Source: an uncultured Verrucomicrobiota bacterium
GTDB lineage: Bacteria; Verrucomicrobiota; Verrucomicrobiia; Limisphaerales; UBA9464
DNA length: 41,073 bases
Assembly: GCA_903880005.1 (NCBI GenBank)
Contig: CAIRNV010000115.1
Coordinates: forward strand, 1-41,073
Direction of reading: 5' to 3'
The number at the start of each line of letters is the position of its first letter. Within the stretch, counting starts at the first letter, position 1. The notes below the pieces were generated by a model, which searched no databases, was not told the origin of the DNA, and worked only from the letters and a program-made list of their open reading frames with translations. Made by a program: the position numbers and the translations under genes. Shown here one piece after another: positions 1 through 41,073 of this stretch.

Positions 1-6
1 CCTCAC

Positions 7-24
7 AGACCTCTGCGGGTCTGC
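7..24. other. Left edge of window; no gene recognised (1-94)
   Basis: The first ~94 bases hold no coding region I can support. The only structure seen is a small inverted repeat, CAGACC/GGTCTG with a 6-base loop, at about 6-23. Whether this is the end of a gene outside the window cannot be told. Confidence 0.3.
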
Positions 25-99
25 TCGTCGCTCGCGCCTCGTTGGACACGAAAATCCCTCGCGGCGAAACACCAGCCATTTGTGAGACACGACACTAGA

Positions 100-177
100 C
101 CGGAACGATTCAGTTGGGTCGGTCGTGCTTGCTCGATCTGCTTCGCAATCACTTCCCTCCCAACTGAATCGTTCCGG
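100..177 (+). repeat. Family 1 repeat, short form, perfect terminal inverted repeats
   Basis: The ends CCGGAACGATTCAGTTGGG (100-118) and its exact reverse complement (159-177) form a 19-bp perfect inverted repeat around a 40-base core. The 5-bp sequence CTAGA directly flanks both sides (95-99 and 178-182), which looks like a target-site duplication. The right-hand flank contains the apbE stop codon (TAG on the minus strand), so the element sits immediately at the end of that gene. Related copies lie at 16023, 26595 and 40076. It is either a small non-autonomous mobile element (MITE-like) or a mobile terminator-like hairpin. Confidence 0.85.
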
Positions 178-1095
178 CTAGACCCGTGCGGAGTTCCACC
201 ACCGTGCCCCGGGATGACGCGAGGCCAGCCGTTGCGGGATGCCTTGGGAATCCACGAGCAGCGCGGTGGACCATGCGTCCGAGGCGGCAGCCGAAGGCAA
301 CGCGACGGCCGCGAGACGTCCGGCCGCAACGGGTTGGCCCGTGCGAGGATCGATGACATGGGCGGGGCCATGGATGGCGCGACCCCATGCCGCGCTCACG
401 GACAAGGTCTCGTCCCGCAGATCCACGACGGCGTCGTGGATCGACAAGTCGGGCGCACCGGGCAACGCCACGCGCCACGCTGGAAGCCCCGGTGGAGTGC
501 CCATGGCCACGACCGAGCTGGTGCCCCCATGCAGGAGCGCGGACTCCACGCCGCATTCGCGGAGGATCTCGGCGGCACGATCCAGCGCCCAGCCCTTGCC
601 GATGGCCCCCGGATGGATCTCGACGCCCGGACGCGCGAGCCACACGGACCGGGTGGACGGGTCGAGTTGGACATGGCGCCACCCGACAAGGGCGTGCGCG
701 CGGTCGATGGCGGCCGGGTCCGGCGCGACGGGATCGCCGCCTTGGAAACCCCATGCGCGAAGGAGCGGGCCGACGGTGGGGTCGAAGGCGCCGCCCGTTG
801 CCTGGACCAGGTCCTGGACGAGGCAAAGGAACTGGAAGACAGGAGGCTCGACGGCGACCGGTCGCCCATGCGCCTCGCGGTGGATGCGCGCCAGGCACGA
901 GGCGGGCAGGTACGGGGAGAGCCACCGTTCAACGCGAGCCACCTCGTTCAACGCGTCCTCGGCGGCCGCACGGAGCGCCTCGGGACGCGCCCCGTGGAGG
1001 GCGATCTCGAACCGAGTGGCCATGGCCTCCGCCGCGACACGCACGACAGGGGCCGGACCGTCGGCATGCCGGGCGATGGCGGCGAGCGGGGCCAT
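178..1095 (-). CDS. apbE: ApbE-family FAD:protein FMN transferase
   Basis: The protein of about 305 residues belongs to the ApbE family, which moves FMN from FAD onto a threonine of target redox proteins (for example NqrB/NqrC or RnfG subunits) using Mg2+. Family hallmarks are visible in order: an N-terminal segment 'MATRFEI', the mid-protein 'GGAFDPTVGPL', the 'HPGAIGKGWALDRA' motif, 'GGTSSVVAMG', then 'HVIDPRTGQPV' and a metal-site-like 'AAASDAWSTALL' near the C-terminus. No clear lipobox is seen, so cell location is uncertain. I chose the ATG at 1095; a GTG at 1119 is in frame and possible. It lies 39 bases downstream of the greA-type gene on the same strand, so the two may be cotranscribed. 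Its stop codon directly abuts a family 1 repeat. No target protein is encoded nearby. Confidence 0.92.
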   Translation of the reverse strand: MAPLAAIARHADGPAPVVRVAAEAMATRFEIALHGARPEALRAAAEDALNEVARVERWLSPYLPASCLARIHREAHGRPVAVEPPVFQFLCLVQDLVQATGGAFDPTVGPLLRAWGFQGGDPVAPDPAAIDRAHALVGWRHVQLDPSTRSVWLARPGVEIHPGAIGKGWALDRAAEILRECGVESALLHGGTSSVVAMGTPPGLPAWRVALPGAPDLSIHDAVVDLRDETLSVSAAWGRAIHGPAHVIDPRTGQPVAAGRLAAVALPSAAASDAWSTALLVDSQGIPQRLASRHPGARWWNSARV

Positions 1096-1134
1096 GGGCG
1101 CGGGATTGGAAGGCCCCACGCGCGGACGGGAGCG

Positions 1135-3000
1135 TCAGGTTCCGGAGGGCGGGGTGACCAAGGCGGTGTCGGCGGCGGCAATGGCATCGATACGGAGCCG
1201 ACGCTGGGTGTCCCCGGCGCCCATCTCGGCGTCAGCGCCCACGCCCTTGTTCAGGAGGGATTGGGCGAGAGGCGTGAGGTAGGACAGGATGTTGCGGTCG
1301 GGATCGCCGTCCCATGCACCGAAGATGGACAAGGTCTCCTGCTTGCCGGAGCCGAGGTCCGTGAAGGTGACGCGCGTGCCGGGGACCACGATGTCGGTGC
1401 GGACGTTGGCGAAGTCGGTGCCGCGGGCGCGGGCGAGCTGGAGCTCGAGTTCCTGCTTCCGGCGGTGGAGGACCTTCTGCATTTCCTTGGCGGCCTTGAA
1501 CTCGTGGTTCTCGCGAAGGTCGCCGTAGGACTTGGCGATGGCGATGTCCTTGACGTTGGCGGGGATGTCCTTGTTGACGAGGTGGTCGTACTCGGCCTTG
1601 CGGCGCTCGAGGGACGTCCACGAGACGATGAAGGTCTTGTCGTCCTTGGAGGCGTCCCCGGTGATCATGGACTGGATCTGGGGATAGACCTTGACGATGC
1701 GGCCCAGCAGCGAGCGCTTGCTCATGTCGTCGAAGACGGGCGACAGCTGGAGGCTGCGGACGAGGTCCTTCACGATCTCGACGTCGGCAGCCTCGATGAG
1801 GTCGGGGAGGAGCTGCTGGTCGGCGAGGATGAAGTCATGGAGGCGGGCGGTCTTCTTCTCGTTGAAGGCGTCTCGCTCCATGGCGGTGATCATGGCCCGG
1901 AAAACCTCGGGGCCGAGGATGTCGGCGAAGTGGTCATCGCGTTCCTTGCCGAGCCAGAGGAGGAGCTCGCTGGACGCGCCGTGCTGGCTGATGAGGCGGG
2001 CGAGGGTGTCCTTGAGGAGCTGGCCGCGGCTCTCGACCATGAGGATGCGGGCGCATTCGCCGGCGAGCTTGGCGGAGACGCGGTTGATGACGAGGACGAG
2101 GAGTGCGCCCCAGTCGGGCACGGCGTCGCGCAGGGACTCCAGGGCGCGGCGATGCTTGACGGCGGGGAGTTCCTCCAGGAAGGCGACCAGGCGCTCGATG
2201 AGTCGTTCCGGCGGCGACTCCTGGCTCAGCGGGACGAGGATGTCGCGCGCGTTGATCTGGGACTCGGGCGGGGTGAGCCCGCCGGCCTGGCGCAGGTCGT
2301 CGCGCATGAAGATGCCCTCGAGCGCGAGCGACGGCATCGTCTGGGCATGGGATTGAACCTCGGCGGCCAAGAGGTTCACGACCTCCGGCACGACACCGTG
2401 GTCGCGGAGGTCGTCGATGGACTTCAGGACGTCGGCGGCGACGCCGATGCGGGCCTTGAGGCCCTTGGCGGCGCGGACGTCGGCGAGGAGGCGGTCACCG
2501 AGGGTGATCTCCTTCTCCTCGTAAAGGACGGGCTCGGTCTTCTTGAGGGGAACGGTGAAGTGCCCGTCGCGCTTCATCTCGCCGCGGGCGACCTCCCACC
2601 ACTTCTTCCAGTCCTCGGTGACGACGTCGCTGAGGATGGCCTGGATTTGGTCCACGGTGGCGCGCCCGTTCATGGAACGGAGGACGATGCGGACGACGTC
2701 GAGGTGATGGAGGGCGGCCTCGCGCTTCAGTCCGTCGAGGTCGAGGTGCTTGCGGACGAGGATGTGGTCGCGGCCAATGGGCTTGAGGGAATCGGCGGCG
2801 AAGATGAGGTCGAGGGAATGCCCGGGCTTGGAGGCAAAGTCGATGTTGAGGCGCCCGAGGACGCCGTCGAGGGCGGTGATGCGGCCGAAGCCCCAGCTCT
2901 TGTGCTGGCAGAAGCCAGCCTGGACGAGCTTGAGGATGGGGTCGACGTGGCGGGACTGGATCTTGCCGCTGGCGACCAGCTTATCGAGTTCGTCTTTCAT
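1135..3000 (-). CDS. greA: GreA/GreB-type transcript cleavage factor with long N-terminal extension
   Basis: At 621 residues this is about four times the length of ordinary GreA (~158 residues). The recognisable Gre part is the last ~150 residues: a coiled-coil segment with the acidic tip motif 'GDLRENHEFKAAKE', in which the D and E residues reach the RNA polymerase active site in GreA, followed by the C-terminal FKBP-like domain ('VVPGTRVTFTDLGSGK', then 'YLTPLAQSLLNKGVGA'). The first ~450 residues are mostly helical-looking and have no family I can name. Long Gre proteins are known in Chlamydiae (about 715 residues in Chlamydia trachomatis), so this fits a PVC-superphylum origin. The ATG at 3000 is 90 bp from the divergent rsmB start. 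apbE follows downstream. Confidence 0.88.
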   Translation of the reverse strand: MKDELDKLVASGKIQSRHVDPILKLVQAGFCQHKSWGFGRITALDGVLGRLNIDFASKPGHSLDLIFAADSLKPIGRDHILVRKHLDLDGLKREAALHHLDVVRIVLRSMNGRATVDQIQAILSDVVTEDWKKWWEVARGEMKRDGHFTVPLKKTEPVLYEEKEITLGDRLLADVRAAKGLKARIGVAADVLKSIDDLRDHGVVPEVVNLLAAEVQSHAQTMPSLALEGIFMRDDLRQAGGLTPPESQINARDILVPLSQESPPERLIERLVAFLEELPAVKHRRALESLRDAVPDWGALLVLVINRVSAKLAGECARILMVESRGQLLKDTLARLISQHGASSELLLWLGKERDDHFADILGPEVFRAMITAMERDAFNEKKTARLHDFILADQQLLPDLIEAADVEIVKDLVRSLQLSPVFDDMSKRSLLGRIVKVYPQIQSMITGDASKDDKTFIVSWTSLERRKAEYDHLVNKDIPANVKDIAIAKSYGDLRENHEFKAAKEMQKVLHRRKQELELQLARARGTDFANVRTDIVVPGTRVTFTDLGSGKQETLSIFGAWDGDPDRNILSYLTPLAQSLLNKGVGADAEMGAGDTQRRLRIDAIAAADTALVTPPSGT

Positions 3001-3090
3001 CTTCTAAAATTGGCTCGTCCGGCCCGCTGGCGTGCCCGGGGAAAGAAACACCTTCCCACCTGAATCCGGGCGGAACTGCGCGCTGGCCGA

Positions 3091-4413
3091 ATGTCGAATG
3101 GCGAGCATTATGGCCGCGTGGCGGATGCCAGACCAAGACAAATTGCCTTTCGCGCCCTTCGCCGAGCTTCGGCCGGGGATTTCCTGGAGCACCGGTTGGA
3201 GTCCGATCCAGCCTTCCGCGCCCTGCCGGGTCTCGACCGGCGCCTGGCGCAGGAACTCTTGTATGGGGTGACGAGGCACCGCGCGACACTGGATTGGCTG
3301 GTCGCGCGGCGCACGGAGGGTCGCCCGCAACGACCCGAGGTGCAGGACCTGCTGAGGATGGGGTTGTACCAGCTCTTCTGGCTCGAGCGCATCCCGGCCC
3401 ACGCGGCGGTCCACGAGACCGTGGAGGTGGCGCGGGCGGCCGGCCTGGACGGGGCGGCGGGGTTCATCAACGCCATCCTCCGGGGATGCGAGCGGGAACG
3501 GGCGATGGTCCTGCAATCGCTCGGTCGGCTCCGGCAGGAGGATCCCGCGACGGGATACTCTCATCCGCGATGGCTGGTGGAGCGTTGGCAGGCCCACCAC
3601 GGGGACGAGGGCCTGCGCCGCCTTTTGGAATGGGACAACACCCCGCCCCCGACCTACGCGCGCCTCAACACCCTGCGCGCCACGGCGGACGCCACCCTGG
3701 CCCAATGGCGCGAGGAAGGCGTGGAATCGAGGCCCTTCGAGCGGCCGTGGCTGCCTTCGGGGCTCGTCCACGAATTGCTCTCGCATCCGTCCCTCGCGTC
3801 GTTGCCGTCCTTCCTGTCCGGCGGCTTTTACGTCCAGGACCCGAGCACGTTGATGGCCGGGCTCGAGCTGGGCGCGCGGCCGGGCGAGACGATCCTGGAC
3901 TACTGCGCGGCGCCCGGCGGCAAGGCCACGTGGATCGCACAATTGACCTCCAACCAGGCCCGCGTCGTCGCCCATGACAATCACGCGGGACGACTCCGGC
4001 TCGTGGAGGAGAACGCCACGCGCCTCGGGGCCACGTCCATCGTCGTGGCACCCCCGCCCCATGCCCCCGGCACGCCGGGCACGTTCGACCGCGTCCTGGT
4101 GGACGCCCCGTGCTCGAACACGGGCGTGTTGCGGCGTCGGCTGGAACTTCGTTGGAGGCTGGAGCCGTCGGAGGTCGAGCGCTTGGCGGCGGCCCAAGTG
4201 GGACTGCTCGACCGGGCCGCGCGCATGGTGAGGCCAGGGGGAACGCTGGTGTACTCGACGTGCAGCATCGAGCCCGAGGAAAACCATGCGGTGGCTCGAT
4301 CCTTCGCCGCGACCCATCCCGGGTGGCGACTCGAGAAGGAACGGGCGCTCACGCCCTTGGCGGATGGCACCGACGGCGCCTTCGTGGCCGTGCTGGTCCG
4401 GGATGGCGCATGA
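3091..4413 (+). CDS. rsmB: RsmB-type 16S rRNA (cytosine-C5) methyltransferase
   Basis: The 440-residue protein has the two-domain plan of RsmB, which methylates C967 of 16S rRNA using S-adenosylmethionine. Residues ~12-150 form the NusB-like RNA-binding domain ('RQIAFRALRRA', 'LLRMGLYQLFWLERIPAHAAVHETVE', 'GFINAILRG'). The C-terminal half is a Rossmann methyltransferase: 'LDYCAAPGGKATWIAQL' binds AdoMet, 'VDAPCSNTGVLRRR' carries the motif IV cysteine and 'VYSTCSIEPEEN' the motif VI nucleophilic cysteine, so both catalytic cysteines are intact. I kept the ATG at 3091; an in-frame GTG at 3118 would remove nine residues, and no strong ribosome binding site decides between them. The stop overlaps the next start (ATGA), implying coupled translation with the MOSC gene. 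Confidence 0.93.
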   Translation: MSNGEHYGRVADARPRQIAFRALRRASAGDFLEHRLESDPAFRALPGLDRRLAQELLYGVTRHRATLDWLVARRTEGRPQRPEVQDLLRMGLYQLFWLERIPAHAAVHETVEVARAAGLDGAAGFINAILRGCERERAMVLQSLGRLRQEDPATGYSHPRWLVERWQAHHGDEGLRRLLEWDNTPPPTYARLNTLRATADATLAQWREEGVESRPFERPWLPSGLVHELLSHPSLASLPSFLSGGFYVQDPSTLMAGLELGARPGETILDYCAAPGGKATWIAQLTSNQARVVAHDNHAGRLRLVEENATRLGATSIVVAPPPHAPGTPGTFDRVLVDAPCSNTGVLRRRLELRWRLEPSEVERLAAAQVGLLDRAARMVRPGGTLVYSTCSIEPEENHAVARSFAATHPGWRLEKERALTPLADGTDGAFVAVLVRDGA

Positions 4414-4895
4414 CCCCGGTTGTCATCGTCGGGCTTCATCGTTCCCCCGGGCACAACTTCGTGGGCCGGTTCGGGCTTCCCGCGGGGACGCATCCCATCG
4501 ACTCCTTGGAGCGCCTGCGGTTCCTGGCGGATCGGGGGATCGAGGGGGACCGGTTTCTCGACCACGCGCCGGGGTACAAGGGACAGGTGACGTTCTACGC
4601 GGCGGAGGTGCACCGCGCCCTGTGCGAGGCCTTGGGCGTCCGGCGCGAACCCAGCGCATGCCGCCGCAACGTGATCGTGGAAGGCGTGGACCTGAACGAT
4701 TGGATCGGGCGTCCGTTCACCCTTGGGGGCGTTGCATTCGAGGGCGTGGAGGAGTGCCGGCCCTGCTCGTGGATGGAGGAGGCGGTGGGGCCGGGTGCGG
4801 AGCATTTCCTCAAGGGGCGCGGCGGACTGAGGGCGCGGGTGTTGTCGGACGGTTGGCTGGAGCTGGGGCCCACGACGTGGCGCCCATCAAAATGA
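4410..4895 (+). CDS. MOSC-domain protein
   Basis: This 161-residue protein is a stand-alone MOSC domain, the fold found at the C-terminus of molybdenum cofactor sulfurase and in YiiM/YuaD-type proteins that handle sulfur or the Moco ligand. Supporting segments are 'IDSLERLRFLADRGIEGDRF', 'VTFYAAEVHRAL', the conserved region 'RRNVIVEGVDLNDWIG' and 'VEECRPCSWMEEA', which contains the conserved cysteine. The start overlaps the rsmB stop (ATGA at 4410-4413), so the ORF-track start at 4110 is not real. No molybdoenzyme or Moco synthesis gene is in the window, so its partner is unknown. A strong stem-loop follows the stop. Confidence 0.88.
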   Translation: MTPVVIVGLHRSPGHNFVGRFGLPAGTHPIDSLERLRFLADRGIEGDRFLDHAPGYKGQVTFYAAEVHRALCEALGVRREPSACRRNVIVEGVDLNDWIGRPFTLGGVAFEGVEECRPCSWMEEAVGPGAEHFLKGRGGLRARVLSDGWLELGPTTWRPSK

Positions 4896-4897
4896 CC

Positions 4898-4937
4898 AAG
4901 GCGGAGGACCTGCGGCATGCCGCAGAGCCTCCGCCTT
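4898..4937. terminator. Two-tiered stem-loop between convergent genes
   Basis: A 10-bp perfect outer stem AAGGCGGAGG/CCTCCGCCTT encloses a 3/3 internal loop and an inner palindrome TGCGGCATGCCGCA. It lies 2 bases after the MOSC stop and 15 bases from the stop of the convergent histone-like gene. On the minus strand it is followed by a T-containing stretch (GGTCATTTTG), on the plus strand by none. It fits a bidirectional terminator serving both genes. Confidence 0.75.
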
Positions 4938-4952
4938 GGAGGGTTGAAGACG

Positions 4953-5078
4953 TTACTTCTTCTTCGCTGCGGGCTTGGCGGCCGCGGCTTTCTTCGCGGG
5001 AGCCTTCTTCGCAGGAGCCTTCTTGGCTGCGGGCTTGGCGGCCGCGGCCTTCTTTGCAGGAGCCTTCTTGGCTGGCAT
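4953..5078 (-). CDS. Histone H1-like Lys/Ala/Pro-rich mini-protein (41 aa)
   Basis: This gene is too short for the ORF track. It encodes 41 residues made almost only of Lys, Ala and Pro, beginning MPAKKAPAKK and ending in KKK. The sequence is an internal duplication: the block APAKKAAAAKPAAKK occurs twice, and the underlying DNA repeats are nearly identical. Such tails occur in bacterial H1-like proteins (chlamydial Hc1/Hc2, AlgP-type tails), which bind DNA through charge; here the tail stands alone without any folded domain. The ATG at 5078 follows a GGGGGTGA stretch suitable as a ribosome binding site, the TAA is intact, and a strong stem-loop lies just beyond the stop. Nucleoid or nucleic-acid binding is inference from composition. 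The alternative is a decayed tail of a longer gene, but start, ribosome binding site and terminator argue against that. Confidence 0.72.
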   Translation of the reverse strand: MPAKKAPAKKAAAAKPAAKKAPAKKAPAKKAAAAKPAAKKK

Positions 5079-5410
5079 TGATCGTCACCCCCCTTCGGGT
5101 CGTGCATTCGCACCACGTGTCCGCCCATGGCCGGGCATCACGTTCTGCTGCTGTGCAAACTCTGGTGCGAACGCGCCCGTAGGGAGAACGCGCCGACGAT
5201 GCGCGGCACCGTGCCGCGAGGTCAATCCCAGTTTGCAGGGGCGTGCCTTCAAAAGGGAAATTGGGTGAAGATTGAAGAGCCGTTCGCGCGTCCCTGCACC
5301 GTCACGCGCCACGCGCCGCCGCTCCTCATGCCAACGAATCGCCCAGGCTGGGCGCGCTTCAGGCAAAGGTTTGCCTTCCCTTCGTGGCGGCGGGCATGGG
5401 ATAGCCGGAC
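5079..5410. other. Divergent intergenic region, 332 bp
   Basis: The region separates the minus-strand histone-like gene from the plus-strand hydrolase gene and should carry both promoters. I see no convincing -35/-10 pair. The only clear structure is the palindrome CGCGGCAC-C-GTGCCGCG at 5202-5218. The stretch around 5245-5280 is noticeably richer in A+T than the surroundings and could be the promoter zone of the downstream gene. No small ORF looks coding. Confidence 0.4.
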
Positions 5411-7114
5411 ATGCTCCATTCCGTTCCCCCATGGTGGGTCGCCTCCGACTCGGCCTCGACGATGTCGTTGGTTCGGTCGCGCTGGCTGGATCTTCTGATG
5501 CAAGGGCTCCGTCGTGGATTGCGGTCTGGCCGGCGCGCCCGCGTTCTCGGCATCGCCACGGCCTGGGTCCTTGCCTCGCTGGGGATGGCTGCGTCCGCCT
5601 GCGCGGCCGGGATCGAATGGCGGCTCCAAACCCGCGACCCGGCCACGGGAAAGGTCCGCGTGACCGTCGAGAAGGTGGATCCCAAGCGCGTGGGCGTCGT
5701 CGCCGTGGACGTGTGGAACCATCACTGGTGCAAGACCGCGACGATGCGCGTGGACGCCTTCGTGCCGCGCATCAACCAGGCGCTGGAAGCCGCGCGTGCC
5801 ATGGGGATGACGGTGATGCTGTGCCCCAGCGACGTCGTGGAGAACTACGCCGGGCATCCCCAACGCGAGAAGGTCCTCGCCTTGCCCAAGGTCGTCGTGC
5901 CCCGCCTCGTGGACGCCACGTGCCCGCCCGTCCCCGACGCCGGCGGCTGTGCATGCGGTCGCGAGCGCTGCGCCGGCAACTACGGATGGGACGGGATGCA
6001 CCCCGGCCTGCGGATCGGGGACGACGACTGGATGCCCGACACGCAGTCGGATGTGTACGCCCTCTGCCAGGCGAAGGGCCTGACCCACCTCGTGTACGTC
6101 GGCTTCCACACCCAGGTCTGCCTCCTCGGCAAGCCCATGGGCCTGCGCGCCATGAAGACCGCCGGGCTCCATTGCGTCCTCGCCCGGGACATGACCGACG
6201 CCCACCCGGGCTACGACCCGTCGCGCGGCTTCACCCCGGACCTCAACACGGAGCAGGTGGTCGAGCACTTCGAGAAGCACCTCGCGCCCACCATCCACCT
6301 CGCTGACGAGCTGGCCCGCGCCGGCCACTGGGAGGGCCAGCGCCTCCTGGACCCCGTGCGCATCGCGCCGTGGGGCACGCCCATGCGGCCCCATCTCTTC
6401 GAGCAACCCGTCACCGTCACCTTGACCGCCCCGCTCCAGCCCGGCGCGGACATCCGCTACACCCTCGACGGATCGGCCCCGACACCGCGTTCGCCCTTGT
6501 ACAAGGGCCCGTTCGTCGTCACCCAAACCACCCATGTCCGGGCCGTCGCCTTCCGCGGGGGCCGCAAGGTGGGGCTGGAGTCCGAGGGATCCTTCGCCCG
6601 GATGGGCCCCCTTCCACCCAAGCCCGACGTCCACGTCGGCGACCTCGTCCCCGTCCGCAACGTGGGCTTCGGCCACACCTATGGCGGCGTCGTGCGGTAC
6701 TCGGCGGGCGCGTTGCCGCCCCAGAAGGATCGCTCGAACGAGGGCAAGCCCTTGAAGACCGGGCGCGCCGTGCACGCCCACGGCCTTGGCATGCGAGCCC
6801 CCAGCGCGGTCGCCTACGAGGTCAGGCCCGGGTTCAGGAGGTTTGTCGCGCTCGCGGGCGTGGATGAAAACCTCCTGGACGTCGGCAACGGCTCCAACCT
6901 TGCGAGGCATCCCAGCGTGGTGTTCAAGGTCTTCGTGGACGGCCAGCAGGCGGCGGCCAGCCCCGTCATGCGGATGTCGTCGCCGGCGTGGCGCTTCGAC
7001 GTGCCCATCCCGGACGGGGCGCGCGTCGTGACCTTGGCGGCGACGGATGCCGGGGATGGCTCCCGCGAGGACCTGGCCAACTGGGCGGAGGCCGGGTTTG
7101 TTGTGAAGCCCTGA
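5411..7114 (+). CDS. Exported isochorismatase-like hydrolase with FN3-like and NPCBM-like domains
   Basis: The 567-residue product starts with a basic segment and a signal peptide (hydrophobic run near residues 47-62, cleavage likely after 'ACAAG'). Residues ~90-290 look like an isochorismatase/cysteine-hydrolase fold: the acidic motif 'VVAVDVWNHHWC' (Asp100) and the nucleophile region 'VGFHTQVCLLG' (Cys237). The usual catalytic lysine is not obvious. An inserted Cys-rich loop 'GGCACGRERCAG' is unusual. Residues ~340-385 match the chitobiase/hexosaminidase C-terminal (FN3-associated) repeat ('ADIRYTLDGSAPTPRSPLYK'). Residues ~415-565 resemble an NPCBM carbohydrate-binding module ('VHAHGLGMRAPSAVAYEV'). 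Substrate is unknown; the architecture suggests an exported hydrolase held on a glycan. An ATG at 5462 is an alternative start. It precedes the GH32 gene by 104 bp. Confidence 0.82.
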   Translation: MLHSVPPWWVASDSASTMSLVRSRWLDLLMQGLRRGLRSGRRARVLGIATAWVLASLGMAASACAAGIEWRLQTRDPATGKVRVTVEKVDPKRVGVVAVDVWNHHWCKTATMRVDAFVPRINQALEAARAMGMTVMLCPSDVVENYAGHPQREKVLALPKVVVPRLVDATCPPVPDAGGCACGRERCAGNYGWDGMHPGLRIGDDDWMPDTQSDVYALCQAKGLTHLVYVGFHTQVCLLGKPMGLRAMKTAGLHCVLARDMTDAHPGYDPSRGFTPDLNTEQVVEHFEKHLAPTIHLADELARAGHWEGQRLLDPVRIAPWGTPMRPHLFEQPVTVTLTAPLQPGADIRYTLDGSAPTPRSPLYKGPFVVTQTTHVRAVAFRGGRKVGLESEGSFARMGPLPPKPDVHVGDLVPVRNVGFGHTYGGVVRYSAGALPPQKDRSNEGKPLKTGRAVHAHGLGMRAPSAVAYEVRPGFRRFVALAGVDENLLDVGNGSNLARHPSVVFKVFVDGQQAAASPVMRMSSPAWRFDVPIPDGARVVTLAATDAGDGSREDLANWAEAGFVVKP

Positions 7115-7145
7115 AGCCGGGGCGTTGGCCGGGGCGGCGGCTTCA
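7112..7145 (+). terminator. Stem-loop overlapping hydrolase stop codon
   Basis: TGAAGCCG (7112-7119, beginning with the TGA stop) pairs with CGGCTTCA (7138-7145) around an 18-base G/C-rich loop. No T-run follows. It could be a terminator or a processing hairpin between the hydrolase and GH32 genes. Confidence 0.4.
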
Positions 7146-7218
7146 TGCCGCGCCCATCGACGCATCATTGCCCTTGCCAGCCCTACGTCGTCCGCGTCTC
7201 CATTTTCCCCATTACCCG

Positions 7219-9414
7219 ATGAATTCTACCCGCAAACACAGCATGCATCGCGCCTTCATGGCGACTGGGACGGCGTTGGGCATCGCCTGGGCCGCGCAGC
7301 AAGGGCAGGCGGCCGACGACCTGGTCGTGGCCGAATTCGACGGCGATTCCTATGCCCCTTGGACGGCGGCGGGCGACGCCTTCGGCGACGGGCCCGCGCG
7401 CGGGGCCTTGCCGGGCCAGATGTCCGTCTCGGGCTTCAAGGGCAAGGGCCTGGTCAATTCGTTCCGCAACGGCGACGCCGCCACCGGCGTCCTGACGTCC
7501 CCGCCGTTCGTCCTGCAACGGCGCCACCTGTCCTTCCTCATCGGCGGAGGCGCCAACGCCGAGAAGCTCGCCCTGCAACTCCTGCTCGATGGCCGCGTCG
7601 TACGGTCGGCCACCGGCGGCAACAGCCAGCCTGGCGGCAGCGAGGATCTGGCCCCCGGTTCGTGGGACGTCGCCGACCTCGCCGGCAAGACGGTCGTGCT
7701 GCGCATCGTGGACGACGCGACCGGCGGATGGGGGCACATCAACGTGGACCATGTGGTGCAGACCGACCGCAAGCCCGCCGGGTTGATCCGGGACGCCGCC
7801 CGCGACGTCACCGCCTCGCACCGGTACCTGCTGGTCCCCATCAAGACGGGCGCACCCAAGCGCGTCGTCACGCTTTCGGCCGGTGACCATGTCATCGTGC
7901 GCAACGACGTGGAACTGGCCCCGGGCGCCGCCGAGTGGTGGGGCGTGATGGACGTGGGACCCTGGCGCGGCCAATCCCTGCGCGTGACGGTGGACAAGCT
8001 CCCCGAGGATTCCTCCGGGCTCGCGTCCATCCGGACATCGGACACGGTTCCCGACGCGGCGACGCTCTATCGCGAGCCCTTGCGCGGGCAGCTCCACTTC
8101 TCGCCCCAGCGCGGCTGGAACAACGACCCCAACGGCATGGTGTACTTCCGGGGCGAGTACCACCTCTTCTTCCAGCACAACCCCTACGGATGGGCGTGGG
8201 GCAACATGCACTGGGGCCACGCCGTCAGCCGCGACCTCGTCTCCTGGACGGAGCTGGGCGACGTGCTGATGCCCGACGTGTACGGGCCCATGTTCTCCGG
8301 GAGCGCCGTCGTGGACTGGCAGAACACCAGCGGCCTCGGCACCGACGGCAAGCCCCCGCTCGTCCTCATCTACACCGCCGCCGGCAATCCCACCGTCCAA
8401 TGCATCGCGTCGAGCACGGACGGACGGACGTTCGTGAAGTACCCCGGCAACCCCATCCTGCCCCAGGTCACGGGCGGCAACCGCGACCCCAAGGTCCTGT
8501 GGCACGAGCCCACCAGGAAATGGGTCATGGTCCTGTATGTCGAGTTGCCGGGACGCGGGCACACGGTGCACTTCTACACATCGCCCAACCTCAAGGACTG
8601 GTCCCTCGCGTCCGTCACCGACGGCGTCCGCGGCAGCAACTACCTCTACGAATGCCCCGACTTCTTCGAGCTGCCCGTCGATGGCAACCCGAGGGACAAG
8701 AGGTGGGTGCTCGCCGGGGCCAACACCGAGTACGCCGTGGGCACCTTCGACGGCACGCGCTTCACCCCCGGGCACTCGCGGCTGCCCGGCCAACGCGGCA
8801 AGGGCTTCTATGCGCCCCAGACGTTCAGCGACATCCCCGCGCGCGACGGCCGCCGCATCCAGTTCGGCTGGTTCCAGACCGAGACCAAGGGCGCGTCCTT
8901 CAACCAGTCCATGACGCTCCCCTTGGTGCTCACGTTGACGTCCACGCCCGAGGGCCCCCGCCTCGCCTACAACCCGGCCAAGGAGATCCAGTCCCTGCGG
9001 CAACGCGGCCGCGTCCTCCGCAACGTCACCGTCGGCACCCGCTCCACCGACGCCCCGCTCGACCTCGGCGAGGCCGAGCTGCTGGAGCTGTCCGCCGAGT
9101 TCGAGCACGGCCAAGGCTCGGTCGAGTTCGTCGTGCGCGGCGCCGTGATCCGCTACGACGACGAACGGCAGGAAATCTCCGTCCAAGGCCACAAGGCCCC
9201 CGCGCCCCGTCGCGGAAGCCGCCAGCGCATCACCGTCTTCTGCGACCGCACCGGGCTCGAGGTCTTCGCCAGCGACGGCCTCTGCTACGTGCCCATGCCG
9301 TTCCAGCCCGCGCCCGACGACCGACACGTCCTCGTGAGGGCCCCCGGAGGCCCACGCCGCCTCAAGCAGGTGGCGTTGTACCCCCTCCGCTCCATCTGGC
9401 ATCAGCCGCGCTAG
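7219..9414 (+). CDS. Exported GH32 glycoside hydrolase (levanase/invertase type)
   Basis: The 731-residue protein is a glycoside hydrolase family 32 enzyme acting on beta-fructosides (sucrose, levan or inulin). All three catalytic motifs are present: 'WNNDPNG' with nucleophile Asp303, 'RDP' with transition-state stabiliser Asp423, and 'EC' with acid/base Glu478. A signal peptide lies at the N-terminus (hydrophobic run ending 'AAQQGQAADD'). Between it and the catalytic domain, residues ~35-180 form an extra beta-rich domain ('FLIGGGANAEKLALQLLLDG') like those in Bacteroidota and Verrucomicrobiota GH32 enzymes, probably binding sugar. The beta-sandwich C-terminal domain is present. The ORF-track start at 6988 overlaps the previous gene; I chose ATG 7219, directly before the signal peptide. 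No fructose transporter or kinase lies beside it. Exact substrate cannot be read from sequence. Confidence 0.93.
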   Translation: MNSTRKHSMHRAFMATGTALGIAWAAQQGQAADDLVVAEFDGDSYAPWTAAGDAFGDGPARGALPGQMSVSGFKGKGLVNSFRNGDAATGVLTSPPFVLQRRHLSFLIGGGANAEKLALQLLLDGRVVRSATGGNSQPGGSEDLAPGSWDVADLAGKTVVLRIVDDATGGWGHINVDHVVQTDRKPAGLIRDAARDVTASHRYLLVPIKTGAPKRVVTLSAGDHVIVRNDVELAPGAAEWWGVMDVGPWRGQSLRVTVDKLPEDSSGLASIRTSDTVPDAATLYREPLRGQLHFSPQRGWNNDPNGMVYFRGEYHLFFQHNPYGWAWGNMHWGHAVSRDLVSWTELGDVLMPDVYGPMFSGSAVVDWQNTSGLGTDGKPPLVLIYTAAGNPTVQCIASSTDGRTFVKYPGNPILPQVTGGNRDPKVLWHEPTRKWVMVLYVELPGRGHTVHFYTSPNLKDWSLASVTDGVRGSNYLYECPDFFELPVDGNPRDKRWVLAGANTEYAVGTFDGTRFTPGHSRLPGQRGKGFYAPQTFSDIPARDGRRIQFGWFQTETKGASFNQSMTLPLVLTLTSTPEGPRLAYNPAKEIQSLRQRGRVLRNVTVGTRSTDAPLDLGEAELLELSAEFEHGQGSVEFVVRGAVIRYDDERQEISVQGHKAPAPRRGSRQRITVFCDRTGLEVFASDGLCYVPMPFQPAPDDRHVLVRAPGGPRRLKQVALYPLRSIWHQPR

Positions 9415-9478
9415 CGAGGACGATCCGCTCCGGGCAAACGACATCCCCGGCGAATCCGAACGCCTCCCCATCCTGTAG

Positions 9479-9498
9479 GCCGCGTGCCCTCACGCGGC
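9479..9498 (+). terminator. Stem-loop downstream of GH32 gene
   Basis: GCCGCGTG-CCCT-CACGCGGC is a perfect 8-bp stem with a 4-base loop, 65 bases after the GH32 stop. No T-run follows. It is a plausible terminator between convergent genes. Confidence 0.5.
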
Positions 9499-9546
9499 GC
9501 CCGGTGGAATGGTGGCAACGGCATCCTGCCGCTGTCGTGACCAAGC

Positions 9547-9565
9547 CAGAGCCGGGAAGGCTCTG
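9547..9565 (-). terminator. Stem-loop downstream of aas
   Basis: CAGAGCC-GGGAA-GGCTCTG is a 7-bp stem with a 5-base loop, 29 bases past the aas stop on the minus strand. It is a plausible terminator for the lplT-aas unit. Confidence 0.45.
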
Positions 9566-9593
9566 CCACGTGCCCCCCCCCGCGCGCGCCGGG

Positions 9594-11765
9594 TCACGGC
9601 ACGCTGCCAGTCGCCGGGGCGTCCTGCGAGGCCAACCATGCCATCAGCGACCGATGGTCCGTCTTGCCCGTGCCAAGCTTCGGGATGTCGGGGATGAACC
9701 GCAGCTCGCGCGGGATGCTCAGGTTGCTCAACCCCTTGGCGCGAATCGCGTCGCGTACCTCCGACATGGTCAATTCCCGGGACGTGGCGATCGCGATCAG
9801 CTTCTCGCCCTTCGCGTCGCAAGGCAGGGCCACCACCGCGACCTCGCATCGGCGGCCGTGGCGCGGGAAGGCGCCGTCGAGGGCCTCCTCGATGGCGGCA
9901 AGGCTGACCATCTCGCCGCTGACCTTCGCAAAGCGCTTCAGGCGGCCCAGGATGAAGACGAACCCGTCCGCGTCCACCCGCACGATGTCGCCGGTGTCGT
10001 ACCACCCGCCCATCTGCTGGAACCGGGCGTTCGCCTCGGGGTTGAGGTAGCCCTTCATCACGTTGGCACCCCGCACCAGGAGGCGGCCGCCCTCGGGGAC
10101 GCCCTCCACGGGTTCCAGGCGCCATTCCACCCCGGGGAGGAAACGGCCCACCGAGCCAAAGCGCGGCTCGATCCGCGAGTTGGCGCAAATGACGGGGCTG
10201 CACTCGGTCGCGCCGTACCCCTCGATCACGCGGACGCCGAACGTCCGCGCCCAGGTGTTGGCCGTGGCCTCCTGCAGCTTCTCCGCCCCCGCCACAAGGT
10301 ATCGCAGGGTATTGAAGTCATAGGGATGCGCCCGTCGCGCGTAGCCGTTTAGGAACGTGTTGGTGCCCACGAGCACCGTGCAGGCCTTGTCGTACACCAG
10401 CGCCGGCACCACGCGGTAGTGCAACGGCGACGGATACAGGAACACGTACTCGCCCCGGATGAGCGGGAACAACGTGCACGTGGTCAGCCCAAAGCTGTGG
10501 AACAACGGCATCGCGTTGAAGAAGCGCTCCTCGTCCGACACGTCCAGGTGCGCCGTGATCTGCCGGACGTTCGCCAGCAGGTTGCGATGCGTGAGTTCCA
10601 CGCCCTTGGGCACGCCCTCCGACCCCGACGTGAACAACACCACCGCCGACTGGTCCGGGGCCGCCGTCGCGCCCGACCAACGCCCGCCGCAGCGAAGGGT
10701 GTTGGCCATCAAGCGGACGAGCTTCAACCAACCCGGCACGGATGCGCCCACGTCCTCGAGATACACCACGGACACGTCCCCGCCCGCCAAGGCCTCCAAC
10801 GGGATCTTCGCCTTCTCGACAAAGGCGCGCGACGTCAGGATTTGACGGCATCCCGCCAGCACCAGGCACGCCCGCATCACGGGGACGCCCGAGGAAAAGT
10901 TGAGGATCGCCGGCACGCGCCCGATGGCCATCAGGGCCAGCAACGCCACCGGCGTGGCGTTCATGTTGGGCAGCAACACCGCCACGCGCCCGCCCTTGGG
11001 CGTCGCCCCCATCAACACCTCCAGCCGCCAGGCGAGCACATCCACCCCCACCATCAGCCGTCGATAGCTCAACGGCTGCTGCCGGATGTCCTCCAACGCC
11101 ATCTTGCGGGGCCGATGCCACGCCGCATCCGCGACGGCCGCCACGACGTGCGTGGGACCCAGCTGCATCTCGGCCTCGAATTGCTGCCGCAACATGTGGT
11201 CCCGGATCCAGGCCGTGGCCCGTCGCCTCGCCACGGCGGCAGGCAAGCCATGGAACCGCGGCGGCTCCATCGCCGGGCTGAAGTGCGCCGTCACCCGTGG
11301 AAACCACCGCGTCCAGCCCAGGTGCCGCACGAACGGCACCCGCACCGCCCCGCGCAGGTGGCACATGATCACCCTCGCCTGCGTCCTGTGCACTAGGAAG
11401 CCCGAGCCGTCGTACAGCCTCATCAGGCTTCCCGTCAGCGAGATGCGCCCCTCCGCAAACAGGACCAGCCGCCCCCCGGTGGCCAGGAACTCCGCCATCC
11501 GCTTCACCGCGTAGGGGGACGCCGTGTCCACCGGGAACGTCCGCCGGTTCAGCATGATCTTGCGGTGAAACCACGACGCCTCGGCCGTCGTCGCGCTCGT
11601 CACGAACTTCCAGTCGTCGTCCAGCAGCGCGTACAGAAACGCCCAGTCCAGCCACGACACGTGGTTCGGCACCAGCAACACCGGCCCCTTCGCCGCCAAT
11701 ACCCCGGCATCAAATGCCCGGAAGCGGAACCACCACGTCAGCACCCATCGGATCAAGGTCTTCAT
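9594..11765 (-). CDS. aas: Aas-type bifunctional acyltransferase / acyl-ACP synthetase
   Basis: The 723-residue protein fuses two enzymes that re-acylate lysophospholipids at the inner membrane. Residues ~25-220 form a PlsC-type acyltransferase with the HX4D motif 'NHVSWLD' (His35, Asp40) and the glycerophosphate-binding 'FAEGRIS' (Glu105-Arg107). Residues ~240-720 form an adenylate-forming acyl-ACP/CoA synthetase: P-loop 'LFTSGSEGVPKG' near 380, 'EGYGATECSPV' near 517, 'YDTGDIVRVDADGFVFILGR' and the catalytic lysine region 'PKLGTGKTD' near the C-terminus. Length matches E. coli Aas (719). The start is ATG 11765; the ORF-track start at 11846 would overlap the upstream gene. It lies 37 bp downstream of an LplT-type transporter, as in the E. 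coli lplT-aas operon, so joint lysophospholipid uptake and repair is a strong inference. Confidence 0.93.
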   Translation of the reverse strand: MKTLIRWVLTWWFRFRAFDAGVLAAKGPVLLVPNHVSWLDWAFLYALLDDDWKFVTSATTAEASWFHRKIMLNRRTFPVDTASPYAVKRMAEFLATGGRLVLFAEGRISLTGSLMRLYDGSGFLVHRTQARVIMCHLRGAVRVPFVRHLGWTRWFPRVTAHFSPAMEPPRFHGLPAAVARRRATAWIRDHMLRQQFEAEMQLGPTHVVAAVADAAWHRPRKMALEDIRQQPLSYRRLMVGVDVLAWRLEVLMGATPKGGRVAVLLPNMNATPVALLALMAIGRVPAILNFSSGVPVMRACLVLAGCRQILTSRAFVEKAKIPLEALAGGDVSVVYLEDVGASVPGWLKLVRLMANTLRCGGRWSGATAAPDQSAVVLFTSGSEGVPKGVELTHRNLLANVRQITAHLDVSDEERFFNAMPLFHSFGLTTCTLFPLIRGEYVFLYPSPLHYRVVPALVYDKACTVLVGTNTFLNGYARRAHPYDFNTLRYLVAGAEKLQEATANTWARTFGVRVIEGYGATECSPVICANSRIEPRFGSVGRFLPGVEWRLEPVEGVPEGGRLLVRGANVMKGYLNPEANARFQQMGGWYDTGDIVRVDADGFVFILGRLKRFAKVSGEMVSLAAIEEALDGAFPRHGRRCEVAVVALPCDAKGEKLIAIATSRELTMSEVRDAIRAKGLSNLSIPRELRFIPDIPKLGTGKTDHRSLMAWLASQDAPATGSVP

Positions 11766-11802
11766 CGTCTTGAGATTCTTGCGCCACCCCGACTCCGCCC
11801 GT

Positions 11803-13071
11803 TCACCGATCCCGACGCGCCGGGATGCGGAGCCCCAGCAACGCAAGCCCCACCAAACCGGCCAGCACGAAGAAGAACTGCCCCGCGCTCACGGGCGTCG
11901 AGAACCATTCCCCCGAGTGCACGCACACCGCCACCACGCCCCCGGCCATCAGCATCCCCACGTTGTCGCACAGGTTTTGCACCGCGATCGTCTTCCCCAT
12001 CCGCGTCGGGTCCGTCTCCGCCTGCAACGCCGCGTTCAACGGGATCAGGAACAAGCCCGCTGCCACGCCCGCCGCCACCAGCAACGCCATCACCCACGGG
12101 AACCACGTCATCCCACCCGCCACATGGCTTGCCCGCAGGCCCGGCACCACGTCCACCAAGCCCACGCCCACCAACGTCGCCACCAACAACACGCCGTAGA
12201 ACCGGGTGCGCGCAAGGTCCCCCACCGCGTGCCACTGGCCCGCCAGCAGGCTCCCCGCCATCACGCCCACCGACAACCACAGCCCCAGCAGCGAGATCTG
12301 CGTGTTATCCTTCAACCCCAGCACGTCGATGCCCCACGCCTGGAAGTTGATCTTCATCGCCGCGCCGCACACCCAGAACAACCCCGTGCCCAGCAACACC
12401 CTCGCCATGCGCGGGTGGCCCAGGAGGTCCCGCGCATGCCCGACGAACTCCTTCAGGCTGGCGTCGAGCCGCGCCGAAGGCGTGCATGGCGTGCGGTCCA
12501 TCGCCAGGTTGCACAGCAACCCGCCCCCGAACACCGCCAGCAGGATCCCGTAGCACGCCTGAACCGACAGGCGGTCGATCATCAACGACCCGCCGATCGC
12601 GCCCGTGATGATCGCCAGCAACGTCAGCAGCTCCACCGTCCCGTTCGCCTTCACCAAGCGCTCCGCAGGCAGGATCTCGGGCAGGATGCCGTACTTCGCC
12701 GGGCCGTAGAAGCAGGCCCCGATCCCCACCACCAAGTACCCCGGCGCCTGCCAGACGTACCCCAGCCACACGCTCAACGCGCACATCGCCGTGCCAAGCA
12801 CCTTCACGCCGTTGCCCCCCACCAGCCACGTCGTCTTCGAGAACCGATCGTTCAGGTACCCCGCCAACGGGGCCAACACCACGTACGGCACAAACAGGAG
12901 GCTCGTGTACAACGCCCCGCGCGACCGCAGCGTCTCCTCCGTGATCGCGCCCGAGTTCTTCAGCAATGTGAGCTGCCCAAGGATCACCGCCAGGATCGCG
13001 TTGTCTCCAAACGCGCCGAGGAATTGGCCGGCCAACAACAGCAGGTAGTTGCGCCCACTGGGCTTGTTCAT
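11803..13071 (-). CDS. lplT: MFS lysophospholipid transporter (LplT type)
   Basis: This is a 422-residue major facilitator superfamily protein with about a dozen hydrophobic segments ('YLLLLAGQFLGAFGDNAI' at the N-terminus, 'GLFLIPLNAALQAETDPTRMGKTIAVQNLCDN' in the second half). The 'QFLGAFGDNA' start and the 'YGPAKYGILPEILP' loop are typical of LplT, which flips lysophosphatidylethanolamine from the outer to the inner leaflet of the cytoplasmic membrane to feed Aas. The partner gene aas follows after 37 bp. I chose ATG 13071 ('MNKPSGRNYLL'), since the 26 residues before it in the ORF track are Arg/His-rich and do not fit the family. No strong ribosome binding site precedes it. Confidence 0.88.
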   Translation of the reverse strand: MNKPSGRNYLLLLAGQFLGAFGDNAILAVILGQLTLLKNSGAITEETLRSRGALYTSLLFVPYVVLAPLAGYLNDRFSKTTWLVGGNGVKVLGTAMCALSVWLGYVWQAPGYLVVGIGACFYGPAKYGILPEILPAERLVKANGTVELLTLLAIITGAIGGSLMIDRLSVQACYGILLAVFGGGLLCNLAMDRTPCTPSARLDASLKEFVGHARDLLGHPRMARVLLGTGLFWVCGAAMKINFQAWGIDVLGLKDNTQISLLGLWLSVGVMAGSLLAGQWHAVGDLARTRFYGVLLVATLVGVGLVDVVPGLRASHVAGGMTWFPWVMALLVAAGVAAGLFLIPLNAALQAETDPTRMGKTIAVQNLCDNVGMLMAGGVVAVCVHSGEWFSTPVSAGQFFFVLAGLVGLALLGLRIPARRDR

Positions 13072-13218
13072 GCGGGGGAATGGTTCACCACCCCGACGCT
13101 GGACTGGCGAACCATGGATGCAAGCGTGCATGCCGACGTGATGCACCAACCGGGCGCCCGGGCGTGAATCGAATCCCCCGATGGCCGCGTCGGCGGCGTC
13201 GATGCCCGCCGTGACGGC

Positions 13219-13995
13219 CTACAACCACCGCAGCAACGCCGTCGCCACCGCATGGCCCGCCCGCTCCGTGGAGATGCATCCGCCGTGACGTGCCACCTGC
13301 TCCTTGACCGACGGCATGCCATTGGAGGGCACCAGGAGATGCCGGGCATGCCGTGGCAGGAGCATGGGCAGGTCGTTGAAGTGATCCCCCGCCGCGAGGG
13401 TTTCGTCGGGCGAGATGCCCAGCAGCCGCTGCAACTCGGCCAGCGCCGTCCCCTTGCTGTACGCCGCGTGGCTCAGGCGCACGTACACGTCGTTGCGCAC
13501 GACCGCCAACCCGCTCACCGACGCCGCGAACTCCACCAACTCGGCCTCGATCCGGTCCATCTGGGCCACGCTGCGGGCGATCGCGCACAACGGGGACCAC
13601 GGGTCGTCGTAGAACATCGCGTCATGCCGCGACTGCAACCCCTCCAGCAAGTCCGGCACGGCCTCCGCCATGCCTGCGAACAACCGGGCGTGGTCCTCAT
13701 GGCATCGCGTGTTCCACGGCTCCACCGGCACATAGTGCCCGCGGTCGTTCGCGAAGATCTCCCGTTCGACCAACACGAGGTAGTCGGGCCGCACCGACGC
13801 ACCGGACCGGCCCAGGGTTTCCATCAGGCTTTGCATCTCGCGCCCCGTGTTGATCACCCACCGAACCCCGCGCGCCTGCAACGACGCGATCCGTTCCTGG
13901 AACGCCAGCGGGATCGGGGCCTCCGCATGCTCCTCGTGGATCGTCCCGTCAAAGTCGGTGGAAACCAGCCGTAGTTCGTCGCCCATCGCCCCCAT
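13219..13995 (-). CDS. HAD-superfamily phosphatase (Cof/IIB type)
   Basis: The 258-residue protein is a HAD-superfamily hydrolase. Motif I is 'STDFDGTI' (nucleophile Asp14, Asp16), motif II is in 'WVINTGRE', motif III/lysine is 'YSKGTALAELQRLLGI' and motif IV is 'LAAGDHFNDLPML'. The large cap between motifs II and III fits the IIB subclass that acts on sugar phosphates and similar small phosphates; the exact substrate is not predictable. A GGAGGGAGGG run lies about 11 bases before ATG 13995, so I prefer this to the TTG at 14022 used by the ORF track. It lies 147 bp upstream of lplT on the same strand and could be in the same transcript. The ISAs1 element is inserted 56 bp upstream of its start and may have changed its promoter. 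Confidence 0.88.
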   Translation of the reverse strand: MGAMGDELRLVSTDFDGTIHEEHAEAPIPLAFQERIASLQARGVRWVINTGREMQSLMETLGRSGASVRPDYLVLVEREIFANDRGHYVPVEPWNTRCHEDHARLFAGMAEAVPDLLEGLQSRHDAMFYDDPWSPLCAIARSVAQMDRIEAELVEFAASVSGLAVVRNDVYVRLSHAAYSKGTALAELQRLLGISPDETLAAGDHFNDLPMLLPRHARHLLVPSNGMPSVKEQVARHGGCISTERAGHAVATALLRWL

Positions 13996-14041
13996 CGTCC
14001 ACGGAACCCTCCCTCCCTCCAAGAAGTCAGATGAACAACCG

Positions 14042-14051
14042 CGGTCCCCCT
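14042..14051 (+). repeat. Target-site duplication of ISAs1 element, left copy
   Basis: The sequence CGGTCCCCCT lies directly outside the left inverted repeat and recurs exactly at 16002-16011. ISAs1-family elements usually create 8-10 bp duplications. Confidence 0.9.
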
Positions 14052-16001
14052 CAGCGCGTATGCATGAAGCGCTCAGGCGAGTTTTGGGTTGAGGTTGGTG
14101 ACGAAGGCGAAGGCCATGGCGAGGTTGTCCTCGCCCATGGCGGCTTGGAAGTCGGTGAGGGAGAGGTGTCGAGGCCTTCGCTGGCGGCTACGCCAGTGCA
14201 TGTAGAAGCTGATGACGATGCGGCGAAGCATGCCCAGGATCAGCAGTCCGTTGGTGTCGCGGACACGGCATCGATCGTCGTTGAGCGTGACGTCCAGCCG
14301 CTGATGACTGCCGTTCTCGATCCCCCAGCCTTGGCGGTTGGCTTCGAGCCACTCCTTGGCTGGAAGTTCCTCCGGACTCAGGTCGGTGATCAGTCCGACG
14401 GTTTCATCCTTGCGCCCACGACGTTGGCGCGTCAGCCGGGCGCATTGGGCCGCGAAGGGGAACCCAACGTTCTCGGCCTCGACCGGACGACTGACCAGGG
14501 TGCGGCTTTCAGCAACGCCCCGGTTCCTTTCCCGCTTCCGGGCCTGGGTGGGCGTCGTGGTCAGAGGGGGAAAAACCCGTCGGTGGGACGGGTACGGCGT
14601 TGTCGATGTTCTGACGCAGGGTGGATTGGTTGTCTTTGACGCTCAGCAGGTAGTGCGCGCCGTGTTCGAGGACCAACTCCCGGGCAGTCTGGTCCTGCGT
14701 GTGGAGTGCATCCAGGGAGACGACGCGGCCGGCCAGGTCCAACTCGCCGAAGAGCTCCCGTGCCACGGGGATTTCGTTGGTCTTGGTGTCGACCACCGCG
14801 CTGCCCAGGTAGAACTGGCTGGGCACGGTGACCGCCGCCAGGATCGCGTCACCGGGACCGTGGCGGGGCTTCTTGCCATCCACGGCGATCAATTCGTTGG
14901 CCGGTGGTTGTCCCCGCACCTTGGCTTGGATTTGTAGCAACAACTGGTTGAGGATCTTGGCGTCCAGCTTGGCCAGGCAGCGGGAGAAGGTCGATTGGCT
15001 GGGGGCCGGGAAGCGGCCGTTGGGGTGGGGGCGGATCCCCAAGGCCCCGCGCTGATGCTGGTTGAGGCGCCGGGCCAGCTTGGCCAGGTCCTTTTGACCG
15101 CGCGGCGCGTCGCACAGGATGGCCACCAGCATCAGGGTCACCAGCGACCAGACCGGGTAGGACTCCACGCGCTCCCGATACTCGGGCAACTCCCGGAAGT
15201 GCTGGGTCAGGGCACGCAGTTCCGTGCCCTTGAGGTAACAGCGGGCGCCGGCCTTCTTTTCCACCGAGGCCAGCGCCGGCTTGAGATGCTCGGCCTGCAA
15301 GCTGCGCCGGGCGTTCTTCACCAGTTCCCGCACAAAGAGGCGCTTGGGCTTGTCGTGTTCCACGTAGTAGTCCCGGCGATGGCGTCCGCTGCCATCGGTC
15401 AATCCCACCTCCTCCCAGCCTTGGGCCGTGTAGACGGTGCCGTGGAACTGCTCGGGGTCCACAAACGTCTCGACGACCAGCACCGGATGCCCGTAGCGGG
15501 CCTGCCAGTCCGTGCTGAGGCGCTCCAAGGCCAGGCGCAGCACCCGCGATCCCAAGTTGGGCTGGCGCGCCTTGGGCAGGATGAGGAAGCGGCTGTTGTT
15601 GGCGACCAGGCTCAGCCGGCGATCCCGTTGGGCCTGGGTCCATCCGATCCACTGGTCGCGGTGCTTGAGGTGCTTGGCGGCCGCGTTGAAGACCAGGACG
15701 GCCAGCCAGTTCCCCGGGGCGTCCACCGCAGCGTAGAAGATCCGCTCGCCCACGGGCTTGAGCCCGCCCAGATAGTGGTGCTTCCCAAGAAGCGACTGCA
15801 GTCGGCGCAGATCCGACGCCGTGGTCAGGGGCACCACCTGGACTTCATCCAACGACACCGGAGCTTGAACAAGGGCCTTTTTCTTGGGGGCGGCTTGGCG
15901 TTCCACACCCCGGACCCTAAAAAGTTGACGGAGGGATGTCCCGCAAAAACGACTTCACATCGGCCCTTTCGGCCTCAAATCCATCCCATGAATACGCGCT
16001 G
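14052..16001 (-). mobile_element. ISAs1-type insertion sequence, complete, 1950 bp
   Basis: The element is bounded by 15-bp terminal inverted repeats, CAGCGCGTATGCATG on the left (14052-14066) and CAGCGCGTATTCATG read inward from the right (15987-16001), differing at one base. Both ends are flanked by the direct repeat CGGTCCCCCT. Inside is one minus-strand transposase gene with an added DruA-like domain and a frameshift. The intact ends and exact duplication suggest fairly recent insertion. The element lies between the HAD phosphatase gene and a family 1 repeat. Confidence 0.93.
14073..15906 (-). pseudogene. DruA-domain (DUF4338)-ISAs1 transposase fusion, +1 frameshifted
   Basis: Read on the minus strand from GTG 15906, residues ~20-200 match DUF4338, the domain of the Druantia protein DruA ('LLGKHHYLGGLKPVGERIFY', 'WIGWTQAQRDRRLSLVANNS', 'RFLILPKARQPNLGSRVL'). 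Residues ~215-320 match the ISAs1 transposase-associated domain ('YPVWSLVTLMLVAILC'), and from ~330 the DDE domain follows with 'LIAVDGKK' (first Asp) and 'VVSLDALHTQ' (second Asp). The frame then runs to a stop at 14509. The missing end lies in the next frame down to 14073 ('GLITDLSPEELPAKEWLEAN', 'WGIENGSHQRLDVTLNDD' with the third acidic residue, 'RRPRHLSLTDFQAAMG'). One extra base in the run at 14566-14575 (GGGGGAAAAA) explains the shift. Unless the shift is bypassed or is a sequencing error, the enzyme lacks its catalytic Glu and is inactive. Confidence 0.88.
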
Positions 16002-16011
16002 CGGTCCCCCT
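16002..16011 (+). repeat. Target-site duplication of ISAs1 element, right copy
   Basis: Exact second copy of CGGTCCCCCT, directly outside the right inverted repeat. Confidence 0.9.
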
Positions 16012-16022
16012 GGGAACGCGCC

Positions 16023-16185
16023 CCGGGACGATCCAGTTGGGAGGCAAGTGATTGCGCTGCAGATTCTTTCGCAAGACGAGGAGTGAGCGAGGCGCGGGCC
16101 AGTGCCAGGCCCGTAACAAGCGAAGGACGAGGCTCTTCCGAAAGAAGATCCAGCAAGCACGACCGAGCCAAGTGAATCGTTCCGG
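16023..16185 (+). repeat. Family 1 repeat, long form
   Basis: The left end CCGGGACGATCCAGTTGGGA and the right end AGTGAATCGTTCCGG match the ends of the short copies with a few changes. The outer ~40 bases on each side match the short core (AAGTGATTGCG..., GCAAGCACGACCGAGCC), with about 85 extra bases in the middle that include the hairpin CGGGCC-AGTGCCA-GGCCCG. A second long form lies at 40076-40235. This copy lies between the ISAs1 element and the end of the minus-strand nucleotidyltransferase gene. Confidence 0.75.
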
Positions 16186-16190
16186 TTGAG

Positions 16191-16230
16191 GCATGGCGGC
16201 TGCGGCCGGGGACGGCCGCGCTGCCAGGGG
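16191..16230 (-). repeat. Family 2 repeat fragment
   Basis: On the minus strand the core GCGCGGCCGTCCCCGGCCGC and adjoining bases match the family 2 copies at 26672 and 29851. It lies directly beside a family 1 copy, in the same arrangement as at 26.6 kb. Similarity outside the core is weak. Confidence 0.45.
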
Positions 16231-16253
16231 GCCTCCCTCGCTCGGCCCCGTCT

Positions 16254-17702
16254 TCAATCCCGGGAGGGATGCGTGGCCGCGTCCGGCGACCCGGGGCCCG
16301 TCGGCCCTTTGAGGGCGGCGTCGAGCCAGCGGATGCCGCCGGGCTCGTCGTCGAAGTCGCCGTCCAACTGGGCTTGGAAGGCCCTTTCCAGGATGTCCTT
16401 GAACCGGGGGCCCGGCGTCCAGCCCCGGGCCACGAGGTGACGGCCCAGGACGATCGGCCGGGGTGCGGCCGTCTCCAGCGCCAGCTCGGACGCCTTGGCC
16501 CGGAGCGCACGAACGGCCCCCGGCTCCCCGGCGGGCCGGGGCGGGCGACCCGAGGCGTCGGCCGTCATGAGCTCGCACAACTCCTCGATCGTCGCCGGGG
16601 CCAGCCTGAGGGCGAGCCGCCGGATCGCGCGGGCCGTGGGGCTGGCCAGGTGCGCCATGTGGTTCGCGACCAGGGGCGGCACCCGTTCCTTCACCTCGTT
16701 GGGCATCCCGAGCCGTTCAAGGAACGCCCCTGCCATGGGCACGCCGGCGATTTCATGGCCTGGCGAGACGACCCGCTCGCGGCCGTCGCGCCACTCGCGC
16801 CGGGTGTGCGTGGCCTTGCCGGCGTCGTGGAGCAAGGTGGCCAGCATCAACACGCCGCGCGTGCGCTCGTCCATCCCGCGCCATCCGCGCTGGCCCGCCA
16901 GCGCGTCGAGGGCGAGCAACGTGTGCGTCCAGACGTCGCCCTCCGGATGCCACTCCGGATCCTGCTCGACGCCCCTCATCGAGGTCAGCTCCGGGTGCAC
17001 GCCGAGCCAGCCAGCGTCCAGGGCGAACGCCAGGCCCAGCGACGGCGCCTCCGAGAGGGTCGCCCACTTCCACCATTCCTCCCGCACGCGCTCGACGGGA
17101 AGCTCGGCCTGCATCGGGGCCATCGATTGGCACAACGCCACGGTGGCGGGGTCGGGGGAGAGCCGGAACCGCGCCGCGAACTGCATCCCGCGGAGGACGC
17201 GAAGGGGATCCTCGACGAAGGCGGCGCCCGTGTGGCGCAACACGCCCGCGCGCAGGTCCGCGACTCCGCCGTGGAAGTCCATGACCTCGCCCGTTCGCGG
17301 ATGGAGCATGATGGCGTTGATCGTGAAATCGCGTCGCAGCGATGCCTCGCGCGGCGAGATGTCCGGGGCCGTCTCCACCTCGAAGCCCCGATGCCCCGGC
17401 CCCACCTTGGAGTCGCGGCGCGGCAACGAGAAGTCGTGCTGCCGTCCGTCCGACAGCGTCACCTTCGCCACCCCAAACGACCGGCCCACAAGGTCCACGC
17501 GCCCCCAACGCCCCAGCGCACGTGCCAGCTCCGGGTAGCCGAGACCGTACACCTCCACGTCGAAGTCCTTGACCGGCCGCCCCATCAAGGCGTCGCGGAC
17601 GCATCCGCCCACGAGGTAGGCGCGGGCCAGCTCGGGCGTCCCCAGCAGGACCTCCCGCAGGGCGGCGGGGACGAAGTCGAGGTTCACGAGGTCTGTCCCC
17701 AA
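16254..17702 (-). CDS. CCA tRNA nucleotidyltransferase / poly(A) polymerase family with HD domain
   Basis: The 482-residue protein is a class II nucleotidyltransferase. The head domain has 'LVGGCVRDALMGRPVKDFDV', giving the family GG-VRD motif and the DxD metal-binding pair. 'REASLRRDFTINAIMLHP' and 'EDPLRVLRGMQFAARF' are the RRD and ER-rich motifs that read the incoming ATP/CTP. An HD phosphohydrolase domain follows in the middle ('LLALDALAG...', 'LATLLHDAGK', 'NHMAHL'), as in bacterial CCA-adding enzymes with 2'-phosphatase-like tails. It probably adds or repairs the tRNA 3' CCA end, though an A-only enzyme cannot be excluded. The ORF-track start is TTG 17702; GTG 17687 is a possible alternative. 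It follows the Tat-exported gene by 18 bp on the same strand, so the two may be cotranscribed. Confidence 0.88.
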   Translation of the reverse strand: MGTDLVNLDFVPAALREVLLGTPELARAYLVGGCVRDALMGRPVKDFDVEVYGLGYPELARALGRWGRVDLVGRSFGVAKVTLSDGRQHDFSLPRRDSKVGPGHRGFEVETAPDISPREASLRRDFTINAIMLHPRTGEVMDFHGGVADLRAGVLRHTGAAFVEDPLRVLRGMQFAARFRLSPDPATVALCQSMAPMQAELPVERVREEWWKWATLSEAPSLGLAFALDAGWLGVHPELTSMRGVEQDPEWHPEGDVWTHTLLALDALAGQRGWRGMDERTRGVLMLATLLHDAGKATHTRREWRDGRERVVSPGHEIAGVPMAGAFLERLGMPNEVKERVPPLVANHMAHLASPTARAIRRLALRLAPATIEELCELMTADASGRPPRPAGEPGAVRALRAKASELALETAAPRPIVLGRHLVARGWTPGPRFKDILERAFQAQLDGDFDDEPGGIRWLDAALKGPTGPGSPDAATHPSRD

Positions 17703-17720
17703 TGCCGGGCCGTCGCTTCC

Positions 17721-18998
17721 TCAGGCGCCCCAGAAAAAGGACTCGGGGCCGACGCGATACCGGACGCGCATCTCGGGCGTTTCCACGGCCGTGCCGCGGG
17801 CGAACGACTCCACGCCGGCCAGCGTCATGCCCGACGTTAGCAACGTGCGCTCGAGGGGATACGGCTGCCGACGCTCCACCACCATGCGCTCGATGTGCCG
17901 GATTTGCGGGTTGAAGAAGTCGGCCGTGGTCGAGCCATGGGTGGGCATGGGCAGGTACATCTGGCAGGAGATCGCGCGCCCGCGCCCGGCGTCCCAGCCG
18001 GCGTAGTTGAAGTCGCGGATGGCGAGCATGAAGAGCGTGGTGCGGAACCCGTCGAGGTGCTCGATGAAGTAGGCCCAGCCTTCCGGGAAGGCCTCGCGCG
18101 CCCAGTCGAACGTCACCGGTGCCGTGGGGTAGCCGTCGCGGACCGGCAGGTTGTGGCTGCGGGAGAGGGCGGACTCCAGCAGGCGCCGGGTGGTGGGCAT
18201 GCCGGCCGCGTGCGCCCACATCTCAGGGCCGCGCAAGGCCCGCACCCTGCGGATGCCCACCTCTCCGCCGCGCCGGCGCTCGGACATGCACTGGGCGGTC
18301 TCCAGCCCATGGATGTCGTAGCTGTCCATGCCGCCGTACGCCGCGCACACGCTCTCGGTCAGGCGCGTCCCGTGGGGCACGTCGATGGAAGGCATGCGCC
18401 GCGTCACCGGCAAGGACGAGCCGGCCTGGAAGGGAAAGCGCAGGCGGCGCGCGTCCTCGACCATCTCGACGCATTCCTGCCAGCTCGTGGACAGGTGCTT
18501 GTCGTTGAAGACCGGCACGGAGCGGCCGCTGGACTCGAAGACGCGGACGACCTCCTTGAAGAACCGGTAGCGTGGGTAAAGCGTCTGGCCGCGCTCGTTG
18601 CGGGGGTACTTGCCGTGCTCCCCGATGATCACGACGCCATCCACCGCCAGCGTCTGGCCGCCGAGCGTGAGCGCCTCCGTGATCGTCTTGTAGATGGGGA
18701 CCCCGTGGCGGGCCGCCGTCGCCCGCGCCAGGTCGCCCTCGGGGAACTGGTCGATGTAGAGCGACACCAGGTCCACGTCGGGCCGGTGCCAGCCGCCCTC
18801 CCATCCGTACCCTAGGAGGAAGCGGTCGATGAAGTGCTGCGCGTGGGAGTGTTGCCGGACCTCGGTGCCGATGAGGGCGATGCGAGGCCGCGGGCGCGGG
18901 GTCACGATGCGCGGCGACGACGCCGCCCTCATGGGGACCGCGGCCATGGCGGCCGCGCCGCACGCGAGGAAGCTCCTTCGATTCATGCTCGTCTTCAT
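17721..18998 (-). CDS. Tat-exported protein of unknown function
   Basis: The product has 425 residues. The N-terminus 'MNRRSFLACGAAAMAAVPMRAASS' is a Tat-type signal (RR-x-F-L followed by a hydrophobic run and an AxA-like site). The mature part has a Rossmann-like beginning ('RPRIALIGTEVRQHSHAQHF') and several well-defined motifs ('VIIGEHGKYPRNERGQTLYP', 'FNDKHLSTSWQE', 'FPFQAGSSLPVTRRMP', 'GLETAQCMSERRRGGEVG'). I recall similar uncharacterised proteins in Planctomycetota and Verrucomicrobiota genomes but know no assigned function. I chose ATG 18998, the first Met before the twin-arginine motif; ATG 18986 is also possible. It lies 18 bp upstream of the nucleotidyltransferase gene and diverges from the DUF1553 gene, suggesting an exported metabolic role rather than RNA processing. 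Confidence 0.8.
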   Translation of the reverse strand: MKTSMNRRSFLACGAAAMAAVPMRAASSPRIVTPRPRPRIALIGTEVRQHSHAQHFIDRFLLGYGWEGGWHRPDVDLVSLYIDQFPEGDLARATAARHGVPIYKTITEALTLGGQTLAVDGVVIIGEHGKYPRNERGQTLYPRYRFFKEVVRVFESSGRSVPVFNDKHLSTSWQECVEMVEDARRLRFPFQAGSSLPVTRRMPSIDVPHGTRLTESVCAAYGGMDSYDIHGLETAQCMSERRRGGEVGIRRVRALRGPEMWAHAAGMPTTRRLLESALSRSHNLPVRDGYPTAPVTFDWAREAFPEGWAYFIEHLDGFRTTLFMLAIRDFNYAGWDAGRGRAISCQMYLPMPTHGSTTADFFNPQIRHIERMVVERRQPYPLERTLLTSGMTLAGVESFARGTAVETPEMRVRYRVGPESFFWGA

Positions 18999-19192
18999 GG
19001 GAACCGCCGGCACGTTGGCCGTTCCACGGGGTGGATTCCAAGCCGAACCTTGATCCCGGGCGCACGGGCGGGGCGTTGTCACGTGACGACGGCGCAGGGG
19101 CCGCCTTGGTTTCGCGGGCGAACGTTTGCCATGCGAGGCCGGGCGCGGATAGCGTCGAACATCACCCGGCCTGCAACGTCGGGTTCCATGTC

Positions 19193-22100
19193 ATGACGCG
19201 CTCCATCCGGTTCCTGGGCCTTGCTTTCATCGTGGGCAACATCGCGGCGGCGACGGCGGGCGCGGCGGCGCCCTCCTTCGAGCGGGACGTGGCGCCGTTG
19301 CTCGCCGAGCATTGCCATGCCTGCCATGGCGCGCGGAAGCAGGAGTCGGGGCTGCGCCTGGACTCGCACGCGGCGGCCCTCCGGGGGGGTGACCACGGCC
19401 CCGCGCTCGTCCCGGGCAAGGCCTCGGCCTCGGCCCTGGTGCTCGCGGTGGGCGGACGGCACCCGGAGGTGGCGCGCATGCCTCACCGGCGAGACCCGTT
19501 GTCGGCGGCGGACGTCGCGGTGCTGACGGCATGGATCGACGCCGGCGCGGACTGGCCCGGATCCGGGGCGGCCGAGGCGGCGGGGACGGTGGGCGGCAAG
19601 GGCGCGAGCCATTGGGCGTTCAAGCCGTTCATCCGGCCGACGCCGCCGAAGGCCCGGGCGACGGGCCATCCCATTGACGGCTTCGTGCGGGAACGCCTCG
19701 CCAAGGAAGGGGTGGCCCCGTCGCCGGAGGCGGACCGCGCCACGTTGCTGCGTCGCGTCAGCCTGGACCTCACGGGGCTGCCGCCGACGCCGGAGGACGT
19801 GGACGCGTTCGTCTCCGACAAGGCCCCCGGCGCGTACGAGCGCGTGGTGGAGCGGTTGCTGGCGTCGCCGCACTACGGCGAGCGATGGGCCCGTTGGTGG
19901 CTCGACGCGGCGCGGTACGCGGACTCCAACGGGTTTGAGAAGGACCGCACGCGAAGCATCTGGCCGTGGCGCGACTGGGTGATCCGGGCGCTGAACGAGG
20001 ACAAGCCGTTCGACGCGTTCACGGTGGAGCAATTGGCGGGCGACCTGTTGCCGGGGGCGACGTTGGACCAGCGGGTGGCGACGGGCTTCCTGCGCAACTC
20101 GATGGTGAACATGGAGGGCGGGATCGAGCCGGAGAAGTTCCGCGTGGAAGCGATGATCGACCGGGTGGACTGCGTGTCGCGCACGTGGCTCGGCGTGACG
20201 TTGGCGTGCGCCCAATGCCATCACCACAAGTACGATCCCTTCACGGTCTCGGACTACTACGGCTTCTACGCGCTGCTGAACCAGGACGACGAGCCGCGCA
20301 TCGAGATCCCGACGCCTGAGCAGGCGCGGATCCGGGCCGGGGTGGAGGCCGCCGCGCGGGCGGTGGAGGACAAGGTCCGGGCGTCATTGCCCGACCCGGA
20401 GGCCCGCCTGGAGGCGTGGCTGCGGGACACGGCGGCGGGGGCGGGCTCGTGGCAGGCCATGGACGCCCGTGAATGGCATTCCCAGCCCATGAAGTTCGAG
20501 AAGATGGAGGACCTCGCCTTCCTCGGCGGCGGCGACATCCACAACTTCTCCGTGGTGAGCCTTTGGGTGGACGTGACGAACACGCACGTGACGGGGTTCA
20601 AGCTGGAGGCGCTCAACGACGCCAACCTGCCGTTTCGCGGGCCCGGCATCGATGGCGACGGCGGGTTCAACCTGTGCGAGTTCACGGTCGAGGCGTCGCC
20701 CCTCTCGGAGTTGTCCAGCCCGGACGCCGGATCGACGACGTTCAAGGGCACGACGAACCAAGTGCCGTTCCGGCGCGCCATCGCCGATGCATGGCCCGAG
20801 GGGGCGCATCCGTCCCTGACCATCGACGGGGTGCGCAACAAGGACGGCTGGCACTCGGGCTTCACCAAGGGCCGTCGAAACCAGGAACGCCGCATCGTGT
20901 TCGAGGCGGAGAAGCCGGTGGGGTTCCCCGGCGGCACGCGGCTCCACGTGGCGCTCTGGCAAAAGCCCGACGGCTCCGGCCGCCTCAACCACTTGATCGG
21001 CCGCTTCCGCGTCTCGATGACGTCCGCTGACGGGCCGCTCCCGGTGGATCCGCTGAGCGCCCGGCAACGTGCCCTCGCCAACCTCCCCGCGAGCCAGAGG
21101 ACCGAGGCCGACCGACGCGAGTTGTTCCGGGAGATGCTGCTGCACGACCCGGCGTTCGCCGACGCCGCCCGCGCATGGGACGCCGCATGGAAGGACTGGC
21201 CCGGGGCGGAGCACAGCACGCTGGCCCTCAGCGCCCGCCCCATCCCGCGCACCACCCGCGTGTTCAAGCGCGGGGACTGGACCCGCCCGGGCACCGAGGT
21301 GGCCGGGGCGACGCCCGCGATCCTCCCTCCCCTGCCCCACGACGCCCCGGCAAACCGCCTGGGCCTGGCCCGGTGGATCGTCGATCCCGGCAACCCGCTC
21401 ACCTCGCGCGTCGTCGTCAACCGCGTCTGGCAGGCCTACTTCGGCGCCGGCCTCGTCTCCACGCCGGAGGATTTCGGCGTGCGGGCCGACGCCCCGTCGC
21501 ATCCCGCCCTCCTCGACTGGCTCGCGCGCGAATGGGTCGAGCCCGGCCCCGCCCCGGCGTCGCGCAAGAAAGGCACGCCGCCGGGCGTCGGTGACGGCGT
21601 CCCATGGTCCCTCAAGCGCCTGCACCGCCTCATCGTCACGTCCGCCACCTACCGCCAGGCCTCGCGCATCACGCCGGCCATGGCGGAGAAGGACCCCCAG
21701 AACCGCCTCCTCGCCCGAGGGCCCCGCGTGCGGGTCGATGCCGAGATGGTGCAGGACATCGTCCTCAAGGCCTCCGGGCTCCTGTCGCCCAAGGTGGGCG
21801 GCCCCTCGGTGTTCCCGCCCCTGCCCGACGGCGTCATGAGCCTCGCCTACGGGCAGATTGGGTGGAACGTCAGCCCCGGCGACGACCGCTACCGGCGGTC
21901 CATGTACACGTTCTGGAAGCGCACGGTGCCGTATCCCGCGATGACGGCGTTCGACGCCCCGGCGGCCGAGCAAAGCTGCGTGCGGCGCAACCGTTCCAAC
22001 ACGCCCTTGCAGGCGCTCGTGACGCTGAACGAGCCCACGATGAACAACGCCGCCCGATGGCTCGGCTGGCGCGCGTTGCAGCAAGGCGGGGCGTCGCCGG

Positions 22101-22357
22101 AGTCCCGCGCCACCTTCCTCTTCCGGCAGGTGCTCGGGCGACGCCCGGACCCCCGAGAGGTCGCCGCCTTGGCGCGGCTCGCATCGGACCTTCGCGTCGA
22201 GTTCTCCCGGCGGGAGAAGGAGGCCCTCGCGTTTGCCTTCAACGACCCGCAGAACCCGCCGCCGCTGCCCCCGGGCGCGACGACGCTCGACGTCGCCGCC
22301 TGGGCGGGCGTCGCCCGTGCCGTCATCAACCTCGACGAGGCCATCACCAAGGAATAG
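19193..22357 (+). CDS. PSCyt1-DUF1549-DUF1553 cytochrome c-like exported protein
   Basis: The 1054-residue protein has the layout common in Planctomycetota and Verrucomicrobiota. A signal peptide (residues ~1-26) is followed by a planctomycete cytochrome c domain whose 'CHACH' (Cys41-His45) is a CXXCH haem c attachment motif. DUF1549 covers roughly residues 100-340 ('[20 protein letters not shown]', '[18 protein letters not shown]', '[12 protein letters not shown]', which is a second CXXCH). A middle beta-rich part (~400-640) may be a binding module. DUF1553 covers the C-terminal third ('[20 protein letters not shown]', '[20 protein letters not shown]', '[16 protein letters not shown]'). The function of these domains is not established; a role with the adjacent DUF1501 protein in periplasmic substrate breakdown is inference. 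I chose ATG 19193, just before the signal peptide. Confidence 0.9.
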
Positions 22358-22397
22358 GAGCCCGCCCACCCCTCCCCATCCACGAACCACACTTCCC

Positions 22398-23867
<1,470 letters not shown>

Positions 23868-23994
23868 CCTGGGCTTAACCGAAGACGGCCAGGCTCCCCT
23901 GCCCCGGCGCATCGGGTCGCGGCGTCCCGCCTCGCCGGGCATGGAGGCTTGAGCGGCGGGTTCCTTCCGGCTTGGATGGCCCCAACGAACCAGC

Positions 23995-24810
23995 ATGGAA
24001 GAGCCCGGCATCAGCGTTGTCATCCGCACGCGCAACTCCGCAGCCACGTTGCGGAAGGTCCTCGCCCGGCTCGACCTGGGGCCGGCGGATGAACTGGTCG
24101 TCGTGGACTCGGGCTCGGGCGACGAGACGCTGGCGCTGGCGGAGGCCGCGCGGGCGCGCGTCGTGAGGATCCGGCCCGAGGCGTTCACGTATGGCGGGGC
24201 GTTGAACAGCGGGTTCGAGGTGGCGACCCGCCCGTGGGTCCTGAGCCTGAGCTCGCATTGCGTGCCCGTGCACGGCGACTTGCTGGCACGCTTCCGCAAG
24301 GCGGTGGGCCGGCTGGACGCGCGCGTCACGGCCGTCGTGGGACCCATCGTGGGCGAGTTCCCCAGCCCGTTGCCCGACGGCGTCACGTTGTACCATCACG
24401 GCGAGCTCAGGAGGGGGTTTGGCTTCGGCGCCGGAAACCCGAATTGCCTGTACCGGCGCACGGCATGGGAACGACGGCCGTTCAACCCGGACAGCAGCTT
24501 CGGCGAGGACTTCCAATGGTACTTCGCCGCGCTGGACGCCGGCGAGGTGGTCGCGGCCGTCCATGCCGCCGCCGTGGAGTATGCGTCGCGCCGCTCGATG
24601 GGCGCCTTCTACCAGAAGGGACGCCTGGACCGCCGCTTCACGTCGCGGCTCTTCGAGGTCCATCGCCCCACGGTGGGCGGCTGGCTCGTCCGCGTTCTCA
24701 AGATGGCCGCCTTCGTCGCCCTCGGGCGCATGCACTGGCGGACGGCCCTGGGGAGCGTCGCCTACTACGCCGGCATGCTCGCCGAGGCCCGGGGCGAGCG
24801 ACGCGGCTGA
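23995..24810 (+). CDS. Family 2 glycosyltransferase (rhamnosyltransferase-like)
   Basis: The 271-residue GT-A-fold protein opens with 'ISVVIRTRNSAATLRKVLARL', the usual GT2 nucleotide-binding beginning, followed by 'ELVVVDSGSGDETLALAEAA'. 'AFTYGGALNSGFEVATRPWV' and 'LSLSSHCVPVHGDLL' resemble bacterial rhamnosyltransferases; the position of the GT2 DXD motif is taken by SSH, as in several of these. 'FGEDFQWYFAALDAGEVV' holds the acidic residues expected of the catalytic base region. One or two hydrophobic segments near the C-terminus suggest membrane association. Sugar and acceptor are unknown. It starts 127 bp after the DUF1501 gene and is followed closely by the TauE/SafE gene. Confidence 0.88.
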   Translation: MEEPGISVVIRTRNSAATLRKVLARLDLGPADELVVVDSGSGDETLALAEAARARVVRIRPEAFTYGGALNSGFEVATRPWVLSLSSHCVPVHGDLLARFRKAVGRLDARVTAVVGPIVGEFPSPLPDGVTLYHHGELRRGFGFGAGNPNCLYRRTAWERRPFNPDSSFGEDFQWYFAALDAGEVVAAVHAAAVEYASRRSMGAFYQKGRLDRRFTSRLFEVHRPTVGGWLVRVLKMAAFVALGRMHWRTALGSVAYYAGMLAEARGERRG

Positions 24811-24819
24811 ACGGAGTCC

Positions 24820-25617
24820 TTGAGGGCCGGGGCAAGTCCGGGGAGCGTGGGGGCCGTGTGGCTGGGGCTTGAATGGGGAGGTTGGCTGGTGGCGCTGGTG
24901 GCGGCGCTCGGCATCGGCGTTTCCAAGAGCGGGCTGCCCGGGGTGAGCCTGCTGCACGTCGTGTTGTTCGCGCACTTGTTCCCGGGGCTGCGCTCGACGG
25001 GCGTGGTGTTGCCCATGCTGATCGCGGGGGACGTGGGCGCGGTGTGGTTGTTCCGGCGGGAGGCCCGATGGGAGCACGTGGCCCGGACCTTGCCCCCGGC
25101 GTTGGTGGGGGTGGCAGCCGGTTGGGCATGCATGCGGGCATGGCCACGGCTCGACTGGAACCCCGTGATCGGGGGGATCGTGCTGACGCTGGCCGTCGTG
25201 CAGGTGGTGCGGAACGTGAGGCCCACGCTGTGGGCGGACGTGCCGCATGCCCGGGCGTTCGCCGTCTCGGTGGGGTTCGTGGCGGGCGTGACGACGATGG
25301 TGGCGAACGCGGCGGGGCCGGTGATGGCGTTGTACCTGTTGGCGGTGTCGTTGCCGAAGGAGGCGTTCGTGGGGACGGCGGCGTGGTTTTTCCTTTCGAT
25401 CAACGTGTTGAAGGTGCCGTTCAGCGCCGCGCTGGGCTTGATCGATGGCCCGTCGTTGGCGCTCAACGCGACGCTGGCCCCGGTGGTGGTGGCCGGGCTG
25501 TTCCTCGGGCGGGCGCTGACGACGCGGATCCCGCAGCGTTGGTTTGACCACCTCGTGCTGGCCTTTGCCATGGCGGCGTCCGCCAAGTTCCTGCTGGCAT
25601 CCCCGGGTTTGCGATGA
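24820..25617 (+). CDS. TauE/SafE-family anion permease
   Basis: The protein of up to 265 residues has about eight hydrophobic segments and two related halves, each beginning with a Gly-rich motif ('VAALGIGVSKSGLPGVSLLH' and 'VGFVAGVTTMVANAAGPVMA'), which is the TauE/SafE pattern. Members move sulfite, sulfoacetate or other organic anions across the inner membrane. Here the direction and substrate are not predictable. The ORF-track start is TTG 24820 with GGAG a few bases upstream; GTG codons at about 24847 and 24856 are alternatives and would still keep the first membrane segment. The gene follows the glycosyltransferase by 9 bases, implying cotranscription, though no functional link is evident. 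Confidence 0.87.
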   Translation: MRAGASPGSVGAVWLGLEWGGWLVALVAALGIGVSKSGLPGVSLLHVVLFAHLFPGLRSTGVVLPMLIAGDVGAVWLFRREARWEHVARTLPPALVGVAAGWACMRAWPRLDWNPVIGGIVLTLAVVQVVRNVRPTLWADVPHARAFAVSVGFVAGVTTMVANAAGPVMALYLLAVSLPKEAFVGTAAWFFLSINVLKVPFSAALGLIDGPSLALNATLAPVVVAGLFLGRALTTRIPQRWFDHLVLAFAMAASAKFLLASPGLR

Positions 25618-25645
25618 ACGAGGGCCGTCCATAGGATGCCCCCGC

Positions 25646-26596
25646 ATGGCGAACACGGCGCGGAAGCCAGACCTCCTCTTCTCGGGCGAAGCCGCCACGT
25701 GGCGCGCGGCCGGGGCCACGTGGGGGCAGTTGTACGGCGACTTCCAGCGCCTCGGCGTGAGCTTTGAATGGCATGAGTTCACCGTGCGCGAGCCGTTCGA
25801 CTGGGCTCGCAGCTTTCATCCCCAAAGCGTCGAGCTGTGCCTCAACCTCTCGGGGGTCGCGGAGGTCGGCACGGGCAAGGACGTCGCGCGCTACCGGGAA
25901 GGGACGGGCGGCTTCTATCGCCAGGGCAGCGAGCCGCTTCGGGCGGTGCGGCTGCCGGGCGAGGCGCATCGGTTCATCACCGTGGAGTTGTCGCCGGGGT
26001 TCCTGTCCCGGCACCTGGGCGAGGGCATGGCCGACCTGCACCCCTTGATAGCCTCGGCGCTGGCCGGGGACGTGTCCCGCAGCGGCGCGGCGGCGGTGGC
26101 GGTGTTGAACACGCGCCAGCGCGACTTGCTGGGGAGCCTGCGTCAACCGCCCGTGTTGAAGTCGGCGCAGGCGCTGTGGTTCCAGGCGAAGGCCATCGAG
26201 CTGATGGGGGAGTTCTTCTTCAGGCCAGGCTCCCGGGACGAGCTGTTTTGCCACCGCCAACAACGGGTCGCGCTGGACCGCGTGGAGGCGGTGCAGGCCA
26301 TCCTGCGTCGCAACGTGGCCGCCGCCCCGTCGCTGGAGCAGATCTCCCGCGAGGTCGGGTGCAGCCCCTTCTACCTCAGCCGCACCTTCTCGAAGGAGAC
26401 GGGCCAGACGATCCCCCAATACCTGAGGCAACTGCGGATGGAGAAGTCCGCCGAGCTGCTGCGGACGGGGCGCTACAATGTCACGGAGGTCGCGATGGAG
26501 GTCGGCTACAGCTCGCTGAGCCACTTCTCGCAGACGTTTCACCAGACCTTCGGGTGCTGCCCGGGCCTCTATCCCATGGGCATGCCGAAGCTGTAA
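25646..26596 (+). CDS. AraC-family transcriptional regulator
   Basis: The 316-residue protein ends with a typical AraC/XylS DNA-binding domain of two helix-turn-helix units (residues ~215-310): 'APSLEQISREVGCSPFYLSRTFSKETGQT' and 'YNVTEVAMEVGYSSLSHFSQTFHQTFG'. The N-terminal ~200 residues resemble a cupin-type ligand domain ('SVELCLNLSGVAEVG', 'RFITVELSPGFLS') but no effector can be named. AGGA lies ~9 bases before ATG 25646, supporting that start over the ORF-track one. It is 28 bp after the permease gene and upstream of the DUF6807 operon; it might regulate either. Its TAA stop is merged with the left end of a family 1 repeat. Confidence 0.92.
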   Translation: MANTARKPDLLFSGEAATWRAAGATWGQLYGDFQRLGVSFEWHEFTVREPFDWARSFHPQSVELCLNLSGVAEVGTGKDVARYREGTGGFYRQGSEPLRAVRLPGEAHRFITVELSPGFLSRHLGEGMADLHPLIASALAGDVSRSGAAAVAVLNTRQRDLLGSLRQPPVLKSAQALWFQAKAIELMGEFFFRPGSRDELFCHRQQRVALDRVEAVQAILRRNVAAAPSLEQISREVGCSPFYLSRTFSKETGQTIPQYLRQLRMEKSAELLRTGRYNVTEVAMEVGYSSLSHFSQTFHQTFGCCPGLYPMGMPKL

Positions 26597-26668
26597 CGAT
26601 TCAGTTGGGAGGGAAGTGATTGCGAAGCAGATCGAGCAAGCACGACCGATCCGACTGAATCGTTCCGG
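26595..26668 (+). repeat. Family 1 repeat, short form, fused to AraC stop codon
   Basis: AACGATTCAGTTGGGAGGG through ACTGAATCGTTCCGG is a second short copy, near-identical to the one at 100-177 but in reverse orientation on this strand. Relative to the gene it follows, the orientation is the same as for apbE. The last two bases of the AraC TAA stop are the first two bases of the repeat. Confidence 0.85.
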
Positions 26669-26671
26669 CTT

Positions 26672-26757
26672 GGAGTGGCGGCCAGGGACGGCCGCGCCCC
26701 CGGCGTTGAGCAACCCACGACGTTTCCCGAATCCACCACACCTTCGGGGTGCGCCCA
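26672..26757 (-). repeat. Family 2 repeat copy
   Basis: Read on the minus strand, about 85 bases align with the copy at 29851: GTGGTGG...ACGTCGTGGG...GCGCGGCCGTCCC(T)GGCCGCCACTCC. It begins 3 bases after the family 1 copy, so the two families form a composite here. Divergence is moderate. Confidence 0.65.
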
Positions 26758-26819
26758 GATCGCCTCGCCCGGGAAATTCGCCGTTGTCGGCCCGGGCGGC
26801 ATGGCGGTATCCAAGGGCC

Positions 26820-27827
26820 ATGATTTCCCGGGTGCGTTGGACGTTGTCCTGCTTGGTGGGCATGGCCCTGGCGTGTGGTTGCGCCGTTCATGGACCCGCG
26901 TCGGACCGCCCGAAGGCAGGGGTCGAACTGGTGGACGCCGGCGACACGGTGCGGGTGCTGCTCGATGGCCAACCCTTCACCGAGTACCACTTCCGCAACG
27001 TGTCGCGCCCCTTCCTCTACCCGTTGCTCAACGCCGATGGGCAGCACATGACGCGGCGCTGGCCCCAGGAGGATGGTCCGGGCGAGGAACACGACCACCC
27101 CCACCACCGCTCGTTCTGGTATAGCCACGGGGACGTCAACGGCGTGGATCTCTGGAGCGAGTCCGACAAGGCCGGGCGCACGGTCCACCAGAGCTTCGTG
27201 CGCAAGGAGTCGGGCCGCGACGTGGGCGTCCTCGCCACCCGCAACGAATGGCGCGCCAAGGATGGAAGGCTGCTGGGACACGACGAGCGCACCTACCGCT
27301 TCCACCGGCCCCGCGGATCCGAGCGAACCATCGACTTCGAGGTGACCATCCACGCCTCGGCCGGGGACCTCACGCTGGGCGACACGAAGGAGGGCACCTT
27401 CGCCATCCGGGTCGCCGAGTCGATGCGCGTGAAGCAACCCAAGAACCAACCGGGCGCGGGGCACCTCGTGAACGCCCAGGGCGTGCTCGACGGCGATGCC
27501 TGGGGCAAGCGGTCCGAGTGGGCCGACTATTCCGGCCCCGTCCAAGGCAAGGTCTCCGGGATCGCCATCCTCGATGCGCCCACCAACCCGCGTCATCCCA
27601 CGTGGTGGCATGCGCGCGACTACGGCCTCTTCGCCGCCAACCCGTTTGGCATCCATGACTTCGAGAAGAAGGAGAAGGGCGCCGGCGACCTCAAGGTCCC
27701 GGCGGGTGGCAGCCTGACGTTCAAGTACCGGGTCATCCTTCACCCCGGCGACGCCAAGGCAGCCGACGTGGCCGGGAGGTTCGCCGAGTACGCCCGCGAA
27801 ACCCGCGCCGCCGGGACGGGACGATGA
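26820..27827 (+). CDS. DUF6807 (PmoA-like) lipoprotein
   Basis: The 335-residue protein belongs to the DUF6807 family (formerly annotated PmoA, although it is unrelated in evident function to methane monooxygenase). The His-rich segment 'EEHDHPHHRSFWYSHGDVNG' and 'NPRHPTWWHARDYGLFAANP' are the family landmarks; the histidines could bind metal. The N-terminus 'LSCLVGMALACGC' ends in a lipobox, so the mature protein is probably a lipid-anchored periplasmic or outer-membrane protein. The ORF-track start at 26616 lies in a repeat; ATG 26820 directly precedes the signal. It is the first of three genes with overlapping stop/start codons (ATGA at 27824). Partnership with a Gfo/Idh/MocA enzyme suggests a role in sugar breakdown, by context only. 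Confidence 0.88.
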   Translation: MISRVRWTLSCLVGMALACGCAVHGPASDRPKAGVELVDAGDTVRVLLDGQPFTEYHFRNVSRPFLYPLLNADGQHMTRRWPQEDGPGEEHDHPHHRSFWYSHGDVNGVDLWSESDKAGRTVHQSFVRKESGRDVGVLATRNEWRAKDGRLLGHDERTYRFHRPRGSERTIDFEVTIHASAGDLTLGDTKEGTFAIRVAESMRVKQPKNQPGAGHLVNAQGVLDGDAWGKRSEWADYSGPVQGKVSGIAILDAPTNPRHPTWWHARDYGLFAANPFGIHDFEKKEKGAGDLKVPAGGSLTFKYRVILHPGDAKAADVAGRFAEYARETRAAGTGR

Positions 27828-28327
27828 ACGCTCCCGGGCTCCAGCGTGGTTCGAGACGGCGGGTCCGCAGGCGCAGGTCCGTCCGCCCCCGCGTCCCAAC
27901 CGCGTTGGGCGTGGCCGCCGCGCTCCTGGTCGCCGGCTGCCAGGCGGGCGCCGATGCGTGGGCGGGCGGCAGCCTCGCAAAGGGTCGCCTGTACCGGTTG
28001 GCCGAGGAAAAGGTCCTCGCCGTCGATGCCGAGGCCGCGCCGCAGTGCCAGGCCCGCTCCGTCGCCTCCGTTCGCGTGATCGACCGACCCACGGCGGCCG
28101 CCACGGACTACGACCGGATGTATTCCGTCGGATTGCCGGACATGTCGCGCGGCCTCCAGACGCCGTCGGCGCAGCCGTCGTCGTCCAGCACCGTCGCCAT
28201 GGCGTTCACCGAGCGCTGGACGGTCGAGCGATGCGGCGTGCGCGTCGCGTACCGTGTCACGTTTTCACCCGGGGACGTCGTCGAGGTGTCCCTGGAACCC
28301 CAACCCCGTCGTTTACCAAAGCCATGA
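27824..28327 (+). CDS. Small lipoprotein of unknown function
   Basis: This 167-residue protein has no family that I recognise. A very Arg-rich N-terminus (residues 8-24) precedes a hydrophobic run and the lipobox 'LLVAGC' at about residues 34-39, so it is probably lipid-anchored. The rest is ordinary in composition, with a Ser-rich stretch ('QPSSSSTVAMAF') and a beta-rich end ('CGVRVAYRVTFSPGDVVEVS'). Its start overlaps the DUF6807 stop and its stop overlaps the oxidoreductase start (ATGA at both junctions), which ties its synthesis to both neighbours. The arrangement is the best evidence that it is real and functionally linked to them. Confidence 0.75.
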   Translation: MNAPGLQRGSRRRVRRRRSVRPRVPTALGVAAALLVAGCQAGADAWAGGSLAKGRLYRLAEEKVLAVDAEAAPQCQARSVASVRVIDRPTAAATDYDRMYSVGLPDMSRGLQTPSAQPSSSSTVAMAFTERWTVERCGVRVAYRVTFSPGDVVEVSLEPQPRRLPKP

Positions 28328-29802
28328 ATCGTCGAAGCTTCGTCCTGTCCACGGCCATCGCCGGCGCGGCCGCCGCGCTGCCCGGCTGCGTCACCGCCAC
28401 CCAGACCACCGCCCGGCCCCGCGCCCGCGTCATCGGACCCAACGACACCATCCGCGTGGCCGTGGTCGGGTTTAATGGGCGCGGCAAGGACCACATCGAG
28501 GGCTACCTGAAGCTGCCCGGGGTCAAGATCGTGGCCTTGTGCGACGTGGACCGAACGGTGCTGGAGGCGGAGGCCCGCAAGCTCGCGGACAAGGGCAACC
28601 CGGTGGAGACCTTCACGGACGTGCGGAAGCTGCTGGAGCGTTCGGACATCGACTGCATCTCCACGGCGACGCCAAACCATTGGCACGCGTTGCTCTCGGT
28701 GTGGGCCTGCCAGGCCGGCAAGGATGTGTACGTGGAGAAGCCGGTGTCCCACAACGCGTGGGAGGGACGCCAGATCGTCCTCGCCGCGCGCAAGTACGGG
28801 CGCATCGTCCAGACCGGCACCCAAAGCCGCTCCAACCCCGGCCTGCGCGAGGCCGTCGCGTGGATCCACGAGGGCAACCTCGGCAAGATCCGCGTCGCCC
28901 GCGGCCTCTGCTACAAGCCGCGCCAGTCCATCGGCAAGGTCTCCGGGCCCACGTCCATCCCCGCCTCCATCGACTACGACCTGTGGTGCGGCCCGGCGCC
29001 GGTCACGCCCTTGATGCGGCAGAAGCTGCACTACGACTGGCACTGGCAGTTCGTCACCGGCAACGGCGACCTCGGCAATCAAGGCATCCACCAGATGGAC
29101 ATCGCGCGCTGGATCCTCGGCGAGAACACGCTGTCGCCTGCCGTGTTCAGCGTGGGCGGACGGTTTGCCTACATGGACGACGGCGACACCCCCAACTCGC
29201 AGGTCGTGTACCACGCCTACGCCAAGGCGCCGTTGATCTTCGAGGTGCGCGGGCTCCCGCGGTCCAGGCAGTTCCAGTCGGAAGGCTGGGGCAAGAACAT
29301 GCCCGACTACCGCGGTGCCCAGGTCGGGGTCGTCGTCGATTGCGAGGGCGGCCATGTCGTCATCCCCTCCTATGACTCCGCCATCGCCTACGACAAGGCC
29401 GGCAAGGAAATCCGGCGTTGGAAGAGGGGCGCGGACCACTACGCCAACTTCATCTCGGCCGTCCGCAGCCGGAAGCCCGGCGACCTCAACGCCGAGATCG
29501 AGGAGGGTCACCTTTCGAGCGCGCTCTGCCACACGGGCAACATCAGCTATCAACTCGGTCAGAAGCTCGCCCCCGAGGCCATCCGCGACCGTTTGAAGGA
29601 CCAGCCCGAGGCATTGGAATCATTCGGCCGTCTCGCCGAGCACCTCGAGGCCAACGGCGTCAACCTCTCCGCCACGCCCGCACGCCTCGGCGCATGGCTC
29701 ACGATGAACCCGCGCACCGAGCGCTTCACCAACTCCAACGCCGCCAACCACCTCCTTGCCCGCGAGTACCGCAAGGGCTTCGAGGTGCCATCCAAGGTGT
29801 AG
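28324..29802 (+). CDS. Tat-exported Gfo/Idh/MocA-family oxidoreductase
   Basis: The 492-residue protein has a Tat signal with lipobox-like end ('MNRRSFVLSTAIAGAAAALPGC'), then an NAD(P)-binding Rossmann fold ('IRVAVVGFNGRGKDHIEGYL'; the loop is G-x-N-x-R-G rather than GxGxxG), 'VALCDVDR', and the family signature 'DVYVEKPVSHNAWEGRQI' containing the catalytic lysine of the EKP motif. The C-terminal alpha/beta domain includes 'GDLGNQGIHQMDIARWILG', with the conserved histidine. Exported family members with tightly held cofactor are common in Verrucomicrobiota and Planctomycetota and act on sugars or glycosides, for example by oxidation to 3-keto sugars. The substrate here is not predictable. 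It is the last gene of a translationally coupled trio. Confidence 0.92.
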   Translation: MNRRSFVLSTAIAGAAAALPGCVTATQTTARPRARVIGPNDTIRVAVVGFNGRGKDHIEGYLKLPGVKIVALCDVDRTVLEAEARKLADKGNPVETFTDVRKLLERSDIDCISTATPNHWHALLSVWACQAGKDVYVEKPVSHNAWEGRQIVLAARKYGRIVQTGTQSRSNPGLREAVAWIHEGNLGKIRVARGLCYKPRQSIGKVSGPTSIPASIDYDLWCGPAPVTPLMRQKLHYDWHWQFVTGNGDLGNQGIHQMDIARWILGENTLSPAVFSVGGRFAYMDDGDTPNSQVVYHAYAKAPLIFEVRGLPRSRQFQSEGWGKNMPDYRGAQVGVVVDCEGGHVVIPSYDSAIAYDKAGKEIRRWKRGADHYANFISAVRSRKPGDLNAEIEEGHLSSALCHTGNISYQLGQKLAPEAIRDRLKDQPEALESFGRLAEHLEANGVNLSATPARLGAWLTMNPRTERFTNSNAANHLLAREYRKGFEVPSKV

Positions 29803-29850
29803 GCCGGCTCCATTCCCCAAGGAACCACAGGCCACCTGGCGGGCCCAGGG

Positions 29851-30010
29851 CCGGTGCATCCCGTGGTTGTTGGTGGTCCCGAAGACGTCGCGTGGGCTCA
29901 ACCCTGGGAGCGCGGCCGTCCCCGGCCGCCACTCCATGCTCCCGCCCTGCGGGACCGGTCCGATCTCCGCCGCACGGGCAGATCCCGCCGACAACTTCGG
30001 GATGCACGGG
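29851..30010 (+). repeat. Family 2 repeat, long form
   Basis: The ends CCGGTGCATCCCGTGGTTGT and ACAACTTCGGGATGCACGGG form an imperfect inverted repeat, which extends outward through GGGCCCAGGG on the left (29841-29850) and CCCAGGGCCC on the right (30011-30020). GGGCCCAGGG also occurs as a direct repeat at 30008-30017, so either a longer inverted repeat or a flanking duplication is possible. The left ~75 bases match the short copy at 32549 almost base for base. It fills most of the gap between the oxidoreductase and riboflavin synthase genes. Confidence 0.75.
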
Positions 30011-30072
30011 CCCAGGGCCCATCTGCGGCCCCGGGCTTGACCCGGTGGCGGTTCCATGGTCTTTCCCCGCCC

Positions 30073-30708
30073 ATGTTCACGGGCATCGTCGAGGAGTCCG
30101 GTCGGGTGGTTTCCATCGAGCCGCAGGCGGCGTCCATTCGCCTGGCCGTCTCGGCCCGCGTGGTCGCCAAGGGCGTGCGACTAGGGGACAGCATCGCCGT
30201 CAATGGCTGCTGCCTCACCGTGGCCGCCGTGCGAGGCCGCGGCCATTCGCGCACGCTGGAGTTCGACCTCCTCGCCGAAACCTGGCGCCGCACCAGCATC
30301 GGCGATGCTCGGGTTGGATCGGCCATCAACCTGGAGCGCTCGCTTGCCGTCGGCGACCGCATCGGCGGGCACTTCGTCACCGGCCATGTGGACGGCACCG
30401 GCGTCGTCCGGCGCTGGGAGGCATCCGGCCGCGACTACGTCCTCGAAGTGGACGCCCCCAAGGACCTGCGCCGGTACCTCGTCCCCAAGGGATCGGTGGC
30501 CGTCGATGGCATCTCCCTGACGGTCGCCGACGTCCTGCCCCGGGGCTTCCGGATCTGGATCATACCCCACACGCGCGAGGTCACGTCGCTCGGGGAACGA
30601 AATGTGGGCGACCGGGTCAACCTCGAGGCCGACATGCTCGGGAAGTACGTCGAAAGATTCGTGTCGGCGCGCGCCGCACGGACGGGCCGTGCCCGCAAGG
30701 ATCGGTGA
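30073..30708 (+). CDS. ribE: Riboflavin synthase alpha subunit
   Basis: The 211-residue protein is riboflavin synthase, which dismutates two 6,7-dimethyl-8-ribityllumazine molecules into riboflavin and a pyrimidine that is recycled. It has the family's two tandem lumazine-binding barrels. The first begins 'MFTGIVEESGRVVSI' and holds 'GDSIAVNGCCLTV'; the second holds 'GHFVTGHVDGTGVV' and 'KGSVAVDGISLTV'. The N-terminal 'MFTGIVEE' fixes the start at ATG 30073. Length is normal. It is not beside other riboflavin genes, and I see no FMN riboswitch upstream, where a family 2 repeat lies instead. The last ~15 residues are Arg/Ala-rich. Confidence 0.95.
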   Translation: MFTGIVEESGRVVSIEPQAASIRLAVSARVVAKGVRLGDSIAVNGCCLTVAAVRGRGHSRTLEFDLLAETWRRTSIGDARVGSAINLERSLAVGDRIGGHFVTGHVDGTGVVRRWEASGRDYVLEVDAPKDLRRYLVPKGSVAVDGISLTVADVLPRGFRIWIIPHTREVTSLGERNVGDRVNLEADMLGKYVERFVSARAARTGRARKDR

Positions 30709-30722
30709 CGGAACCACGTCAC
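30705..30722. terminator. Short stem-loop between convergent ribE and SIS gene
   Basis: GTGACG-GAACCA-CGTCAC overlaps the ribE stop codon. The stem is only 6 bp and no T-run follows, so this is a weak candidate. Confidence 0.3.
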
Positions 30723-30769
30723 GGCGCGGTCTTCGTACGTGGCGGCCCAGGCCAAGCCAGGACGATTCG

Positions 30770-31501
30770 TCAAAGGTGCGGCAACCTTCCCGCGTGCTCG
30801 GCCAGGTAGCGCGCATTCTGGGCCTCCCCGCCCCCGTTGCTGCTGCGGTACACCTCGGGTTCCCATCCCTTCCGGACCGCCCGCGCCGCCGCCTCGGCCA
30901 CCAACCCTTGCAACATCGCGGCCCCCACCGCCGTGGAGGTCGCCCCCATCATCAAACCCGGGGCCACTTCCACCGCCGCGTCGCCCTCGACGCCGCCGTT
31001 GTCCAGCACCACGTCCGCCACCTCAAACAACCTGAGGCCCGAAGCATGCCGCGATGGATGCGCGCGCGCATGCGCCATCGACGTCAACCCGATCACCCGT
31101 GCGCCGCGTTCCCTTCCGTGCATCGCCCATTCCACCGGCACGGCGTTCCGCCCCGAGTTGGAAATCACGACCAGCACGTCCCCCCGCGCCACCCCGTACC
31201 GGGACAGGAGCCCGGCCGCCCGCCCCGTCTCGCGCTCGAACCCGGACGACTTGCTGGCGGACCGATGCAGCATCAGGTCCTCGTCGAGGAGGGGCACGGC
31301 GCGCACCAGGCCGCCGGCGCGATAAAACAACTCAAGGGCCAGCAAGTGCGAGTGGCCGGTGCCCGCCGCGAACAACCAACGGCCCCCGGCCAACGCTTCC
31401 GCCAGCCAACCCGCCGCGCGGTCCATGGCCTCGGCCTGTCCCGTCAAGGCGGCGTCCAGTTGGCCCGCCACGATGGCGTGGTAACGCCGTATGACATCCA
31501 T
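30770..31501 (-). CDS. SIS-domain sugar-phosphate-binding protein
   Basis: The 243-residue protein has one sugar isomerase (SIS) domain: 'RWLFAAGTGHSHLLALELFY' and 'DVLVVISNSGRNAVPVEWAM' are the two phosphosugar-binding loops (SNSGRN is the SIS serine loop). The sequence between them ('PLLDEDLMLHRSASKSSGFER') resembles the uncharacterised COG4821-type SIS proteins often found with sugar catabolism genes. It may be an isomerase or a regulator sensing a sugar phosphate; no substrate can be named. ATG 31501 ('MDVIRRYH') is preceded by GGGG and is preferred to the ORF-track start at 31534. It lies 125 bp downstream of the pseudopilin-like gene and converges on ribE. Confidence 0.85.
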   Translation of the reverse strand: MDVIRRYHAIVAGQLDAALTGQAEAMDRAAGWLAEALAGGRWLFAAGTGHSHLLALELFYRAGGLVRAVPLLDEDLMLHRSASKSSGFERETGRAAGLLSRYGVARGDVLVVISNSGRNAVPVEWAMHGRERGARVIGLTSMAHARAHPSRHASGLRLFEVADVVLDNGGVEGDAAVEVAPGLMMGATSTAVGAAMLQGLVAEAAARAVRKGWEPEVYRSSNGGGEAQNARYLAEHAGRLPHL

Positions 31502-31625
31502 GCCCCTTAGCGTGCCGCTCCCCCGACAACCCAATCAAGGCTGCGGCTGCGTCGGCAGCGCGACCCGCGCAGGGCCAACCGTCGCAGGATGCCGTCAAAT
31601 GGGCCGAGGTTGCGGCCACCCGGGG

Positions 31626-32468
31626 TTACCTCGGCCTCGATGCAGGTGCCTCCCACTCCCGATGCCAGCTCAGGGACCACAATTGCTCCAAGGCCACGAG
31701 CCCGGCGTGTCCGTCGGCAAACGACAACTGGATCGCGCCCGGAAGCCGCTGCCCGGGCGGGATGGACTTGGGCAACCCGGCAAGGCCGGAGCCATGCCTC
31801 GAAATCGTGACGACCGCGATCGTGCCCGCCGTCTCGGCCGTCACGCCCATCCGCAGGTCGCGCGATGGACGGTCCGCCTCGCGCGGCCAGGCATCCACCC
31901 AGCTCCCGTCGGACAACACCGGCGTGCTCGCAGGGAAGCGGATGTCGCCCTCGTTTCGAAACGCGTTGGCCGTGGGCGGGCGACGGTCCTGCACGGACCA
32001 GTCCCCGTGGTACATCCAGCCGTTGAGGGCATAGCTGCCCGTCCAGCGGGGCTCGCCGGTGCCCGGGTTGACTTCGTTGCTTAGCGGCCAAACCCACGCC
32101 GTGTTGGCGCTCCCGGCCGGAAACTTCCGGCTGTACGGGGCCACCGGGCAGATGCGGACCTTGTCCACCTGCGCGTAGAGCTTCACCAGGCTCCGCATCC
32201 ACAGGCTGTCATCGAGGCGATACGGGATCGTGTGCCCGTGGTCGTTGACGTACATGAAGCTCGCCAACCCGAGCTGCCGCAGGTTGTTGACGCATTGGAT
32301 GCCGTGGGCGCGCGCCTTCGCCTTCGACAACGCCGGCAACAGCATGCCCGCCAAGACCGCGATGATCGCGATCACCACCAGCAACTCGATCAACGTGAAC
32401 CCAGGCGTGCGAAGACCCGTCGCGCAAACCTCTCGCACCACCCTCCGCATGGACGCCCGACACCTCAT
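31626..32468 (-). CDS. Type II pseudopilin-like protein with C-terminal DG motif
   Basis: The 280-residue protein has a prepilin leader: 14 residues of basic character, then '[20 protein letters not shown]', with cleavage expected after Gly23 and Glu28 at position +5. The stem helix continues '[20 protein letters not shown]'. The C-terminal domain contains '[21 protein letters not shown]', the motif seen in the abundant Verrucomicrobiota/Planctomycetota pseudopilin-like proteins (DUF1559 relatives and H-X9-DG proteins). These are inserted in the inner membrane by the type II/IV pilin pathway; function is unknown and genomes often carry dozens. GGGGAGG lies 6 bases before ATG 32468 and settles the start; the extra 60 residues in the ORF track come from a family 2 repeat. 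Confidence 0.9.
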
Positions 32469-32473
32469 GAAAT

Positions 32474-32480
32474 CCTCCCC
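32474..32480 (-). promoter_or_regulatory. Strong Shine-Dalgarno for the pseudopilin gene
   Basis: GGGGAGG on the minus strand, 5 bases before ATG 32468. It decides that start against the longer ORF, which would run into a repeat. Most other genes in the window lack such a clear site. Confidence 0.7.
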
Positions 32481-32548
32481 GGGAACATGCCCAACGCCAC
32501 CATGCCAGCACCCCACGCGCAAGGCCGGGTTGCCAACCCGCGCCCGCG

Positions 32549-32650
32549 CCCGTGCATCCCAAAGTTGTGGGTGGTCCCGAAGACGTCGTGTGGGCTCAAC
32601 CCCGGGAGCGCGGCCGTCCCAGCTCTCGCCGACAACTTCGGGATGCACGG
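32549..32650 (+). repeat. Family 2 repeat, short form
   Basis: CCCGTGCATCCCAAAGTTGT on the left and ACAACTTCGGGATGCACGG on the right are near-perfect inverted ends. The inner ~55 bases (GGTGGTCCCGAAGACGTCG..., GGAGCGCGGCCGTCCC) match the long copy at 29851. Relative to that copy about 55 bases are missing before the right end. Confidence 0.8.
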
Positions 32651-32701
32651 CGTCCCCGCGCCGGTCATGGCTGGGCCCCGGGCGAAAGAGCCGAATGCGA
32701 G

Positions 32702-32797
32702 GCGCAGGGTGTGAAGCAGATCGATTGGCGCCGGGCCCGAGACGCGGCCTGCGAACGGGTCCTCCATCGGCTCCGCGGCCAAATATTACATGTTTAG
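32702..32797 (+). pseudogene. 3' remnant of a REP-associated tyrosine transposase gene
   Basis: Thirty-one codons plus a TAG stop match the C-terminus of the RAYT gene at the right edge of the window: '[20 protein letters not shown]' here against 'AQGVRRIEARRTRDAACERF' there, and the ends 'QILHV*' and 'QISTV*'. No start or catalytic part remains; upstream sequence is unrelated. As in the intact gene, the stop codon lies within the REP-like motif. Confidence 0.8.
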
Positions 32798-32812
32798 ATG
32801 TGACCCCATTGC
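32792..32812 (+). repeat. Family 3 REP-like motif
   Basis: GTTTAGATGTGACCCCATTGC, here overlapping the TAG stop of the RAYT remnant. This copy is used as the consensus. Confidence 0.75.
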
Positions 32813-32870
32813 CTGGTGCCTGGGGCGCGTGAAGACGAGACGCATCGTTCGCGTGCGTTCAGCGGCGGGA

Positions 32871-32900
32871 GCCGTCGGCCCGCATCATGGGGCCGACGGC
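32871..32900 (-). terminator. Strong stem-loop after the 5'-nucleotidase gene
   Basis: GCCGTCGGCCC (32871-32881) pairs perfectly with GGGCCGACGGC (32890-32900) around an 8-base loop, 17 bases past the stop of the minus-strand gene. No T-run follows, but the 11-bp G/C stem makes it the best terminator-like hairpin in the right half of the window. Confidence 0.65.
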
Positions 32901-32917
32901 CATGCGCGTCGCGCGTA

Positions 32918-35900
32918 TCAAGGGACCCGAACCCGGTAGAACCGGGTAGGCTCCGTCGGCGCGGGATCCGAAAGCTGGCGAACCATGCCGTCGCCTGCCT
33001 GCGTGCCGCCCACGAACTGCCACCCACCGCCCAGGACGTCCTGCGCCTCAAGCCGGTAGGACTTGCCGGGCAAGGTCGTGAACGAGACCACGGCGCCCGC
33101 CGGCCCCGATGACAGCGACGTGATGGCGGGGCGCAGCGTCGAGTCCGCGCGGAACCCAAGGTGCTGGATGCGCTCATCCCCGGCCCGGGCGGTGTCGGCG
33201 GCCGTGTAGGTCCCGATCTGCTGCAAGTAGTCCGCCAACGCCCGCTGCTCGGAGCCGTCGGTGTCGAACGTCTTGGTCACCCCTGAGGCCACCAGGTTGG
33301 ACACGCTCGTCCCCAGGCTGAGCGGGAAGTACGAGTCCCCGCCCGTCGCAAGGAAGTCCAGCGTCACCATCCGGAACGTCCGGCCGGGGTCGCCCACGAG
33401 CGCCCCGTTCTCCACGACGAGGTCGAGCGATCCGTCGGCACGGCGCGCGACGAGGGAGCGGAGGCGTTGGCCGGGGCTGGCGATGCCAAGGATCGCGTTG
33501 TTGGTGCCGCGGTTGTACGTCATGGCGGGCAGCGACGGGTCAAACGCGAACGCCATCCCGGACACCTGCGGGAACTGGCCGGGCGTGGCCGTTGCGGTGG
33601 TGGCGGCGACCGACCATTCCATGGCGTCGCGAAGTTGCTGCGCGGTCAGGGTGATGAGGGACAGGCCGTTGTTGAAGCGAAGCGCGTTCTCAATGTCGAG
33701 CTGGCTGACGTCGCCCGCCTTCTTGCCCACGCGCGGGTTTGCGGGCGGTGGAACGAACACGGGCACGGACGACCCGGCGGACGAAAGGACGCCGCCGATG
33801 CTGTCGCGGATGCCGCCGCCGTTCTTGAGGGAGAGCGACGTGGCCGGGTCGGACTGCTGCCCGCGCCAGAGGTTCGCGTCGGCGGTGAGGTTGCCGAGGT
33901 TGCTTTCCTCGGTGCGGACGGAGGCGCGAAGGCCGTTGAGATACACGGTCGTGCGGCCGAAGCGGCGGCCGTCCTTGCCATCGATGATGCCGGCGAGGTT
34001 GCCCACGATGTTGGTGATCGCGGGGTTTGCCACGGCCGCGCCCGTGTCCGCCACGCCTTGCGCGTCGGTCGGATACACGCCACTGCGCGCGTCGGTCGCG
34101 ATGATCCGGCCCTCCTCGTCGAACGAGGAAATCCAACGCCCCACATACTCGAAGTTGGCCCCGGCGTTGACGACATGGACGGGCTCGCCGGACGGCGAGG
34201 TGAACACGGACGGGTACGGCTGGGCGGGAACGTGGCCGACGCGCAACCGGTCGCCGGGCTTGGAGAACACCACGTGCGAGCCGCCCGCGATGATCAGGTC
34301 CACGTCCCGGAGGGCCCCGGCCAGGGCGAACTCGTTCGCGTACTGCTGGAGGTGGGCCAGCAGGATGACCTTGTTGCAGCCCCTCGCGAGGAGGGCATCG
34401 ACGGCGGGCTGGATGGAACCCACGAGGTTGGTCGAGACGCCAATGGTGCCCGGCGAGCTGATTTGGCGAAGCTCGACGGTGGTGGCGCCGACGACGCCGA
34501 CGAGCTGGCCTCCAACAAGGAGGGTGCACGAACGGGCGAGCTTGTTGGTGCCAAGGCGCGCGTCCTGGGCGTCGGCCGTGATCAGGCCGCGCGTGTTCGA
34601 GTCCGCGTTGAAGTCGAGGTTCGCGCTCAGGTACGGGAACAACGTCCCGGCGTAGCCCGCCGCCGCGTCCGACCGCAGCATGGAGGCGAACTGGGCCGTG
34701 TTGTCGTCGAACTCATGGTTGCCACAGGCCGACGCCTGGATGCCCAGGGCGTTGAGGATCGCGATGTCCGCCCGGCCCTTCACTCCATTGAACGGCGCCG
34801 CCGGGTCCGCGCTCGCCGTGAAGAACGGCCCGGGGATGTAGTTGTCGCCGGAGCTCAGGACGAGGGTGTTGGTGGGGAATCCCGACCGCAGCGCGTTGAG
34901 CACGCGGGAGAAGCCCACGGCGTCGTCGAGCGCCGGGATGCCGGCCTCGAAGTCCGATGCATGCAACACCTGGAAAGAAAGCGGCGCGGACGTCGCCCGC
35001 AGGACGTTGAACGAGACCGGCGCCGAGGTGGTGGACAGGCCGAGGTTGTCGGTCGCCACCGCGACGATCTGGTGCGGCCCGACAAGCACGAACGGAAGCG
35101 TCCCCCCGAAGGGCGCGTTCGTCGTCGTCAACGCCACCGCCCCGTCGAGCCGGTATTGGACTTGCACGACCGCGCCGTCTGCATCGGACGCGGCGACGGC
35201 GACGGCGACGTTGGCCGGCGCGCGAAGGCTGGCCGCGGCGGCGGGCGCCGAGACGGCGACTTGCGGGGCCTGGTTGGACGCAGTGACCAGGATCGTCCGC
35301 GTCGCCTCGGCGGTCAGGCCGTCGTGATCCGTGACGCGGACCGTGTACGTGTGCTGCCCGGGCGCGGGACTGGCCAAGGTCACCCGGAAGGGGAAGGCCG
35401 TGGCGGTTCCCACCAGCACGCCGTCCTCCAGGAACTCCGCCTTCACCACGCGGCCGTCATCGTCGTACACCGCGGCGCCAAGCACCATGGGCGCGGCCGC
35501 GTACACTTCCGTGGCAGGCGAAGCCCACGCAACGGCCGGGGCCGACAAGGCCGGGGCGGGGCCGCCGACACCGGGCAACGTCACGTGGTAGGCCAGGATC
35601 ATGTTGTCCACGGGCACGTCGTTGGTGCCGACCGCGACCCCGTTGTGGAAGACGACGGACGACTTGAAGTCGTTGTCGTTGCCGACAAGCAGGAGGTAGT
35701 CGTCGGGCCGGGCGGGATCCTTGAGGGATACGAGCCCGAGCGCCTCCCATTTCTCCGAGAGGGTGTTGGCGTCTTGGTTGGTGCTCACGTTGAGCCCGAA
35801 CCGCGCGAGGTCGATGGGGTCGATGAGGTCGATGAGGTCCTTGCGAGCGAGCGGTGCGACGCCAGATGGGGGTTGGCCTGCGGGGAGGCTGGCCTGGCCG

Positions 35901-36976
35901 GGCGTGCCCGGCGCGAGGTCATAGGGGCCGCCGGCCACGTTGGTGGCGCCGAGGGTCGAGGCGATCACGACGCGCTTGTACGACGGCGGCGTGTTGGTCC
36001 CCACGCCAAGGCCGAGGCTGTCGCGCTCGAGCATGAGGAACGTCGTGGGGTTCACCACCATCAGCTCGCTGACGGGCGTGTGCCGGTTGGTCTGGGCCGT
36101 GCCGTTGAGCGTGAGTGGGTACAGGTGCTCCGCCACGACCTGCCCGCGCGTGGCGGAGCCGTCGGCGATGTCGAACTGCAGCACCCGGGTCATGCGGCCG
36201 AGGTTGCCGGCGCCGCCGTCCTGGATGGTGGGGCTCTGCAACACCGCCACCAATCTCCGCCCGTCCGGCGTGATCGAGAGTCCCTCGAGGCCGCGGTTGT
36301 TGCGGCGCCCGGAGGCCGGGGCGGTTGCGCCCGCGAAGTTCAGATTGCCCGCCGCGTTTCGTGGCAGGAGCGCAGGCGGGGGCAGGATCGTCTCCTGAAG
36401 CTCCCCCGAGGCGTTGAAGCGATACAACACAGGCCCGTACTCGTCGCTGACCCAAAAGCCGCCGTCCGGCGCGAGCACCAATCCCTCAGGATCCAGGGAC
36501 AACTTGCCGCCGCCCACCGACCCGGCCGGCGACTGCGGCAGGATGGGCGCGTTGGTCGATCCACCGTCAAACCCGGTGAAGTTCGTGCCGCCATAGGTGA
36601 ACACCACCGTCGCGAGGTTCGTGAGCAGCACCTGGCCCTGCCCCGGCGCCGTGCCCCCCCCAAGGAAGGGCGTGATGGCAAACCCCAGCTTCTGCACGCG
36701 CGGCCGGTAGTCCGTCGCGCCGTCCCCGAACCCGCGGTCGGGCAAGCCCCACAACACGCCCCGGATTTGCCCGCCCTCGTACACCAGGGACGAGGCATCC
36801 ACCGCCATCGACGAGAAGATGCCGCCCAACGTGTCCCGCCCCTCGCCTTGCCGGTCGTAGAGGCCGGCCGGGATGCGTCCCACGCCGGCCAACCCATGAT
36901 TCACAAAGCCCTCGAATTGCGCATGCGCCGCGCAGGCACACGCCCACAAGCCAATCCAACGAATCGTCTTCTTCAC
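32918..36976 (-). CDS. Exported phytase-like / Ig-like / 5'-nucleotidase fusion
   Basis: The 1352-residue protein begins with GTG 36976 and a signal peptide ('KKTIRWIGLWACACAAHAQ'). Residues ~20-460 resemble the esterase-like phytase domain ('DPEGLVLAPDGGFWVSDEYG', 'NNRGLEGLSITPDGRRLVAV'). Two Ig-like domains follow (~480-660; 'GQHTYTVRVTDHDGL', 'PHQIVAVATDNLGL'). From ~665 comes a UshA/NutA-type metallophosphoesterase ('LHASDFEAG', 'SSGDNYIPG', 'ACGNHEFDDN', 'LLAHLQQ', 'AGGSHVV'), then the 5'-nucleotidase C-terminal substrate domain ('SNLGNLTADANLWR', 'KNGGGIRDSI', 'GGDSYFP'). The last ~75 residues form a small beta domain ending 'FYRVRVP' that may serve sorting. It probably releases phosphate from organic phosphates outside the cell. 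No phosphate transporter is nearby. The 255 extra bases in the ORF track precede the signal peptide. Confidence 0.88.
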   Translation of the reverse strand: MKKTIRWIGLWACACAAHAQFEGFVNHGLAGVGRIPAGLYDRQGEGRDTLGGIFSSMAVDASSLVYEGGQIRGVLWGLPDRGFGDGATDYRPRVQKLGFAITPFLGGGTAPGQGQVLLTNLATVVFTYGGTNFTGFDGGSTNAPILPQSPAGSVGGGKLSLDPEGLVLAPDGGFWVSDEYGPVLYRFNASGELQETILPPPALLPRNAAGNLNFAGATAPASGRRNNRGLEGLSITPDGRRLVAVLQSPTIQDGGAGNLGRMTRVLQFDIADGSATRGQVVAEHLYPLTLNGTAQTNRHTPVSELMVVNPTTFLMLERDSLGLGVGTNTPPSYKRVVIASTLGATNVAGGPYDLAPGTPGQASLPAGQPPSGVAPLARKDLIDLIDPIDLARFGLNVSTNQDANTLSEKWEALGLVSLKDPARPDDYLLLVGNDNDFKSSVVFHNGVAVGTNDVPVDNMILAYHVTLPGVGGPAPALSAPAVAWASPATEVYAAAPMVLGAAVYDDDGRVVKAEFLEDGVLVGTATAFPFRVTLASPAPGQHTYTVRVTDHDGLTAEATRTILVTASNQAPQVAVSAPAAAASLRAPANVAVAVAASDADGAVVQVQYRLDGAVALTTTNAPFGGTLPFVLVGPHQIVAVATDNLGLSTTSAPVSFNVLRATSAPLSFQVLHASDFEAGIPALDDAVGFSRVLNALRSGFPTNTLVLSSGDNYIPGPFFTASADPAAPFNGVKGRADIAILNALGIQASACGNHEFDDNTAQFASMLRSDAAAGYAGTLFPYLSANLDFNADSNTRGLITADAQDARLGTNKLARSCTLLVGGQLVGVVGATTVELRQISSPGTIGVSTNLVGSIQPAVDALLARGCNKVILLAHLQQYANEFALAGALRDVDLIIAGGSHVVFSKPGDRLRVGHVPAQPYPSVFTSPSGEPVHVVNAGANFEYVGRWISSFDEEGRIIATDARSGVYPTDAQGVADTGAAVANPAITNIVGNLAGIIDGKDGRRFGRTTVYLNGLRASVRTEESNLGNLTADANLWRGQQSDPATSLSLKNGGGIRDSIGGVLSSAGSSVPVFVPPPANPRVGKKAGDVSQLDIENALRFNNGLSLITLTAQQLRDAMEWSVAATTATATPGQFPQVSGMAFAFDPSLPAMTYNRGTNNAILGIASPGQRLRSLVARRADGSLDLVVENGALVGDPGRTFRMVTLDFLATGGDSYFPLSLGTSVSNLVASGVTKTFDTDGSEQRALADYLQQIGTYTAADTARAGDERIQHLGFRADSTLRPAITSLSSGPAGAVVSFTTLPGKSYRLEAQDVLGGGWQFVGGTQAGDGMVRQLSDPAPTEPTRFYRVRVP
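35808..35834 (-). repeat. 9-bp tandem repeat inside the fusion gene
   Basis: Three units of AGGTCGATG (the middle one with A to G) encode the run 'DLIDLIDPID' at a domain border. It may be a slippage site that keeps frame. Confidence 0.6.
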
Positions 36977-37229
36977 CCCCCATCTTGGGATCGCGTGCCC
37001 CCACCAACCCGCGTCGCCGCCGTGAACGAACCGAAAACATCCCGTGGCGACCCCGCGACAAGAAGGCAACAGCCCCAAGGATGCCGCCCACCGTCGCAAC
37101 CCGCGCGCAAGACTTCGACTTGGTGACGGCCGGGCAATCATTGCGTCACGGGGCACATCCAAACTTGCGCGCCCCGTGCGGAACGATGGGAGGATGCGGC
37201 GTCCCGGCCCGCTCGGCGCCAGGACGATC

Positions 37230-38099
37230 ATGCAATACCGCGCCCTCTGGATTTCAGACGTCCACCTTGGCAGCCGCCATTCGCAGGCGCGGGCCCTGCT
37301 GGAGTTCCTGCGCGGCGTCGAATGCCGGCAGCTCTACCTCGTGGGGGACATCGTGGACGGATGGGAGCTGCGGAGGCGATGGCAGTGGGACCCGGACGCC
37401 AACACCGTGGTGCAAAAAATCCTCCGCATGAACCGGAAGGAGACGCGCGTCACGTACCTGTACGGCAACCATGACGAGTTCCTGGAGGGGTTCGTGGGCA
37501 TGCCGCTGGGCGGGGTCCAGTTGATGGAGCGATCCATCCATGTCACGGCCGACCGTCGGCGGATGCTGGTGTTGCATGGGCATCAATTGGACGGGCTCGT
37601 GCACTTCAACCGGCTGCTCGAGCGGGTGGGCAGCAGGGCCTACGACTGTATCCTCGACTTCAACCTCCACTTCAACCGCGTCCGGCGGCGGATGGGCTTC
37701 GGCTATTGGTCGGTGGCCTCCTACCTCAAGCTGCAGGCCAAGTCGGCGGTCCAATACGTGACCCAGTTCGAGGAGGGCATGAGCCGCCTGGCGGCCGCCG
37801 CTCGCGTGGATGGCGTCATCTGCGGCCACATCCACCGGGCGGAGATCCGGGTCATCGACGGCATGACCTACATGAACTGCGGCGACTGGGTGGAGAGCTG
37901 CACGGCGTTGGCGGAGCACTTCGACGGGTCCTTCGAGTTGATTCGCTACCATGAACGGGGCGTGGGTGGTGCAGGGAGAGGGGCGCGGGGACAGGCCCCA
38001 GGCGCTGGCGTCCAAGAACTGGGCACGGAGACGCGGCCACCCAATCGTGGCGGCGAGGGCCGGCCGCCCGCCCAACCGGAGCTGGCCGGCCTTCTTTGA
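37230..38099 (+). CDS. LpxH-like metallophosphoesterase (UDP-2,3-diacylglucosamine diphosphatase family)
   Basis: The 289-residue protein has the calcineurin-like phosphoesterase motifs in order: 'ISDVHLG' (Asp10, His12), 'VGDIVDGW' (Asp40, Asp43), 'YGNHDEF' (Asn80, His81), 'VLHGHQLD' and 'ICGHIHRAEI'. The long helical insertion ('YDCILDFNLHFNRVRRRMGF') and motif spacing match the LpxH/YbbF-like group that removes UMP from UDP-2,3-diacylglucosamine in lipid A synthesis. Whether it serves lipid A or another nucleotide-linked lipid is not certain. AGGA 6 bases before ATG 37230 supports the start. The last ~45 residues after 'FELIRYHERG' are Gly/Arg/Pro-rich and do not fit the family; they run into repeat-rich DNA and may be a late addition by stop-codon loss. 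Confidence 0.88.
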   Translation: MQYRALWISDVHLGSRHSQARALLEFLRGVECRQLYLVGDIVDGWELRRRWQWDPDANTVVQKILRMNRKETRVTYLYGNHDEFLEGFVGMPLGGVQLMERSIHVTADRRRMLVLHGHQLDGLVHFNRLLERVGSRAYDCILDFNLHFNRVRRRMGFGYWSVASYLKLQAKSAVQYVTQFEEGMSRLAAAARVDGVICGHIHRAEIRVIDGMTYMNCGDWVESCTALAEHFDGSFELIRYHERGVGGAGRGARGQAPGAGVQELGTETRPPNRGGEGRPPAQPELAGLL

Positions 38100-38125
38100 G
38101 CACGGGCTCGGCGTGCCCGCCCCAC

Positions 38126-38145
38126 GCAATGGGGTCACATCTAAA
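38126..38145 (-). repeat. Family 3 REP-like motif
   Basis: Minus strand TTTAGATGTGACCCCATTGC, identical to the consensus from the second base on, 27 bases after the phosphoesterase stop. Confidence 0.75.
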
Positions 38146-38182
38146 GTATTGACAAGTTCCGTCGGGGCGAGGCGATTGCCCC

Positions 38183-38202
38183 GCAACGGAGTCACATCCA
38201 AA
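38183..38202 (-). repeat. Family 3 REP-like motif
   Basis: Minus strand TTTGGATGTGACTCCGTTGC, three differences from the consensus. It forms a head-to-head pair with the copy at 38248. Confidence 0.7.
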
Positions 38203-38247
38203 CCATTGATTCATTCGGTGAAGGTGGGGTTTTTCAGCCGAAAACAA

Positions 38248-38267
38248 TTTCGATGTGACTCCATTGC
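38248..38267 (+). repeat. Family 3 REP-like motif, inverted partner
   Basis: Plus strand TTTCGATGTGACTCCATTGC. With 38183-38202 it forms an inverted pair about 85 bp long, the arrangement called a REPIN or BIME in other bacteria. Confidence 0.7.
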
Positions 38268-38310
38268 ATGACCGCAACGTGACGGGCCTCTTGCCGTCGT
38301 ACGGTTCTGT

Positions 38311-39171
38311 TCAACGCACGGCCCGAATGGGAACGTAAAGGTCCGACACCGTCGCCGTGGGTGCGCGCAGGCCAGCCAACGCCCTCAGCAACGTCTCCGA
38401 CTCCGCCTCGGTGAGGCCGTGACGCCTGACAAACCGGTCGCGGAAGCGGGCCATGAATGCCGCCTCGGCCTCCACCACCTCCCGGTCAAGCAACGCCACT
38501 TCCTCGCCCACTGCCTCGCCCACTGCCTCGCCCACTTCGGCCTCGCTGAACGCCTCGGCGAGGGATCGTTGCACGTCATGGACAAAGTCGCGCACCTCTC
38601 CCATGCCCACCACCAACCGATGACAATCCAACAAGCAATCCGTCGCAGGGTCCCAACGCACGCCCGCCCCTTCCATCGCAGCCCGGATGCATTGCAATTC
38701 CGGGTTCAAGGCACTCCTTGCATAGACATCCTCCAGCGACTCGGAGCCCGCGGGGTAAGCCGTGCAAATCTCGCGCGCCCGTCGCTCGGAAAGCCCATCG
38801 GCCTGAAGCACTGCCATCAATGCCTCCCGCGTGCGCGCCGGATTCTCCACGAGGGCATCCGATATCCGGGTCATCGCATCCATCCCTTGCAACACCCCTT
38901 CCACGAATCCCCCGGGCCGGTCCCCCGTTTCCTGCTGGCTTCCGGAATCCTTCGCGGGCAACTCCGCCCGCCATGAGCGGACCGTCCCAACCTCTCCCAG
39001 ATTCCGTTGGAAAGGGTGCCCTGTCATCCGTCCGGGGGACGCCGTCGGATGGCGGTGCTCGTTGGTGGTCCATCCCGGGCCCGATTCCCCCGCAACCCGT
39101 GGCTTGGATCGGAGCGCCATCCACATCACCCCTGCCGCCACCAGTGCCAACACATAGTTAAACCTCTTCAT
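38311..39171 (-). CDS. Hypothetical membrane-anchored protein
   Basis: I do not recognise this 286-residue protein. It has one hydrophobic segment at the N-terminus ('YVLALVAAGVMWMAL'), suggesting an inner-membrane anchor or uncleaved signal, then a polar, probably unordered stretch (~25-85) and a mostly helical, acidic remainder. Three 12-bp units at 38502-38537 encode a 'GEAVGEAVGEEV' repeat. Two cysteines in 'DCLLDC' could form a disulfide. ATG 39171 is preceded by a TATGTGTTGG region without a clear ribosome binding site. It lies 82 bp downstream of another unrecognised gene on the same strand; the pair is flanked by mobile repeats on both sides and has lower G+C than the rest of the window, which suggests acquired or fast-evolving DNA. 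Confidence 0.7.
   Translation of the reverse strand: MKRFNYVLALVAAGVMWMALRSKPRVAGESGPGWTTNEHRHPTASPGRMTGHPFQRNLGEVGTVRSWRAELPAKDSGSQQETGDRPGGFVEGVLQGMDAMTRISDALVENPARTREALMAVLQADGLSERRAREICTAYPAGSESLEDVYARSALNPELQCIRAAMEGAGVRWDPATDCLLDCHRLVVGMGEVRDFVHDVQRSLAEAFSEAEVGEAVGEAVGEEVALLDREVVEAEAAFMARFRDRFVRRHGLTEAESETLLRALAGLRAPTATVSDLYVPIRAVR
38502..38537 (-). repeat. 12-bp tandem repeat in hypothetical gene
   Basis: Three units of CCTCGCCCACTG (last base T in the third) on the plus strand, encoding repeated Gly-Glu-Ala-Val on the minus strand. Length variation between strains would keep the frame. Confidence 0.75.
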
Positions 39172-39253
39172 GGGACGCCTGGCTCACTCTTTGCCTTGCT
39201 GAGGGACATCTGCGCAATGCCCTCCCTGCCAACTGCATTCTCCCGGCGAGGAT

Positions 39254-40069
39254 TCAGTCTTGCGGAGCCTGATCGGTCGCCGGTGCCTCGGCCGTCACGC
39301 CGCCGCCTCCTGGCCATGGACGTTCCCTCAAGGATGGGTCCGGAACGACCTTCACCGTCGCGTCCACGCCCCCAACCCAGCCAAAAAGCAATGGATTGGG
39401 AATCAGCAGTGGGTCGAACTGAAGTAATTGCATGACGCTCCCAAAATGACGGTTCCTGCCGGGCAATGCGAAGAAGGTCGCCCCCGCGAGACGAAAGGGA
39501 ACCTTTCGGTACTCGTCGTGGGTCGGCCCCGTCTCGGCATCCCCTCCATCGACCGGCGGCATCCCTGCGTTGATCAACGGCGTCGCCTGATAAGCAAGTA
39601 TTCGATGCCATGGACCCGTGGGATGGAAATGCTCGGTGGGGACGTTCCCGACGGGCCGGGCATCGGTCGCCCAAGATTGGAACACGCAACTCGCATCGAT
39701 TCGCAGTCCATTGAGGAGGGGGCCTCGGTTGCTAAAGAAGTGGTAACTGCGGTTTTGATACGAATTGATGAAGAAGGGTTCCCTGCTCACATGCAACTTC
39801 CTGTCCCCAGGCTGCTTGCGGGCCTCGTACCACAGGACGCTGCCGCCCGCCGCCGATGAGTAGCGAAACTCCTGCACGTTCGATGTGACCTCGCCCTTCT
39901 CCCATGAGACAACAACACGCCGCCAACGGCTCAGCACCACGTGAGCTTGGAACTCGATGGCATGCAATCGGACCATGTCGGTCGCCTTGCACATTTCCCT
40001 GATGATCACGGGAACCTGTGCACGGAGACTGACGTCTGCCTTCCCGAGGACGAAGGCCACCGCGATCAC
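39254..40069 (-). CDS. Hypothetical protein with uncertain N-terminus
   Basis: I do not recognise this protein, about 271 residues from GTG 40069. The beginning 'VIAVAFVLGKADVSLRAQ' could be a signal peptide. The body has ordinary soluble composition, rich in aromatic residues ('FFINSYQNRSYHFFSNRGP', 'FHPTGPWHRILAYQATP', 'GRNRHFGSVMQLLQFDP'), ending in a Pro/Ala-rich tail. The ORF stays open upstream to 40393, but codons from about 40076 to 40235 are a family 1 repeat, so I placed the start at the repeat's inner edge; ATG 40267 is an alternative that would include the repeat in the protein. It is followed after 82 bp by the other unrecognised gene. DNA here is less G+C-rich than neighbours. 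Confidence 0.6.
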   Translation of the reverse strand: MIAVAFVLGKADVSLRAQVPVIIREMCKATDMVRLHAIEFQAHVVLSRWRRVVVSWEKGEVTSNVQEFRYSSAAGGSVLWYEARKQPGDRKLHVSREPFFINSYQNRSYHFFSNRGPLLNGLRIDASCVFQSWATDARPVGNVPTEHFHPTGPWHRILAYQATPLINAGMPPVDGGDAETGPTHDEYRKVPFRLAGATFFALPGRNRHFGSVMQLLQFDPLLIPNPLLFGWVGGVDATVKVVPDPSLRERPWPGGGGVTAEAPATDQAPQD

Positions 40070-40075
40070 GCCCAA

Positions 40076-40235
40076 CCGGAGCGCTGGGGTTGGGAGCGCG
40101 ATCGCGGCACCGCAAACGCGCCGGCAAGATGAGGAATGCGCGAGCAGTCCCGCATGCGATGGGTCACAAGCCAAGGCCGAGGCCCTTTGGGAGGATGATG
40201 CAGCAAGTCCGACCAACCTCATTGAATCGTTCCAG
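40076..40235 (+). repeat. Family 1 repeat, long form, diverged
   Basis: The sequence aligns along its length with the long copy at 16023 (GTTGGGAG..., AGATGAGGAATGCGCGAG, GCAAGTCCGACC, ATTGAATCGTTCC), though with many substitutions. Minus-strand translation of both copies gives recognisably similar peptides ('LAHSSSCERICSAI' and 'LAHSSSCRRVCGAA'), which independently supports the alignment. The ends are eroded. Confidence 0.65.
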
Positions 40236-40461
40236 CCAAGGGGGATAAGGGTGTTTGGTTTCATCATCGCACGGCTAGGGCTTGGCTTTTGGCTGGTCAA
40301 GGTGGGTGTGGGCCGCCATGAGGTTGGTCCTGCGGATGAACTCGAAGCCCTCGGCATCTTGTCGCCGCCGGCCCTTCGGCATGGTCCGAGCATTACCGGT
40401 GGAACCGCGTCCGAGGTTAGCCCCCCTGCATCAAGAGCCCGGACACGGAAAACGCGTTGGA

Positions 40462-40480
40462 CAACGGGGTCACGTCTCAG
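40462..40480 (-). repeat. Family 3 REP-like motif, diverged
   Basis: Minus strand CTGAGACGTGACCCCGTTG, in tandem with the copy at 40484 downstream of the RAYT gene. Confidence 0.55.
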
Positions 40481-40483
40481 ACA

Positions 40484-40501
40484 GCGAAGTCACATCTAAA
40501 C
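40484..40501 (-). repeat. Family 3 REP-like motif containing the RAYT stop codon
   Basis: Minus strand GTTTAGATGTGACTTCGC; the TAG inside it is the stop codon of the RAYT gene. Confidence 0.7.
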
Positions 40502-41073
40502 AGTTGATATTTGGTCCCGGAGCCGGCGGATGAACCGCTCGCAGGCCGCGTCCCGCGTTCTCCGCGCCTCGATCCGCCTCACACCCTGTGCCGCCGCCGG
40601 GTACTTCAATCCCGTAATCTGCCCAACGACCTCGCTGAGCCTCCACCCACCATGCCTGACCGCCACGTACACCACGGCGTCCCGCGTCCAATCCCCATGG
40701 CGGCCCAGCGCCTCCGGCCATGTCACCCCGGTCTCCTTCTCCGCCCAGCCCACCAGCTTCTCCCATTCCACCCGCCCCGGCCGGGCCAGGCGCCGGGCCT
40801 CCGTCTGCTGTCCGACATCCGCCTTCGCCTGTTTCAGGATCTGCCTCGCATAGTCGGCATCCCCCAGGACCCACCCGCCCACCAACCGATCCCAAGGATT
40901 CTCCAGGTGCCCCTGCCGGAGCGGTTCCTCGGTGTACGCCCGGATGGCACCCAACCTCTCCCGTGGGCTCCGACCGCCGTGGGCCCCCATCAGGAATGCC
41001 GTTTCCAGCCACGAGGGCGCCTCCTCCCGACCGCTGTACACCTGCCATGAACTCCACGGGTATTCCGCGAGCG
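40496..41073 (-). CDS. REP-associated tyrosine transposase (RAYT), 3' part, runs off window
   Basis: The visible part is about 192 codons; the reading frame is open to the right edge, so the GTG start in the ORF track (41041) is not the true start. The segment 'EYPWSSWQVYSGREEAPSWL' matches the region just after the catalytic Y1 domain of IS200-like/RAYT proteins, where 'W(S)SY..Y.G....P.WL' is typical. The C-terminal ~100 residues hold a DnaA-like helix-turn-helix segment ('VVYVAVRHGGWRLSEVVGQI', 'GVRRIEARRTRDAACERFIR') often found in RAYTs of PVC bacteria and other Gram-negative groups. The catalytic HUH and Tyr residues lie outside the window. RAYTs cut single-stranded REP sequences; REP-like motifs overlap the stop codon here and recur at 38.1-38.3 and 32.8 kb. 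Confidence 0.85.
   Translation of the reverse strand, partial: LAEYPWSSWQVYSGREEAPSWLETAFLMGAHGGRSPRERLGAIRAYTEEPLRQGHLENPWDRLVGGWVLGDADYARQILKQAKADVGQQTEARRLARPGRVEWEKLVGWAEKETGVTWPEALGRHGDWTRDAVVYVAVRHGGWRLSEVVGQITGLKYPAAAQGVRRIEARRTRDAACERFIRRLRDQISTV

What the first reader, a model, noticed from the sequence alone, without database searches (positions are those of the whole stretch)
14052..16001. ISAs1-type insertion sequence whose transposase carries a DruA (DUF4338) domain
Seen: one reading frame begins with a ~180-residue DUF4338-like domain ('KHHYLGGLKPVGERIFY', 'WIGWTQAQRDRRLSL', 'RFLILPKARQPNLGSRVL') and continues into an ISAs1 DDE transposase. The element is fully bounded by 15-bp inverted repeats and a 10-bp duplication, so the DruA-like domain is cargo of, or part of, the mobile element. 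Known: DruA is a component of the Druantia anti-phage system and has no settled biochemical role. Inference: DUF4338 may have originated as a transposition accessory (DNA-binding or target-choosing) domain, or the element may carry a defence or competition function such as excluding rival elements.
Basis: partly seen in the sequence, partly recalled or inferred. Interest (0 to 1): 0.75.

Follow-up and report, generated by a model that had tools for sequence, protein, structure and literature searches.

The report
Transposon with Mom-like domain, programmed frameshift
A jumping gene carries a domain related to a phage DNA-modifying enzyme (and to the DruA defence protein), and its transposase gene is split at a conserved slippery sequence, so the complete enzyme is probably made only when RNA polymerase slips by one base.

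Summary
In detail: window 14052-16001 is a complete ISAs1-type element (14/15-bp inverted repeats, perfect 10-bp duplication) whose frame starts with a genuine DruA/DUF4338 domain (PF14236, E=1.7e-25). But the frame stops between catalytic residues D2 and E, at TTTTTCCCCC directly after a perfect hairpin; the DDE glutamate lies in the +1 frame. This is a family trait. Forty non-redundant DruA-ISAs1 elements from many phyla break at this spot, all at a run of at least 8 nt: T(n)C(n) elements need +1, C(n)T(n) or A(8-9) elements need -1. Such runs are nearly absent elsewhere in the same frames, ORF2 is under purifying selection, and split copies have intact ends with perfect 10-bp duplications. 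Intact DruA-less ISAs1 has one frame. T5C5 plus an abutting hairpin is the signal for which RNA-polymerase slippage was shown in a Roseiflexus IS630 element, so I infer transcriptional slippage. The DruA domain has a GNAT fold homologous to phage Mu Mom (profile-profile E=7.5e-9) and partners at least four other transposase families, as fusion or neighbour. It is a recurrent transposon module, probably an enzyme; its substrate is unknown. Whether Druantia took DruA from transposons is unresolved. No experiment supports any mechanism here.

The parts
14042..14051 (.). 10-bp target duplication, left copy (CGGTCCCCCT)
16002..16011 (.). 10-bp target duplication, right copy (CGGTCCCCCT)
14052..14066 (.). 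terminal inverted repeat at the 3' end of the transposase (CAGCGCGTATGCATG)
15987..16001 (.). terminal inverted repeat at the 5' end of the transposase; 14/15 complementary to the other end
14509..15906 (-). ORF1 (465 aa, GTG start): DruA domain plus ISAs1 transposase up to just past catalytic D2
15379..15825 (-). DruA/DUF4338 (PF14236) domain, residues 28-176 of ORF1; GNAT fold, Mom-related
14932..15204 (-). DDE_Tnp_1_assoc (PF13808), residues 235-325 of ORF1
14596..14820 (-). N-terminal part of the DDE catalytic domain (PF01609, residues 363-437)
14576..14592 (-). perfect 6-bp hairpin CCCGTC-ccacc-GACGGG directly 5' of the slip run on the coding strand
14566..14575 (-). slip run TTTTTCCCCC (T5C5) on the coding strand; a shift of +1 (one nucleotide fewer in the mRNA) joins ORF1 to ORF2
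14073..14642 (-). ORF2 (open 14076-14642, stop at 14073-14075): C-terminal DDE half with the catalytic E (GIENGSHQRLDV), reached by +1 shift

Best explanation
The element belongs to a DruA-ISAs1 subgroup of the ISAs1 family. Ordinary expression yields ORF1: a Mom-like GNAT (DruA) domain joined to the DNA-binding part and the first two catalytic residues of the transposase, with no third residue. The complete DDE transposase is made only when the frame changes by +1 at T5C5. Most likely RNA polymerase slips there: the nascent hairpin CCCGTC/GACGGG loosens the RNA-DNA hybrid, U5C5 re-pairs one base forward at the cost of one rU:dG pair, and the mRNA loses one C. Sister elements with the mirror run C(n)T(n) would gain one base by the mirror slip, also with a single rU:dG. 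So the major product would be a transposition-incompetent DruA-bearing end-binding protein and the minor product the transposase. Shown here: domain content, split frame, its conservation, selection on ORF2, hairpin association, Mom homology. Inferred: slippage, product ratio, enzymatic activity of DruA and its substrate (DNA of the element is my guess).
For: 40 of 40 non-redundant elements broken at this site carry a TC, CT or A run of at least 8 nt there; 3 such runs occur in 65,381 nt elsewhere in the same frames, 0.0037 expected per 81-nt window. All 20 T-C runs need +1; 17 of 19 C-T runs and both A8/A9 runs need -1. NCBI's ISAs1 profile shows the same break at 184-186 | 197-199 in fused elements while intact DruA-less ones are one ORF over 1-314. 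ORF2 dN/dS in frame is about 0.08-0.36 in most pairs. Seven split elements have good ends and perfect 10-bp duplications; one genome holds four identical split copies. Perfect hairpins of 5 bp or more abut the run in 8 of 20 T-C elements against a 1.6% background, and in 0 of 19 -1 elements. T5C5 slippage with an abutting hairpin, one C deleted, rU:dG tolerated and rC:dA not, is reported for a Roseiflexus IS element (PMC5009743 section 43; PMC6211511). The junction falls in all three codon phases within each class, against a codon-locked ribosomal heptamer. DruA-Mom: hhalign E=7.5e-9, 18 of 71 domains hit Pfam Mom, GNAT fold at pLDDT 95.5.
Against: No transcript or protein data. In the +1 class 15 of 22 runs end at a codon boundary (mostly CCC|T, several CCC|TGA), which also suits ribosomal +1 slippage on proline codons. 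Twelve of 20 T-C elements lack a perfect abutting hairpin. Several DruA-ISAs1 elements have one continuous frame (12 rows; at least ten 625-aa copies in one genome), so splitting is not essential for mobility. Two C-T elements (L019, and one in L125 with C10T4) do not fit the polarity. The -1 class is a single clade, so polarity changed few times. The window's own DruA domain does not itself hit Pfam Mom.
Confidence: 0.68

Rival explanations
1. The frame change is programmed but ribosomal: +1 slippage of proline tRNA on CCC-U (often before UGA) in T-C elements and -1 slippage on C CCU UUU, U UUU UUN or A AAA AAG in others.
For: 15 of 22 runs in the +1 class end at a codon boundary, six of the CCC|T sites followed by TGA; L020, L026, L074, L048, L065 and L021 offer canonical -1 heptamers in the right phase.
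Against: L055, L067, L072, L085 (CCC|TTT) and L027, L062, L122 (CCC CTT TT) are not in a phase that permits canonical tandem -1 slippage. The flanking T run of T-C elements is unneeded for +1 tRNA slippage yet kept. Abutting upstream hairpins fit RNA polymerase better.
Confidence: 0.25
2. The breaks are ordinary decay or assembly errors at homopolymer runs, or DNA-level phase variation; the window copy is a dead relic.
For: Homopolymers are indel hot spots, many loci are metagenome assemblies, and three in-frame elements keep T3C6 or T3C8.
Against: Forty elements of wide divergence share one site and a direction tied to the run type; ORF2 is under purifying selection; split copies have intact ends with perfect duplications; four identical split copies in one genome; no such runs elsewhere in the frames; the same split on a complete plasmid record.
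Confidence: 0.07
3. The DruA domain is a non-catalytic DNA-binding or target-choosing accessory that merely kept the GNAT fold.
For: Always next to or fused to DNA-acting proteins; DruA-less ISAs1 moves without it; the first glycine of a typical acetyl-CoA loop is replaced (PNLAS).
Against: Invariant polar residues H27, R66, R89, S103, E129, Y142 of alignment A2, several of them (H, R, S, Y) shared with Mom, suggest an active site.
Confidence: 0.35
4. The element is a vehicle of anti-phage defence related to Druantia.
For: Domain family PF14236 includes Druantia DruA.
Against: Only 13.6 bits to PADLOC DruA, no Druantia partner gene within the element, no PADLOC DruA hit in the genome.
Confidence: 0.04

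Closest known systems
ISAs1 family insertion sequences (NF033564; PF13808 + PF01609)
   Same: Transposase domains, CA-ended terminal repeats (CAGGG in many relatives, CAGCG here), 10-bp duplications, about 1.9-2.1 kb
   Different: Extra N-terminal DruA domain of about 180 aa, and a transposase split by a conserved frameshift; DruA-less intact members checked here are single ORFs of about 340-430 aa
Roseiflexus IS630-type element with T5C5 transcriptional slippage (reviewed in PMC5009743; PMC6211511)
   Same: Same T5C5 run, same shift direction, hairpin abutting the run on its 5' side
   Different: Different IS family and position; here the signal varies (T2-7C3-8), mirror C-T runs exist with the opposite shift, and it is kept across phyla; not experimentally shown here
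Phage Mu Mom DNA-modification protein (PF25680)
   Same: GNAT fold and conserved HY, R, N..S, F.D and G..Y.A motifs; profile-profile E=7.5e-9 over 163 columns
   Different: About 18% identity; here a domain of or neighbour to a transposase; activity untested
Druantia DruA (PADLOC PDLC00002)
   Same: Pfam PF14236 member
   Different: About 400-aa stand-alone proteins, only 15-28 bits to the transposon-borne profile, on a very long branch
A/T-run frameshift clusters in DDE_Tnp_1 and IS630 transposases (PMC3711429)
   Same: Transposases with both +1 and -1 members, read there as a sign of transcriptional realignment
   Different: Those sites are mostly A-rich; ISAs1, DUF4338 and pure C/T runs are not mentioned in the text searched

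Membership tests
ISAs1 family | ISAs1 transposase domains | tested here: met
   NF033564 89.5 bits, cutoff 70, in ORF1; C-part 198-312 in ORF2
ISAs1 family | 8-10 bp target duplication and 14-22 bp terminal repeats (family values from memory) | tested here: met
   10-bp duplication, 15-bp repeats with one mismatch
ISAs1 family | single uninterrupted transposase ORF | tested here: not met
   ORF1 stops at ISAs1 profile position about 183; rest in +1 frame. It is therefore filed as a variant subgroup
DruA / DUF4338 (PF14236) | Pfam gathering score | tested here: met
   90.2 bits against cutoff 27
Druantia system | PADLOC DruA match with DruB-E partners | tested here: not met
   13.6 bits, E=0.0066; no partner gene within the element (ORF list); partner models not searched across the whole genome
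Mom protein family (PF25680) | Pfam gathering score of the window protein | tested here: not met
   window domain no hit at E<=0.01; 18 of 71 relatives hit
Mom protein family (PF25680) | family-level homology and fold | tested here: met
   hhalign probability 95.8%, E=7.5e-9; GNAT fold and a phage Mom among fold hits
Mom protein family (PF25680) | DNA adenine modification activity | not testable with these tools
   needs nucleoside mass spectrometry
T5C5 hairpin-dependent transcriptional slippage | T5C5 run with hairpin abutting 5' | tested here: met
   TTTTTCCCCC with CCCGTC/GACGGG at gap 0
T5C5 hairpin-dependent transcriptional slippage | required shift equals loss of one nucleotide | tested here: met
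   +1 shift joins ORF1 to ORF2
T5C5 hairpin-dependent transcriptional slippage | transcripts lacking one C | not testable with these tools
   no RNA data

The most novel reading that the evidence does not exclude
DruA is a Mom-type DNA-modifying enzyme that bacterial transposons of several unrelated families recruited to mark their own DNA, and DruA-ISAs1 elements use two mirror-image RNA-polymerase slip codes (T-C for one base lost, C-T for one base gained) to keep the transposase rare while the DruA-bearing, transposition-dead product is abundant; Druantia later took DruA from such elements.
Probability: 0.15. Interest if true: 0.88.

Novelty: new variant of a known kind. Interest (0 to 1): 0.72.

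Why it matters
It gives DruA, a defence protein without a settled biochemical role, a testable assignment (Mom-like GNAT) and a wide non-defence context as a transposon module, and it warns that a DUF4338 match alone does not indicate Druantia. It also turns a slip signal known from one thermophile element into a natural series of about 40 variants, with mirror-image runs and opposite shifts, on which the rU:dG rule for RNA-polymerase slippage can be tested. The one plasmid copy looked at is annotated as two separate genes.

Tried and rejected
Considered and rejected: simple pseudogene; Druantia membership. A DruA-less ISAs1 with a break near the same profile position (L235) was checked and is a multiply broken relic without a slip run. 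Mean folding energy of the upstream 40 nt gave only a weak signal for -1 elements; the sharper abutting-hairpin test separates the classes. PDB sequence search with the DruA profile found nothing real; only fold search placed it. The Druantia-within-transposon tree was not accepted because of the 4.45-long branch. NCBIfam has no model for this DruA domain. No held paper has both ISAs1 and DruA; the three papers holding 'DUF4338' were listed and only PMC10853773, which calls it a GNAT domain, was opened.

Full report
What is in the window. The minus strand of 14052-16001 holds a complete element: terminal repeats CAGCGCGTATGCATG / CAGCGCGTATTCATG, and CGGTCCCCCT duplicated on both sides. It lies between a HAD-type hydrolase gene (13219-14022) and a poly(A)-polymerase/tRNA-nucleotidyltransferase-type gene (16254-17702) and interrupts neither. 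It is single copy in its 5.0-Mb genome, which however has two other DruA-ISAs1 pieces (contigs C474 and C286) and a DruA fragment on C384. ORF1 (465 aa) has DruA at residues 28-176 (PF14236, E=1.7e-25), then DDE_Tnp_1_assoc and the first half of the DDE domain.

The frame is split. ORF1 stops shortly after 'VKDNQ', past the second catalytic aspartate. The remainder, with the glutamate region 'GIENGSHQRLDV', is open in the +1 frame. The switch point is TTTTTCCCCC at 14575-14566, preceded without gap by CCCGTC-ccacc-GACGGG.

The split is a family trait. I collected DruA loci by Pfam search in the phylum, from genome contigs, viral contigs and plasmids. Forty non-redundant DruA-ISAs1 elements break at the same place. 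Three parsed loci (L087, L125, L042) were set aside by hand: L087 has another break, L125 holds two elements, L042 is continuous. All forty have a run of at least 8 nt there; the set was chosen by the position of the break, not by the run. Elsewhere in the same frames there are 3 such runs in 65,381 nt. The runs are T2-7C3-8 (20 elements, all needing +1), C3-8T4-8 (17 elements needing -1; exceptions L019, probably decayed by one base, and a C10T4 element in L125), and A8/A9 (2 elements, -1). NCBI's own ISAs1 profile, built without my sequences, shows the same break at 184-186 | 197-199 in fused elements, while intact DruA-less elements cover 1-314 in one frame.

Phylogeny. With DruA-less ISAs1 as outgroup, +1 elements form a grade that includes the window, -1 elements one clade (99% SH-aLRT, holding also the odd L019), and eight continuous elements without a run a derived clade (97%); four other continuous elements are scattered, three of them with T3C6 or T3C8 still in place. 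So the split appears old within DruA-ISAs1, its direction changed rarely, and it was lost several times. This is a quick-method tree.

It is functional, not decay. ORF2 evolves with dN/dS about 0.08-0.36 in most pairs, similar to ORF1. Seven split elements (L022, L026, L035, L067, L099, L126, window) have matching ends and perfect 10-bp duplications. One genome has four identical 1.9-kb copies of a C6T4 element, though without recognisable duplications. A complete plasmid record has the same split, annotated as 'ISAs1 family transposase' plus 'hypothetical protein'.

Mechanism. Atkins et al. 2016 (PMC5009743) describe, for a Roseiflexus IS element, RNA-polymerase slippage at T5C5 that removes one C, needs a hairpin directly 5' of the run, tolerates one rU:dG but not rC:dA, and therefore works in one direction only (PMC6211511 calls the element IS630 family). 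The window has the same run, direction and hairpin. Across T-C elements, 8 of 20 have a perfect stem of 5 bp or more abutting the run, with unrelated stem sequences, against a 1.6% background (binomial p=5e-10, not corrected for relatedness); none of 19 -1 elements has. For C-T runs, a slip back by one base also costs one rU:dG, whereas the opposite slips would cost rC:dA; this is my inference and predicts the observed polarity. The T/C junction falls in all three codon phases in each class, which argues against codon-locked ribosomal slippage, but a ribosomal +1 shift on CCC-U remains a real rival for the T-C class.

The DruA domain. A 71-member alignment gives invariant H27, R66, W72, R89, S103, E129, G139, Y142, A144, W147. 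18 of 71 members hit Pfam Mom. A profile of eight Mom proteins, phage Mu included, aligns to DruA over 163 columns with E=7.5e-9: HY, R, N..S, F.D and G..Y.A correspond. The AlphaFold2 model (pLDDT 95.5) matches GNAT acetyltransferases in the PDB at moderate TM-scores (0.5-0.65) and, among viral proteins, a phage Mom. DUF4338 was already called a GNAT domain by PMC10853773; I found no paper linking it to Mom, in a search limited to one library. DruA is also fused to IS701-type and Tn5-type transposases and sits directly upstream of IS66, ISAs1-like and UPF0236 genes.

Druantia. Druantia-type DruA proteins are very distant (15-28 bits). A quick tree puts them inside transposon-borne DruA on a 4.45-long branch, but the alternative is not rejected (p=0.24). 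Unresolved.

Verdict. A real and intact element of a little-noticed ISAs1 subgroup: a Mom-like module plus a conserved programmed frameshift, probably transcriptional. New variant of known kinds; the wet-lab steps are simple and decisive.

Noticed in passing
L015, L041, L086, L087, L093: In some DruA-ISAs1 loci the frame breaks earlier, between the first and second catalytic residues, again at A/T runs (T7; A AAA AAG; A AAA AAC), suggesting the slip site can relocate.
   Followed up: partly
L121-L124 (genome G048): Four identical 1.9-kb DruA-ISAs1 copies at different places with no recognisable target duplication, unlike relatives with perfect 10-bp duplications.
   Followed up: partly
genome G677 (class of L037): At least ten copies of a DruA-ISAs1 element with a continuous 625-aa frame, so the unsplit form can be very active.
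   Followed up: no
fold search of the DruA model: GNAT domains like this one are found within phage 'putative homing endonuclease' and endonuclease-like proteins, another class of mobile-element protein.
   Followed up: no
G283:C127:49931-51112 and G359:C66:1901-3379: DruA-like matches in two pieces within 1220-1244-aa frames, possibly the DndF-type fusions mentioned in PMC10853773.
   Followed up: no
L119 (plasmid pTs417): The split transposase is annotated as two genes, the second as a hypothetical protein.
   Followed up: yes

Follow-up and report, generated by a model that had tools for sequence, protein, structure and literature searches.

What kind of element gives rise to a repeat with inverted ends that recurs, in long and short copies, along a single contig of an uncultured verrucomicrobial genome? 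We analyzed a window of 41,073 nucleotides (i.e., the whole stretch of DNA under study, contig C115) from a 5.02-Mb genome assembled in 492 contigs (G000). A first-pass annotation had placed a long, a short, and a reverse copy of the repeat in this window, and all three were confirmed to within 1 to 2 bases. Judged from sequence comparisons, the repeat is very probably a non-autonomous MITE of the ISKra4 type (p-MULT 4, prokaryotic Mutator-like) that lies upstream of promoters and carries a REP palindrome inside.

Ends, length, and target-site duplication of the element

The copies in the window, their ends and target-site duplications (TSDs), and the gene next to the long copy are as follows.

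29852..30009, + strand: full-length MITE copy of 158 bp, counting the 2 terminal bases on either side (BLAST family, terminal inverted repeat [TIR] pattern, 9/9 TSD)
29852..29876, + strand: left TIR CGGTGCATCCCGTGGTTGTTGGTGG, pairs with the right end
29985..30009, - strand: right TIR, pairs with the left end
29843..29851, no strand: left 9-bp TSD GCCCAGGGC of the long copy, in the family-level register (9/9)
30010..30018, no strand: right 9-bp TSD GCCCAGGGC of the long copy (9/9)
32550..32650, + strand: short MITE copy with an internal deletion, from the second half of the REP through to near the right end
32541..32549, no strand: left TSD CGCCCGCGC of the short copy, 7/9 to the right TSD
32651..32659, no strand: right TSD CGTCCCCGC of the short copy, from flank comparison
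about 26672..26756, - strand: old, diverged MITE copy cut off on one side, with only the left end and the REP
30073..30708, + strand: gene with two lumazine-binding domains (riboflavin synthase alpha-type; PF00677), 3' of the long copy, context only

A BLAST search with the long copy recovered at least dozens of full-length relatives in the genome (81 to 93% identity), and the 19-base end GTGCATCCCGAAGTTGTGG had 101 genome matches at up to three mismatches, compared with 5 for a control pattern. Copy counts were taken from searches and fetched loci and are lower bounds (40 of 150 first-look BLAST candidates were scored). The proposal that the repeat forms a dispersed family, clearly delimited by inverted ends, was thus borne out, and the genome-wide search gave the opposite of a repeat limited to the annotated copies and devoid of defined ends.

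The GTGC-to-GCAC core of the long copy occupies positions 29854 to 30007. Two extra bases, most often CG or CC on the 5' side of each end, lie beyond GTGC and GCAC, and the TIR family consensus after these two terminal bases is GTGCATCCCGAAGTTGTGGGTGG. A terminal C was present at 36 of 41 left ends and 33 of 41 right ends. The ends pair over about 24 to 26 bp, the entire element is foldable as one long hairpin, and the fold of the long copy was far better than those of shuffled sequences (z = -7.7). Measured from GTGC to GCAC, 35 two-ended copies spanned 152 to 155 bp, while six were shorter (93, 97, 111, 123, 137, and 138 bp), with a different deletion in each. The shorter copies arose by independent internal deletions and there is no separate short form; what had been annotated as a long and a short form is one full-length element plus individual deletion derivatives. 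Elsewhere in the genome (L150, contig C274), an old left end of the MITE lies directly before a methyltransferase gene that looks to be of the ubiE type; an apparent right end inside the coding sequence at that locus is probably a chance match.

The left and right flanks of the 41 two-ended copies had on average 6.4 of 9 bases in common, compared with 2.7 in mismatched pairs. Flank identity was 0.63 to 0.83 at exactly nine positions, starting 2 bases beyond GTGC/GCAC, and at background level outside them. Perfect 9-bp TSDs flanked 11 of the 41 copies (0 of 1,640 control pairs), and TSDs matching at seven or more of the nine positions flanked 26 (5 of 1,640 control pairs). In about a quarter of the copies no TSD could be recognized, in keeping with the age or rearrangement of such copies. 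The first-pass annotation had asked whether GGGCCCAGGG at the long copy is a 10-bp duplication; a duplication is indeed present, with a length of 9 bp, and GGGCCCAGGG represents a shifted register because the terminal GG of the element happens to equal a genomic GG on the left. When the window flanks were compared with related genomes in search of an empty site, none matched both flanks at one place.

The open reading frames spanning the element resemble those that arise mechanically in high-GC DNA, and an Rfam search with the element gave 0 matches. Being within about 100 to 400 bp in length, gene-less, multicopy, and bounded by inverted ends and a TSD, the element is a MITE.

A REP palindrome inside the element

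Two REP palindromes in the window, one inside the long copy and one solitary, are relevant here.

29903..29929, + strand: REP palindrome CCTGGGAGCGCGGCCGTCCCCGGCCGC within the MITE, with free copies and arrays genome-wide and the lowest substitution rate in the element
16202..16225, - strand: solitary REP palindrome (one mismatch), without MITE ends, beside a partial copy of another repeat ("family 1")

The 24-base core of the REP had 108 genome matches at up to two mismatches, compared with 0 for the control, and many of these were outside the MITE. Free REPs occur in inverted pairs with GGGACCGCGCCCGTCCCCGGGCGC and in tandem BIME arrays with a length of about 92 bp. The sequence at 16191 to 16230, annotated as a fragment of the MITE family, is real but corresponds to the solitary REP listed above. 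Similarly, the approximately 55 internal bases described as common to the long and short copies are present, but part of them is a REP that also occurs apart from the MITE.

Tandem BIME arrays of about 92 to 106 bp were observed on contigs C39, C317, C46, and C306 (L116, L117, L118, and L119, respectively). The arrays combine two distinct REP palindromes, GGGAGCGCGGCCGTCCCCGGCCGC and GGGACCGCGCCCGTCCCCGGGCGC, that point in opposite directions, and some reach contig ends. The RAYT gene on C46 (L118) has REP pairs on both sides; its product scored above the cut-off for PF01797 and just below that for NF047646 (75.2 bits; cut-off, 80). As a short high-copy palindrome that forms inverted pairs and BIMEs and flanks a RAYT gene, the central core of the MITE is a REP. 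It resembles the REPs/REPINs described with RAYTs (PMC2817692, PMC3116915, PMC3733652) in its high copy number, inverted pairs, tandem arrays, and a RAYT flanked by pairs, and differs from them in its head (GGGAG/GGAG as opposed to GTAG) and in that these copies lie within the transposon of another system. The head has neither a GTAG nor a CGTC tag and, by this tag, the REP belongs to neither super-family of PMC3733652.

Copies of the REP that lack MITE ends also occurred outside G000: in G001 (a related genome), G004, and G048 (more distant). G004, which belongs to the same genus as the window, contains the REP-bearing MITE together with many free REPs. A search of G004 for a Y1 transposase gene found none; the REPs there may have persisted after loss of their RAYT, or an assembly gap may hide the gene.

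In a search from the ends alone, the REP was present at up to two mismatches for 84 of 100 ends, the rest being mostly broken old copies. Because these ends were found without a REP query, the presence of the REP in the MITE is no search artifact. The number of inferred changes per site was 0.48 in the REP and 2.53 elsewhere in the MITE. (A conservation profile of the MITE of G010, G019, and G025, meant as a control, was left out because its alignment mixed near-palindrome orientations.) This conservation suggests constraint on the hairpin or homogenization; selection on the hairpin, homogenization with free REPs, and repeated re-insertion are all possible.

A later arrival of the REP is the core of one alternative, according to which a pre-existing palindrome or MITE is a target into which the REP inserts repeatedly, at the same site, by means of its own RAYT. 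The much lower divergence of the REP relative to its carrier is as expected under this alternative, and there are precedents: GTAG-15 dimers in A. variabilis and CGTC-1 dimers in H. neapolitanus are likewise nested in a longer outer inverted repeat, single elements lie within small palindromes in T. roseum, and the outer palindromes were called targets in each case (PMC3733652). These REP dimers in palindromes are the nearest precedent for the present arrangement. Whereas the outer palindrome was described as a target in A. variabilis and H. neapolitanus, it is here a MITE that has duplications of its own and is matched by an IS (see below). Moreover, intact copies contain one REP at one position and in one orientation, no REP-free intact copy occurred among the 100 TIR ends, and several degenerate old copies retain REP remnants. 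The 9-bp duplication is outside the entire element, and the outer sequence by itself explains both the dispersal and the promoter spacing. We consider insertion of the REP into a standing target improbable, and prefer a MITE that carries the REP with it.

Insertion sequences and MITEs with the same ends

The exact 19-base ends were present in 18 of 293 genomes, and the ends are widespread in the order without this interior. Named records with these ends were nearly all verrucomicrobial metagenome-assembled genomes, many of them titled Akkermansia. The CAMDJH, CAMAUY, and CAMDGV records (L199, L200, L209, and others), titled Akkermansia muciniphila, are contigs of genomes in the order of the window, and these titles look wrong.

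In genome G168 (L308, the same 3,036-base contig as JADLFD010000012.1 [L307]), two identical ends of about 24 bp, approximately 2.2 kb apart, enclose two genes. The first belongs to the DruA family (PF14236; E = 4e-23). The second matched the ISKra4 transposase model NF033572 (E = 4e-45) with a score of 154.6, below the equivalog cut-off of 205, so that it is a divergent ISKra4 member. The same layout was found in G046 (L328; 2,191 bp), with proteins 59% identical. Neither of these approximately 2.2-kb ISs had a clear TSD. In G010, G013, G025, G030, and others, the C terminus of the transposase is followed by the same end about a dozen bases on. On inspection, no common sequence was apparent between the MITE and the L308 IS beyond their ends. 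A search of G000 found no ISKra4 transposase with these ends; its two distant ISKra4-like genes (C384 and C200) had none nearby. A multicopy IS could have dropped out of this assembly because it consists of 492 contigs.

In these verrucomicrobial ISs, a DruA-family ORF regularly precedes the gene for the ISKra4-type transposase (L308:159-1022 and L328:656-1471), with further DruA-family matches in L332, L334, and L351. DruA is otherwise known from the Druantia defense system. A defense role for the ORF was considered and set aside (0 PADLOC matches), and we treat the ORF as an IS passenger.

Members of ISKra4 have 18- to 39-bp IRs with a conserved terminal C, produce 8- to 9-bp DRs, and insert upstream of sigma-A promoters (PMC3942029). 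The length and terminal C of the MITE ends, the 9-bp TSD, and the occurrence of these ends around an ISKra4-family transposase all point to this group.

Other MITEs with the same ends have different interiors. In G130, G195, and the pair G095/G123, the interior holds inverted pairs of GGAG-type or related palindromes, which in G130 and G195 also occur free elsewhere within their own genome. Same-end MITEs of other genomes are likewise flanked by 9-bp TSDs, many of them 9/9; the duplication is a perfect 9 bp for the G130 copy, 9/9 in G095, and 8/9 in G123. Another MITE of approximately 160 bp with the same ends occurs in dozens of copies in G019 and G025 (L163, L164, L200, and others), and its interior is a chain of perfect hairpins (GTTGTCGCGCTGCGACAAC, GGACGCCGCGCTGCGGCGTCC, and CGCGCCGTTCAGGCGCG). 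At least one MITE end accompanied the hairpin GTTGTCGCGCTGCGACAAC at 30 of 30 loci examined, and these interior hairpins appear to be MITE specific. That every MITE interior in the order consists of free REPs is ruled out by this occurrence of GTTGTCGCGCTGCGACAAC with MITE ends. Given the REP interiors of G130, G195, G095, and G123 on the one hand and the MITE-specific hairpins of G019 and G025 on the other, REP capture by these MITEs looks recurrent but not universal. Amplification of a REP-bearing MITE to many copies was seen in G000 and G004 only.

These distributions bear on a simpler account, in which there are only ordinary REP/BIME repeats and the outer inverted ends belong to the REP family. 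In its favor, the conserved middle is a REP for which the genome has a RAYT. The ends, however, occur without this REP in other genomes, REPs occur without these ends, and the ends are those of an ISKra4-type IS; the separable distributions of ends and REP refute the account, which we regard as almost certainly wrong. An ISKra4-type MITE with an internal REP remains the preferred reading.

Promoter spacing and relation to known systems

A generic two-box promoter scan against shuffled sequences gave little signal; a promoter signal emerged once positions were counted from the element end. In G000, 19 of 82 flanks had TTG exactly 27 bp outside the end (background, 1.4 ± 1.1 per position), as did 37 of 153 flanks in other genomes (background, 2.6 ± 1.6). 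Agreement with TATAAT after such a TTG peaked at a spacing of 17 (1.89 vs 1.21; standard deviation, 0.13). Both two-ended copies in the window keep to the 27-bp rule.

30037..30042, + strand: candidate -35 box TTGACC, exactly 27 bp past the right end of the long copy and upstream of the riboflavin-synthase-like gene; the -10 box is weak
32517..32522, - strand: TTGCGC at a -35-like position, exactly 27 bp past the left end of the short copy

The 27-bp distance runs from the edge of the element to the first T of the -35 box; once the 9-bp duplication is subtracted, 18 bp remain. Insertion of ISKra4 was reported at 13 to 17 bp from the IR-genome junction (PMC3942029); the two distances are close, and their definitions may differ. 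The 27-bp TTG was about equally frequent on the two sides of the element (9 right, 10 left), and similarly even use of the two sides was reported for an element whose ends are perfectly complementary (PMC3942029). We infer that the boxes at 27 bp act as working promoters. Like several ISKra4 members, the MITE is positioned at a constant distance upstream of sigma-A-type promoter boxes.

Proximity to promoters could also mean that the element is a structured non-coding RNA or regulatory hairpin, non-mobile and maintained by selection upstream of genes. It folds far better than shuffled sequences, adjoins promoter-like boxes, and has a highly conserved middle hairpin. Against this stand the 0 Rfam matches, the copies with 9-bp TSDs, the occurrence of both orientations relative to the promoter, and the sharing of its ends with a transposase-encoding IS. 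We judge a non-mobile RNA or hairpin very unlikely as the origin of the family; a regulatory use of the MITE following insertion is possible.

For a mobile MITE of the ISKra4 type, we propose that an ISKra4-type transposase would have acted in trans on the MITE ends and so moved the element. Each jump would also have brought the REP hairpin to a promoter-upstream site, and separate internal deletions would have produced the shorter copies. Both the mobility of the MITE and the action of the ISKra4 transposase on its ends are deduced here from genome comparisons. A wider claim, that ISKra4-type MITEs in this order repeatedly capture host REPs/REPINs and set them a fixed distance upstream of promoters, is tentative, and we would sooner doubt than assert it. 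If true, the element would be a composite of two systems, in which a promoter-targeted carrier moved by DDE transposition encloses a constrained RAYT-type hairpin, and the MITE would in effect distribute a regulatory hairpin among promoters.

The MITE agrees with the ISKra4 group, p-MULT 4 (PMC3942029), in end length, terminal C, 9-bp duplication, and a set distance upstream of sigma-A promoters, as well as in the use of both orientations where the ends are near-identical and, in related genomes, in the matching transposase that such ends enclose. It differs in being gene-less, approximately 158 bp long, and in having a REP inside. The main text of PMC3942029 does not mention MITEs, and its p-MULT 4 phylum list does not include Verrucomicrobia. 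RUP, NEMIS, and ERIC (listed in PMC3733652) are likewise short, gene-less, and dispersed, with inverted ends, and BrickBuilt of Porphyromonas gingivalis (PMC4596501) is also a MITE with another type of repeat inside (a minisatellite). Unlike these four, the present MITE has ISKra4-type ends, an internal REP with its own RAYT, and promoter-tied insertion. Each component is of a known kind, but in the open-access literature searched we found neither ISKra4-type MITEs nor such MITEs with a REP nested inside, nor any account of the recurrence of this nesting in related bacteria.

An anonymous repeat is now tied to a specific type of transposase and a clear insertion rule. Promoter targeting, which had been reported for several ISKra4 ISs, here extends to numerous gene-less copies in genomes of one order, with base-sharp spacing. 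The REP is a mobile palindrome that rides in another kind of transposon, and in this way REPs could spread even where they have no transposase of their own. In uncultured verrucomicrobia, these MITEs could serve as promoter markers by virtue of the position rule.

The other repeat of the window, "family 1" (CCGGAACGATTCAGT...), has ends unrelated to those of the MITE, as the first-pass annotation had noted. It occurs at window positions 100 to 179, 16142 to 16187, 26589 to 26668, and 40192 to 40235, as well as in L128 and L135. The right part of the old MITE copy at 26672..26756 has been replaced by the family 1 element at 26589 to 26668. At several places, family 1 abuts or truncates MITE copies and one solitary REP, as if it had an insertion preference in or beside these repeats.
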